Positions 1-64,000 of a DNA stretch of 64,000 bases are shown here, piece by piece. Position 1 is the stretch's first letter. Each line of letters opens with the position of its first letter. The DNA comes from Fragilariopsis cylindrus CCMP1102 (lineage: Eukaryota; Bacillariophyta; Bacillariophyceae; Bacillariales; Bacillariaceae). The stretch lies in assembly GCA_900095095.1 (NCBI GenBank), contig FMBT01000450.1, positions 34,052-98,051 of the forward strand, read 5' to 3'. Under the pieces are notes generated by a model. It searched no databases, was not told where the DNA came from, and was given only the letters and a program-made list of their open reading frames with translations. The translations under genes and the position numbers were made by a program.

Positions 1-192
1 AGCTTTTGTTAAATAGATTGATATCCATGGAGGTTCGATTTAATACATTCCCATTGTCTGTATCAATGGAAATAATTTTCTATTTCAACTCTTAAAATTT
101 TGAAGAATTTTCCTCTGTCGCGAGATATCGCGCATTATGAAAATTTTAGTCCCGAGTGTCCCTCAAAATGCAGCCTTGAGCCGGAACGCGCC
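1..192 (-). mobile_element. Partial copy of a non-autonomous DNA transposon (family A), reverse orientation
   Basis: The reverse complement of these 192 bases matches the first 192 bases of the copy starting at 744; I found no mismatch by eye. The outer terminus, GGCGCGTTCCGGCTC, lies at 192 and the element continues leftward out of the window. It is therefore a third copy of the family, inverted relative to the two complete copies. No coding sequence is seen. Confidence 0.85.
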
Positions 193-743
193 TATCAGGA
201 GGTTGGTTGGGGTACTAAATCGGTGAACAGTAAGTATTAAAAATGATCCAAGAAACACATCAAACATCATACCCGTTTACAATGGGTTAGAATATTTAAT
301 GACAAATTCTAGGATTATAAATTAAACTAATTAAACTCAGAAGTTAAATTTCATTGCATGTTAGGAATGAGGGCGCTCTGCGCTCTGTTACATTTCACAA
401 ATCATCATTAAAAATTCCCAGGGGCTAAATCAATTATATTTAGGTAGGTGTCCATTGTGTCCTATTAGAGACTTCATCAACACTGTGCCCATACACACAA
501 CTTGAGTTGACTACTTGTATATGGTTTGGGTTGATACCACTACTAATCAAATTATCTGCAACACCAACAATATCATTGCCAAAATAGTTCTCCATGCATG
601 CATCATCAGTCTCAGATCCATTGCATAGAATGTAGGCAGATCCCCGCCCCCAAATCCATCATCATCGTCATGCATTATACCATGTGTTTGGTGTATGATG
701 ATGGTCTCTAAAGTTCTTTTTAGTGGTAGGTTTTTATGTTGGT
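193..743. other. Spacer between back-to-back transposon copies
   Basis: These 551 bases separate the two identical inverted arms. I see no ORF of interest and no terminal repeats. They are ordinary AT-rich sequence with a short GAGGGCGCTCTGCGCTC palindrome-like patch near 370. Confidence 0.5.
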
Positions 744-1717
744 GGCGCGTTCCGGCTCAAGGCTGCATTTTGAGGGACACTCGGGACTAAAATTTTCATA
801 ATGCGCGATATCTCGCGACAGAGGAAAATTCTTCAAAATTTTAAGAGTTGAAATAGAAAATTATTTCCATTGATACAGACAATGGGAATGTATTAAATCG
901 AACCTCCATGGATATCAATCTATTTAACAAAAGCTTATCAGACGAAATATTGATATTCGTACCCTTAAGAGAGGAAAAAAATTTGGGTATGATTTGGTCA
1001 TCTAGGGAAAATTCTAAGAGGGATTATATGGGTGGCAGGCGAATTTCGAATCGCCAGGAAGAGGTGCATAAGAGAGGAAGATTAAAAATCAAATAATGGA
1101 CTAATAGATAAAGTGCTAATACAGATGTCTCTATTAGTGATATGTTAGTTAATTCGATAATTTTTATTATTATTGTTATATTAAGAGAGGACCCATTTTT
1201 TCGGAAAATCCGATCATGTGTGTCTTTTACTAAGAGAGAGTTTAAGTACTTAAAAATAGATCCAATTCAACCCAAACTTTTCGTCCTTGTTAAGAGTACA
1301 AGCATCTATATTTCGTCTCATAAGCTTTTGTTAAATAGATCAGTATCCACGGAGGTTCGATTCGATACATTCCCATTGTCAATGTTGTTAATAAGGAAAA
1401 TTCCTTCTATTTACTGCATAGGTGCGTGGTATCTTAATCCCGCGACACAAAAAATAATTTTCACGACGTACCAATATGGGGCAAATTCTACAGAGAGAAG
1501 TACCAGGGCTTAGCCTACACTAACTAGACCTGTCGAAAATTTGGAATGTGTAGAATGCCTATGGATAGGTACTGGAGAAGGTTTGAGGAGTTAACATACA
1601 GTTAAAAATCCCCCCGATTGATGGTACTTCACTGCATAGCGCGTGTTGTAGAAAATCGTCTGTCCGCAGATTGTCCTTTTTTGTCGAAATATGCGCAGCC
1701 TTGAGCCGGAACACGCC
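744..1717 (+). mobile_element. Complete family-A non-autonomous transposon, copy 1
   Basis: About 974 bp, bounded by inverted termini: GGCGCGTTCCGGCTCAAGG at the left and its near reverse complement ending in GGAACACGCC at the right. It is flanked by the direct 4-base repeat TGGT (740-743 and 1718-1721), a probable target-site duplication. Inside, roughly 880-1000 is repeated in inverted form at roughly 1260-1385, so the element can fold back on itself. Short ORFs at 908-1096 and 1142-1513 lie in the fold-back arms and show no protein family, so no transposase is encoded. The superfamily is unknown to me; 4-bp duplications occur in several cut-and-paste groups. Confidence 0.85.
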
Positions 1718-1764
1718 TGGTGCCTTTTCTTTCAGACATGCAACAATAACTGTAACTGTTGCTG

Positions 1765-2753
1765 GGCGTGTTCCGGCTCAAGGCTGCCTTTTGTGGGACA
1801 CTCGCGACTAAAAAATTTTAATGCGCGATACCTCGCGACAGGAAAATTCTTTAAATTATTAAGTATTGAAATGGAAAATTTTTTCAATTGATACAGACAA
1901 TGGAAATGTATTGAAACGAACCTCCATGGATATCGATCTATTTAACATACGCTTATTAGAAGAATTATAGATATTTGTACTGTTAAGAGAGGAAAAAAGT
2001 TTGGGTGTGATTTGGTCATCTGGGGAAAATTCTATGAAGATTTATATGGGATGGGTGGAAGGCGAATTTCGAATCGCCAGGAAGAGGTGCATAAGAGAGG
2101 AAGATTAAAAATCAAATAATGGACTAATAGATAAAGTGCTAATACACATGTCTCTGTTAGCTAATGCGATAATTTTTATTGCTATTGGTATATTAAGAGA
2201 GGACCCATTATCACCGGGTATGTAGGACGTGTTTTTTCGGAAAATCCGATCATGTGTGTCTTTTACTAAGAGAGAGCTCAAGTACTTAAAAATGGATCCA
2301 ATTAAACCCAAATTTTTCGTCATTGTTAAAAGAACAAGCATCTGTATTTCGTCTCATAAGCTTTTGTTAAATAGACTGATATCCATGGAGGTTCTATTCA
2401 ATACATTCCCATTTTCATGTTGATACAAAGGAATTTTGCCCTATTTACTGCATAGGTGCGCGATAAATAATAATTTTCAAACATTGATACCGTACACCAT
2501 ATGGGGGAAATTCTCCTTGGATGAGTACCAGGTCATTGCCTACACTACCTAGACCTGTCAATAATTTGGAATGTGTAGAATGCCTATGGATAGGTACTGG
2601 AGAAGGTTTGAGGAGCTACCATACAGTTAAAAATCCCCCCGATTGATGGTACTTCACTGCATAGCGCGTGTTAACCAATCCCGTGTGGCAGGCGTCTGTC
2701 CGCAGATTGTCCTTTATTGCACAAAACAGCGCAGGGTTGAGCCGGAATGCGCC
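1765..2753 (+). mobile_element. Complete family-A non-autonomous transposon, copy 2
   Basis: A second complete copy of about 989 bp, same orientation as copy 1 and 47 bp downstream of it. Its left end is GGCGTGTTCCGGCTCAAGG and its right end finishes GGAATGCGCC. It is flanked by GCTG at 1761-1764 and 2754-2757, again a 4-base duplication. It aligns with copy 1 from end to end with scattered substitutions and small indels; for example, 2209-2228 is an insertion absent from copy 1. Short ORFs inside are not conserved between the copies, so it is non-coding. Confidence 0.85.
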
Positions 2754-3240
2754 GCTGCATATTTTCCAGACACTGCTGCTGTATGAAATTTTTGCTGCTT
2801 GTCTCCAGCGCATTGAAAACTAGCAATTGTTTTTACTACTAGTGCAATAGTGAACACTGGTAAATTCCTGTGCAAACTGTGAGTGAGAATATTCTTGTCT
2901 CATTATCAACAACAATTATTAGAATCAATTGTTACTATTAGAGAGTAGAGAATGTATGCAGTAAATGTAGTGCCACCATGCGCCGTATACCAGTTAGATT
3001 GTACTAATAGTGCACTACCAAAAAGCTTTCTATACAGTGCACAGAGAAGGGGGGGGGAGGGAAACAGAAAAGGTATGGTAGCAGGGTATGGGTGCGGTGG
3101 CTTCTCAAAAGAGGTATGGTAGCCGGGTACGGGTGCAGTGGCTTCTTAATTTTCAACAACATGTATCTTTTTGTGGGAGTAATACTTCACTATACAAATT
3201 CAATCTATCAGAGTCAAATCCCTCAAAGGAATTGGATCTA

Positions 3241-3331
3241 TGCATCACAGTTGAGAATAAAGTGGTATATCTGCATCATAGTTGAGAATGAAGTGGTATC
3301 TCTGCATCACAGTTGAGAATGAAGTGGTAAT
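3241..3331 (+). repeat. Three tandem 31-base units
   Basis: Units begin at 3241, 3272 and 3303, each starting TGCATCA and containing GTTGAGAATGAAGTGGTA with one or two differences. They are contiguous, with no spacer, and lie in non-coding sequence. Confidence 0.85.
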
Positions 3332-3433
3332 TGCATGGTACAACAAACCAAGGCAAGTTTGTGAACCAAGGCAAGTTTGTGAGAAGGAGGTGATGATGTG
3401 ATGTTATTGGTGACATGACAATAGACAGGTCTG

Positions 3434-3435
<2 letters not shown>

Positions 3436-3465
<30 letters not shown>
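3436..3465. repeat. (TG)n microsatellite
   Basis: About 15 dinucleotide units without interruption. No functional meaning inferred. Confidence 0.9.
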
Positions 3466-3466
<1 letters not shown>

Positions 3467-5578
3467 GGCAGTAAAGAGGTTATATCATCATTCTTCCTAG
3501 TAGTATGGTGTTATTTAAGGATAACCTTTAGATCAAAAACTGCCAGTGAAAACATCATTGCATTGCACCCATTGATACACAGACACCCTCCTAGTAGGGT
3601 TCACCTCCAACAAAGGCCACTTTCATTATGGAGTAGGCAAGACTAGCTGTGGAGTAGGTGCTGTTATTCTAAAATCTAGAGGGGGGTATGTAAAAGTAAG
3701 CACACCACAGACTAGACAGTGGGATGTACACAAAGATTAGCACTCATGCAAGAGTGACACTAAGATTAGAAGGTTATATTCTTTTGGTGTTTTCTTGTTA
3801 GCATGCAGCAAGCTGGCAAGGGTAAACACACTGGTAGACAAATAAATGATAGAGCCTGTGCTTTTCTAATTGGAGTGTTTCCACAACAATAAAAGCAGTG
3901 CGTAAAAGACATTATTTGGAGCCATCACTAGCACTGCACCACCATCAACACAAATCTACACATTTCCTGTTATTTTGTGCATCATCTGTCTATCTCAATT
4001 GAGGAGCAAAAAGTGACAACTATTCTGCTGATAATATTATATAGCTTATCTTCTGCTGCTGATGACATTCTAATCCAATGCATACAGGTAAATGGTTGGT
4101 ATTTAATCCCAGTCTTTTTTCATTGTTGAATGTGCACTTGAAGTGCAGTTAATTTCTGCCTGTGAATAGTGCAATCCAACAAAATTGTAAAACAACAACA
4201 ACAACAACAACAACAACTAAAATTTTACCTTTGCTTTGCTGATCAACAAGAATATGGTCATGCTATGTGGCATGCCATGTCATGGGTGTGTGGCCATCTT
4301 TATACCTTACAGCTGAAACCCATTTTCACTTCTGGTAATGGTGATGAGTTCAACCCTAAAGGTTGAGTTATTCAGTTATTTATTTTGTTAGTTGGGGTTT
4401 GTTTAGTGCACAATAATTTTCATGTGTCCTTTTTTTTGTGCAAGAAGTAAAACAGCTTACTATAGTGAAAAGATTATTAAAGGGTGGGGGGCTTTAAATG
4501 ATTTGGTGGATTGAAGTTTGCATGCTTTATAACATACATAATATATAACTACTAACTAACTGTTAACAAAAATGACATTATAAGGCAGGCAGGCAGGCAA
4601 GCCCTCAGGAAGGCAGGCGAGCAAGTTCAAATGAATGTTCCACACTAGAGGTATGACATTTGTATGCTGTACATAATTATGCTATACACACCTTCTACCC
4701 TACCCACTGCATTCTAGTAATAATAAATAGTATTATTACTACTTATCTCTCTCCTCTCTCATCATTATTCTTTCTTTCTCTATATACTACCACCACATTA
4801 CATGTTGTAGTGTGCAGCAAGTGCAGTGGGTAAGGCGGCAGTATAATAGTAGACCTTTGATTGTCTGATTAGGCTCTCTATTTTTTCCACCCTGTACCTT
4901 CTGTTTAATAAGCAACATACAACACACAAGCATCTCTATATTATAGTAAACCCTCATTGACTTGACACTCATTCTCATATGTACAAACCGGTACTTAGTG
5001 ATTGCTTCTTACTACTAGTAGTAGTGTACGTAAGAAGAAAGATCTATTTTTTGTGTTCGAGTCAGCAAACAATTAAATCCGCGCCATCATTGAAAAAATA
5101 TGAAAAAAACAAAGAATATGAGATTCCTAATTCCAAATTCCATATACGCACAAAAACATTCACTCGCATGACAGCCAAAATGACGTATGCGTGTTGAATT
5201 ATGATTTGTTAAGAAAAAAACCTGCGCACAACTGTGAATTTTGATTTGTTTACAAAGAAGAAATCAAAAAAAAAAACGCGCACGACCATTCCTTCTCTCA
5301 GCAATTCAAGAATTTAGTTGAACAAAGAAAGATCGCAAGCTGGGTTTGTTTGTTGGCTTTGATGGCGCTCTTCTCACGTAGTGACTGTTTCGAAAATTGG
5401 AACATGCGTAATACGGTAATACCGGTTAACACACGCGTCGTTTGATCAATCCCGAGCGCAATCAGAACTGTTTTCTTTGCTTTTTTCCTCTTTTCCTCTC
5501 GTTGCTCAACCATCGTCGTCATCATCTCTCCTTATAATTATTTGTTTAATATAATAATAATCAAAAAATAAAATCACC

Positions 5579-6409
5579 ATGAAATCTGTTATTGCATTAC
5601 TATTTACTCTATTGGCCTCCGCTGCGGCGTTTGCTCCTATGCAACAAACTGTTGGTACGTATATTGCTTCATTTTGAAGAAAGTTGAATTAGTTCAATCT
5701 GAACGTGGGATTGTGTTCGTGAAAAGTCGAGCGAATGAATCGTGTAGGATGGACTTGGAGAAGCACGTTGTAGTAGGAACAAAGAGAGAGAGAGAGAAAA
5801 ATGGAAACGATGAACAGTTTTATAGTGCCGGAGTGCTAGATATCGGTCGTTTACTTTGTCGTCTCGTCTTCTCCAGGAGGAGGAGATGAGAGAGTAAGAT
5901 GGAAAACAACTTGAAGAATTTCCCTTCAAGTCTGATTGATTACTACAATACAAAAGAGTGCCTGTCCTGTCGAATTATCCTATCCCTTGGAAAACCAGAT
6001 GACTATTAATTGAATTCACAATGAATGCGCTTTCCTTCTTTGATAAGACAACAAAACTCACATCATCCATTTTCTCTCCCCTTCTTTCTATTTTCTAAAT
6101 TATTTAACAACAATAGCACGAGTTGCCACCACATCATTATCAATGGCATCCCAATCCCCTGAACTCCGAAAGGGTTTAATTGCTACTGTTGCTGCTGCTG
6201 TACCAACTGTTTTCACCTCAGTTGCTGCCATGGCTACCGATGGTACCAATGAATGGTTCGGTGTCGATGACACCCGTCTCTTAGCTGTCCTTTTCGTCGT
6301 GCATTGGGCGATCTTAACTCTTTGGTTACAACAATACGGTAATGCGGATGAAGAAGAAGATTTCTTTGGTGAAATTGATTACACCGGTGTCCGAAAAAAG
6401 AACCCGTAA
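5579..6409 (+). CDS. PsbW-like small photosystem II subunit, nuclear-encoded, one intron
   Basis: Exon 1 is 5579-5654 and exon 2 is 6117-6409, with a 462-bp GT-AG intron; joining them keeps the frame and gives about 122 residues. Residues 1-19 form a signal peptide whose end, AAAFAP, matches the diatom plastid-import motif (cleavage before F, known for diatoms). A short transit region follows, then a hydrophobic stretch ending AAMA, a typical thylakoid-transfer signal. The mature part of about 57 residues has one membrane span (LLAVLFVVHWAILTLWL) and an acidic C-terminal tail (DEEEDFFGEID). That size and layout fit PsbW, a single-span core subunit of photosystem II in the thylakoid membrane. 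Another small plastid membrane protein is possible: the coding call is firm, the PsbW name moderate. The start is chosen because only this ATG gives the signal peptide. Confidence 0.85.
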
Positions 6410-9025
6410 ACAAAACGGCATCCTTTCTCCTTTTCTTTACACATACCCAGCAAGATGATATAAAATAATTTTTGGTCGTGTTTTTCGATCCGTTTTTAAA
6501 TACGTGAACATACACAACCACACTAGACACATAGCACAATATAATGTTGTACTTAAAATTTAACGCTAGATTAAATTACAAAAACATGCAGCCGTCACGT
6601 CTACTGCACCCCTGTTTTATACTCATGCCATACCTTGTCCAGTACAAATCATCTTCCATCATCTGTTGTCGTCTGTCTTCTGTATCATGTATCATCCTTT
6701 ATCTCCTTCTTCATTCTTTAATGCAAGCCTCAATCTCCCTCCAAAGCTGTAGAATTCATCCATGAAGCTCATGTTGCGACAATGGAACAAAGAATGGTCA
6801 ACTATAGTCTGCTTTCGTTGTCATACCCTTCCTATCATCCCCACAATAATTTCAAGGCATGCAGCAATGCATTGACTTCCCCCTTTCTTCGTAGAGTACT
6901 GTTATGTTATGTTATGATATGTTATGATATGTTATGATATGTGCTGAATCTGAAGACATGTGAGATAAGAAGAGAGATTGACCACGCTAACTTACGCTGA
7001 AAAGCTTGTACCAACAAAAAAGAGATCCGTCCGTGTGCATGTACCAACAAGTGCAGAAATGCAAACAGAATCAACATAACATACCATACCATACCATACT
7101 ATACCGAAAAAAAAGAAACACACCCCAATGTTTTGATTCAGTCTCAATCTTCTACACAAGCAACGGGGGATGGATCACACGGCACGACACGGCACGACAC
7201 GGCACGAACATCAAGCATACCTCATCAATGTTATGTTATGTTATGTTATGTAATACTACCTTACGCACGGAAGGGGACAAGACAGACAGTATACAGAGAA
7301 CATTCGGTCGGTACGATAATATAACATGCTAGGTAATGTAATCTAGGAATGTAATGCATGTATATAAGAACACCATCACCCGTCCGACAACACAACACTC
7401 AAATACACATCAAAAATAGTCGGACCAATATGGAAAATCGAATTAAAATGAAATCAAAGGATTAATTAATCAAGTAAGTAATCAATCATAATAAATCTAA
7501 TTTATCTTTAACAAAGAATAAATATTGATAACCATACTGTATGTACCACAGTTAGTGTCGCATTTCAAATTCATTCCATTCCATTGCTGGTGCTTTGCTT
7601 TGCCTGCTTGTTTTCCTTTTGTTTCGTCGACGTTGCTGAGCTAGTTGTTTTATTGTTATGCTGACACCGCACTGCACTGCACTGCACTGCATACCGTTGT
7701 GTGTAATGCTTACATACCGTGTGATTTCTTTAGGATAGGAGGAACAATTCACAAATACACCTTCCCTCCCATCTAATAGGATATCAGTTGGAATGTTATT
7801 AGCATTCAGTGTTGGGTTGGGTGACTTGTTTGTTGTTGTTGTTGTTTTAGAATCTTCTCTCTCTTTCTCTCTCTCTCTCTCTCTACTTGACTTGAAACCT
7901 CATCCTTCTAGCGTCCTTGCCTCTTTGTTGTTTGTTAAACTTTGCTCGCTCGCTCGCGTTCGTTCGTTCTATCTCTAACATGTCTCCCATCGATTACGAC
8001 GAGAAAACGGATTGTATTAGTAGCAGCAGCATTTTTTGCGATTTTTTCTTATCAGTCGTCTTTCCTTCCTTCCTTCCTGTTTGTTGTTATTGCTGTTTCT
8101 TCTACTGTTGCTGCTGTTGCTGCTGCTAGTAGTAGTAGTAGTAGTAGTACTTCGAAAGACACGACACGACAAGACACGACATAATTGCCGTTATTGGTAT
8201 TTGGCTTGATGTATTTCGTTTCGTGCTCATCTCACTGCACTGCAACTCCGTTATGGTTACTCGTTGTCATCGAGAGTTGAGTACAGCTTGAGATGGATCC
8301 AACAGAGGAGTGGAAGCATGCATTGTATTTCGTTTCGTTTCATCAATTCAATTCACTCACACCCGATCAGTAACAGTCATGTCAATTAATTATATCAAAA
8401 TATGGATGATAAGAAAATAAGGAAGGAAGGAAGGAATAATTGTCAATTCATTTCATTTCATTTCATTTCATTTCATTTCATTTCATTTCATTTCATTTCA
8501 TTCCACAACTGAACTGGACTCGACGTCCCGTTGACGGTGCTTGGGCAATTTGTAATTTGACGCACACCGTCGACCGCCACCAGTAACCACTATCGCTACT
8601 GTTGCTGCTGCTGCTGCTGCTGCTACATGTACGGCCGTGACGGTAGCGGAGGAGGAGGAGTACGAACGAAGTACTTTAGCTACAAAGTTCTCTTCAGTGG
8701 GGTTTTAGTCTAGATCTAGTCTATTTTTTGTTCTACTACTACTAGCTGGCTATCTACTTAATTAGTACAAGTAGTAGAGTAGCTAAATAGCTAGTAGTAG
8801 AGTACAGTAGCTAGCTAGCTAGTAGTAGTAGATCTAGCTACTCTTAATTGTACGACCAGGTAGCGCGCGAAAAGTCAGCGCGATAATATTCAGACAGATA
8901 CAGTAATGCCAAATTTTACAAATTATTTCAATTGAATAAAAAAGGAACAAGCAACGCAACCAACAAGAGGAACAAGAGCAAACCACAAGAAAATAAAAGT
9001 TTAACTGTAGCAAAAAGAAATAGGA
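6410..9025. other. Gene-free stretch rich in microsatellites
   Basis: It holds GTTAT/GATAT pentamer-like runs near 6901-6940, CGGCACGACA units near 7180-7207, GTTAT runs near 7230-7250, TGCAC units near 7672-7690, CT-rich runs near 7856-7884, ten TTTCA units at 8451-8500, a GCT run near 8602-8622, and a cluster of TAGCTAG-type palindromes at 8735-8840. Open frames here are made of repeat-encoded residues and are not convincing. Confidence 0.5.
8451..8500. repeat. (TTTCA)10 pentanucleotide repeat
   Basis: Ten near-perfect copies of TTTCA in tandem, in non-coding sequence between the PsbW-like and LRR-like genes. Confidence 0.9.
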
Positions 9026-10423
9026 ATGATGAACAGAGAGGAGGAGGAAGAACGACGACGATGCGTGACAGAAGCGATGCATCTCATGCCATTAGATGTA
9101 GATTACCATGATGGATGTGTCGTCCTAACAATTTTGTATGATATCGGCTGGTTACAGTTGTATTTTCGTCAGTGCGAAGAACGAGAAGAAATAAAACTTC
9201 TCGATAGTTCAGAACAACAGCAACGAATCCTTGACGATTATGTTCCAACACTACCTTGCGAATATCAATTTAAATTTGGTGACGTGGAGTCCACCAACAT
9301 TGATTCTGACGGTCGGATTACGTATTTCGCTGTTCCGTGTATAATTGAGCATGAAATTGATGAGGACGAGATTCTGCCCTATGATTTACCACCTAGCGTT
9401 TCACGTCTTCAAAAATTGCAGAAGATTAAAATTTCGGGGTGTCAGCGAATTCCGTTAGAACTTGGTGATTTACCTTGCTTGACCGAAATTACATTCGATT
9501 GTTGTGACCGGAATCTATTCGGCGGTAACATTCCTGTCGGATTACAACTCCCGCATGTCACGTGTGTAAACGCGGACGTGCGGGAGTTTCCTAATTGTTT
9601 GGTCCCATTTTTTAATTCATTGCCGATCGGTCTTAAAGAACTTTGTTTTACTTATTCGGATAAGGATGAATCAAATAAAATAATTTCTTCTCTTCAAAAT
9701 TATGAATTAAAATTTTGTCAAAGCCTGACAACACTTGCTATATATTCAGCTGAAGTTGATGACGACGGTTTCGAAAAGCTATTATTTGAGGTACTACCAC
9801 GATTTCCAAATCTACGGAATCTCGTTCTTCATGGGTGCGGTATTAAAAGTTTATGCGGAGCAGAAAAAAAGATTAAAGAGTTAGGATTTGTATCCAAGAA
9901 TACCAAATTGACTAAATTGGATTTACGTGAAAATGATATATTTTACAATGGACTCATCGTTTCGAGTATACGCGAATTTGAAAGAACGAAACTAAAGAAG
10001 ATCAATTCGATTGATGAAAAATCGGCTGCTCTCCTGTTCCTCAATACATTCGATACAATTTCGAATCTTGGTGGAACGCTGGTAGAGAATCAGTATGATC
10101 CTGATATTGAAGGTGCCTTGAGAAATAATTTGATGAACCGACCGTTTACGGAGGAGGGAATTACCGGAATGTGGCCAAGCAACGCCGCGCTGTGGCCATT
10201 CATGTTGGAAACAGTGTACAATAACTCGTGGAAAGTGTACGATGAGAACTTTGCATACGGTCTCGAACTACAAGAATCTAAAATGAAGAAGAAATGTGCC
10301 ACCGAACTATTTCACATGATACGTTACGGTCCGATTTTTGCTGTGGATCAATACCCACAACACCACGAGATCACAACAGCCACAACTGAACCAGCAACAA
10401 AAAAGCAACGAACGAAGAAATAA
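9026..10423 (+). CDS. Leucine-rich-repeat-like protein of a diatom-expanded family
   Basis: A single 465-residue open frame. The start, MMNREEEEERR, is the first ATG pair after an AT-rich leader. Residues about 115-320 show irregular LRR-like spacing, for example LPPSVSRLQKLQKIKISGC, LPCLTEITFDCC and FPNLRNLVLHGCGIKSL, then LTKLDLRENDI. The part after 370 (EEGITGMWPSNAALWPFMLE and ATELFHMIRYGP) resembles the C-terminal region shared by many diatom LRR-like proteins of unknown function. The very end is Lys/Arg-rich (KKQRTKK), which could act as a nuclear signal. No signal peptide or membrane span is seen, so it is probably soluble, with a protein-binding role inferred only from the fold. No intron is evident. 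The coding call is strong; the function is unknown. Confidence 0.85.
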   Translation: MMNREEEEERRRCVTEAMHLMPLDVDYHDGCVVLTILYDIGWLQLYFRQCEEREEIKLLDSSEQQQRILDDYVPTLPCEYQFKFGDVESTNIDSDGRITYFAVPCIIEHEIDEDEILPYDLPPSVSRLQKLQKIKISGCQRIPLELGDLPCLTEITFDCCDRNLFGGNIPVGLQLPHVTCVNADVREFPNCLVPFFNSLPIGLKELCFTYSDKDESNKIISSLQNYELKFCQSLTTLAIYSAEVDDDGFEKLLFEVLPRFPNLRNLVLHGCGIKSLCGAEKKIKELGFVSKNTKLTKLDLRENDIFYNGLIVSSIREFERTKLKKINSIDEKSAALLFLNTFDTISNLGGTLVENQYDPDIEGALRNNLMNRPFTEEGITGMWPSNAALWPFMLETVYNNSWKVYDENFAYGLELQESKMKKKCATELFHMIRYGPIFAVDQYPQHHEITTATTEPATKKQRTKK

Positions 10424-11484
10424 ATAAGGAGTGTATTCAGTATCATCCAATAGAATAGAGTTATCAACCCATTACGTACGGTATGTATAATGATTTTAGA
10501 CTGAAAATTGCAAGAATTATACAGTTGTTTATATTCAGCGAGCAATTTTCAGTCAAAAATTATTATATATTACACTTGTATTAGACAGAAACGGTTAATA
10601 TATTACTACTCCTGGTTTAAAATGGGTCTATCTAATACATTTAAACTTTAATTTAAAATGAATAATTTGTAAGTTGCATGCTGGTGAAAGTTCTATAGTT
10701 TTACTAGTAATGTCTTGTAAATTGTGATTGAAAAAAATTCAGCTGTGGCGACAATTTTTAATTTTTTGACAAACGATGGGTTTGAAAAAAATAATATTTT
10801 CAATTTTGACATGATTTTATCGCGCGCGGTGGTTCTTGACATTAATTTTTTACTGCCGTTGAGTGACATCCTAGTTACCGTATTAAAAATATCGCTAACT
10901 AATCTATTGTTGTATAATGATATTTTGTTTTGTATTTCTTCTACTCCGTTTTGACGATTGGTGCGACGTCGACACGACACTTCTCATTTTTTGTTGTTGC
11001 TTTCATCGACGTCGCCACTCACAAAATAACATCAACCAATCGAATATTAATAAAGATTCATCAGATTCATTATACGACAAATCTATACGGCAAATTATTT
11101 GCATCTGTTTGATGTGTTGTCTTAATCTTAGACATCGACACACATTCATCGCTTTTATACTTCCAAGACAAGACTTGTGTGAAACTGTAGTCTTGTGAAC
11201 AACGCGATTGATCAACAAACTTTTAAACTTAAAATACCGTACTGTACTGTGTGTCGGTTCTCATGCTCTTAAGCAGCTACGGTTCGGTTCGCACACCTCT
11301 CTAATGGTTTGTTTTGGGTGGTAGGAAGGAAGAAAGGAAATAGTGGAAGCAGTTGCAGTAAGTAGTCATAATCTTTAATCTCAAGCACAACAAAAAAGTT
11401 GGATGAAAAGACAAAAAGGATAACAACCAAGCACAACCAAAAAACAAAAACAAGAACAAGAACAACCAAGCAAGCACAACACCG
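10424..11484. other. Gene-free stretch
   Basis: AT-rich, no gene recognised. Open frames at 10693-10980 and nearby on both strands lack family features. The last 150 bases are A-rich (ACAAGAACAAC-type units) and form the leader of the next gene. Confidence 0.5.
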
Positions 11485-12360
11485 ATGATGTCTACCTTTA
11501 CTTTATCACCCGCGACTGCCATATCGAATGTTGTTTCTTTAAACAACCAAAATTCCAAGATCAGAAATGGCAACAACAATAACAATCGATTATGGACACT
11601 ACATTATATCTATTTCATTGGTGCATTATTCTGCGTAATGTTAGCGATATCGCAACAACAACAACAATCATCGTCATCTCCACTTTTCTTGGGAACCGCA
11701 GTAACTGCTGCTGTAACAGCAACTGTGTCTTCCGTGAGACCTGCATCGGTAACAATGATGGCAATGACTGCTGGTGGTCGTACTTTAATTGAAATTGGTA
11801 ATAATAATAACGGTCGTCGTGATAATGATCATCAAGCTCAAACTCAAACTCAAACTCAAGCATTCCGAATTGATATTACCTACCTTGATGAAGACTACGA
11901 GAATGGTTTATTAATTTTACGAAGAGCAAACGTCGATGATGATGATGATAAGAAGAAAGAGATTGATGATGATGCATCATCATCATCAACAAAAAGTGAT
12001 AAATTAAATCCATTGTTACAAAAAACTTTCCAAGCTATCAAGAATCCAATTGTTGCATCTATAGTAATTGGTAATGTTGCATCTATGATAGGATTATTAC
12101 CAATAGGACTATCAGGATTCTTACCTGCTCTATCAATTGCAATATTTGGTAGGAGATTGAAAACAATGAAATGGCTGTCAAAACCTTTGATGTTAGTATT
12201 AAAGAATTCAAAAGGATTTGTTGCTACTGCACTAAAAAACAAAAAGAAAGTACTAGTACCATATGAAAAAATAAGATCACTAGTAAAAGAATTATGTAAA
12301 TTTATATCAAAATTATATAAAAATGATTGTTGGTACGTACATCATGGTGATGAAAAATGA
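11485..12360 (+). CDS. Predicted membrane protein of unknown function
   Basis: A 291-residue open frame, not recognised as a known family. The N-terminal part has an Asn run then a hydrophobic segment of about 20 residues (LHYIYFIGALFCVMLAI, about 37-57), a possible membrane anchor. Gln/Ser/Thr-rich and Asp/Ser-rich low-complexity tracts follow. A second hydrophobic region lies at about 190-220 (ASIVIGNVASMIGLLPIGL, then FLPALSIAIF), with a Lys-rich tail after it. The second region looks like a genuine conserved core, the rest like fast-evolving linker. The start is the first of two adjacent ATGs. No introns. The coding call rests on length, non-repetitive C-terminal third and lack of stops. 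Confidence 0.65.
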   Translation: MMSTFTLSPATAISNVVSLNNQNSKIRNGNNNNNRLWTLHYIYFIGALFCVMLAISQQQQQSSSSPLFLGTAVTAAVTATVSSVRPASVTMMAMTAGGRTLIEIGNNNNGRRDNDHQAQTQTQTQAFRIDITYLDEDYENGLLILRRANVDDDDDKKKEIDDDASSSSTKSDKLNPLLQKTFQAIKNPIVASIVIGNVASMIGLLPIGLSGFLPALSIAIFGRRLKTMKWLSKPLMLVLKNSKGFVATALKNKKKVLVPYEKIRSLVKELCKFISKLYKNDCWYVHHGDEK

Positions 12361-13664
12361 AAATGAACTAGAAGGAACAAAATGAAAACAGCAACAGCAA
12401 CAGCAACAGCAGGCAGACGAACTATAAAAGAAGAAGGCACGGAAGAGAAGAAACACACATCCTCTTGCTTGCTTTGAATATTTTGGGACATTAGCAACAG
12501 CAAAAACAACAACAACAACAACAACGAAATGAAATGAAACACAATACAGTACAATATATTACATTAGACCACGTATAGAAAAGAGAAACAATAGAAAGAA
12601 ATAGAAATACAACTAGTAGGAACGAGAAAAGAGAAGAAATTTAACTACATATAGACAAAATAAAAAAGAACTATCATACTCAGTGCACCGCCCAGTAGGA
12701 CTGACTACCTATTGTGCCTACCTGTCTACCTGTCTGCCTACATGCCTATAATGTCACGGATTGTACTGATGGATTTTTTTTGTTTTTTTGTGTTTACGGT
12801 ATACGTATATTTATGTGTGTGTAAAAAAAGAATATTTACACGACCTGCCTCGAATAGTACCACCACCAGTAGCATTTACTCATCAGCAAAAGAAAAGAGA
12901 GAATTTATATTGATGACGAGACACGATCAGAATTTTGATTAGCAATATCTGAAATCCAATTCATTACTACCGTAATTCTTTTCTGTCTGTATGTTTAATA
13001 TTGACGTCGACGGCGATGGCGATGGCGGCGGCGACAGATTATAGAAGCAAATAGATCCCAACGAATCAACAACCGAAAATCAGATCTAGCTGCATGGTCA
13101 ATCAACGGACGGCATGCCGTCATCGACTTCAATCTATTGATGAGATATGATGTGATATGATCTGACATGATGTGATATATGCGATGTGCTGGGTGTCGTC
13201 CGTCTAGGGTTGCACTACATCGCAATTACTGTATTCGTAGTAGGTGCCGTCATCGTCATCGTCGTCGTCGTCGTCGTCGTAGCCCTCATCGTCCTCATCG
13301 TCAGATGCCATTGGCTTTGTTTGGTTGATTGTTGTATATTATTGTGTGTTTATTTTTGGGCATTTATCACGTATATCCTTTATTGTAATTATTTTACACA
13401 CAAACCGCCTCCTTTCCTACTACTACAATTCGTTTTTATTACCAAGTCATAGCTATCAAATCATATCAAAAACTATCTATCTATCTATCTATCTTATGAC
13501 TTTATCTAGTTGATTGTTGTATATTATTGCTTTTTGCCACGCAGCATTTGCCTATGCACAGAAAATAAAACTACTTCATTCGTGACTACTTCAGTCGTTA
13601 TTTTAAAGATCAGTCAACGATCGAGACAAGGAAGGCAAACAACTTCCCCTCAGGGCGTCTCTCA
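12361..13664. other. Gene-free stretch
   Basis: It contains CAGCAA and AACAAC runs (about 12391-12530), GGCGAT units near 13012-13030, a (CGT)n run at 13246-13303 and a (CTAT)n run near 13474-13494. No gene recognised. Confidence 0.5.
13246..13303. repeat. (CGT)n trinucleotide repeat
   Basis: An interrupted CGT/CAT repeat that is open in several frames on both strands, so short frames across it are artefacts. Confidence 0.85.
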
Positions 13665-14430
13665 ATGCCAAGAGAAAGTGCTATTTATCTCATCATTATC
13701 ATCATCATCATCTGCGACGTGATGTCTATTATTGTGGACGATGCTGATGACCAGCGTTTATTTGGTGGTAATAGTTGTATCCTATCACCTCGTGACGTGA
13801 TATTGCATTGTGCCGAGTTATTGTTGGTAACTACTAAATCTAAATCCAGAAGACTAATATCTGTCCGTGGTACCGTCGTTTATGTGGAACCATCCACGAA
13901 ACGTGTGGACATTGTGTACCAGGGTGCCAAATTAATAGTGAGGATGACGATGACGACGACGACGACGACGATGCTACCACCGATGATGGTATTGCCATCA
14001 TCATCATCACCGTCGCCGCCGATTCCTAACAATAAAAACAACCACGTTCCTAATGATAATAATAATAATAGTAATAATAATAATACTAATAATGTTCTTC
14101 CATCAAGCGGTCAGATTATTACCGATGTTGTTACTAATTCTTTAGATAACAACAACACGAACCAACAACGCGGACAACGATGGTAATGATGATGATGATG
14201 ATGATGATAATACTCTGTTGGTATCTTCTTCATCGTCATCACAATCACAATCAGTAGCATCATCATCATCACCATTATTAAATTGTAGTATGCCGACACT
14301 ACACTCCGAAATTATCGTGACCGGTATTCTGAAAAAAGAACAACGCAGGATATTTTTAATGGCGACTACCTACTCGGAGGTTGTTACTCCTACTCCTACC
14401 ACTGCTGTTACCACCACTGTTACTACGTAG
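13665..14430 (+). pseudogene. Possible OB-fold protein gene broken by a frame shift
   Basis: The first frame (from 13665, or more plausibly the ATG at 13722) encodes a compact non-repetitive block: SPRDVILHCAELLLV, then RRLISVRGTVVYVEPS, then RVDIVYQGAKLIV. An Asn/Thr/Ser low-complexity stretch follows and ends at a stop near 14186. The next frame, open to 14430, continues with acidic and Ser runs, then LHSEIIVTGILKKEQRR and IFLMATTYSEV. A single-base shift near 14160-14190 would join the two. Together the blocks have the beta-strand rhythm of a small OB-fold protein of the TEN1/STN1/RPA3 sort, with a long low-complexity insertion; this family guess is inference. It may be a true pseudogene, an assembly indel, or have an intron I cannot place. 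Confidence 0.4.
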
Positions 14431-15619
14431 ACTAATTGCGAATGAATCAAAAGCAACACACAATTAATTAATACATGAATTATAATATCTATCTTGATAC
14501 CTACAATAATAGCTGACGGATCATTTCTTCTTCTTCGTTGTCGTCGTTGGAAGCGAAGGTGGTGGAACGGTAAAGTTCAGACAATAAGATATCATCCACA
14601 ATCATATGGTATCATCACCGCCGAGATTCACGATATCAATCGTAGCGTCGTCGTCATCATCCGTAATTGCGAGACTGTGATGATCATCGTTATGATAATA
14701 ATCGTCGTCATCAATAATATCGTCATCATCGTTTTCGATGTAATTCAATGCATTATTAACAACAGCATCTAAAAGAGGGTTGATGATTGGTGCATCCGTT
14801 TTATCATAATCAGCTTCCTCATCTTCTTCCATGATATCAAATGCATCATCATCATCATCATCATCATCTTCTTCGTCATCATCATCGACGCTCGTGAAAG
14901 GAAGATCGTAACAAAAAGCATCTTTGATATCCTATTGTTGATCCCATGCAGTCGAGAGTATGCATTACCGATGTCGGGGACGATGAGGATGATTCGGCGT
15001 TAGTGTTGTTCATACCAGTACCATCATGATGAGAACGAAGGAGCGAAGCTAGGGTATGTTTGTTTGTTTGTTTGTTTGCTTTAAGCGTGAATAGGAGTAA
15101 CAATAATCAGCGTGTATAGTCTTGCTAGAATAACAGCTATATATTATCGTAGTGGAGGAATTTGCTAATTTATAATATATTATGAATTCGCAGAAAAGTA
15201 CTACTGTATAAGATTAAGTGTACAGTACGTGTTCGTCATGTGAGAAAAGTTTTGAGATACTTGTTGTCTAGCTAACGCTATATCAGCTTGCTAGTAGCTA
15301 GCTAGCTAGAGACTTGAACTATCTACTTTTACTGTTCTCGTTTACCAACGACGGACTTCACATCCATCACCTTTACTATAATGCATCATAATATATGAAA
15401 CACATGACATGATATGAGTTTTTATAATACTTAGAGGACTAATTAATTACTACGGAATGCTGAAAATTCTTTTGATGCAAAAGTGTGATGATGGCTGTAC
15501 ATATTTATGCAGTTGAACCGTCGGCTGCCTCCCAGTATAATATAGTCGTTGCTTTACTAGATTATACTTCAGTGGTGGACTATTGGTTGGTTCGAACAGG
15601 ATAACTAGCGAATTGTAAC
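14431..15619. other. Mostly gene-free stretch with acidic low-complexity frames
   Basis: Apart from the minus-strand acidic frames listed separately, it holds a (CAT)n run near 14846-14885, a GTTT run near 15058-15078 and TAGCTAG repeats near 15290-15312. Nothing else is recognised. Confidence 0.45.
14602..15103 (-). pseudogene. Acidic low-complexity coding remnant, frame-broken
   Basis: Read on the minus strand, one frame gives a Ser-rich N-terminal part ending near CMGSTIG (about 14940). A frame one base away continues as IKDAFCYDLPFTSV, an Asp/Glu run, and then NPLLDAVVNNALNYIEN with more Asp runs to 14602. The Leu/Val/Asn segment is not repeat-encoded and reads like protein. A one-base shift near 14930 would join the frames. 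No family is recognised; much of the signal is GAT/GAC repeat, so this may be chance. Confidence 0.25.
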
Positions 15620-17323
15620 TCAAGAATCATCTCCGAGGCTTGCAACAAATGAATCAGCAACCCTCATGCCTGTTTGCATGCTTGTCGCTGAGGTTGGTCC
15701 TGCTACCAGCCGTTCCAGGACACTTGCATCGGATATGAGCAATCCCGGTGTGCCCTTCACCTGATAGGAATCGTCGACGACCTTTGCGTTGCCGCCATAG
15801 TAGTGATAATAGGAAGCAAACATATCTGTACTGCATCCTTTGCCCGTGAATTTATCAGCGTTCCAAAATGTGGCCAAGTTTGGTTTGATAATGTTGACAA
15901 TTCCGGTTTTTGTCGCCAACCACAACAACCTGCGACGATTTCTCGTACCGACTCCAGCCTTGACTTTGTTTTGGAGTCTTCCGCCATCCTTCATGGGCTT
16001 CATGGACCTATTGATAGCCTTGCACATCTTATCCGTCGCCGTGATCTTGCTGTCATCAATTATGATGCCAAGTTTGTTTTTATTATAATTAAATTTACCC
16101 CATGGTGACCAGGTATTGTTTCGAAACTTAGCAATCGCCTCAAGTTCGATAATGGGATCAGAGAATACACCAATTGCCCACATACTAGATCCCTGTAAGA
16201 ACCAGCCAGCAAATTTTACGATTGGTTTTAACACGAATCGCAACCCAGTCCAAATGACATAGTTCCTGTGGGTCCTTACCATAAGCCACGTCTTGAGGCC
16301 TTTGGTCCAGAACTCGTATGCTGAGCCGTTGGTATCTTCCGCAATGAGCCTGGGTTGTGCTCCATAGGGATCGGCTGTCTCTGGCTCGGCGCCCACAAAG
16401 ACAACAGAATGTTCGTCACCGACTCCCTTCCCAACGTCTTCGTTGGGCGTCCACCAGTCTTCGGGCACCTCCCGCACTTTCAAATACTTTTCCGGTCCAA
16501 TCCCGGTCTCGACGAGAAGGTCAAACGTGTTGAAGACTCCTCCGGCAAGAACCACGGCCAAGTTGGCCTTCCACGCAACGCACCCCCCGTACTCGTCCTG
16601 AGCATGGTCGATGCGGACACCCCGAACACCAATCGCACGACCGGTGTTGCCCTCTCGAATTACGCTGGCCGCGCGGGCATGGGCGTATGTGACTTTTCGG
16701 TTTTCAGTGGAATACCGAAGATCGTCCGCCAGCAACAGGCGGTTTCGTCCGTCTTCGGTGCGAAGGCTGGAAGGCTGGGACACGATATCCTTGTCGTCCG
16801 TTTTGATGGGAGGCGGTGGGCCTTCCTTGAATCCAGTGCTTTCGAAAGCTTTGACCCATCTCTCGGAGGTCTTTGTCGGGGGAATAATAGAGTGGTTCCT
16901 CAATTCAAATACATCCACGGGATCGTAGGGTTCATCACTCACAAGATAGTTGGCGCCACCCGAATTTGCGGCGTCTCCTCCACCAAAGTTGTTCCAGGCC
17001 TTGCCGGCAATATGTTTCAGTTTCTTGCGCGGGATATTGGTAAGAACTTCGGCGTCGACATCAGTGATTTGTTCCGGCCAATTCAGTGCCTTGAAATCCT
17101 GTCCCTTCTCGATCCAGATAACACTCAGGTCTGGACGAATGCGCACCAGACGATGGAGAAAGCCGGCGCCTGCTGGCCCGGAACCAATCAAAACCACGTC
17201 GGCTGTTCCAATGGCGTGACTGCCGTTGTCGCCGGTGATTCCTCGACATTGGGGATCATTATTTCCGTTCGCCACGGCGGCAAACAAAGCAAGAAACAAC
17301 ACAAGATACTTCATTGGAGCCAT
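15620..17323 (-). CDS. Secreted GMC-type oxidoreductase (choline/alcohol dehydrogenase-like flavoenzyme)
   Basis: A 567-residue intronless frame. Residues 1-20 form a signal peptide ending VANG. An FAD-binding Rossmann motif follows: DVVLIGSGPAGAGFL at about 42-55 and a second-strand acidic end, IWIEKG, at about 69-74. A glycine-rich NNFGGGDAANSGGANY segment at about 111-126 also fits the family. The C-terminal domain has YYHYYGG, where GMC enzymes keep their first catalytic His, then GTPGLLISDASVLERLVAG and TSATSMQTGMRVAD, the classic GMC ending. The family oxidises alcohols, sugars or sterol-type substrates; the substrate here is unknown. Length is typical (500-650). The gene is visibly GC-richer than its surroundings, suggesting a different history or strong codon bias. 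The second catalytic His/Asn cannot be assigned by eye. It is probably secreted or in the endomembrane system. Confidence 0.9.
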   Translation of the reverse strand: MAPMKYLVLFLALFAAVANGNNDPQCRGITGDNGSHAIGTADVVLIGSGPAGAGFLHRLVRIRPDLSVIWIEKGQDFKALNWPEQITDVDAEVLTNIPRKKLKHIAGKAWNNFGGGDAANSGGANYLVSDEPYDPVDVFELRNHSIIPPTKTSERWVKAFESTGFKEGPPPPIKTDDKDIVSQPSSLRTEDGRNRLLLADDLRYSTENRKVTYAHARAASVIREGNTGRAIGVRGVRIDHAQDEYGGCVAWKANLAVVLAGGVFNTFDLLVETGIGPEKYLKVREVPEDWWTPNEDVGKGVGDEHSVVFVGAEPETADPYGAQPRLIAEDTNGSAYEFWTKGLKTWLMVRTHRNYVIWTGLRFVLKPIVKFAGWFLQGSSMWAIGVFSDPIIELEAIAKFRNNTWSPWGKFNYNKNKLGIIIDDSKITATDKMCKAINRSMKPMKDGGRLQNKVKAGVGTRNRRRLLWLATKTGIVNIIKPNLATFWNADKFTGKGCSTDMFASYYHYYGGNAKVVDDSYQVKGTPGLLISDASVLERLVAGPTSATSMQTGMRVADSFVASLGDDS

Positions 17324-17458
17324 TAGAAAGTCTTGTTCAGAAACAAATATTAAGCAAGAGTGATTTGACTTTTAATAAATGCCTGTTCTGCAAAAGATGA
17401 GGAAAGAAAAGATATTTTGTTCATTGAAGGAAAACACAATCGTCACTTAGGCCGTTCC

Positions 17459-17791
17459 TTATCGTGAACGAGAAAGAGAACGAGGACGAAACACTTTCGT
17501 TCCCATAAGCAGGGGTAATACATTCCACTTGTCTGTCTGTGGTTGATTGGCTGTGGCTGAATATGATGTTGAATGATGTTGTGCGAGATCTATTTGTCGT
17601 ATCATACATTCCACTTGTCTGTCTGTGGTTGGCGTTCCTACCTCGACGGCAACTTGTATAAATGGTTCTGTCGGAAGTCCGTCTTTGAATGTGATTGGAT
17701 AACGCTTACCGTGAGCAACACCAGCAATAACAGCAGTCAACAAAATAGAAACGACAACATGATGAAGAGCAGTTATAGAGTATCTCGGCAA
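17459..17791 (-). pseudogene. Truncated secreted-protein gene, possibly the N-terminus of a pepsin-like protease
   Basis: The frame begins with a good signal peptide (MPRYSITALHHVVVSILL, then TAVIAGVAHG). The following FIQVAVEVGTPTTDRQVECM resembles the segment just before the first catalytic Asp of pepsin-family proteases, but the DTGS motif is absent. At that point a 28-base direct repeat (17518-17545 and 17604-17631) restarts the sequence in another frame, and the rest is repeat-derived Ser/Arg. It ends 136 bases from the start codon of the GMC gene, on the same strand. A duplication-truncated gene is the simplest reading; a real short secreted protein cannot be excluded. Confidence 0.4.
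17518..17631. repeat. 28-base direct repeat, 86 bases apart
   Basis: Copies at 17518-17545 and 17604-17631 are identical (core CATTCCACTTGTCTGTCTGT). The spacing is not a multiple of three, so the duplication changes frame in the truncated gene over it. Confidence 0.9.
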
Positions 17792-18599
17792 CTACGCACA
17801 ATCTAGAAGTACTTTAAGTACAGTAATGTATGTATCTGGAATGATATTTCTCCACTCACCTAATTAACCTAAGCAGTAAGCCATACAGTTACAGTATCTC
17901 GCGTACTACATCATCGCGACGTTCATCAATCACATACTGTACATAACAAAGAAGATACAGTATCTAACTGAGGTAAGAATTTTTATCATCAATCAAAAAA
18001 TAATACACTACAGGCAGCACTAACTTATGCGAACCATGATTTCCTTCTTTCTGAACACAAAGCGCGTGGAAAACACGCGTCGAACGCATGCATGCGCAAA
18101 CAACAACATGGTGAGTAATAAAAAGTATATAATAATAATAATATTATGAAATAATATTATCATTAACTACTATTGTTGCTTCCCTAAGAAAATATTTCTT
18201 ATACTTATGGTACTGCATGTAGTAAACACAATAACAAAATAAATATACAGTATCTTAACTTCAACTTTCCAATCCCCCCCCCCCCCCCCCTTCAAAAAAA
18301 AACATTAACAACGCAACAATATTCGCGCCTGTATCCTGTATGCAACAAATAATAATAATGAATTTTGACACATCGCAGCCCCATAATCATTATTTATTTC
18401 AATCCTAATACTTCTACATCCTCCGTGCAACCCTAATTACTTCGTAGGTCCTAGTATGTATGAGTACACGTACTATAATTAAAAATATAATATAATAGCA
18501 AAGGCGACAAACGAAAAACAGCAGCCATCCTTTTATTATTACTAATTAGTAGCATTACATACGCAACTAATACTAAAAATGGGTCAAAAGACAAAAAGC

Positions 18600-18675
18600 T
18601 GCATTGCCGACTATGTAAGTATGTGTTTTTTGTGTGTAATTGGTTGCGTTACAAATTGTAAAATTCGCTCATATT
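18600..18675. repeat. Dispersed 76-base repeat (copy at 34234)
   Basis: From TGCATTGCCGACTATGTAAG to AAATTCGCTCATATT, this is almost the same as 34234-34309, in the same orientation about 15.6 kb away, with only a few changes. It is non-coding and could be a fragment of an unrecognised mobile element. Confidence 0.8.
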
Positions 18676-19024
18676 ATATACTACTAGCATTACATACGAC
18701 TTGTACGCAACTAATACTAAAAGGGTTCAAAGACAAAAAAGTTAGTTAACATTCGCGACACGACCTGCCTTCCATTATTATTATATGCTTAGTTAGTTAC
18801 TTCTCAGGAAGTTTTAGAAGTATTAGTAGCAGGAAGCAGCGACGCATAAGAAACAAAGAAAGGAGATACAAGTAGTAATGTACTATTGTACTCGTAGACA
18901 TAATACGACTACTGTATCTAATTTTGCTTCTGATGGTTACCATTATTTATTTGCAATTCCATAGCTACTAAACATCGAACATAGTAATCGTCGCACTGCT
19001 TGCTGTAGTACTGTATGTTCCCAT

Positions 19025-19092
19025 AATCGCATCGCATCGCATTGCATCGCATCGCATTGCATCGCATCGCATCACAATCACAATCACAATCA
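19025..19092. repeat. ATCGC/ATTGC pentamer array followed by CAATCA units
   Basis: Nine or so five-base units alternating ATCGC and ATTGC, then three to four CAATCA units, ending about 110 bases before the start of the DUF6824 gene. Confidence 0.8.
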
Positions 19093-19200
19093 TATTACAT
19101 ACCCCACTGTCACAAAATTTAGAATAGTTCTGTATAAATACGTAGTAGCTCGTCATTAATTCACTGCACTTACTGCACTCATTAATAAAATTAATTAATT

Positions 19201-22193
19201 ATGAAACGACAACAATACGACGATGAAGTAGCGGAGGAGCTACGAATAGATGAAATGCTGCTGGATGAGGACTCGTCGTCTCCGTCGTCTAATAATAATA
19301 ATAACGGCACGACACAGAGTAGTAGTAGCAGTAGTAGTAGTACCGGACACGGACACGGACACAGTAGAGGAGGCAACAATATTGGCCATACTATTGGCAC
19401 TACTAACATAGATTATAATTCGGTAAATGCTTGTGATGGTGAAAATATGTTTTCGAAAGCATTATTGAATTTAAATTTGAACGAACGGAATCAAATTGAA
19501 GAAGAAATTCATGGTGTATCCTGTATGGCGATTACAGAAACACCAGAATTAATACAAGAATCATTGAAGAAATTTGAGTTCGAATTGAAATTAATACCAA
19601 TTGAAAACAAAATTGCCTATCAAAAAGCAATAGAAATTTCAAATAGACCCCGTGGTAAAAGTACTAGACCTACTACTACTTCCTCCTATATATTACGGAA
19701 TGACTATAAATTATCTTTTTTACGAACTGAATTATTCAATGTTCCCAAAAGTGTTCTACGATATATTAATTATTTAAATTTATTATATCAAGTATATGGT
19801 GACTGTGCATTACGTCGTCCGATACGTCTACAGGATTTAAATAAAGAAGAATTTACATTTTTAAAATCAGGACAATATCAATTATTGCCCTATCGAGGTA
19901 AGTAAATGTTTAGTAATGTTAAATGTATTGTTGTATGAATTAACTACTTGCTTTTCTTCTTTTCCTATTTCCTTATCCCCCTCCTCCTCCACTTCTCTCT
20001 CTCTCTCTCTTTATCTCGTTTTTGTTTTATATTTCATCTCATCCATACCATACAATTATTAAAAATAATAGATCGTAGTGGACGTCGAATATTTGCAGTT
20101 GTTCCTAATAATAAAGATCATGTCCCAGGAAGAATTTTAGTAAGTAGTTCTCCAATCCAGTTCCAGTTTATTATATTATATTATAGTTCAATGGAATTGA
20201 TTTTGAATTATGTGAAAAAAAGCTGGCTGGCTGCATGCATGAGAGATTCCACATCATTACATACTGTACTGTACTGTACTTATCTTTCTTTACTTATCTT
20301 TCTTTACACTCACAACACAACCCGGTTGTTCCGATTCTCTCTTTTCTCTCTCATTTCATCTTATTTTTTTTTTAAATAAATAAAATAGATGAAAGTATTT
20401 TTATATTTATGGTCTGTTTGTGTTGGTAGTGGTGATGATACATATCATGCAGAAACACAACGTAGAGGTGTAATTATTGTGATTTTTCCAAGTGGACAAC
20501 AAGTCTATGATACAGTAAATGATGCGAGACAACTTGAGAATAATAATAAAAAAGATGATGATGATGATAATGCGATACATAATACAACTAAATATACAAA
20601 AGAACGTTTGTCAGTAAATCATATTTTGGCAAAACTTGTACCACAACGGATGACTGCAATCCATATCTGTTTACCTAATTCACAAATATTTGGTTTAGTG
20701 GCATCCTTTTATGGTATTGCATTAAAATCATGGAATGCAAGAACTAGAATACATTTAGGTAATCCCACTGAAATTCGATATAAATTACAACAATATGGTA
20801 AGTTGAAGTTTTTGCAGTGCTGTGCTGTGCTGTGCATGTGCTGTGCTGGAATATAATATAATACTGTAGTTAGAGAACCGATCGAATGCATGCATGCATG
20901 CATCGAAGCTCGAGGAGGGATTTCAATAAGGAATGGATATGGACAGAGAACCTATTTCGTGACCGAAGCAAATCTGGACCGATTATTGAGTCAGGGAGAA
21001 CAGAACAGAACAAGAAAGAGAGTAGAGTCAAAAGAAAGCAACACTATACCGTGATCGAGATCGAGACCGAGACGAATGAAGGAATGAATGAAGCAACCCA
21101 CCATATTATAGTACGAGCATGCACGCACCAGAAACGAGAAGACCGAGAGTAATTCTTACTTTATATATTTTTTGTAGTGTGTTTTATGCTCACTTTTTCT
21201 TCTTCTATATATATTCTTTTTCGCTTTTTTTTTCTAAAATCCTGTATCTTGTATTTATTGTTAGGTATTCCAATTGAACTCATTCCATCAACTGATACAG
21301 GGAATATTAAGTCTGTTAACTTAAAACAATGGATTAAATTACGTATGCATTTAGAACGTGAGGAACAAGTAGCAGCACAGAAGATGATGATTTACAATAA
21401 TAATAATAATAATAACAAGAAATCAATATCATGTTTATATTCATCAGATAGTAGTGATAATGGTTCTGGTTCTGGTGGTGGTTCTGGTGGTGGTGATTAT
21501 TTCGCAAAAATTCCGAATACGAAGAATACTATTGTAGAATGCCCATTATCGAATGATGTTATATTTCGGCGTGGTAAAGCAATGCAGAATATACATTTAG
21601 GGAATTTAAAATTTCAAAATTTAATAGAAGCACATATGTATGAACATACAATTGATTTAGATACATCCCCATTACGACGTATCGAAATTGAAGTTGAATT
21701 AATGAATGAAGTACGAAAAAAAATAGAAACAACCAATGGTTGTGATAGTGGACGATTCTTAACATGGGATGTTGAAAAAAGTTGGTGGTTGGTCATGCAA
21801 TCCGATGATGAGATACAAAAGAAAATTCATTATGCATTCCGAGATTTTCGAAAGAAAATGTTGAAACAACAACAACAACAGAAGAAAGTACAAAAAATAT
21901 CATCCTCCAATTTAAATTCAATATTTGTACGACAAGATGGACGACAAAAAAAGAAAAGGTGTAATGATAGTGGTAGTGCTAATAATAATAATACCGGAAA
22001 TAGCTGTAGTGGTAGTAGTAGTGGTGGTGATAACTATAACGGCAATAGTAGTGATAGTGATGACAACAACAATATATGTAATATTTCGATGCCATGCTCC
22101 CTACCTAGTACGAATAACAATAATAATGGTGCATGTGGGTATTTTTTCTCTACTGATGATGGGTCGTATACGAATCTCGACCAATCTCGATAA
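19201..22193 (+). CDS. CRAL-TRIO-like / DUF6824 fusion protein, four exons
   Basis: Exons are 19201-19897, 20072-20139, 20389-20797 and 21265-22193; every junction is GT-AG and in phase, giving 700 residues. Residues about 80-390 look like the CRAL-TRIO-like diatom family: ENMFSKALLNLNLNERNQIE, LSFLRTELFNVPKSVLRYIN, RPIRLQDLNKEEFTFLKSGQ, QLLPYRDRSGRRIFAV, then MKVFLYLWSV and ETQRRGVIIVIFPSG. Residues about 488-588 carry DUF6824: NDVIFRRGKAMQNIHLGN, FQNLIEAH, GRFLTWD, WWLVMQSDDEIQKKIHYAFR. DUF6824 is common in diatoms and of unknown function; a regulatory or lipid-linked role is only inference. The rest is Ser/Asn/Gln low complexity. A decayed tandem copy follows at 23540. Confidence 0.88.
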
Positions 22194-23539
22194 GGCAGTG
22201 ATTTAACCATATTATCATCATCACCATAAATAATATCAGGAGTGATATGGAACTTACTTTAAGCTACTAATATATTGTCTAGCTAAATAATGATAAAAAT
22301 AAATAACAATCTAACGATCTGTTTCGTAAAAAAGTGTATAGATTTTTTTTTTAAATAGTGACTGCATGTGTCGATGCTACATAAATGATGATAGAATCAC
22401 GACACCATACATGGCAACCATTCATACATACATATTGTACATTATTTATTACATATACGGCAGGTAACAAACACAATTGATTGATTCATTTATTCATTCT
22501 CTTCTCCCAATAATCGTTGTGTTGTTGACTTAACTAAACCATGACTCGACTCTCGACTCGACTCACACCACATTTTTTTTAATAACTGTACACTGTCTAA
22601 AGGCCTCGCAAACAATGTACTAGTATGTATGTTTATATCATAATATGTATTTACTTCTATGTATGTCCCATGTAATTTATTATATCGCAAATGTACACGC
22701 GCGAGCGTTTTTAAATTTACGCGACGTATTTTTTTTCCTTCTTCTCCCACCGCTGGTTGAAGTAGAGTACAGTACTGTACTTCCTCCGTGCAACGCTAAC
22801 TTCAACTGCGCTATCACAAAATTGAGGGTTAAAGTCACAAGTTTCCCTCATCCTCCTTGCAAATTTCGTCGTTGAACGTCTTAATTACGCTGAAAATATT
22901 TTCAAACGAGAGCGCGGTTGAAGTTAGCGTTGCACGGAGGAAGTAGAGTACGCCACACTTTGCTTACCATAAATAAATATATAAGATGATCAATCAAAAC
23001 TAGAAGCATTATTATTTTTTGATTTATTTTACAAACCACGACCAGAAACTGAACTTGAACGCCACTTCTTTCCTTTTCCTCTTTACTTACAGTACTAATA
23101 TGCAATAGCTAGTAGTCTTGTGCGACGCTACGCGGCAGAAAGCTAATCTATTAGCTTCAGTTTCACCATAATAATAATACTATTATCTAATATCATCTAA
23201 TAATCAGTCGATTAAAATCGAACCGAATATTAACAAAGCAACGAGACGTAACGAGACAAGACAAGACGCAACGCAACGCAACGCAACGCGAGACGCGACA
23301 AGACAAGACGACAAGACGAAACGTTTCATTCACATTATACACGACGCAAAATCTAACTTCAACTAAGTCGCTCATCATTTGCCAAACCCAACCTGGAAAA
23401 AAGAAACAATCGAAGATAAGAATAACCACTCACACGCACACGCACACGCATACAGTAGACCCAGATAGAGAGAGAGAAAGAGAAAGAGTCGAGAGAGAAA
23501 GAGAAAGAGAGGACCAGATAGAGCAGTGACTGCTATAAT
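22194..23539. other. Intergenic stretch with a MITE
   Basis: Contains the 164-bp MITE listed separately, ACAAGACGCAACG-type short repeats near 23250-23310 and AGAGAAAG runs near 23467-23510 just before the pseudogene. No gene. Confidence 0.5.
22780..22943. mobile_element. 164-bp MITE flanked by TA
   Basis: About 33-base inverted ends: CTTCCTCCGTGCAACGCTAA at the left and TTAGCGTTGCACGGAGGAAG at the right. TA dinucleotides at 22778-22779 and 22944-22945 fit a TA target duplication, as in Tc1/mariner-type MITEs. Non-coding. Confidence 0.8.
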
Positions 23540-26007
23540 ATGGTGAAACGACGAACACTAAGTGGAATAGAGAAACATCCACCACAGGATGAACTACATC
23601 TAGTTGATGATAATGGTGATGGCAGTAGTGAGAATATGTTTTCCAAGGCTTTACTTAGTCTAAGTTTTAAGGAACGTCATCAAATAGAAGAAGAAATTCA
23701 TGGTGTGTCATGTATGATGGCTATCCAAGAAACACCGGAACTAATAGAAGAAGCATTGCGTGCATTTCAATATGAATTAGATTTTGTCATTGCGGATACT
23801 CAAAAAATTGCCTATCAAAAAGCAAAAGAAAATATTTGTTCAAATTCGAATACAAGTAATTCAAATTCCTATTTACTTTGTAATGAAACTAAATTGCGTT
23901 TTTTACGTTGTGAATTTTTTAATCCAGTACAAGGCAGTGTCAAGATATGTTAAATATTTAGATCTGTTATTATATATATATGGTGATGATGCTTTGAGTA
24001 GGAGACCAATACAACTATTACAAGATTTCAATAAAGAAGAATTATTATTTTTAAAATCAGGACAATATCAATTATTACCCTATAGAGATCGTAGGTGGAC
24101 GACGGATAATGGCTATTGTTCCTAATAATAAAGATCATGTACCGATCAAAGTTTTAGTAAGTTTTGGTCTTTGTTTGCAGAAATCTTTTTCTTTCTCTTT
24201 TCTGAGATGAATGAATGAAGAATCCGTACAGTCCTAAGTTTGTATTGATTTACAGTATATTATACTTACCTTTTATCTCCTCTCTTTCTCTCTATCTTTG
24301 TCTCTGTCTTTCTCTCTCAAACAATACAATACGATAACATACAAAAACAAAACAAACTAGTTGAAAGTATTTTTATATTTATGGTATGCTGTTGTTGGTG
24401 GTGATGATATATCAAATAACGATTCAAATAATATAGAAACACAACGTAAAGGTATAATAATTGTTATTTTTCCAAGTGGACGAGATGTATATAATATAAA
24501 TGATAATAATCAAAATTATAATAGTGCGAATAATAGTAAAGATAATTATCAAAGTGTGGCACAGTAGTGGACTAAAAATCGATTAGAAAGCAAATAAAAT
24601 TATCGCTAAAGTTGTACCATTTTACGTGTTGCATCAATACATATATATGTTTACCAAATTCCAATAAATTTAAATTATTATCATCAATATATATGGTATT
24701 ATATTAAAAAGATGGAATGCACGTTTGCAAGGATACATTTAGGTAATCCTATTGAAATCCGATACAAATTACAACAATATGGTAAGGTATTGTACTAGAT
24801 CCACAAAGATAATTAGAGAGAGTCAGTCCCAAAAGGCAACAATATTCTATTCTATGTGATCCAGAGATGGAGACGAATATTATAGACTTGTATTTTTTTG
24901 TGCTCATTTTCTTCTTCTTCTTCTTCTTCTTCTTCTTCTTCTTCCATTCTGATTTTACTATTTCTAATCTCTTTTCTTTACCTTATTGCAGGTGTACCCA
25001 TTGAACTAATCCCATCAACTGATACAGGCAATATTAAATCAGTTAATCTAAAACAATGGATGAAGTTACGTATACATTTAGAACGTGAAAGACAAAAATC
25101 AGCATATTATTTATCATCATCTGATAATGATAGTGATAATAACGGTGGCCGCGGCGGTTATGACTCTGGAGGTGTATCGTCATCATTATCAACAACATCG
25201 TCGTCGTCGTCGTCTATAGTGACAACTGCAACAAACATTGATATTAGTACTATAGTTGAATGTCCATTATCAAATGATGTTATTTTTCGCCGTGGTAAAA
25301 CATTGAATTTTCATCCTGGGAATGTCAAATTTCAAAATTTAATTGAATCACATATTATACATGAACATTCAATTGATCCAAACACATCATTAATACGACG
25401 TAAAGAAATTGTAACTGAGGTAATGAATGAAGTATGTAATAATAGTAAATCAAAAACAAAATCAAAAAATGAAAGTGAAAGTGGTCATAGTGGTTGTGGT
25501 TGTGGTGGTTATGGTGTGCATTATGGTGGTCGATTCTTAACATGGAATATGGAAAAACAATGGTGGTTAGTAATTCATTCAGATGATGATGAGATCCAGA
25601 AAAAAATTCACTATGCATTCCGTGATTTTAAAAGAAAATGTTGAAAACACAACAACCAACCACAACAGAAAGTAGTACAAACAATACACAACACAAACTC
25701 AAATTCAAATCCAAATTCAAATCCAAATTCAATATTTGTACGACAACAAGATGGTAATACACAACAACAAAAGAAAAGATATCATTATAAAAAAAGTAAT
25801 AACAATAACAATAACGGTAACGAACTTACTCTTAGTAGTAGTAGTAGTAGTAGTAAAGGCAATAGTGATGATGACAATAACAACAACAACAACAACAATG
25901 GATGTAATACTATTATTCCATTTTTACCTTCTATTATTAATAATAATATCGGTGCATGTGGGTATTTCTTTTCTACTGATGATAGTTCCTATACGTGTCT
26001 TCGATAA
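23540..26007 (+). pseudogene. Decayed tandem copy of the CRAL-TRIO-like / DUF6824 gene
   Basis: It aligns with the gene at 19201 almost throughout. The first part (23540-23930) matches up to FLRCEFFNPVQ, then shifts frame by one base and reaches a stop near 23953. The next frame continues SRYVKYLDLLLYIYGDDAL to LLPYRD. Exons 1 and 2 are fused without the intron found in the intact gene, followed by a second one-base shift near 24090 and a stop near 24122. The third exon begins at 24361 without an ATG, has a stop at 24565 and further indels to 24781. The last exon (24992-25644) retains a full DUF6824 domain but ends early through another shift; homology continues to about 26007. Introns 2 and 3 are kept (donors near 24156 and 24782). 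At least four lesions make loss of function very likely, unless assembly errors are responsible. Confidence 0.85.
24910..24944. repeat. (CTT)n in the last intron of the pseudogene
   Basis: About 11 uninterrupted units within the intron between 24782 and 24991, close to the acceptor. Confidence 0.9.
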
Positions 26008-26569
26008 TAATATAGATGGAGGGATACGGATTTATCATAGTATTACCATGCACGACTGAAAGTGATAAAATTTGACTTTTAATAAGCTATATAGAGCTAG
26101 CTATAATAGTAGAGAGAAATAATAGTAAATAAATCAATAATCAAGAATCTATTTTGTAGTAGAATGTTCCATTAAAATTTATTATCCTACTTCTAAGCTA
26201 GTTGTGCTCTGTTGTTGTTTTGTGAAAACAATAATTGCAAAACCTCTGTCTGGACTATACTTTAAGTTACCATATACAGTATAGTTAGTCCGTATCGTCA
26301 TACATACGAGTGTTGTTGTGCATCCTATCCTATCAAACTCAAAAAATTGTCGTACCTTTTTAAGAAACGTGACAATTGAATATAACTTGGAATCAATCAA
26401 TCATTTCGATGATCGTTAAAAACTTTAATTGACTCAATTTCTATTCTTTTTGCTAGTAGTAAATATCGTCGCTGTTGTGTTGTGTCGTGTGGCATCGGCG
26501 TCGATAATATCGGCATTATTGGCGTCGATATCGGAATCAAACAAACTCATGATATGATTTTTGTTTATA
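26008..26569. other. Gene-free stretch
   Basis: AT-rich, nothing recognised. A short minus-strand frame (26182-26400) shows no family features. Confidence 0.5.
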
Positions 26570-27395
26570 TTACACCATAATAACAACAACAGCTTCTTCT
26601 TCCTTATTATTATTGTGTTGTTCGTCGTCGACGTAAGCTTGGCCGTATTTACTTAGCATGTAATCCTGTGCATCTTGTATTGCTTTCTTCATCATGAGAA
26701 GGATCTTTGTGTTTCTGCTGCTTTCCGATTTTATTTTTTGGACTTCTTCTTCTTGCCAAATCTGAGTCGTGTACAGCAGATGATGTTTTCCTATTATTAT
26801 TATTATTTGTCGTATCATTATCATTATCATTATCATTATTGATGTTGCTAATGCTGGTGCTGGTGCTGATGTTGATGTTGATGTCAACATCAACAACATC
26901 GTTATTAGCCTGATCAGTTATCTCTTTTTTTTTTTTTTTGAATTCCAAAACTAAACGATCTCTTATACTCTACGTTGTTTATTAATTCTTTCTCTTTCTT
27001 CTTTTGTTAGGTTGTTTCTTCTTCTTGTTTGAGCTTATGTTCTCGTTGTTTCATTAATCTTTCTTTCACTTGTTTTGGTGTTTTTTTTGTTTCTTTTTAT
27101 TTCTCCTTGTTTTTGTTGCTTCCTTAATTCTTTCAATAATTGTTCCGGTGTTCTGTTTGTTTTTTTCTATTTTTCTCTGATTTTCGTCGTTTCTCTAATC
27201 TTTTTTTTTTGGTTCAGATGTCATTTTGTTTTTTCTTTTTTTCTCTGATTCATTCTCGTCGACTTCCGTAATCTTTCTTCACTCTTTATTATTTGTTTTT
27301 CTTTGTTTGAGATTTTATTTTCCGCCTGTGTTCGTCGTTTCCTTAATCTTTCTTCATCTTTATTATTTGTTTTTCTTTGTTTGAGATTGCACACA
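26570..27395 (-). pseudogene. Remnant of a Lys/Glu-rich coiled-coil repeat gene
   Basis: On the minus strand, 27395 to about 27000 reads as degenerate units of about 70-80 bases coding for charged helix, for example DEERLRKRRTQAENKI, SNKEKQIIKSEERLRK, TPEQLLKELRKQQKQ and PKQVKERLMKQREHKLKQ. These lie in different frames interrupted by stops. Further along, 26948-26570 has overlapping frames, one ending KKAIQDAQDYMLSKYGQAYV. The whole looks like a gene for a repetitive, basic coiled-coil protein that has lost its frame, or one with introns I cannot place. No family name can be given. Confidence 0.35.
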
Positions 27396-27684
27396 TCATT
27401 ATTATTTTATAGATCGTTTCATTCAATTCAATTCAATTCAATTCGTTATTAATTACGTATGTATTTCCGTATTTCCGTATCGTGTATCGTATCTTCTTCG
27501 TATCGTTGTACTGTGCGGTATCGATTCAATCCAATATTATTACTACTTTAAATATGTTACTTTTTAAATATTATGTTTCAGTGCATATAAGAATTAAATA
27601 GTAACTTTAGGATAATCTTGTTAAACTACCTACCCTCCCATAGATTTTGAAGAATACCGTAGCACTTGATTACTAGTAACTTAC

Positions 27685-27808
27685 CGAAAGCAAAGAGTAT
27701 CGGCAAAGAAGAGAGCTGATCTGCTTCGCCTCGATGGTACATGTATCTTAACCGACAGCGAAGAGTATCAGCAAGAAGAGAGCTGATCTACTTCGCCTCG
27801 ATGGTACA
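27685..27808. repeat. Tandem doublet, about 68-base period
   Basis: Units at 27685 and 27753 share AAGAGAGCTGATCT and CTTCGCCTCGATGGTACAT with a few changes. Confidence 0.85.
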
Positions 27809-28010
27809 TTACGCTGAAAAATCACGAATTATTTTTTTACCGCTAATAGCTATCTAGGCCCGATGATAAATACTTATGAAGCACGAATTAATCTTGCTTC
27901 ATTACACTGCTTACTTGTTTTCTCACCGATATTGTCGGTGATTTGTATTGAGGCAATTTATTTAACGGTTTCGCCGAATTCGCGCTCAACCACTTACAAG
28001 GGTGTATGAA

Positions 28011-28150
28011 TGACTGAATCGTGAGTAACATGCTGTACAGTACATACCGCCACTGTAAAATGAACAGCGTCGCATTTTACCGACTGAATCGTGAGAAACA
28101 TGCTGTACAGTACCGCCACTATAAGTAAAATGAACAATGTCGCATTTTGT
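28011..28150. repeat. Tandem doublet, 70-base period, upstream of the ABCG gene
   Basis: Units 28011-28080 and 28081-28150 both start with GACTGAATCGTGAG and contain CATGCTGTACAGTAC and GTCGCATTTT. They end about 160 bases before the ABCG start codon, so they could hold duplicated promoter sites (inference). Confidence 0.85.
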
Positions 28151-28311
28151 ATAACCAGTCAGGGTTTCGAATGAATTCTTTCTTGCCTATTCAAAAAATA
28201 TCGACACAGTCCTCACAAAAAAAGTAACAACACAAATTGAAACAACAACAATAGCGATAATATAATATAGGACTACTACAAATAACACCATCAACAATAG
28301 TCAACATCAAG

Positions 28312-30372
28312 ATGACGGTAACGAATTCAAGCATATCGATTTTGGAACAATCATCAACATCCGAGGAGGTGGATATGGGTACATTCGAGGAGGTGGATAT
28401 GGGTGGCGGTACTAATGACGCCGATAACAGTAAGCCATCCGAACTACATTTAAGATGGGCAAGATTACAAAAGTACGTCGAAATTAAAGATGAAACGACG
28501 ACACTTAAAGGAAAGATCTCAAAGGTCTCACCAAATGCTGGAACAAGGAGTAGCACGGTCAATAAAGTTATTCTCGATGGTATTAGCGCAGAAGCTAAAC
28601 CTGGTGAAATTCTTGCAACAATGGGACCAAGTGGTAGTGGAAAGACCAGTCTTATGAACGTATTGAGTGGCCGTGCCGCATACCAAGAAGGGACGATTAG
28701 TATTAATGGCAAAGCTTTAGACAAATATGGAATGAAGCGTCTTATGAGTAAGGTAGCTTATGTGAAGCAACAAGACGTCTTCTTCGAGACACTTACAGTG
28801 ACAGATCAATTAACATACACTGCACAACTTCGTTTTCCTGACGATGTTGGTACTAAGAAAGAGCGAAATGAAAAGATCCGAAAAGAAGTAGAAAGGATCA
28901 TTAAGCTTTTGAGACTAAGAAAAGTAGCGCATTCCCCTATCATGATGTGTAGTGGAGGTGAGAAAAAACGGGTAAATATTGGAACCGAGTTATTGACTGA
29001 CCCAAGCATTATTATGTTAGACGAACCAACTAGTGGACTTGACTCAGCCTCGGCGATCAGTTTATTGAATGTTCTTAAAGATCTGGCTAAGAATCATGGT
29101 AAAACTATCATCACGAGTATCCATCAACCCAATTCTGCTACATTTTTAAATACATTTGACAAACTTCTTATGCTTTCCGACGGCCATGCAGTTTTCTTTG
29201 GAACGCCAAATGATTCTTTACCTTACTTGCGTAGCAAAGGATATGCCTGTCCTGAAGGGTATAACGCAGCTGATCACTGGATGGATCTACTTGTGACCGA
29301 TAGTGCTATAGAAGAAGAACGGAAAGAGGTCGCGAAATATGGCAACCCCACAACTGATTCGTCAAAGAAAAACAGTGAATCACCTCGTTTTTGCCTTCAA
29401 AAGGAATGGGATAATGACGCAATCGCTAGACAGATGGATGTTGTGGACGAGATCCAATCAGATGGTGGTAAAACTATTGGTAGTTTCGAAATGAAGGACG
29501 GAGAAAGTAAATATACTACGGGTTGGTGGACACAATTTTCTACTTTAGCACATCGTGCATTAAAAAAGAACAAGTCGAACGTTTTCAGTCCAATCAATCT
29601 CGTGAGAACAATTGCAATTGGAATTATTGTGGGGATCGTCTACCTGGACCAGAGGTATACCGAAAAGGATGTTTTCAATATCTACGCATACTTTTTCTTT
29701 GCCATGTTGTATTGGGTATTTAATGGTATGTTCGAGGCATTGTTTGCATTTCCACAAGAGAGAGTCATCATTCAGAAGGAGAGAGCAACCGCATCTTATA
29801 GATTGAGCGCTTACTTCGCATCAGCAACAGTTGCTGATTTGCCAGTGTTCTTAGTTATGCCATGCATTTATATGACAATATCATTCTGGATGGTATGTCC
29901 ATCCTTTGGTTTTATCACGTATATTGCCGTTATTTGCATAGCATTTTTAAGTGTCATGGCCGGACAAGCCTTGGGATTCCTTATTGGTGCAACCTTCGAC
30001 GATCCTAAGATCGGGCAGTCGGTAGCGACCGTGGTTGTGTTATTTCTCATGCTTTTAGGAGGTTTCTTTGCTAAAAATATTCCTTCTTGGTTGTCTTGGG
30101 TAGTATACATTTCACCATTTGCCTACGCATCGAATGCTGCAATGCTTGTAATTTTTAGAAACCCGATCCCGTGCGACGGGTCAGGTGCTTTGAGTCCTAT
30201 GTGTGCCGTGGGAGATACAACAAGCTTCATTCCAGTCGATGATATCTTACAATCCCTCAATGTTTTCCTTCCACTCGGATGGAATATTGCTTTACTACTT
30301 GTATATTGCCTCGTTCCTCGAGTTTTTACATATGTTATATTGCGCCGGAAGAAGGGCGGAGAACGAGAATAG
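28312..30372 (+). CDS. ABCG-family half-transporter
   Basis: 686 residues, intronless, with the reverse domain order of the G family. The ATP-binding domain comes first: Walker A GPSGSGKT at 105-112, Q-loop KQQD near 152, signature CSGGEKKR at 213-220, Walker B IIMLDE at 233-238, D-loop SGLDSAS and switch His in SIHQPNS at about 271. A membrane domain of about six spans follows from residue 405, beginning WTQFSTLAHRALKKNKSN, with an extracytosolic loop near PIPCDGSGALSPMCAVG before the last span. Half-transporters of this type dimerise and export lipids, sterols or xenobiotics; the substrate is not readable from sequence. The signature starts with Cys instead of the usual Val or Leu, a mild variant. 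A 21-base doublet near 28363-28405 repeats EEVDMG in the N-terminus. A decayed fragment of this gene lies at 31770. Confidence 0.95.
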   Translation: MTVTNSSISILEQSSTSEEVDMGTFEEVDMGGGTNDADNSKPSELHLRWARLQKYVEIKDETTTLKGKISKVSPNAGTRSSTVNKVILDGISAEAKPGEILATMGPSGSGKTSLMNVLSGRAAYQEGTISINGKALDKYGMKRLMSKVAYVKQQDVFFETLTVTDQLTYTAQLRFPDDVGTKKERNEKIRKEVERIIKLLRLRKVAHSPIMMCSGGEKKRVNIGTELLTDPSIIMLDEPTSGLDSASAISLLNVLKDLAKNHGKTIITSIHQPNSATFLNTFDKLLMLSDGHAVFFGTPNDSLPYLRSKGYACPEGYNAADHWMDLLVTDSAIEEERKEVAKYGNPTTDSSKKNSESPRFCLQKEWDNDAIARQMDVVDEIQSDGGKTIGSFEMKDGESKYTTGWWTQFSTLAHRALKKNKSNVFSPINLVRTIAIGIIVGIVYLDQRYTEKDVFNIYAYFFFAMLYWVFNGMFEALFAFPQERVIIQKERATASYRLSAYFASATVADLPVFLVMPCIYMTISFWMVCPSFGFITYIAVICIAFLSVMAGQALGFLIGATFDDPKIGQSVATVVVLFLMLLGGFFAKNIPSWLSWVVYISPFAYASNAAMLVIFRNPIPCDGSGALSPMCAVGDTTSFIPVDDILQSLNVFLPLGWNIALLLVYCLVPRVFTYVILRRKKGGERE

Positions 30373-30853
30373 AAAAACACAATAGAAATATTGCGGAGTA
30401 AATATATATATATATAAATATATATATATACATCAAAACGAACCTAATCGAAAGAATAGACTAGTTTAAGTAGCACGATATTAGACAAAGTAGATACATC
30501 ATTATGAAAATAGAATATTATCACTATTTAGTTCTACTGTGAATACATAAAATATCTAAAAATGTTGCATGTTCTACTATAAAAGTTCTTCGTAGTCTTC
30601 CGCGATTTCAAGGGTATTTTGTTTTTTTTAATTGTCGTTTCTTCTTTTCATCTGTCATCAGTCATCAATCATCAGCATCGTAATATACACAACGAGTAGT
30701 AGTAAGTAGCCCTAGCTCGCACTATGTGATCGAGATGGTTAGAAAAGAGTTTGAAAACCACAAACTATTGACAGTCCAACGAGGACTATTACACGATTAT
30801 TTGGCAATGACAATTGATTTGTCAGTAAAAGGAAAAGTAATGATATCAGTATT
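30373..30853. other. Short gene-free stretch
   Basis: A (TA)n-like run at about 30401-30432 just after the ABCG stop, then ordinary AT-rich sequence with ATCAGTCATCA units near 30652-30675. Nothing else is seen. Confidence 0.5.
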
Positions 30854-31640
30854 TGACTTTATGAGTTAGCGGAGGATACGAAAGGAGAGAAACACTCACC
30901 GGCAGCAAAGTTACTGTTCCTATCCCAGAGAGGAAGGCCCGATGTACAGACAGTGACGTCGTTTCGATGTACAAGAATGAAAGAATCTGATACCGACGGC
31001 TTCAAAAAGTTAACAAGAATGATGCAGTATCTCAGAGCAACACAAATATTTACCTCTAATTTTGGGAACAGACGATGCAGAAAATATATACTGGTATCAG
31101 GATGGTACACATGCTGTGGATCGTGACATGAGAGGTCACACCGGATTGATGATGACCTTCAGACAAGGATCAGTATACGCACGATCACTAAAACAGAAAC
31201 TGAATACGAGGAGTACTACAGAAACAGAGTTGGTGGCAGTCGATTCTTACATTTCACAGAATTTATGGGCGCTATATTTCACAAACCATCAAGGACGATT
31301 TTTGAAAGAAAATAATTAATAGCAGGATAATACTAATACAATTAGAATGGAAAGGGACGGAAAGATTTCCATTAGGAAAATGACAAAACATATAAATATC
31401 AGGTTTCCTATGCAAAGGAGAACTAAGTGTTCAATATATCGTCCGACGTTAGATATGATTGCGGACTACTTCACAAAATGGTTACAAGGATCTCTATTTC
31501 GGAAGCTAAGAGATTTGACTTTGGGTATCGTTCCCGGTGACTTTGAGAAGTACAAGAGACGATATTTAATCTGTTTGGAGAAAGAAGAACAGAGCAGAGA
31601 AAGAGAGGAAGGAGAAAGAGAACAGAGTGAAAGAGAACCG
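30854..31640 (+). mobile_element. Ty1/copia retrotransposon relic (end of RT and RNase H)
   Basis: In one frame from 30854 it reads AAKLLFLSQRGRPDVQTV and DGFKKLTRMMQYLRATQ, the end of a copia reverse transcriptase. After a frame change near 31045 it continues TDDAENIYWYQDGTHAVD, RDMRGHTGLMMTF, KQKLNTRSTTETELVAVDSY (RNase H). After stops at 31317-31322 it goes on TKHINIRFPMQRRTK and TLDMIADYFTKWLQGSLFRK. Order and motifs match copia pol. No LTR, gag, protease or integrase is seen, so it is a broken 3' fragment. Confidence 0.85.
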
Positions 31641-31710
31641 AGTTAAATAGTATGGATCGGATAGAAGTCAATAGAACAATAAATAAATCGCGCTATTGGG
31701 GGGATACGAG

Positions 31711-31733
31711 TTTTTTTTTTTTTTTTTTTTTTT
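31711..31733. repeat. Poly(T) run of 23
   Basis: Lies between the copia relic and the ABCG fragment. It could be the reverse-strand trace of a poly(A) tail, but nothing else supports that. Confidence 0.8.
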
Positions 31734-31769
31734 CGCAATGTTTTCAATGTGTTTCACAAGGGGGCTGTG

Positions 31770-31990
31770 ATTATTTAAATATCTGGCACAAATGTTTACT
31801 GAACGGATCGATGGTCCGTCCGCCATGCTTGCGGTTTCCTTTTTGAAAATTTTCAGATGATTAAATTTACCTTACTTGTTGGTGTACCGGTAGCAAAGTA
31901 TTCGCCTGTCCCCTGTCCTTGTTATACAGTCCTAAAGGGTATAAAATGCAGCTGAACATTAAATGGAGCAGCTTGTGACAGATATCACCA
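31770..31990 (+). pseudogene. Decayed fragment of the neighbouring ABCG gene
   Basis: Aligns with about 29155-29300 of the ABCG gene: TTTAAATA, GCCATGC, ATGATT..TTTACCTTACTTG, GTAGCAAAG.AT, GCCTGTCC, AAGGGTATAA, GCAGCTGA and CTTGTGACAGAT occur in the same order, with substitutions and small insertions. It covers the region just after the ATP-binding domain. Reading frames are broken. It lies in the same orientation 1.4 kb after the end of the intact gene, so it is probably what remains of a tandem copy. Confidence 0.7.
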
Positions 31991-32250
31991 GGTAGGCTGT
32001 CATTGTTATAATTGTGATAACCGTATCTTTATTAGTACTAGACTAGAATAAGGGTAATGATCAGACAAATAGATTGAGAGTATGTAGTGCTACTATAATT
32101 ATAAGATGAAATCTAGATAAAATTGCATGATTAGCTATGTATGTATGTATATGTGTGTGTGTGCAGGTAGTGTAAAATTGTGAATCAATGTATGTGTGTG
32201 TGTGCGCAGGTATTGTAAAATTGAATCAAATATAAGTACAGGTCATAAAC
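31991..32250. other. Short gap
   Basis: Contains TATG and GTGTGTG runs near 32138-32165 and a repeated TGTGCAGGTAGTGTAAAATTG-like segment (near 32161 and 32202). Nothing else. Confidence 0.45.
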
Positions 32251-33168
32251 TTAAAATGATGATACGGAGGGTTTAGTATTGTGGAATATTTGAATAATTC
32301 GATCACGTGCTGTATTAAAGTCAACAATATAAACTTCTTTTTCTATCGAATTCCGATGAGGACGAACAAACCTTGATCCACCATTATTACTGCTACCATT
32401 ACTATAATGGTTTGCACTGTTATTATTATTACGGATTAATTTAATAAATCGTCCACTATTAGATAAGACAGCTAATACAATTTGTTCAACGATCATGATT
32501 TGTTCTTGACTACTTTGTGCTTGATGATAAAATCTATCATAATTATATTGAATAATTTGTTTCAGATTATGATTATCATTACGATTAGTATTAACACCAA
32601 ATAATACAACATCCCGATTGTTATTGTTATTGTTAGAATAGTTATAATCACTGATAATACTACGGGATGATGAATCTGATTCATAGTAATTATGATGATG
32701 GTATGAGGATGATGATGGTGGTGATGATTCCTTGTTATTATTGAACACCTTGACTACTTGTGGTATCATCGGTAGTGGTGATGATTGATAATAGTTGGTA
32801 TTGGTACAATTGTTATTTCCTTGTGTACCATCATCACTGCCGACCACTGATGACGCTACTGATGATGATGATGGGAGGATCGAAATGGACGAAGGAATCG
32901 CTGATGATGACAATAATGACGATGGTAATGGAAGGATCGATAATGATGACGATGGGAGAATCGAAATAGCAGAAACAAGATCTTCAAGGACTTCTCCTAC
33001 TATTGTCATGACTATTTTCTTCTTCTCGTACTCGTACTCGTAGATCATATCATCATTACCAGTATCGTTATCGTTGTTGTTGTGACCGTTGCCGTCACTA
33101 TTACTGAAAGTAGTTGCATTACTTCCTGATAATCGTCGTACGAAAACGTTATTGGTTTGAGTCGTCAT
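32251..33168 (-). CDS. Diverged DUF6824 protein with low-complexity N-terminal region
   Basis: 305 residues, no intron. The first half is Asn/Asp/Ser low complexity with a short EYEYEKKKIVMTIVGEVL block. The second half carries a recognisable but diverged DUF6824: DVVLFGVNTNRNDNHNLKQ and IQYNYDRFYHQAQSSQEQ, then VLAVLSNSGRFIKLI, an Asn-rich insertion, and VYIVDFNTARDRIIQIFHN. The usual FGRGK signature is changed to FGVNT, and HPGN is replaced by NRNDNHN. It may therefore be a degenerate or specialised member. The start is the only ATG before the upstream stop, followed on the genomic minus strand by a CAA-repeat leader. The role is unknown; the DUF6824 pair lies 6-13 kb away on the other strand. 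Confidence 0.7.
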   Translation of the reverse strand: MTTQTNNVFVRRLSGSNATTFSNSDGNGHNNNDNDTGNDDMIYEYEYEKKKIVMTIVGEVLEDLVSAISILPSSSLSILPLPSSLLSSSAIPSSISILPSSSSVASSVVGSDDGTQGNNNCTNTNYYQSSPLPMIPQVVKVFNNNKESSPPSSSSYHHHNYYESDSSSRSIISDYNYSNNNNNNRDVVLFGVNTNRNDNHNLKQIIQYNYDRFYHQAQSSQEQIMIVEQIVLAVLSNSGRFIKLIRNNNNSANHYSNGSSNNGGSRFVRPHRNSIEKEVYIVDFNTARDRIIQIFHNTKPSVSSF

Positions 33169-33311
33169 TGTTGTTGTTGTTGTTGTTGTTGTTGCTGCCT
33201 TCGTGTTGAAGCTGGTTATGAACTATACTAGAATGAGTTATGTTATATACAGTATATAAGCGTTGATAGAGTGTTTGCTGCTTTCGATTTGGTGGAGGAT
33301 TGAAAATATGA

Positions 33312-33580
33312 GGAGAAGGCTCGTATTGTTACGTAAGCGATGCTATCGTTTGGATTGTTGTGGCGAGAGTAAGAAAGTTAGTATGAGACTTCTTGGTGGA
33401 GCGAGGATTGTTTTTTTTGTTCACTTCTACAATTTTACTCTAGGAGAATGCTCGTATTGTTATGTACAGTACGCGATGTTATCGTTTGGCCTTTTGAGGC
33501 GAGACTCAGAAGTTTAGTATGAGATTTGGTGGAGCGATGATTGTTTTTGTTCTTTTTTACAATTTTACTCTTGAGTGCCA
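33312..33580. repeat. Tandem doublet, about 131-base period
   Basis: Both units contain GCTCGTATTGTTA, CGATG.TATCGTTTGG, AGTATGAGA, TGGTGGAGCGA and ACAATTTTACTCT, with substitutions and small indels. Confidence 0.8.
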
Positions 33581-34233
33581 ATTCCAACATATATATTTTT
33601 ACTTAGGGTGCTCTGACTATTTTCTACTTAGCGGAGTCACATTTTCTTTTCTTAGTCAATTGCACAAAATCGCCATCGTTCTTTCTTCAATATCCTTCTT
33701 GAAGCTTTCCTTTTACGGTTTCTGCTGTGATTAGTATAAGTGAACTGTTTTTAGAGATGAATAATGCATGATGATTGTTAATCAATTACTAAAAAATTAC
33801 TAATTCATTATTTAATTATGGTATTAAAGTTTTTGATAGATATGATTTTGTTATACCACAAAAGTACAGACGACGCGACTTCGCGACTTCGGCGAGACCC
33901 ATGAAGCGATACTACTTGAAGTAGCATGGAAGGAAGCGACGAGACCGCAACTCAGGTTGGAAGTAGCGTCGAGAAACGCGACGAGTGACGCGATAGTTGA
34001 ACACATTGGACGCGATGGACTCAGACTCAAGTCCTCCGTTCTCCTTCTCTTTTATCCCGAAGGTAAAGTACGGTTTTTGATTTAATATTGTCGTGAGTGA
34101 TACTGTAGAACAATTAATTAATGTCCTATTTTGTACACGTGTGTGTGTGTTACTATATACTAGTACAATTGATGACGATCACCTACTACGGTAAATAGAA
34201 TTATAGTACTGTTGTGTCGCAATCCACAAAAAC

Positions 34234-34309
34234 TGCATTGCCGACTATGTAAGTATGTGTGTTTTGTGTGTAATTGGTTGCGTTTTAAATTGTAAAATTC
34301 GCTCATATT
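34234..34309. repeat. Dispersed 76-base repeat (copy at 18600)
   Basis: Same orientation as 18600-18675 and almost identical. It is followed at 34357 and 34574 by shorter look-alikes beginning CACAAAAACTGCAT. Confidence 0.8.
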
Positions 34310-34843
34310 TATATTTATTATCATCAAATAACAATATTATTATGAAACTGAGAATCACAAAAACTGCATTGGCGTGTTGTTGTGTTGCATTTGGTAGCGT
34401 TACACTTATATAACTCTAGTTCGCATAACATCAGAGTAAGTTAGTACAGTAGATAAAAAAATATTAGTGAAAGTTAACGAACTTTTAATCAAATCAAATC
34501 AAATCAAATCAAACACAGTAACGTTAAAAGGACAATAATAGAAGAAAATAAAAGGCCTTGTGAGAAGCCTTCTCCACAAAAACTGCATACGGTACATTGG
34601 TTAGTTTATTTTTGTTGGATAGTACGTTTGGTTTAGGGTTCTACAATAAATTGTTGTTACCGTAGTCGTGTACGGTAGTTCGCTCATACAGAATCAAATT
34701 ATTTAATGTTAATAAAAAAATATATGAAAGCAACGGCGTTTGAAGGAATCAATAAATAAAAGAAGGATAATAATAGAAGAGAATAAAAGACTAATGTAGT
34801 TTTGATGTTTTTTTTCTATATTCTATAATGCATCTGTACAGAT

Positions 34844-35893
34844 ATGATTCAACTGTGCGATCGCCGTGCGGCATGTTTGCTGTTGCAGTACACAGGTGGC
34901 CTGATTTCGTCGACATCAATATCAACGCTGCCGTCGCAAGCTGCAGCACCAATCGATGCTTCACTAGTACTATCAACGCAACTCCTTTCGCTGCCATCGT
35001 TCCAGCTTTCTCCGCAACATCAAGAGTATCAACCCCTCGATAATACCGCCGCCACCATCACTACTGTCACGACGAAGGAACTCGCCAGGTTCATTGCTAC
35101 CAATACGCCGAAGGAATTCTTGTGGGCCGTGAAGCAAAGCGGTGGGAAATTTTTGTACCGGGGTGACGAACCTAATAGCAACGCTGCAACTTTGTTGTTT
35201 TGGATACAGAACCCAAAAAAACACGGCGGAAGCAACACCGATGACGATCCTCATTTTTTTGTGGTTCGAACCTGCAATCCTGCTCCCGATTTGTTGCTTC
35301 CGGAAACATACGGATACGACCCTCTCGCCCTGCGCTATTTCGAGGAACTGGAGGCCTTCCTGTCGTCGTCGTCGTCGTCCTTTTCTACTACTCCGAACGT
35401 GGATGTAGCAGCAACACCGCATTCATCAACAAAAATTATCGCAAAACCCTCGAACGGGCACATTGCCACCTCGGATGCCTTGGAGGCCGGGAAGTGGGGA
35501 AAGATTGTTTCGACCTGGCCGCTTTTGCCTTCCACCATCGACAGCAGCATCAATCCAAACAACATCAACAACAACAGTGCCATATTTTCCTATGTCTGGC
35601 CGAGGAATCGATCGGTCTTTTACGAGAGGAGCAGCAGCAGCAACAGCAGCAACGATGATACCAGTACCACTACCAAAACGATTCAAAATAACAATCTACT
35701 GGTGGTCAACGAGAAGCTGCAAGATGCCCTGACAGCAAAGGGCGGGAGGGAGGTCTTGTTTGCCTTTGCTCCTTCTTCCACGACAATTGCCACGACAATT
35801 GCCGCAACAGCATCGGCAGCCTTTCTGGCAATTCCCGGGGAACTTGACGTGGCACTCAGAGACGAACTGGAACGGATCGGTTATGGCCTGTAA
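34844..35893 (+). CDS. Conserved-looking protein of unknown function
   Basis: 349 residues, GC-richer than the flanks. Blocks that read as conserved protein: TTKELARFIATNTPKEFLWA, KQSGGKFLYRGDE, PDLLLPETYGYDPLALRYFE, KPSNGHIATSDALEAGKWGK, FSYVWPRNRSVFYER and REVLFAFAP..AFLAIPGELD. I associate this layout with diatom proteins of unknown function. Ser/Asn-rich linkers sit between the blocks. No clear signal peptide from this ATG; residues 1-50 are moderately hydrophobic and could be a poor organelle-targeting region, or the true start may be elsewhere. No catalytic motif is recognised. The last residues, RDELERIGYGL, look like a natural end. Confidence 0.75.
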   Translation: MIQLCDRRAACLLLQYTGGLISSTSISTLPSQAAAPIDASLVLSTQLLSLPSFQLSPQHQEYQPLDNTAATITTVTTKELARFIATNTPKEFLWAVKQSGGKFLYRGDEPNSNAATLLFWIQNPKKHGGSNTDDDPHFFVVRTCNPAPDLLLPETYGYDPLALRYFEELEAFLSSSSSSFSTTPNVDVAATPHSSTKIIAKPSNGHIATSDALEAGKWGKIVSTWPLLPSTIDSSINPNNINNNSAIFSYVWPRNRSVFYERSSSSNSSNDDTSTTTKTIQNNNLLVVNEKLQDALTAKGGREVLFAFAPSSTTIATTIAATASAAFLAIPGELDVALRDELERIGYGL

Positions 35894-36029
35894 CCAACTG
35901 ACAACCTATTTTCAATTGTATACAATGTCTACTACGTTTGTACTTATGTTAGTAGGAATGAGTATCATAATAATTGCATACGTTTTTCTATTCTTAATAT
36001 AGTTATTCTATTGAAGTATTTAAGTATAG

Positions 36030-36056
36030 TTATCTATCTATCTATCTATCTATCTA
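36030..36056. repeat. (TATC)n microsatellite
   Basis: About six to seven units, between two convergent genes. Confidence 0.85.
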
Positions 36057-36170
36057 GTAGTTTAAGTATATTTGACTTTGTACCATGAATCGATGATCGG
36101 TCAACGCGTATGTATGTATCACTGAATTATCATCATCCTCATCATCATTCTTCATTCATTCGTCATCGTA

Positions 36171-37325
36171 TTATATTGTTGTAACAGTATTATTATTTGA
36201 GATTGGTGGACATTGTTGACATGATTCCTTACACCAATGATTACCAATCGATTTCCCTTTATGTTTCTTTTTACATTTGTTTTTCTTTGATGCCCATTTA
36301 CACCAATTATTCTTTCCCTTATATTTCAATTTCAGATCTTTACAATTATTTTCGTCTTCGTTACTATTACTACCTGTTGGTGGTTCATTATCATCTCTTG
36401 TTGCTGTACATGTACTACAGGATGATTGACACCAATAATTTGCAATTGAGTTACCATTAAAATCCTTGTTACATTTATTTTTCTTTGCTATCCATTTACA
36501 ATTTTTCTTTTTCTTTCCTTGATATTTCAATTTCAGATCTTTACATTCTTCTTCTTTACCAACGTCATTGAAAAGAACATCGACATCGATGATCTTGACT
36601 GTTGTTTTTCCACTATTTGATGCATCATAAGTAACCTGAAATTCTTTTTTATTATCCTGCTGCTCTAACATAAACGAAGAAGATGACGAAAAAACAATCA
36701 ATCCCTGTTGAATCATTTTATTCAATTTGTCTTTCATGTTGTTGTTGTCATTGCCATTGCCATTCAACGTAAGTTTAGAATCATCATCCATAATAAGTTT
36801 ACATCCATTATTTTCACAAATAGTAATATCATTGGCAATAATTTGTGCATTACCGGAAAGTATTATTACACCAGATCCTCCGACACCACCGCCTATTGTA
36901 AGTGTATCACCAATATTGATTTGTGAATTATGAGACGCATAGACAATTGCATCACTTTCTAAATATTGTCCAATAATCATATTTGTCACAACATTTAATG
37001 TAGCATCTTCTAATAAATCAACTTGTACATTTTCCATACTATTCGATGATCCGGATCGACCAATAATTAATTCATAAACTTCTGCTGCTGCTACTTCAGA
37101 ATCAGAATCAATAGCAACATACGTATTTGATTCATCAATCCATACTGTATCTATTGAGGTTGGTACTTTTAATATATTCGTCCATCGTGATGGATCAAAC
37201 CATGATGAAGTATCATTGATTGTACCATCAAATTTATCAAATATAGTTCCTTCTTCTTGTGCTGCTGCATCTGCATTTATCATCAGAGCGACAATCGTGA
37301 TGATTAGTAGTAAGAATTGAAACAT
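36171..37325 (-). CDS. Secreted beta-solenoid protein with two ShK-like C-terminal modules
   Basis: 384 residues, intronless. A signal peptide (MFQFLLLIITIVALMINADA) is followed by a repeat-rich beta region: SSWFDPSRWTN, VPTSIDTVWIDESNTYVAID, YELIIGRSGSS, TLNVVTNMIIGQ, INIGDTLTIGGG, GVIILSGNAQIIANDITI. The pattern (W..P..W, VP...DTV.I, then short hydrophobic repeats) is like bacterial and algal surface beta-solenoids. Two six-Cys modules follow at about 260-310 and 330-377, each of the form CKDLKLKYxGK..C.W..KKNKC...G.SI.N.WC..SC..C, which is ShK-like. These modules are very Lys-rich. A wall-associated or extracellular binding role is inferred. Paralogue at 41300. Confidence 0.85.
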   Translation of the reverse strand: MFQFLLLIITIVALMINADAAAQEEGTIFDKFDGTINDTSSWFDPSRWTNILKVPTSIDTVWIDESNTYVAIDSDSEVAAAEVYELIIGRSGSSNSMENVQVDLLEDATLNVVTNMIIGQYLESDAIVYASHNSQINIGDTLTIGGGVGGSGVIILSGNAQIIANDITICENNGCKLIMDDDSKLTLNGNGNDNNNMKDKLNKMIQQGLIVFSSSSSFMLEQQDNKKEFQVTYDASNSGKTTVKIIDVDVLFNDVGKEEECKDLKLKYQGKKKKNCKWIAKKNKCNKDFNGNSIANYWCQSSCSTCTATRDDNEPPTGSNSNEDENNCKDLKLKYKGKNNWCKWASKKNKCKKKHKGKSIGNHWCKESCQQCPPISNNNTVTTI

Positions 37326-39518
37326 AGTAGAAATAGAGATACCAATAGTATGTGTTTATTGTCTCTGTTACGTTGTTTTGTTCTTTATCTTCTTTTTATT
37401 TGTGAGACTTCGGTATAGTTCCCCTTGAATGTGTACATGAACGGTAATCATTCATTCGCTTTTTGTGTGCGTTTTGGGTTTTTTTCCTTGGGAAGTTTTG
37501 ATATAATAATTGTTATAAAATGTGTGATGACGATGAGAATAGTGTACTGTAAGTGTGGTTACAGTATTTTGAACATTCAAGGAAAGCATGAATAGCCCTT
37601 TATTATATATAGGTTATATATTGAGGATTGTGCGTCTTCTATTTAACAAATACTTCCATAAGAATGGAATTTTTTCGATCGTGGTTTTCATTTTTCCTCT
37701 TACGGTAATAATTTAAAATTGTACGACTAACAGATATAATTTTATATATCAACTACTACTAGTAGTATCATAACGAAACCACAATATACAGTATTTTATC
37801 ATTCAACTTGAATATGAACTTGGAAAACAACATTATTCGCTTTGCACTAAAACGTTAGATCCTCTTCATAATAATGCACTTTTACTTGTATCGTGTATGC
37901 TATTTTTCGATCGTGGGTTTCCTTCTTCTTGTAATAATTTAAAATTGTACGACTAACATATATAATTGCTCTTGTCAACTAGTGTAGTGTATCATAACGA
38001 AACCACAATACAGTATTTTAACATTCAACTTGAATGTGAACTTGGAAAACAACCCTTTGTACTAACGTTATAGATCCTCTTCATAATAATGCACTTTTAC
38101 TTGTGTATCGTTCGTCACAATAATGCATGCGGTGTGCTACTATAATGCACTGTGTAACTGTTAATTTAGCTCTGTAATCATCAATCATAAGTACTTAACT
38201 AATAATACGGTAGCAAATCATAAATTATGTGGCATACTCGGACACACTACTCTTGCAAACGGGAACTTGAACGAGTAGACTAGATTACAAGGGGTCTGAG
38301 TTGTTGACGTACGTATCTGATGGTGACAACCTACCAGGTACCGCCCGCACAAGGTAAAAGGCTGGTAATTTTACTACCCTAAGACTAGCTTTCAAGCATT
38401 TCAAACGGCACGGCATCACACGGTGTACCTATTTTCGATAAATTCTACGCGAGAAAGGCCCTTTTCGATTCAAAAAAGTTTCTCTCAAATCGAAATTATA
38501 TAAGAATACAACATGCATGATGCGTTGGTGTTGATTCAAGTAGATTCTCGACCACGCTAGGAAGCTCTAGTTCGTAAGCTATCTAGTGATCGATTACCTT
38601 CGAAGACTATCTGTAAAAGGAGTGAGTCAATTGGACGAGAATTCGAACACGACAACACAAAGGCATCCATCCGAGCCAGCGTGTCAAGACTTGGCGTCCA
38701 TCCGATTCAGCGTTTCAAGACTTGAACTTTGTAGCTCTACGGACTTACAAAGAAGGAAAAGCCGCGGCCTGTCATCAATATTCAGATCCAAATGATCGAA
38801 TGTGCTGCCCTCACAATTTGTCCGTGGCTTAGAAAAAATATGTGCGTGTCTTGCCTATTATATCAGATTTTGATTGCTTTCTGGTTAGTTCGCTTCGCGG
38901 TTCTGTGAGAACTCCTGGCTTCGCATAGGCCGCTACCATTAGTCGAATTAGAAACTGTTCTTCGGCTCTTATCACTCAAGCAATTGTTTTGGGTACGATC
39001 GTTTGTAGTAACTTACAGCTAAGTTGTAGTTTGTACGATTTTAATAATTTTTGGACAGCTCTCTCATTTTTTTTGAGTCGGATTAACTTTTAGTCGTATT
39101 TTAAAACTTCATAATAAATGTCGGAAAATTAATTTTGATTCACAGTTCTCTTACTACTGATTTCTACTTGTTAATTTCTCTCAGGGCTTTTTACGTGTTA
39201 ATGATGGTGTTGGCTGCAATTCACCGTATCGTGCACTCCAAGCATGCCCACGCGTAAATCACGTTCTCTGCGCTTGCTGAAGCATGCGTTTTTGATTGAT
39301 GACGATTTTTGTTTTCGACTATTATATCATCAACAAATACAAGTTTTGTATGCAATGCTTATGTTCCGAACAAGCACTGTAGCGAAAACAAAAATCAGGT
39401 TGACGCAGTATTTCCAACACGCACAGTAGTAGTACTACTATTTCTGTAATCACTTGACAACAACGACACACAAAAAAAGGTTATTCGAATTTCATTGCAC
39501 AGTCTAGACAGTATCATC
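37326..39518. other. Gene-free stretch with a large doublet
   Basis: Contains the doublet of about 232 bases at 37671-38120. At 38660-38730 there is a short internal repeat (CATCCGA..CAGCGT.TCAAGACTTG twice). Frames at 38586-38795 and 39244-39429 show nothing recognisable. Confidence 0.5.
37671..38120. repeat. Tandem doublet, about 232-base period
   Basis: Units start at 37671 and 37903 (TTTTTCGATCGTGG) and share AATTTAAAATTGTACGACTA, ATCATAACGAAACCACAATA, CATTCAACTTGAAT and ATCCTCTTCATAATAATGC. Divergence is moderate, so this is not recent. Confidence 0.9.
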
Positions 39519-40241
39519 ATGTGTGTACCTACCAATTCATCCCCGCTTCGTATCTTGGCTGTATGGGGATCCGAGTGTGGTGGAACAAAGAAAGAAACCC
39601 AGCAACTCGTGGAGGGTTGGGAGACAACAGAAAAATATGTTGTTACAGTGTTGGAAGGGGATAAGGCTGCCGATAAGTTTGACCAGATCACGGTAGAGAA
39701 CTACGATCTGTTGGTGGTGCTTACTTCTTCCTTCGGCGACGGTGATCCTCCGACTGGATTTGGAAAGTTTCTCTACAAGATGTATGAGTCCGCCAAAGAT
39801 GGAAAGAAGGCTTTTGCCGGATTGGAGCACGCCGTTCTTGGATTTGGCAGTACCCATTACTACACCTTTCAAAACGTTCCACGGTTGTGTGATCGATTAT
39901 TGGAAGAGTCGGGAAGTCGACGTTGTTTGATGCGGAAGGAAATTGATGAAATGGAGGAACTGAGTGACAATGTAGAAAGCATTAAGGTTTGGAATAGTTC
40001 GTTCGTAAAATATTGCAATGAGAAGAAGTCGTCTGCAACAACGAAGATAGCAAGCGAATCGGTGTGTAAATGGACCGAACCAGAAAGTGAAGTCTTTGAA
40101 AAGAAACTTGGACCAGATGGATACGACTTAGGCTCTGGTCCGGCGGTAAGTCCGGTAGCTATATTCGCCGTGATTGGTGTGGCTGTCGCTGCCTTTGCAT
40201 ACTTCAAATTCGTAAAAGATGGTACAGAAGAAGCAGCGTAA
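39519..40241 (+). CDS. Flavodoxin-domain protein with a C-terminal membrane anchor
   Basis: 240 residues from the ATG at 39519 (the frame is open a little further upstream, but without ATG). The FMN-binding loops of the diflavin-type flavodoxin fold are visible: VWGSECGGTKKETQQ at about 16-30, LTSSFGDGDPPTGFGKFLYK at about 68-87, and LGFGSTHYYTFQNVPRLCDR at about 107-126. A linker follows, then one hydrophobic span near the end (SPVAIFAVIGVAVAAFAYF) and a short charged tail, so it is probably tail-anchored with the flavin domain in the cytosol. It lacks the FAD and NADPH modules of cytochrome P450 reductases, so it should pass electrons between separate partners. Codon use is less AT-rich than the flanks. 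Partners are unknown. Confidence 0.85.
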   Translation: MCVPTNSSPLRILAVWGSECGGTKKETQQLVEGWETTEKYVVTVLEGDKAADKFDQITVENYDLLVVLTSSFGDGDPPTGFGKFLYKMYESAKDGKKAFAGLEHAVLGFGSTHYYTFQNVPRLCDRLLEESGSRRCLMRKEIDEMEELSDNVESIKVWNSSFVKYCNEKKSSATTKIASESVCKWTEPESEVFEKKLGPDGYDLGSGPAVSPVAIFAVIGVAVAAFAYFKFVKDGTEEAA

Positions 40242-41299
40242 AATAAAGCAATCATTCATTGCGCTCTACTATCATGAATTACTTGAAATTAAATACTGCA
40301 AACCTCTTGTATAGAGTGCATTTACGCCAGTGGTCAGAGTAAAGCGAACGTTAAACGTAACTGGATCTAAAAGACATAATTGATGAGGTGGAATGAACGA
40401 TAACAACGGATACGCATTTTGATGAGTTCACTTATTTAAGGTATCAGTTCAGTTTACTTGTGATTGTGATGACTTGTATAATACCGGTCAATCTAATAGG
40501 AGAATTGACTGGTCGTAGCGAATCATATACTGTATATAATAGAATAGAACAGAATAGTTTTAATGTATGTAGAAGATCGTTTATAACACGTAATTTTCTA
40601 TATTTGTATTCATTAAGGATAGAAGGAGGATGATGCCAATCAAGCTAGTGCTGTGTGGCTTTGCGCATGCTATATCTTTCCCAACAATACTAAACATTGC
40701 ACTGTACGGTATCAACTACGAACTCTATATAAATCAAGACAGGTATACATTCCATCCATCTACAATCATCATCATTATGTATTAAAGACCAAAGTACTGC
40801 GTCTCGTATGTAGTATATATGGGGCAGTCAGTAGTTTGTGTAGTGGTTATATTTTTTATCATTTCTTATTGTTCTTGAGTGGTTGGAATTTGTGAGCAAC
40901 ACTCTCAACTTATATTAGCCAACGACGCACAGCAACAACAACGACAAAAACACAACATCAGTGATGTACTCGCACGCACAGGCAAAAGCACAGCACAGCA
41001 CAGCACAGCACTTGTATGGTGATCGAATCGAATCGAATCGAATCGAATCGAATCAGATAATGCATTGTTATGAATAGTAGTAACATAGAAGAAAGTTGGT
41101 AAACGTGGGACTATTGTACTTGTATTTGTATTGCTATCTAGTATTTAAGGTATGTAGTAGTACGTGTAGTAGTGCTCTCAAAATCTTCCCTTATTATAGA
41201 TATCTATATCTATATCTATTGCATTGTATTTGTATTATACATCGATCAGCAGCAGCAGCAGCAGCAGGTATTCAATACAGCTATACCCAATAATAACAA
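40242..41299. other. Gene-free stretch
   Basis: Contains CAGCA units near 40990-41011, AATCG units at 41022-41055, TATATC units near 41204-41220 and a GCA run near 41250-41267. No gene. Confidence 0.5.
41022..41055. repeat. (AATCG)n pentamer repeat
   Basis: About seven units. A (CAGCA)n run lies just before it at 40990-41011. Confidence 0.85.
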
Positions 41300-42706
41300 T
41301 TATACAATCTTTAATTTATAGTATATATAGCTTGATACATTATTTGTTCGCAACATTCTTCTTGTTCTTCTTCGTGTAAAATTAATGTCTGTTGGATCCA
41401 GTGGTGGACTACATTTTCCACAGGCTTCTCTACACCAATGATTTTTAATTGATTTTCTTTTATATTTTTTACCACATTTGTTTTTCCTAGCAGCCCATAT
41501 ACAATTTTTCTTTTTCTTTCCTTTAAATTTGAATTTTCCTTTATCTTTACAATCTTTCGTAGGTGCTTTCGTTGGAGCTTTTGTTGGTGGTTCTGTTGAT
41601 ACAAAGTTAAATGTTGTTGGTGCATCTGTTGGTTCTGGTGCTTTCGTAGGTGCTTTCGTTGGTGGTTCTGTTGATACAAAATTAAATGATGTTGGTGCAT
41701 CTGTTGGTTCTGGTGCTTTCGTAGGAGCTTTGGTAGGTGCTTTTGTTGGTGGTTCTGTTGACACAGAGATGAATATTGTTGGTGCATCTGTTGGTAAAAC
41801 AGGTGCTTTCGTAGGTGTTTTCGTAGGTGCTTCCGTAGGTGCTTTTGTTGGTGGTTCTGTTGATACAGTTGTTGGTGCATCCGTTGGTAAGCCATCAGTA
41901 ATGATTTGAACTGTTGTTGTTATTGTTGTACCACCATCATTTGAGTTTGTTGTAACATGAAATACTTTATTGTTTTCATCTTCATCTTCTTCTTCTTGTT
42001 GACCTTGTTGTTGACCTTGTGATGAACTTGATGATGATGAAAAAACAATTAATCCGTATTCAATCATTTGATTTAATTTGTTTCGTTTATCACCATTAAT
42101 ATGAAGTGTCGAATCATCGTCCATAATCAGTTTACATCCACCAACACCGGAGGAACTGATTTGATCACAGATATTAATATCATTGGCATGGATTTGTGCA
42201 TTACCAGTTAAGATTACTATACCCGATCCTTCCGAACCAATTGTCAGTGTTTCACCAACAATAATTTGTGTATTCTGTGATGCAAACACTGTACCATCAC
42301 TTTCTAAAAATTGTCCAATAATCATATTTGTGGCAACCTTTAATTTTGCACCAGTTAATAAATCAATTTGGACACTTTCCATTGAATTGGATGATCCGGA
42401 TCGACCAATAATTAGTTCATCGACTTCTGCAATTTCTTGTATCGAATCAATAGCGACGTATGTATTGGATTCATCAATCCATACTGTATCAATATTCGAT
42501 GGAATTTTTAATATACTACTTGTAGTCCACCGGGATGGATCAAACCATGAGGAACTATCACTAATTGTACCATCAAATTTATCATAAGTTTCTGCTTCTG
42601 CTGATACTTGTGCTACTTGTGCTGCTTGTGCATTTACTACTGTTGCTATCGTTGATATCAGAGCGATATTCGTGATGAATAGTAGTAGTAAGAATTGAGA
42701 AATCAT
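41300..42706 (-). CDS. Secreted beta-solenoid protein with Pro/Thr-rich stalk and one ShK-like module
   Basis: About 468 residues from the ATG at 42706, chosen because it starts the signal peptide (MISQFLLLLFITNIALIS). Its solenoid part is closely similar to the protein at 36171: DKFDGTISDSSSWFDPSRWT, SNIDTVWIDESNTYVAID, DELIIGRSGSSNSMESVQID, TNMIIGQFLESD. It then differs. A stalk built from repeats such as STEPPTKAPTKAP and PTDAPT (about 110 residues) replaces the first ShK module. A single Lys-rich six-Cys module follows (CKDKGKFKFKGKKKKNCIWA to NHWCREACGKC), then a basic tail. Pro/Thr stalks of this kind occur in algal cell-wall proteins and are often glycosylated (known); surface location is inferred. 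The two paralogues flank the flavodoxin gene. Confidence 0.88.
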   Translation of the reverse strand: MISQFLLLLFITNIALISTIATVVNAQAAQVAQVSAEAETYDKFDGTISDSSSWFDPSRWTTSSILKIPSNIDTVWIDESNTYVAIDSIQEIAEVDELIIGRSGSSNSMESVQIDLLTGAKLKVATNMIIGQFLESDGTVFASQNTQIIVGETLTIGSEGSGIVILTGNAQIHANDINICDQISSSGVGGCKLIMDDDSTLHINGDKRNKLNQMIEYGLIVFSSSSSSSQGQQQGQQEEEDEDENNKVFHVTTNSNDGGTTITTTVQIITDGLPTDAPTTVSTEPPTKAPTEAPTKTPTKAPVLPTDAPTIFISVSTEPPTKAPTKAPTKAPEPTDAPTSFNFVSTEPPTKAPTKAPEPTDAPTTFNFVSTEPPTKAPTKAPTKDCKDKGKFKFKGKKKKNCIWAARKNKCGKKYKRKSIKNHWCREACGKCSPPLDPTDINFTRRRTRRMLRTNNVSSYIYYKLKIV

Positions 42707-43856
42707 TGTATTGCAGTAATGCGTTTTTTTGTGTGTCTGTTTTATGTAATTTTTTCCATGTGCCACAATCTTGTCTAATCGTATGTATTTATGTGCATTG
42801 TGCGTTCTTTTATTATGGCTGTTTTGGGCTCTTTTCTTGGGATCTCTTCTACTTCTTTTGTGTCCTTCACTGCTCAGGTTCTACTTTTTTGTACGATCTG
42901 CTGTTACGTATTCAAAAAAATGAACTGGGTGTCATCCAATTTTGTTGTTTTTGGTTGCATCACATTTAGAGAACCCTTGAATACCGTATATCGATACTCA
43001 ATGTACAGAACAAAAAATCTTTTTTTTTTGAAATAATGGCTTGTTTCGATTTAACAGACTCCTCTGGTAGTTGTGTTTTTTCCGAATCTCTGGCTCGTGT
43101 TCATTTATTCAAAGTGTGTCTGTCAAAATGAAACGTAAAATACCTTATATTCTATTATGCCCTCTCGTGACGTATCTATAGATGTTTTCGGCCATATATA
43201 AATGATTTGCGCTCAAGACTGATCGGGTCATCATTTAATACGTAAGACTTATACCTCACATAACCATAAATAAAATTAAGGTGCGGCTTGTTAGTTGCTA
43301 TTTTGTTCCTAGTACTTCAAAAGTACGATTAAGCTTCGAATCTCATGAGACATTGACTAATGTTCGAGTAAGACTAAATCTAGTCTCCTCTCGAACAAGC
43401 AAGACGTTAAGATTATGAATGGGAATGCAATGTACCGGTATGTGACCAACTTACAGCATTAAATTTTATTAATAAATCTTCAAAAAATATAATTATTAAG
43501 TAAGAAAAACCTTCTTTTCTATTGGTCCTCTTTTATTTTTAATAAAAGGGACTGTAGAAGAAAATCTAAAAAGATATATTATATCAAACGAACCCAATGT
43601 ATGTGCGAACCGTTTGCTAATAAATCTGCGAACTGTACGTGATTACAATGCGATACTAGTACACCATGGGTATGGTCTACTGGCACAGTGCTCCTGATGG
43701 CGTTTACAGAAGCCGAACTTTGCTCTACAATACTCTGTACACACACCTCGAGCAGCAGGAGGCTAGCTGTTATCGCGCAAGTGTCAAAAAATTGTCATTC
43801 CAGCCATTCTAGATACGAACAGTACATATTCTACAGTGGTAGTATCAATACATACT

Positions 43857-43900
43857 ATACATACATACATACATACATACATACATACATACACACATAC
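43857..43900. repeat. (ATAC)n microsatellite
   Basis: About ten tetranucleotide units. Confidence 0.9.
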
Positions 43901-44023
43901 TTACAGTAGTACAGTAGGCAGTGTACTTCTGCCCACACTGTAGTACTCAAATGACAAAAATGAAGCAAATCGAATGAATCACACATCCTCATTTATGCTT
44001 CGACATTAATAAGACTATTGTTC

Positions 44024-44213
44024 GCCCTCTCATTTACATTCCTACATACAGTATATTGCTTTTACTAATATTTTCATCACTACGAAGACGCGACATTCCT
44101 ACACAGAATATTATTATGGTATACCCAATAACCTATGCCCTCTCATTTACATACCTCCATGTAAGCTTCTATTAATATTTTGATGACTACGAAGACGCGA
44201 CATTCCTACACAT
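44024..44213. repeat. Doublet, about 113-base period
   Basis: Units at 44024 and 44137 share GCCCTCTCATTTACAT and ACTACGAAGACGCGACATTC. Confidence 0.85.
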
Positions 44214-44507
44214 AAATTGTCATCGCTTCTATATATATAAGATAACTAAGAATGACGTAACTTTATTAAAAAATCTGCAAAGATTCGATGATTCTAGAAT
44301 CTCCAGTCAGTACTGCGCTGAAACAGGGGAGATCCTATGTGAGTGGAGACTCTGGATTCATCAAAAAAGACGACACGAGGACAACCTTTTTAGAATCAAA
44401 TCATCCTACCACAAACACAAACACAAAGACAGAGACAGAGACAAACGCTAAGACAAAAACATACACAAACAAGCAAGGCGCATTATTCATATTCGTGTAA
44501 AAAAATC

Positions 44508-45090
44508 ATGATGGTAACGTCGATGAAGATGAAGATGATGAATATTTCTCCTTTGATGCTGTTCGCATGGATTGTCGCTTTTGTGAACGCTAACTCAGAG
44601 GAGTTAATGATTGAGAAGAATCCACTCAGTTATAATAATGACACTAAAGTTGATATTAACCGTAATCTTATCGGTAAGTAATAGTACACCGCGCTGTTTG
44701 TAATCTTCGTCGGTATCCTATAGCTATGCTTATGTTTCTGTCTCGCATATTAGTCTCTCTCTATGTCTTTCTCACCGAAACGTTCGTTTCGGTTGTTTCT
44801 CTCTTTGTCCACTTCTTTCTCTACACACTGTATAGTTGGTGGAGAAGAATCTGAGGTACTAGGATTCCCTTATTTCGGTAAGCAGCTAATACATCGCTGT
44901 GTATTTGTTCTGTGCATGTGTCTGTCGATCGATCGGTAAAGTTACTGTTGATATCGGATCAGATCTCAAAATAACATTCGATCAATGTCAACTCTTTTTC
45001 CTATAAGTCCCCCACACGATCCAACACACACTGTGTTGACGTCTCTTTATCTCTCACTCGTTCGTTATTCCCTATTAATTTCCATCCACA

Positions 45091-45121
<31 letters not shown>

Positions 45122-45298
45122 ACATGATCGTAGTCCAAACATTACAAGGTGGTTGTGGTGGTGTATTAATTGCAAATGAATGGGTCTTAACAGCAGCTCA
45201 CTGCGGCGATCTTACAGGTAAATGACACCCTATTTTATCGTTATCTGCTATACTCTGTTAGTTGTACTCGCTTGATCTCTCTCTCTCTCTCGCACACA

Positions 45299-45331
<33 letters not shown>

Positions 45332-47047
45332 TGCTCTTCTCACATAATGACTACTGCTTTTTATTTGGTACGTAGGCGAACAAGTTCTTATTAGTGCATT
45401 CAAGTATTTTGATAACACTGGCGGTTTTGGAAGTAGAGTACGAGCGTGTGTAACCTATATAGAAGAATCGAAATTTAGATGTAGGGCAGAAGTAGGTGAT
45501 GGTCGTATATGCGATCGTAATAATATTAATAATGAATCACCATTCAACAAGATTATGCATTATGTAAATTAAATCTCCCAGTTTATGTTGATGATGAAAA
45601 CGTGAAATTAGAACTTAATTTCGATTCAGATTTTCCATCTACTGGAGATGATGTAATTGCTATTGGATTTGGTTCAACAAGATTAGGTGGACCACAAACA
45701 GAATTTATTCGAGATGTGACATTAAGCGTAAATTCAAATAGGGAATGTCGTAATGCTGATAGTAAAATTTATAATCCTAATTCAATTGGAAGTGAAAGTA
45801 TCTGTGCATCTGATCCAGAAGGTGGTAAAGATACGTGTAGAGGTGATAGTGGTGGACGTAAGTTTCTTTGTATAATTTTCGGGTTATTAGTTGAATAAGT
45901 TTTTTTCCTTCCCTTCCTTCTCACATTCTTTTCTGTCTCCCTTCTCCTGCACATCTGTACTCAACGATTACGATTGCTATTACGATTCGACGATGAAAAA
46001 AACAAACACAATAATACATTATATATCACTAGCCCTTATTACGAGAACATTCAATGCATTAGAAACAAAATCTGTTCATTCGGTATGTAAATAATAATCC
46101 AAGGAATGTATACGATATCATCATGACGATGATCTGTGAATATCTTTCTTTAGCATGATAAAACATACATGTATACTTCCACACACACACCCAATTGCTT
46201 AATCTCTTTCTCTTTCTCTCTCTCTCCCAAAATAAATTCTAATTCAAAGCACGTTGGGATCACTTCGTGGGGAGATAATTGTGGAGAACAGGGTTCTCCT
46301 GGAGTTTATGCAAGAACATCAGCTGGACGTGATTTTATTAAAGGTACTATTTGTAATGATTTTCAAAGTAAATCACCATTCTGCCAAACACCTGTTACTT
46401 GTAATGTTAATGATAGTGAAACTAAATTAACAATCAAAGTAAGACCAGATAATTTCCCAGAGGAAACCGTTCTTATTGTAAGAGATATCACAGGTGGAGT
46501 AGGTGATGAAACATTACTTGAAGTTGGTACTACTGCTGAAAACAGGCGTTCCAGTGATATATACAGATTCTTTACATACGAAGAATCATTATGCTTACGT
46601 CCTGGACGAGATTATCTATTTGAAATTTTTGATAGAGCACAGGATGGATTTTTATCTACAATTAATGGTGATGAGCAGTATCTTGGATTTTATTCATTAA
46701 TTTTAAACGATACTGAAGAAGTAAAAACATCCCGTGGTAGAAATTTTTTTAGTGGCGAGGAATTCCAGTTTACAACTCCACCAAAACTTGAAGTCCCAGT
46801 CGGAATGTCATGTGTTGACGCAGCAAAAAATGTTGTTGTATTTCAGAAGAAGAAGAAGAAGAAGAAGAAGAAGGGTAGGATTAAGAATAAGAATTGCGCT
46901 AATTTTCTCAAGGGTAAGAGAAAGAGAAAGATCAAAAAGAGATGTAAAAAGAAGTTTAATGAAGTTAAAGTACAAGATGTATGCCCATTATCTTGTGGTA
47001 AAAAAGCAGGAGTTGGAAAGTGTAGCTCCCTCTTTGAAAAAAACTAG
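44508..47047 (+). CDS. Secreted trypsin-like serine protease with ShK-like tail, six exons, one apparent frame break
   Basis: Exons 44508-44673, 44836-44877, 45134-45217, 45376-45857, 46033-46082 and 46250-47047, all GT-AG. A signal peptide ends near FVNA. IVGGEE at 55-60 is the usual activation site, GGCGGVLIANEWVLTAAHC carries the catalytic His (92), QDYALCKLN the Asp and DTCRGDSGG the Ser; VGITSWGDNCGEQGSPGVYA closes the domain. Just before the Asp block (about 45545-45551) the frame is off by one base, with a stop at 45569; a single missing base explains it. After the protease come a beta-rich block (LTIKVRPDNFPEETV) and a Lys-rich Cys module ending CPLSCGKKAGVGKC, like the secreted proteins at 36171 and 41300. 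It is either a recent pseudogene or an assembly indel. Introns 2 and 3 hold (CA)n runs. Confidence 0.8.
45093..45121. repeat. (CA)n in intron 2 of the protease gene
   Basis: About 14 units ending 12 bases before the intron acceptor. A similar interrupted run sits in intron 3 at about 45291-45330. Confidence 0.9.
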
Positions 47048-47134
47048 AAAAAAAAACGAACGATGATTTGCCCATTCATTAACCTATTGTAATCTTAAAA
47101 AAATAAAAATAAATGATCCACATACAGCGCAGTA

Positions 47135-47546
47135 ACGCGGGCTTGACTCGTCGGCAACGCTTGACAATTTGCCTTCTGACATTTTGAATATTTTCACCGT
47201 GTATTTACTAGTAGTAAAAAATTTAAATATTTTCAGATTTTCTCAGAGTATTTACTATGTATTTACTAGTAACAAATTTCTATGTAGGACTAAATAATTA
47301 TTTTTGGTTTTAACTAGTTAATACGCGGTGAGCAAATTGTCAAGTTGGGGTATTTGAAATTCTAAAAATATCTTTCTGTTTTTGGCTGTAACTTTTCAAA
47401 TATTTGTCACTTTAACAAAAGTGATGCACCAATAGGAAGCCCTCACCAAGATCTTTCATTTAAGCCATTAAAAATCACATTCCATTGAAAAATAGTTGGT
47501 CAACATTTTTGTGAATCAAAAGCTCGGCAAACCGTCAAGCCCGCGT
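47135..47546. mobile_element. 412-bp MITE flanked by TA
   Basis: Ends are ACGCGGGCTTGAC and its reverse complement GTCAAGCCCGCGT. TA at 47133-47134 and 47547-47548 fits a TA target duplication (Tc1/mariner-like). A second inverted match further in (CGGCAA and TTGCCG-type) extends the similarity. No coding sequence. It starts 88 bases after the protease stop codon. Confidence 0.85.
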
Positions 47547-47548
47547 TA

Positions 47549-48179
47549 CATACTATTGATAATGGGGGCTTTAGTTAGGTTAGTTTATATTATGAGTATT
47601 TGTGTGGGAATACCTGTCAAAATTGGTGTTGGAGCATTCTCCAACCAACAGTGACTATTTTAATTACATTCATCAATTGCTTTTTATAATGAGATATTTT
47701 TGAATTGCTTTCTATAACGGGATATTTTTGAAAACAGGGGTAAACTGCAATTACATCTATAATAATGGTGGGTTAGGATGATGATGCTTTCCATTCACAG
47801 GTAATATGTCCTAGTGAGGACAGTGATTCAATTCTGTGTTCAAATTTACCTGGTGGTATCTGAAAATAAAGATAACGAACAGCTGTGTTTTTGGCTATAA
47901 TCTTACTGTGTAGTGTGGGATGGTGTGTTTCTTTCTTATTTTAATATATAGAAATGACAGTAACAAATACAAGCTGTAGTAATTTATCTTAACAAAAGTA
48001 GTACGGAGATGGTTGGTTGGTGTTTTCATGCAGCAGACACCAACTGGTAGATAAATGAACAACAACAATTATCTCACTTGAAGAAACAACTTGAATGTAC
48101 ACACACACACACACACACAACATCATGACACAACAATGGTTGTGCATATATTTTTTCTTGTGCAGATGTAGGGCCTGTG
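47549..48179. other. Gene-free stretch
   Basis: A short internal duplication near 47677-47735 (TTGCTTT..TATAA.G.GATATTTTTGAA twice) and a (CA)n run at about 48099-48118. Nothing else. Confidence 0.5.
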
Positions 48180-48790
48180 ACTTATGGAATGGAAATACTA
48201 CATACTTACTAGGTAAAAACCGCACATTAAATGCAAGATTAAAAAATTAAACATAAATAAAAACCTGAAAAGACCACATAAGTAAGTTAAAAACACATGG
48301 CATCCTAAGTTGTTCTTAATCTTGGGTAAAGGATAAGTTCCATGTTCTATATTTGGAGGAAAGTTTGTTGGAGCTGTTGGTGGGTAATGTTCTTTGGATG
48401 GAAAGGAATGTGCAGGAAATAGGTGGATCCTCAATTGAGGGTTCAGGTCCTTTCAGGAGTTGCTTAGCATAAAACACATTGATGAATGGAGCTTGATGGG
48501 TAGCTTCTTCAAAAAGGGTGTGGAGTTACCCAGGGCGGTAGCCTACAGCAATCAGACAGTGGAAAGAAATATTCAACTTGGAGGTAGAAATCAATTGGGT
48601 AAGTGGTAAGGGCATAGTATCGAAAAATCATGCCAGTGATAGTACCTTTAATTATACAGGGTGTGTGTGCAGAAGAGGGAGATAAGTACAAATAGGGATT
48701 TTCTTTTTCCTCAAATATGTGTACCACTCCATTTTCTGGCATTCTAACCCATCCTAGCAATGTATAAAATCCCAATCAGATGGTATACTC
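48180..48790 (-). mobile_element. Relic of a LINE-type reverse transcriptase (part after the catalytic domain)
   Basis: Minus-strand frame 48775-48509 contains FEEKENPYLYLSPSSAHTP and KGTITGMIFRYY, like the segment that follows the RT domain in diatom LINE-type elements (a Leu-rich NLYLYxPPxSAH..G...G...RY pattern). After a frame change near 48510 it continues FLHIPFHPKNITHQQLQQ and LILYPRLRTT, like the FxxxYHPxDIxRxxI ... YxRPxNLxD part of the same proteins. Stops and shifts make it a relic. No catalytic Asp-Asp motif was found upstream on that strand. Confidence 0.5.
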
Positions 48791-50113
48791 TGAGCTTAAT
48801 ATGCATAGGGTGGATACCTGGACCAGACTTTGGGGCGCTAGGTATGTGTTCTTCACACAAGAAGGTGGTAAAGGGTATGATGCAGCCTAGGACATGGGAA
48901 AATGGCCCATTTGGGGGGGGGGGGGGGGGGTATGTGACCTAGTACACACTCAAAAAGATGAATTGTCCCAAAGTAAGCACATGGAGTTGACCATATACAC
49001 CAAAGGGAATGTAAACTTGGCAAGCTATGGGCAGGACCATGCTGATGTGGGTGCTGAAGGGGAAAGACCTGTTGGGGGACTAAATGACCCTTTTGGGGGC
49101 TTAGTACACCCTGACACCTTCCTAACCTCCCTAGAGCCCTAAGCAATAGTTGGACCTTGTACCCATAGGTATAATGTTGAGCTCCATATAATCCTTCAAG
49201 GGTATTAGGTCTATACTGATGGTGTATCACGGCCTTGATTACACGCACTTGATACTTAAAGAAATTGTGTGTTTTAATAGCCTTGGATTTTGACCCGTGA
49301 CATCCCAAATATATGCATGGTTACCTAAAGCAATGATATAATCCAAAATCGGTTGATGCCTATCTATTTTATTTGGGACTCAGCATACCTGGTATGGGCG
49401 CGGTAGCATCCTAAATATTTTTGCAATGCGTGCATTTTGGGCCATTTTATGTCCATTCTATTGTTCCCCACCACACCACCAATATGGCAAACATTCCAAG
49501 CATTGTTTGTTTATCTTGACCATATGCATATATGGAGGGTATCTGGGTTTTCAAACCATGGTCTAATTTGTTGTTGTTGTTGTGGCAGCCTATTTCTGAA
49601 TGGTACTTTTGGGCATGGAAAGATGACATGTTGGCCAAAATGCAATGTTTGTGTTCTGGAGGCTAGAATAAGGTAAAGGTGAGGGATCATGACCCTTGGT
49701 ACATTTCCTATGGGTATGAGATGGATGATTGGGTGGTATGTTGGTACACAATGCTGGTTCTGGAACCTAAGGAGAAGTTATTCATCTTATTATTCACCTA
49801 AGTATTATTCACCTAAAAGGAGAAGTAGTTATTCATCTTATTATTCAACTTATTATTCAAAATTAAATAACCAAACTCCACTGGAGAATTTGTGGGATGA
49901 AAATGATACCAGTCAGAATTACTTTAGTCAAGTGATGATGAACTACCAGGGATGGAAGGAGGGAAACACATTCAATCTGTCTAGTACTGTTGAACCATTG
50001 TGTTTCATACCAAACTACACCTGGATCTCTTGTTCACCTAGTTGTTTTTGTGCCTACCACAATAGCAAAATGAATTTAATTCCTCAACCACATGGACAGA
50101 AAAGTTGTACAAG
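48791..50113. other. Unassigned stretch, probably old repeat DNA
   Basis: Includes an 18-base G run at 48913-48930 and a Tyr/Ser-rich repeated patch near 49780-49862 (TTATTCATCTTATTATTCA units). Composition is less AT-rich than the surroundings. I recognise no gene. Confidence 0.4.
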
Positions 50114-50575
50114 GCAAACACAATGTTCTAGTACACTATGTGGATGTTTGTGCACCCAACCTATTTGGTGCTGTCATCTGCAACCCTTTAAAATGAGATA
50201 TTTTGTGGTTCATTTTGATTGAAAATCCAGTTAATAATTTGTGTGCCTGCCACATTAGCAAAACAAATTTTATTCTGCAGCCAAATGTACAGAAAACGTA
50301 TAGGAGGCAAACACAATGTTCTAGTACACTATTTGGATGTTTGTGCACCCAACCTATTTGGTGCTGTCATCTGCAACACTTTCAAATGAGATATTTTGTG
50401 GTTCATTTTCATCAAAAATCTAGTTATTTGTGTGCCTACCACATCAGCAACCAAAAAACTTATAGGAGGCAAACACAATGTTCTAGTACACTTGGTGGAT
50501 GCTAGTGCATCCAACCCAGAAGGTTTTGTCCTTTGCAACACTTTCAAATGAGATATTTTGTGGTGTGTACACATA
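50040..50575. repeat. Three tandem units of about 160-190 bases
   Basis: Units carry GGCAAACACAATGTTCTAGT at 50114, 50306 and 50468, and each contains GGATGTTTGTGCACCCAACC (diverged in the third), CATCTGCAAC or CTTTGCAAC, and AAATGAGATATTTTGTGGT. Spacings are 192 and 162 bases. Open frames through them are by-products. Confidence 0.9.
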
Positions 50576-52288
50576 AATTTTAAATCCCTAAAATGTGTGC
50601 TGTGTGTGAGCCTACATTGTGAGATACCAGTAGGCTTACAAGACTAAGGAATATAACAATTCTCCATCCGATAAGTCAATGTAAAACTTCACAGTTTAAT
50701 TTTCCAAAACAATTACTTTTTAGCTGTATATACTTGATGCTAAAGTTGTTATTATATACTACACTAACAAATACTAGTAAAATTTTGGGCATGATTTAGC
50801 TTTTATATGAATTCATTTTTGGCTATTTTATCTCCAAATATATTTTTACGTTTTATTTTCCGTGCCCCCTCTATGCTGATTTTGGGGGATTGTTAATTAT
50901 AACAGTTACACTTTTAGGGATTTAAAAACAGTAGTTCTCAGGAAATTCCCAAATAGAAAAGTTCGTGTGTGTTTGCCTATGTTGTTCCTACAAATCCAAA
51001 AAAATGAGCTGATCGTAGTATTCAATCAAACGCTTTGATAAATGCGATCAAACCTCAATTTTATTTAAGGCTGCACCGTTCTTCTCAATCATGGTAATCC
51101 CTATTGTGATAAAACTCCACATTAAGAACGCTACCCTGTAGAGGTTATATCAGTGTGAATGCTGATGGAAAATTCTTCTTGCAACGTTTATTGCAACGGT
51201 TATTAAGCGTGTCTTCGTCACTTTTTCAGTATATAAGAAGTTAAGTATTCGTAGACGAGACTTCGTTGGAAAAGTACAGTACAGTAAGTAAAGAATAAAG
51301 TGGGCAAGAGTTTTGCTATTTCTTATTTAGATTGAAGTTACCGGTACTGAAGAACGTATATGTACTAATACCGTACATTCTTTTGTGATCTTTTGTGATC
51401 TTTCCAATCACGTTAATGCTAAATTGGATTCCTTCTCGTAGCGGTTGAGGAAACAATATTGAAAGAAGTATCTTTCAGTCGCAGACGAGACTAACGAAGA
51501 AAGAAACAAGCATAAAGAATAATTGAGCAAAGGTTTAGCTATTACTCTGCGTTAAAGATTTACATTTGGCTGTTTTTATGATAGTTTTATGTGTTTTTGT
51601 CTTCGTGCTTTTTTAGTAACGTTACGTTGGGGTTGCGTCATTTATTTCAACTCTAGTATCATGTGTTTCAACTCATAGTAACTTGTGCTATGAAAACATC
51701 CGTTTATTAGTTAACAGGTGTACAAGTATCAAAAGCGAATGTGAACGCGAATGCTTGATACCGTACATTTTTTTTTGTTTATATCGATCCGTTACTGTAG
51801 CTAACTATCTGCATTAGCTTAGGAAGCGCTACGACAAATAGCGTTGATCGACAATACTTAGTACTGTAGTTGTGGGGAGAGGAATTCAATTATTTAGCCT
51901 GATACCTGCCTTGACTGTAATATACTTAGCACTGGAGTCAAAATCAACAAGGAAGATAATATAAATATATGCAGTAGTCCTAGGTACAAAAGTAGGCAGT
52001 AGTTATCGAGATGATTTAATATGATAAAAATAGTTCGTTTATATAGATAGGGCTAAGATCTGTTATGTATGCATGGTGGTAGATGTCTGCACGAATGAAT
52101 GTCTTGCTTGTTCAAAATATTAGTTAGAGCGCTGTTTTATTTAGTAAACGCCGACCGACAAAAATGTGTTTGTGTACTGTATCAATATACAGTAGGGAAA
52201 AGGGTGGTATGGAGGTAGGGGGCCAGAAATGCTTGAGGGTGCATATACGTGGCAAAAAGAGACAAACCAAAAGATAAATTCCCCAAAG
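50576..52288. other. Gene-free stretch
   Basis: AT-rich; two related segments near 51240-51310 and 51475-51545 both contain GTAGACGAGACT or GCAGACGAGACT followed by AAAGAATAA and a GCTATT ending. No gene seen. Confidence 0.45.
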
Positions 52289-52933
52289 TTATTGAGGAGA
52301 AAATCTTGTGGAAAAATGATCATAAATGTTTGCGTTGTTGTTAGACGACGACTTTGTTGTTGTTGTTGTTGCTGAATTTAATGGTGACGAATCATTATAA
52401 TCAATCATCATCGTATCATTGTCAGCTTCAACTTCAAGCTCCTCAACTTCTTGTTCATCGTGAGCATCTAACACGGCAAGGGCTCTTGATAGTAATAGCA
52501 GCGTCGTGGTTTTACCTGACAACGAAGATGCAGATGACGAAGAAGTCGTAGACAACGGTGGAGACATTCCTGGAAAGGAGAACATCGACGATGAGGTTTT
52601 CGATGTCGTTTCTTGACGACGAAGAAGTTGCTGCTCATCACAGTCGTTGTCATTTATATCGTGATCATTACCTAACACATCCAATACATTAAAGATCGAT
52701 GATGATGACGATGGAGAGGAATTAGGCGACGACAGTGACGATGTTGTAGGAAGACTATGAAATAATGATGATGGGATCATATTCGCATGGTAAAGAGGTC
52801 GAGGCATACCCATTCTTCGATCGCCGCTACTGATGGACGGAGGAAATGAATACGGGATATTACTTGATGAAGATCGAGAATCATTTTCCAGTGTAGTATT
52901 CATGATAGAAGTAGGAGTAGTTGAAGTTTTCAT
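52289..52933 (-). CDS. Ser-rich low-complexity protein of unknown function
   Basis: 214 residues, intronless. Rich in Ser/Thr with short ordered-looking pieces: RRMGMPRPLYHANMIPSSLF, SIFNVLDVLGND, TTTLLLLSRALAVLDAHDEQ, then an acidic EVEELEVEADND and an Asn-rich end. No signal peptide or catalytic motif. The length and the non-repetitive pieces support coding; nothing supports a function. Possibly an intrinsically disordered regulatory protein. Confidence 0.55.
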   Translation of the reverse strand: MKTSTTPTSIMNTTLENDSRSSSSNIPYSFPPSISSGDRRMGMPRPLYHANMIPSSLFHSLPTTSSLSSPNSSPSSSSSIFNVLDVLGNDHDINDNDCDEQQLLRRQETTSKTSSSMFSFPGMSPPLSTTSSSSASSLSGKTTTLLLLSRALAVLDAHDEQEVEELEVEADNDTMMIDYNDSSPLNSATTTTTKSSSNNNANIYDHFSTRFSPQ

Positions 52934-54051
52934 CGTTAATTGTGTTTGTGTTGGTGCTTGCGTTTGTATTTTTATTGTGTAGCTATGATACTAGTATTCT
53001 GCTGAATTATTTCGATGATGTGAGCAAAGAATTTATGTGATAATAAGAGCGTACAATAATGTAGTAGAATAAATACTAAAATATTATTTTTTCCTCTACT
53101 TTTTCGTGTACAACAAATAGTGAGCGACGACCACAGCTACTTTGTAAAGAAGCCATGGCGTATTCTTTTGTCGCGAAATCTTCGTTTTACACATGATGTT
53201 TACTTATACGGACCGCCGCAGAGTGTTGTCAAAAGAGTATCAAAAACAATGCCAACGGTACCTCTTAAAAGCCCGAAACGGATACTACTGTCACGTTAAG
53301 TGACTTTAGGCAACCTCATAGGTTTGTCTATTTAATAATAGACACTTTTTTCCTTCAACTATTATTTATACATTCATCAACCAAGATACCACCAGAACGC
53401 AATACTATCTTGCAATAAGAGATTTTAATGGGCACTTTTTCTTCTAAATTTTATTTATACATCAGTTCAATGCCGTATCGCATGTGTGTACATCAGTTCA
53501 ATTGCATTATGTACGCAAAATGATAGTCACGAGTTCACGTTCAAATTGGATGGTGAGGAATGAATCACCGTGCTATAAGTGATTTTAGGCAGCCTTTCAA
53601 TTATTTAAAAATAGGCACTTTCCTTCAACATTTTATTTATACATCAGTTCAATACCGTATCGAATGTGTGTACTAATAATCATGTTGCGTTATGTTAGGT
53701 TATATGTGTACTCTTAATTGTGTAAAATAATAATGATAGTTTTATCGAAAAATTCTTTTCTTGAATGCCCTTAAATATAAATCTTCGCGTATTATTTTCT
53801 AGCCTATTAATTGTGCACCTTAAGTAAACGGTATGTTTTTTTTTTATGTAATATATTTATGACTGTACTATGACTGTACCCACGACTAGAAAACTTCAAA
53901 AACTGATGACTAATAATTTTTTTTTTGTGTCGTCAACATCACTCACGTTACACACATCTGCTGTAATAACCGTAATTGTGACTTATCTCAGATTTCCATA
54001 CTGTACCCATAAAAACAAAACAAATCAATACCCCGTACAGTACAGTAAATA
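52934..54051. other. Gene-free stretch with diverged repeats
   Basis: Three diverged copies of a segment of about 75-95 bases lie at 53300-53381, 53422-53495 and 53578-53672 (shared parts: CTTTAGGCA or TTTTAGGCA, TAGGCACTTT, TATTTATACAT, CAGTTCAAT.CCGTATCG). Nothing coding. Confidence 0.6.
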
Positions 54052-54720
54052 ATGATGAATTATTCTATCAATAATACATCATCTGTTCATTTAGAAACAT
54101 CACTACTATCATCATCACCATCATTCTCATCAGCTAGAATCAAAAGAGTTGTTAGTCTTAGTTGTGATGATGATGGCTCATCGTCATCACGACGACGTGA
54201 AAATGATAGTAAGAATAATGTGACTTTTAATAATAATATAAATGTGATAATGCTAGTAATATCCATGATCATAATAATCCCACTGCTGTTCCTAACAAAA
54301 GAAGACGTTTCATGAGAAGAGGTTCACGTTGTCCATCTATGTTCACGGTCCTACCTACTACAATCATTGACGATCCTGATGATGATGATGATGATAAAAT
54401 ACAACCCAACTACTACTACTCGTCATTATCGGCGGTAGTGGTTGTTGATTGTAGTTCTCGTCATTCTCATTCTCATTCTCGTCAAGAAGAAGACGACGAC
54501 GACGACGACAAATTCGTCTCCTATTACCGCTACTCAACAAGAAGACTACCGATTACACATACTGCTCCTCCAAGAATAATCAATACTTATCACCAAATAA
54601 TCATTTTCTTCTACGTGATCCAAAAAATCATCAGAATCAATGTCAAGGAAGATGACATCCCTTATTATCAAGGCCAATAACATCATGGATTCTACATCTT
54701 CTTCTCCATCAAGAAAAAGG
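54052..54720 (+). pseudogene. Frame-broken low-complexity gene remnant
   Basis: From the ATG at 54052 a Ser-rich frame runs into an Asn patch near 54235. A frame one base away continues NIHDHNNPTAVPNKRRRFMR, RGSRCPSMFTVLP and then Asp, His and Ser runs; a third frame gives YCSSKNNQYLSPNNHF and LLRDPKNHQNQCQG. Each reads like protein, but no single frame stays open. The KRRR patch could be a nuclear signal. Family unknown. Confidence 0.35.
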
Positions 54721-54799
54721 AAAGACTAATTGGTAAAACATAATAGGAAGAAGACAGTATTATGATGTCTGCTGGGAGACGCTCGAACTGTACAGTATG

Positions 54800-55095
54800 C
54801 AAAAGTTACTGCGCGCATACCTCCCGACAAGGAAAATTATAAAGAATTTAAATGGAAACTATCCATCACATGACAACGGGTATTCATTCAACCGGTACCT
54901 CCATTGATATCGGTCTGTTGAATACAAACTTACCGATCGAATTAAAAATGCATATACGTTTAATAGACAGGAAGAAATGCGGTTGAATTTGGTCCATGGA
55001 AGGAAATTCTGTGAGGTTGTATAGGGATGGCAGGCAAATTTTCGAATCGCCACAAAAGGTGCATAAGAGAGGAGGATTACAAATCGAACAGTAAA
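54800..55095 (+). mobile_element. Diverged relic of transposon family A
   Basis: Matches the left half of the elements at 744 and 1765: GCGCGCATACCTCCCGACAA, GGAAAATT, TGACAACGGGTATTCATT, ACCTCCATTGATATCGGTCT, GAATTTGGTCCATGG, GGCAGGCAAATTTTCGAATC, AGGTGCATAAGAGAGGA, all in the same order with many substitutions. Termini are not recognisable, so this is an old truncated copy 53 kb from the others. Confidence 0.75.
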
Positions 55096-55174
55096 GTAAT
55101 ATATGCAGTAGTCATCCAAAAGTATCTGGACTAGTATATACTACTAAAATTACTTATGTTTCATATAGAAACTC

Positions 55175-55525
55175 TCAGAAACGGAAATTAAAACTATTAT
55201 AAGCAGTATATCCATTTATCGTCTGGATTATTTGTTGGCACACCCAATTCCAAAGATCACTACTAGAACTGAAAGTATTCCTCCTGCTGTGATTGCTAAC
55301 GATGGTATCAGTTACTACAATCTTTTCATAACTGTCGTCGTTTTCGTCGTCATTGTCTGTCATCGAATCGTCATCATTGTCGTGGTCATCGACCCTTTTA
55401 GCGTTGCCATCGGTTGACTTGTCAGGAGCAACAGCAGCTGAACTTGCCAGAAATTTCTGTACTTGCGTATCATTACTATTTCAGTTGATCCATACTTTAC
55501 CACCAATCCACCACCCGATGTACTA

Positions 55526-55561
<36 letters not shown>

Positions 55562-56113
55562 TTGTTGTATCTCGCAATACTACCACCTGTTCTCCTTCTG
55601 CTGATGACGATGATCTAGAATCAAATCTCCGATTTCATAATTCATTTTAAGTTCTAAGTTTCATGAGATAAAATTTCTGACATGCATGCAGCAGGATTAA
55701 AGAGGGTACAATCGAAGTCACGATATACATGTACGATACTGCTGCAACATCGTCATCATCCGCATGTTGAGTAGTCATTTCTTCGACGGGTTGTTTGATG
55801 CTGACGATTTGAAACTTTGGCTGTTGTTCACTTTAGCTTGAGATTTTTGTATGAGATTTTTGTAGAGGTTTCCTGTGTTTCGTTACGATCTTATTGTTGA
55901 ATATGTATCAAACTCAACGTGCCTGTATCGTGGATAGTGCCTAATTTCAATTTCCATATCATCCTCTTCCGAAAGGATTTTTGGGTCAAATTTACTCCTA
56001 CTATCGATTTTATGGATGCAGGAGTACAAGGAGGTTCCACCTGCAGCCAGAACATTACCATATCGTCTAATGATCCATTGCAAAGATACAGAAAGATAAG
56101 AAGAGGGATTCAT
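55175..56113 (-). pseudogene. Scattered coding remnants of an unrecognised gene
   Basis: Minus strand: 56113-55883 begins MNPSSYLSVSLQWIIRRYGN and reads KFDPKILSEEDDMEIEIRHY. Around 55780 a short frame gives DDDDVAAVSYMYIVTSIVPS with a hydrophobic stretch. Near 55610-55480 a Ser run from a (TGC) repeat is followed by SGGGLVVKYGSTEI, then one base out of frame QVQKFLASSAAVAPDKSTDG and IVVTDTIVSNHSRRNTFSSS to a stop at 55175. It could be a gene with missed introns or a decayed one. No family. Confidence 0.3.
55527..55566. repeat. (TGC)n trinucleotide repeat
   Basis: About 11 units plus TGT variants. Confidence 0.9.
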
Positions 56114-56608
56114 TCATACATTATGATGTACTGTAACAAATAATGAATGACAAAAGAAGATAAACATGAGGTTTAGTTACACAGTAAATCATTTTTGAAT
56201 CACTTAGACTTGTATTGACTGCCAAAGCAGACTAGCTGGATCTAAGAGAAGAGATATAGTATAGCTAGTACATTGGTGCACACGTACACATTGGCACGAA
56301 TCGTAACAGAAATGCAGTACTACATCAGACTTATACTATTACTACTGTATTACTAGGACCTATTTCTATTTAGTGGTATGTTAGTGATAGTAGAGAAACA
56401 ATAATCGTGATGCATAATAGTATATTTAAGTAGAAAACGTATTATTATTATCCTGCTCCTTTTTTGTCATAGTTTTCCATTATTTCGTTTCCGTTTTCGT
56501 TCATTTCATCTATCGTCGTTCATTCTCTTTTCTCTCTCATTCTCATTCTCTCTCTCTCCGTATTCTTTATTTTCGTTTCGTTTTCATTTCATTTCCATGC
56601 CATTCCTT
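56114..56608. other. Gene-free stretch
   Basis: Pyrimidine-rich region near 56515-56600 with TCTC and TTTCATT runs; it lies beyond the stop codon of the minus-strand gene at 56609. Nothing else. Confidence 0.45.
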
Positions 56609-57136
56609 TTATGGTGATACACTAACTAATAAATGAAAATCTAAATCAGCTGTTTGACCTAAACATTTAACGTTGTAGGGACCTTCTAATGTTTTGGCAT
56701 GACTGTGCAGTTTTTCTTTCAATTGTGTTGCTTTTTCCGTTAAGGATTCATGACCCGGTTTGACACTTTCATCTAAACACAAGACATGACACCAATCATT
56801 ATTTGGACATTGTTCTCCTTGAATTGGACAATCAAAGGTAAAATCAAAACCACGTACTTTACTAAAATGATGTCGTTTCATATGATTCGCTGCCGTACCA
56901 TCTTCACCATCGACATTGGGATCATACATTTTATCTAAATATTCCACCGAATGTTCAATCATCCCCGTTTCTTTCACTAAAATATCACCTAAAAAAGTTT
57001 CCATTATTTTAATTTCATCGGGATGACATTTATGTGGTAGTCCATTCTTAAATGTTGGTATAAATTCCATGGTAAAATGTGCATTTCGTGTGGCATCCAC
57101 TTGTGTGACTTGTAACGAGGATGTTGTGGTGGACAA
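56609..57136 (-). CDS. Conserved-looking Cys/His protein of unknown function
   Basis: The frame encodes NAHFTMEFIPTFKNGLPHKC, DEIKIMETFLGDILVKETGM, HHFSKVRGFDFTFDCP, QCPNNDWCHVLCLDE and KCLGQTADLDFHLLVSVS, non-repetitive with several Cys and His. The only in-frame ATG in the first part is at 57070, but protein-like sequence extends upstream to at least 57136. In the frame one base away, an ATG at 57198 begins a signal-peptide-like stretch (TSLFQARSQFATFVMTIL). A one-base shift or a short missed intron near 57140 would join them. If so, it is a small secreted Cys-rich protein. No family recognised. Confidence 0.65.
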   Translation of the reverse strand: MSTTTSSLQVTQVDATRNAHFTMEFIPTFKNGLPHKCHPDEIKIMETFLGDILVKETGMIEHSVEYLDKMYDPNVDGEDGTAANHMKRHHFSKVRGFDFTFDCPIQGEQCPNNDWCHVLCLDESVKPGHESLTEKATQLKEKLHSHAKTLEGPYNVKCLGQTADLDFHLLVSVSP

Positions 57137-58489
57137 TGCAAAATTGTCATAACAAATGTTGCAAATTGGGATCGTGCTTGGAATAAGGATGTCATCATTT
57201 TTGTATTCGGTAGTACGTGTTGGTATGTTGATGTGATGTGATGGAAGAAAATAGGGTCGTTGTTATTTGTCGTTTCCGAATTGATTTGATGTTTATGACA
57301 AGACGACAAGATGTGATTTTTTTTGTATTGTGTTAAGTTCGAAACAGTATGTTAATGCCGTGACGAGAATGATGGCAAATGTAATGATGAATGCTTCTTC
57401 TGTGATTCTTGCGTGATAATTTAGCGGGGGTAAGTATGTGAATGATCGAAGGTGGTTGGAATGTTTTGTCATGCCCCTATGCTACGACTAGCCCCATACA
57501 CCATAAATAGAACACATCATGATACTACAGTACTACTGTAAGCGATGATACACTGTAATGAAAATGCCAGTAAAAGCAAGTCATTTTACAAATAAATAGT
57601 CATCACTCGTTTTAGCTAGCGCAAAATACAGTTGATGGATGTACCGGTAAATGTCTTTGCGAAATGCCATGCCATATTTGAGTCGATTGAGTCATTTGAG
57701 TCCCCCGCTTTTCAAGTCATGAAATACACAGGACCGTACTGTTTTGTACTATTACGGCTATGTAAGCTCTTATATCTGTCGCGTTCCTCGATCTTGCTTG
57801 AAATACTGTACTCTTGTACTATATGAGGGTACAATATGGCCATTAGCCATATATACTGTTCGACATAAAGTACAGTATATATCATAGAAAGGGTGAAATG
57901 ATAGTCGTGGAAAACAATAGCCCAATCATATCCGAAATGTCCATTTTTCACGAACAGCTACTCCTAATAGAATCGAAGCTTCTCAAAAACAGAAAAAAAA
58001 TCTTCACAAGATCGACATTAAATTTTACAAAATCACAACACTACATTCATTGTGTAGTTTCATATCCCATAAATTGATATCTCATAAAATACAATTCAAA
58101 AGAAGAAGAAAAAGAAGAAGATCGCCGCAAGATAAAAGACCGCACAACGCATATAATCATTACTTACGAAACGTCGAACGGTACGTCACATATTCATTCT
58201 TATATTTCGATTGATGTACTTTATATCGCGAATATATGTTGTTTTATAGCTTGTGCCTAAGAACGAGATGATGGGGGGAGGTAAACGAGACAAAAAGGGA
58301 CTATGTGCTACTAGATAGCGATAACTAACTAACTAAGTAACTTTGATTCATTCTATCTCTACGATATCTTATTCCGCCTCTTCATTATAAATTAGCATAA
58401 CAACAAACGCAATATACACAAACGCAATACGTAATACGCAAATACTTCCATCAAAAATTAACGAAACGACGACAGAACTTGTAACCATC
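57137..58489. other. Mostly gene-free stretch
   Basis: Apart from the possible signal-peptide exon at 57140-57198, nothing is recognised. GAAGAAGAAAAAGAAG near 58100 and ACGCAA units near 58408-58442 are simple sequence in the leader of the next gene. Confidence 0.45.
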
Positions 58490-59902
58490 ATGGATTATAT
58501 TGGCAAAACTGTAGTAGATAAATTGATCTCATTAATACGACATAAGGATGCGTTTCCTTTACGAACAAAAGATAAAATTAATGAATTAACTGGAATTTAC
58601 TATCACAACATCGTGTTTGATGATTATTTCCAGGCCATCGTTACTCATGTTAATACTGATCCTTATTTTGGTAGTAATAATTCACTGAAACTTATCAAAA
58701 TTCTTAGGTATTCGAGGGGTTTCGAATGTACTACAAGAATTAGAATTGATGCAACAAATGAAAGATTCCTCACTCAAATTAAAGACGATATTCATGACAT
58801 GCTTGATGATGAAGATGATCGTGTTGATGATTATCGTGGTTTAGATAGCGATCGTGATACAAAAAAACAAGTTGAAACTATGATACGTTTTTTCCCTGAG
58901 GTATTATCCCGTATACACCAACGTGTAGGAACAACTAATAATATCTTTGATTATTATCCTATCCAATTACTTGCACACACGAAGAAGGCTGTTTCTTTTA
59001 TCCCACTCGTTTCTCGATTAGCGATAGAGTTAGGCGTGTTTGGTGAGGACGATAGAGGAGGATTATTATGTGGTGATATTTCTGTATGTGCTTATATTGT
59101 AAATAGAACCAACAGAAGTACGATCCATAATGCAAAATATTACGATGTTATGAAACTAATGGTATGTCAAGCTGACCGTCAAAGATATGAAATATGGGAT
59201 ATGTTGTCATCTCATAATAATTTTCGAGATAATACATTCCGAGTAATTGTCAATGAGAATCCATCAGTACTAAAAATATCAACCAAATCAAGACTATCTA
59301 TTCCACTTTATTACGCTGCACAACTACCTTCATCGATTTTACCATTTAAAATTATACTACAAGCTGGTATACAGTATTATCCAAACAAGGAGGGTATTAG
59401 TTTACTATTCAAGATGGTTAATACTGACAAGACACCATTCCAAATAGCATGTGAAAGATTTGGTCGTGATAGAGTAATGGATGCCGTTGAAGGTACTCTA
59501 CTTACATTTCAACAACAACAATTACCTTTATTGGATGATGATGGTAACAACAACAACAATAACACTAGCGCTTGTGGACCACCATACAATCTTGCCGAGG
59601 CATTAATTACAGCATCCGTTAACAAAAATGTACATTTAGATTGTGTATTTTTTCTGATCCGAAGACATCCAAATGTTGTGAAAGAATTACTGGTGGTGGC
59701 GCCGGCAATGGAAGGCAATGATAATAATAGTAGTAATAATAATAATGTCGGAGGTGGAGGAGATGATGATGGTGCTGATGGTGCTGATGGTGCCGATGGT
59801 GCAGATGAAGATGAAGATGATGGTGGTAATAGTGTTAAACGCAAGAAAGTTGAGAATGAAGAAGACAATAATCTGTCTACATGGAAGCAGTTGAAGCGTT
59901 AG
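58490..59902 (+). CDS. Ankyrin-like diatom family protein
   Basis: 470 residues, intronless, from MDYIGKTVVDKLISLIRHKD. The middle part has loosely spaced helix-pair repeats similar to the ankyrin-like families expanded in diatoms, for example FFPEVLSRIHQR, PIQLLAHTKKAVSFIPLVSR, NPSVLKISTKSRLSIPLYYA, KTPFQIACERFGRDRVMDAV and CVFFLIRRHPNVVKELL. The C-terminal part has Asn and Gly/Asp/Ala runs (GADGADGADGADEDEDDGG) and a KRKK patch that could be a nuclear signal. Such proteins usually act as binding scaffolds (known for ankyrins in general); the partner is unknown. A degraded coding stretch follows directly and may be a lost downstream exon or neighbour. Confidence 0.85.
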   Translation: MDYIGKTVVDKLISLIRHKDAFPLRTKDKINELTGIYYHNIVFDDYFQAIVTHVNTDPYFGSNNSLKLIKILRYSRGFECTTRIRIDATNERFLTQIKDDIHDMLDDEDDRVDDYRGLDSDRDTKKQVETMIRFFPEVLSRIHQRVGTTNNIFDYYPIQLLAHTKKAVSFIPLVSRLAIELGVFGEDDRGGLLCGDISVCAYIVNRTNRSTIHNAKYYDVMKLMVCQADRQRYEIWDMLSSHNNFRDNTFRVIVNENPSVLKISTKSRLSIPLYYAAQLPSSILPFKIILQAGIQYYPNKEGISLLFKMVNTDKTPFQIACERFGRDRVMDAVEGTLLTFQQQQLPLLDDDGNNNNNNTSACGPPYNLAEALITASVNKNVHLDCVFFLIRRHPNVVKELLVVAPAMEGNDNNSSNNNNVGGGGDDDGADGADGADGADEDEDDGGNSVKRKKVENEEDNNLSTWKQLKR

Positions 59903-61140
59903 CGTCGCCACCAGATGGCTCTGGGATCTTACTATCATTTCGGAAGAAGCCGTAATACTGCCACCTAATTTTGTAGAAGTTGCTGCCCAACAAATGGCTC
60001 TACCTAACTCTACAATCGAACAGGCACGCACTCAGGTTTATTCTACGAGAAGTACCGGAAGTTTTATGGATTAATTTGATCATTTAGTGCTGCTTTCATG
60101 GTTTTTCTTTCTTTCTTTCTATAGATTCTAGTGCTGCTTTTATGGTATTTCTTTCTTTCTATAGTTTCTACTCTACTAGTAGTACCCAAGTTCTCTTCTT
60201 TTCTGTTATCACCTTCGTCACTATCACTACATTATTCCAAAGATTAAGTATGTTAGGTGATATGCGTAAAGACAACGAACAGCTGATTCAAACTCATGGA
60301 AAGAACTTGCTTTTGAAGAACAAGTGGCGATTGTCTATTTGTCTCTGGTTCTGTTCTTGTCTTGCATCGTCTTTTTTATCTGTACTTACGGCAAAATGAA
60401 TATCGTACACAGCCAATGTTTTCGTTATTTACCTTTACTTATTATTCAAAGATGTGGCAAAAGCGTTTGTGGATAAAATGAAAGATTACTACAAGGACGA
60501 ACAGAATATTCTAGAGGAGAAGGTCGAATATGATCGGCAAAATATTAGGGATGCAGAGGACGAATTGGTGGACGAACAAAGCATTTTACCTCTTCGTTGT
60601 AAATTATTGGACCTGTGCAGTACTAGAGAACTTACCTAGGACAATCTCAAACGTATGAAGCTTAGTCAACGCTATGCTTGTGTTACGTCATTTTTTACTA
60701 TTGCTGTTGTCCACGTCTCTTACGTAATTAGTGTGTGTGCTACTCTGTTGATGTACGTGTAGATGGCGACCTACAGTATTGCATCCACAGATATTATTGT
60801 TATGACAGTCATCCAACGAAGAAATGGTTCGATGTGATGGATTATCCAAAATGAGCTTCAAAATTTCGCGAGAATCCATGCATCGTCTCTCTAGTCTCGG
60901 TATTTATTCTAACCGCAATTGTAAAGATAAATAAGTACGATGACGATTTAATGGATGTGAAAGAGAGGATGGAACTGAGTTATGTTAATATAACCTACAT
61001 AATCCAGTTCGGAAATAGTTATTTTTCTACTAATATTTACACCTTGGAGAATCATGAATATACGACAACTTTCCCCATAAACAAATGCAGGAAGCGCAAG
61101 CAAATTCCCAGAAGGATTGTTTCTGGGAATGTACGAGGAT
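59880..61140 (+). pseudogene. Degraded coding stretch downstream of the ankyrin-like gene
   Basis: Overlapping the end of the ankyrin-like gene, an ATG at 59880 starts MEAVEALASPPDGSG. After a one-base shift it continues ISEEAVILPPNFVEVAAQQM and NSTIEQARTQVYSTRSTGSF to a stop near 60074. Later pieces are hydrophobic (60142-60399) or charged helix (AKAFVDKMKDYYKDEQNILE at 60454 and on). None stays open. Probably a decayed membrane-protein gene; family unknown. Confidence 0.35.
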
Positions 61141-62270
61141 GAACGATAGTTATTGAATCAAATCGAAACGATCAAACACCAAATACGTCGGGTGGATACT
61201 ATTTGAAGTGCTACTTTTTTGCTTGTTGTTTACCATTGATTCTTCTTGTGGTATACGTGGATTAGGGTAATGGATGCGCATTCAATTTTAGTCTCATCGT
61301 GTTAGAGACTATCTTGCCTATCTAGATCCCAAGTGTATGGCGACGGCTTCTTTGGAAGCTTCGATCTGCCATATGATGTTACTTACATTAACTTGTGAGG
61401 ATAAAGATAAAAGTTCTTCAACGTTTGCATAGTTTGCATTGGTCCAAAAAAGCGAGAAATATCCTGTCCCAAACCCCCAGCAACACAAGAATATCAGGAC
61501 AGGAAGAAGTAAGCTCGAGCTAGGACAGTGACATTGTGATTATCTTGATTTTCGCTATACACGATGTAAAGCAAAAATGGATAAAGGTGTATCATCCATC
61601 GAAGAGATTTATTGATATAGCTTCAACCGAGACTGAATTCATCGGCGTTCATACAAGGCAAATCTGGTGATGATTCTAGTGTCATCAGTAATACACTGAT
61701 CGGAATCCAAGCTACCACCAATTGTACCTATAAAGTATAATCAATTATAAGTCATTCGACTCCCTCTTGGGAAGATGCGGGGAGATGTCAAGAAGTATAA
61801 TGATAGTGAAGAGGTCCTCTCAAGGAGGAGAAACAAGGCATCAAATCAAATTTTGTTTTGATCAGTCATCAGAGTAGAATTAATTCGATACTTTGGAAAA
61901 AAGCGGAAGGATTGATTCAAGAAATTTCTAAGCAGCAAAAAATAACAACAATTCAGACAAAGAATAGGACTTACTCATACACTACATAAGTAACTTACCG
62001 TAGGACTACATACTTAAAGTACTTAATAATAATATATGTATCCAAACGTGTACTTCTTTTACTTCTTGTAATTACTTTAGTCTCACGTACCAGGTACGTA
62101 CGAAGTAATCGTGCGGAAAAAACGTTGTTCTTCGCATTCACAATAAATAAAGATCGCGTTCCCATGAAAAACCTGAACTAACGTAATTTTGTATGAACAG
62201 GAACCTCTCGATCTGTTGTACAGTAGTTGTATTAACAATTGTCATTAGAAGGAAAGGTGCAAGACATATA
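61141..62270. other. Gene-free stretch
   Basis: No gene. At 61620-61660 a short STETEFIGVHT frame hints at an old copia RNase H, but too little supports it. Palindromic ACGTACCAGGTACGTACG near 62085-62104 is the only local structure noted. Confidence 0.45.
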
Positions 62271-62996
62271 TTATCTATCAAATACAAGATGTGATGATGA
62301 TACTGATTGTATTGTTGTTGTTGTTGTTATAGGTGGTATAGTTGTTGTTATAGGTGGTATAGTTGTTGTTGGTCTTAATTTTTCATAATATTCAGTACGT
62401 ATAACTTTTAGTAATAATAATTCTAAAAATCCTGTTGTAACAAATGCTAATGATGCAATTATATATAATATAGAATAGGTTGATATCCATTGATTTGTCT
62501 TTAATGCAATAGTATCATCCGACCATGCCTCACAATCATAATCCCCTGTGGCATTGGCTAACATTGCTTCTGGTGATAAAGTAGATGCTGGTAATGTTCC
62601 ATCATTATATAGACCACCATATGGCATACAAGCATTTGCAACATAAAATATTGATCCAATAACAAATACAATATTATTAACAATACGCAGTTTACCAATT
62701 TTAATCTTTGTATCAAGTACTTCAATACTATTTTCATCATCATCCTCATCGTCATCATTATTAGTATTACGAACACAAATAGAATATAGGACTTCACATT
62801 TATCATCATCGTAGTAACTATTACTCTCCTGATCTTCATCACCATTCGTTGCTGTTGTTTCTAATGGAGACATTACTGTTGATTTTGACTCCGTTGTTGT
62901 TGTTGTTGTTGTTGTTGTTGTGAAAGAAGTAGTACTAGCAATATCAGCAGCAGTCTTGTGATCCGTCGTGCCTTCTTTAGTAGTAGTAATTGTCAT
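62271..62996 (-). CDS. Two-span membrane protein of unknown function
   Basis: 241 residues. A Thr-rich and acidic N-terminal half is followed by two clear membrane spans: RIVNNIVFVIGSIFYVANAC at about 105-125 and WISTYSILYIIASLAFVTTG at about 168-187. A Cys-containing loop (NATGDYDCEAWSDD) lies between them. The tail has IPPITTT repeated because an 18-base unit is duplicated at 62322-62360. The loop and spans look conserved, the ends variable. No family recognised; no intron. Confidence 0.7.
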   Translation of the reverse strand: MTITTTKEGTTDHKTAADIASTTSFTTTTTTTTTTESKSTVMSPLETTATNGDEDQESNSYYDDDKCEVLYSICVRNTNNDDDEDDDENSIEVLDTKIKIGKLRIVNNIVFVIGSIFYVANACMPYGGLYNDGTLPASTLSPEAMLANATGDYDCEAWSDDTIALKTNQWISTYSILYIIASLAFVTTGFLELLLLKVIRTEYYEKLRPTTTIPPITTTIPPITTTTTIQSVSSSHLVFDR

Positions 62997-63816
62997 AACT
63001 TTGTTTTGTCGAAGGAAACAAACCTAACCTACTCTAACTATTGATATACGTTCCTTCTTTGTCGTTTTATTTCTATCTATACAGTGCCCAATAACAAAGT
63101 GTGGCTACAGCAAATATTAGGAAAAAGAAAAGAAGGAAGAAGAACAAGTAAAACGTGTCAGCGATGAATGTGTCTTGAAATAGAAAACTGTGCTGACTAT
63201 ACAGTAGTAGCGAATCAATCGTCTTGCACAATAATAAGCTACCATACCAGCAGCATACGAGTAGTACAGTAGTACAATAAAACAAGACACAGTACACAAG
63301 TTGTATATGCGATGTCATGATCGATATATGCAGATTGCTGTTTGAAAGAAATGATACGAACAGCGGGCGGCGCGCGGGGGGGGGGGGGGTAGAAAGGAAA
63401 GCGATGATGTTTAAAATGAAAAACATCATAATCACCTCGATCTCCCCTCTAGCATCATCCCCTTTTTTGTTTTCGCACTTGTTTCAGCCTGTCTGCCTGC
63501 ACATGTCCCTCTAGTGTATCACGTACGCTGATATTTACTTCCTTAGCCATGTCACGAGCGAGAGAGAAAGGATGCTGTGAATGAAGTGAAGTAAAGCAAA
63601 AAAAAAAAGGCTTACCTCGATTCGATTCGATTCGACTCCCTATCTTGTTTCCTATTTTCTCTCCCTTTTATTTCAATACTATCACTAGTAGTGTCACGTT
63701 ACCTGGCGGCCTGATATGTCACACACCTCTATTGACTGTCGCCCTTTTTCTCAATTAGCTTTCGAACAGTGCTTCTTGTTATGGATTTCATGAAGAAGAA
63801 GGAAGCGATCGCTTGA
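62997..63816. other. Gene-free stretch
   Basis: It holds an interrupted G run at 63366-63389, a run of ten A at 63598-63608 and ATTCG units near 63618-63635. No gene. Confidence 0.5.
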
Positions 63817-64000
63817 TGTGCTGTGTTTCTGTTGCGGGGTACCTACTAACAAGAAAGATACAATAAAATTCTGGAGATTCTTGGTGTTCTCAATTTATCA
63901 ATCTACTCTTGTGCTGTGTTTCTGTTGCGGGTTATCGAACAAGAGCGAAAGATACAATAAAATGCTGGAGATGCTTGGTGTTCTCAATTTATCAATCTAT
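63817..64000. repeat. Tandem repeat, 93-base period, running off the window
   Basis: Units at 63817 and 63910 share TGTGCTGTGTTTCTGTTGCG, AAGATACAATAAAAT.CTGG and GGTGTTCTCAATTTATCAAT. The second unit ends at the window edge, so more copies may follow. Confidence 0.9.

Follow-up and report, generated by a model that had tools for sequence, protein, structure and literature searches.

Three proteins encoded close together in the genome of the diatom Fragilariopsis cylindrus CCMP1102 end in Lys-rich modules with six cysteines, which raises the question of whether these modules mark a common anchoring surface outside the cell, and whether the proximity of the three genes is itself the trace of a common process. 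The locus lies in what we call the window, that is, the whole stretch of 64,000 nucleotides that was analysed, taken from contig C442 of an assembly of 67.9 Mb in 818 contigs. The answer that we arrive at is that the neighbourhood itself is ordinary and that the interesting part is the wider module family, whose members could be disulphide-held binding tags that keep their carriers on a ligand of the cell's wall or matrix, a reading to which we assign a probability of about one half.

Gene anatomy and the second copy of the region

The proposed extent of the locus, 36171..47047, coincides at its two ends with the stop of gene A (36171) and the stop of gene T (47047), and the features that it holds are collected in Table 1. 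The N-termini of A, B, and T are each hydrophobic and read as signal-peptide-like, in keeping with the signal peptides originally attributed to all three proteins, and the tail-anchored flavodoxin said to lie between the genes is present as a flavodoxin-domain protein (Flavodoxin_1, E 5.8e-16, Pfam).

Table 1. Positions of the genes, domains, and modules of the locus within the window
Feature	Position	Strand	Length	Description
Gene A	37325-36171	-	384 aa	Single exon; hydrophobic N-terminus, predicted solenoid N domain, two six-Cys modules
N domain of A	36582..37244	-		Beta-solenoid (AlphaFold2 model); strands at residues 58-212, helix 194-206
Module A1	36408..36545	-	46 aa	12 K/R, 2 D/E
Module A2	36210..36344	-	45 aa	15 K/R, 2 D/E
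Flavodoxin-domain protein	39519..40241	+		C-terminal hydrophobic segment; no module, outside the set (Pfam scan and sequence reading)
Gene B	41300..42706	-	468 aa	Single exon; PTxAP-rich linker, one module; tandem paralogue of A
N domain of B	41894..42586	-		Homologue of A's N domain
Linker of B	41552..41890	-		Pro/Thr-rich (ends approximate)
Module B	41411..41551	-	47 aa	20 K/R, 2 D/E
Gene T	44508..47047	+		Trypsin-like protease, six exons (Pfam and exon reading)
Exons of gene T	44508-44673, 44836-44877, 45134-45217, 45376-45857, 46033-46082, 46250-47047	+
Module T	46811..47023	+	71 aa	29 K/R, 3 D/E

Genes A and B are paralogous, with 67% identity across residues 6-242 of A, and on this identity they are read as tandem duplicates with a common N-terminal domain; the three proteins therefore have N-terminal domains of two kinds only, and not a different one each, as had been supposed. 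Two modules are found in A and one each in B and T, and the N domain occurs in a third paralogue (C601/C648) that is without a module. That A and B are beta-solenoid proteins is suggested by a single-sequence AlphaFold2 model, which predicts a solenoid for the N domain of A (block means of 72-85 over residues 101-190, lower before, and 49.4 overall) and, by homology, points to the same fold in B. The best and the second-best structural match of this single-sequence model, whose overall confidence is low, is the C-terminal domain of tapirin (Caldicellulosiruptor; 4wa0/6n2b), which is a beta-solenoid, as is predicted for A's N domain; tapirin, however, is a bacterial adhesin, whereas A's N domain is eukaryotic, and no tapirin occurs among the sequence matches of the N domain. 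Attachment to lignocellulose is ascribed to tapirins in the excerpted text of PMC9933333. The T5SS/PEP-CTERM-associated repeat TIGR04393 is the best NCBIfam match for two of the three N domains, A's being the exception, and its three matches genome-wide all fall in this N-domain family, the only family found, at scores that miss the cut-off of 23 bits (best 19.5 bits; genome-wide E 0.08-0.64).

A second copy of the region is located on contig C505, in which A, the flavodoxin gene, B, and T follow one another in the same order as in the window, so that synteny is seen between the two copies of one genome, C442 and C505, the comparison having been made within this genome only. Over residues 17-384, A and the A of C505 share 92% identity; from about 43461 on, the window and C505 are 99.65% identical, and upstream of this point the long matches lie at 90.7-93.9%. 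Because the copies are near-identical from about 43461 on, their agreement on T is no independent observation.

Gene T was rightly described as a trypsin-like protease: Pfam Trypsin scores 54.3 and 22.4 bits in its two pieces, above the cut-off of 20.6, all five introns are GT-AG, and exon reading gives IVGG together with the triad motifs AAHC, DYAL, and GDSGG. T thus shares with the S1 trypsin family the IVGG and the catalytic His, Asp, and Ser motifs, including an Asp six residues ahead of the Ser, but it differs in having an activation site without Arg/Lys (Leu-Ile-Val-Gly-Gly) and a six-Cys module at the C-terminus. This end of the protein recurs in paralogues of T at C63, C86, and C108, where the end of the trypsin domain and the module are matched in one open frame, the trypsin domain of the C108 paralogue being confirmed by Pfam.

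In the window copy of T the frame is broken by one base near 45545, a break that the C505 copy does not share. Of the differences between the window and C505 over the 4,540 aligned columns of 43461-48000, 2 are substitutions, nine are single-base gaps that stand alone, one is a gap column next to a substitution, and one is a gap of 4 bases; the frame-breaking gaps inside the T exons number one in the window copy and three in the C505 copy. Since near-identical copies that differ mostly by single-base gaps form the pattern expected of assembly errors, the break near 45545 looks like such an error; T as a pseudogene is the less likely reading, given copy differences that are mostly single-base gaps and break the frame in both copies.

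The six-Cys modules and their likeness to ShK

Every window module contains six Cys and is enriched in Lys. Module T, which exceeds the 55-56 aa of its paralogues, is longer partly because of an AAG-repeat run in its first loop that encodes nine Lys. An HMM built from modules beyond the window, also without T's paralogues, scores 41.8 bits for B, 37.4 for A1, 28.0 for A2, and 12.3 for T (E 0.009 for 1000 sequences; best domain 0.087), and the paralogues of T, L048 and L050, reach 26.6 and 25.1 bits. The related C-terminal modules predicted for all three proteins are accordingly found, clearly in A1, A2, and B and weakly in T, which on these scores is a weak family member by itself and is linked to the family via L048 and L050. 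An HMM of all 31 modules, the window's included, picks out A, B, and T alone among the window ORFs (E<=0.5), and it gave zero matches to residue-shuffled ORFs.

Alignment of the Cys modules had been named as a check, and six Cys in the order of ShK do stand in each of the 31 aligned modules, which were picked by a six-Cys pattern, so that this is no independent test. In length, the first loop of these modules ranges over 13-27 residues, the fourth is constant at 3, and the last falls into two classes, of 2-3 and of 5-8, that may mark subtypes. In the order of their Cys the modules can be called ShK-like: they agree with ShK (PF01549) in this order and in a C-x3-C pair towards the end, and most of them also share its Trp right after the second Cys; the disulphides of ShK pair 1-6, 2-4, and 3-5. 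Unlike ShK, the window modules are strongly basic, and in each of the 31 modules the loop between the first and second Cys is longer than the 6-7 residues that it has in the genome's six canonical ShK domains used for comparison.

By Pfam score, membership of ShK is not upheld, as the HMM search finds no ShK match at E<=1 for A, B, or the last exon of T, and the window modules miss the curated cut-off of 20.9 bits; elsewhere, L036 and L039 score 17.7 and 10.5 bits against the same cut-off. When single modules are compared with Pfam, ShK appears at E<=10 for nine of the 31 (best 1.6e-5; none for A1), and no other family matches more than three. Ordinary ShK domains exist in the genome (16 matches to PF01549 at E<=0.001), none of them within the window. 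Alignment of the modules to the six ShK domains of the genome with hhalign gives a probability of 10.7, compared with 0.8-15.2 for column shuffles in which the Cys were kept (n=5) and 0.1-0.8 for full column shuffles (n=5), the match covering 27 columns in order for the real profile and 2-12 for the Cys-kept shuffles; measured by this probability, the similarity between the module and ShK profiles is no stronger than that of Cys-kept shuffles.

The ShK-like Cys order also recalls Tox1 of plant type 2 prolyl 4-hydroxylase, a six-Cys domain that, in the excerpted part of PMC11275109, directs GFP to the Golgi unless its Cys are mutated, and by analogy the module might retain its carrier on the lumenal face of the Golgi. 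We regard such sorting as distinctly unlikely, given that the first loop of the module exceeds that of ShK and that the known partners of the module, for the most part hydrolases, proteases, or Pro/Ser/Thr-rich chains, are in our judgement unlike Golgi enzymes.

A module family across the genome

Genome-wide, at least 173 module matches were found at 97 loci on 71 contigs, with one to six modules per locus and with the two haplotype copies of one locus counted twice. The merged set comprises all rows of a first consensus query (150 scored matches of 247 candidates), the rows of a second consensus query (87 matches) to E about 0.08, and those of a module B query to E about 0.05. The module B query gave 18 matches, 16 of which have the six-Cys pattern, the other two spanning half the query; most first-consensus matches were counted without a reading for all six Cys, and the pattern is present in all seven of the further loci that were read.

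In a Pfam scan of 20 module-bearing ORFs, some of them partial, another family is above its cut-off in ten, and the other ten have no known partner domain. The carriers comprise Lipase_GDSL (C500), DUF1996 (C288), DPBB_1 (C108, which we take to be an expansin-like protein), Trypsin (C108, C504), Peptidase_M66 with TagA (C507), Amino_oxidase (C307), DUF285 (C674), and PT repeats (C439, C788), and the partner types elsewhere in the genome include Pro/Ser/Thr-rich proteins. It is mainly because of this variety of carriers that the module is read as an accessory tag, one that appears to have been shuffled onto many unrelated kinds of enzyme and that may serve them as a common means of anchoring or addressing. 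Several observations sit uneasily with anchoring: amine oxidase and DUF285 carriers are not necessarily wall enzymes, half of the scanned ORFs lack a known partner, many modules carry only a small net charge, the third N-domain paralogue is moduleless, and the structure model of the module is of low confidence (mean pLDDT 49.7).

The net charge is only -1 to +5 in 12 of the 31 modules, which speaks against a pure charge mechanism: charge is no property of the family, and the ligands may well differ from one module to another. In a second alternative, the Lys clusters would do what pentalysine clusters do in silaffins and direct A, B, and T towards the silica wall, with T processing wall proteins there. 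Five or more non-adjacent Lys in a stretch of 14 residues occur in all four window modules and in 15 of the 31 overall, close to the definition given in the excerpt of PMC9650480 (five interspaced Lys in 12-14 residues) and at a density similar to that in silaffins and cingulins; B also has PT repeats, as do many Si-responsive proteins of Thalassiosira pseudonana, whose TpSIL2 expression cluster includes a trypsin-like protease (both from the excerpted PMC5501833). We nevertheless consider silica targeting unlikely: the clusters are missing in 16 of the 31 modules, although queries made from Lys-rich modules favour Lys-rich matches, and where present may reflect a high Lys content alone, and KxxK with S/G between is found in none of the four window modules and in 2 of the 31 (modules alone counted). 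The window modules also differ from silaffins and cingulins in their ordered Cys frame.

As for the clustering, random placement of 97 loci in 67.9 Mb would yield 1.6 pairs within 12 kb, and five are observed, namely A-B twice and B-T twice (once per copy of the region) and one pair on C674; for any one locus, the probability of a neighbour at 6 kb or less in either direction is 0.017. The adjacency of A and B is attributed to duplication on their sequence identity, and that of B and T arose plausibly by chance; B-T is a single pair chosen after the fact and thus no evidence for a shared process. The clustering was therefore rejected as a sign of a common process, in view of the chance expectation, the A-B duplication, the one B-T pair, and the moduleless third paralogue of the N domain.

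The same chance expectation, the AAG-repeat Lys run in module T, and the moduleless paralogue would also suit a history of descent alone, in which shuffling and the growth of AAG repeats spread the module as a stabilising or inert tail, and duplication and chance made the cluster. This we hold to be decidedly improbable in the face of the repeated fusion of the module to unrelated enzymes, the conservation of all six Cys in each of the 31 modules, which were in part chosen for it, and a haplotype dN/dS below 1 in the C-terminal regions that include the modules (0.55 for A and 0.39 for B, from only 11 changes each).

Extracellular anchoring as the proposed function

The idea of a common anchoring surface, put forward in the original prediction, gains indirect support from the modules that, elsewhere in the genome, are fused to enzymes of several unrelated families. 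We infer that the carriers are secreted, that they are placed outside the cell, and that the six Cys of the module are held in disulphides; like a carbohydrate-binding module, it would then tether its carrier to a ligand of the wall or matrix, which for the Lys-rich modules of the window would probably be an acidic polysaccharide or the silica-organic wall. The N domains of A and B are acidic and their modules basic, which suits a linker between two surfaces, and the two proteins may thus be two-ended linkers, with the tapirin-like solenoid on one surface and the module on the other. T would be made as a zymogen, as its IVGG start suggests, and held close to its substrate by its module, and under extracellular anchoring the B-T neighbourhood would be without functional meaning.

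A broader proposal, which we find doubtful but conceivable, is that the modules form an as yet undescribed extracellular address system, one that gives proteases, hydrolases, oxidases, and mucin-like proteins their defined positions within wall or matrix, with A and B as eukaryotic tapirin-like linkers. If this were true, one Cys-framed, variably charged family, with matches at 97 loci or more in the assembly, would serve all these carriers, and A and B would join an acidic solenoid of bacterial type to the basic tags of that family. To our knowledge, how algae with mineral or polysaccharide walls hold secreted proteins in place is poorly understood, and a module with more than 170 matches, found on unrelated enzymes, would offer a ready handle on the placement of extracellular proteins; a profile of the module would also annotate many proteins that are now domainless in that part.

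Among the papers listed by searches of the open-access literature, none was seen to deal with a ShK-like or similar six-Cys diatom module, which may however be described in subscription papers; in the excerpted texts, the SiMat7-like family has eight Cys (PMC5501833), and the topics of PMC12028343, PMC4220933, and PMC7972479 are others than the module. In the alga Emiliania huxleyi, a ShKT domain is fused to a selenoprotein, according to the excerpt of PMC7539508, so that ShK fusions in algae as such are already known.

Near-identical tract between the region copies

When the window is aligned with the second copy of the region (L021, on contig C505), identity rises from 90.7–93.9% to 99.65% from about position 43461, with two substitutions over the 4540 columns of 43461–48000, a tract that may be homozygous, gene-converted, or the product of an assembly switch. 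The exact 16-mer of the inverted repeats that lie beside the trypsin-like protease gene (gene T) is present, assembly-wide, only there and in the C505 copy.

Individual features of the window

Features of the window
Feature	Position	Strand	Description
ORF, 583 aa	15620–17371	-	weak likeness to GMC oxidoreductase
ABC transporter, half-size	28261–30372	+	domains ABC_tran and ABC2_membrane
Flavodoxin-domain protein	39519–40241	+	one hydrophobic segment, C-terminal
Inverted repeat pair, 16 nt each, perfect	47132–47549		386 nt between arms; directly past gene T

The GMC-like ORF, which scored 22.4 bits against GMC oxidoreductase (cut-off 24.6), is located in the 2-kb block with the highest G+C of the window (0.475, at 16001–18000), and its opposite strand holds a 333-aa open frame. 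Because its hydrophobic segment is single and C-terminal, the flavodoxin-domain protein is possibly tail-anchored.

A module-bearing M66 protease

Proteases of the Peptidase M66/TagA type are known chiefly from bacteria. In this eukaryotic genome, L061, a locus outside the window on contig C507, encodes a Peptidase M66 with a TagA domain (E 4e-60) and the six-Cys ShK-like module at its C-terminus.
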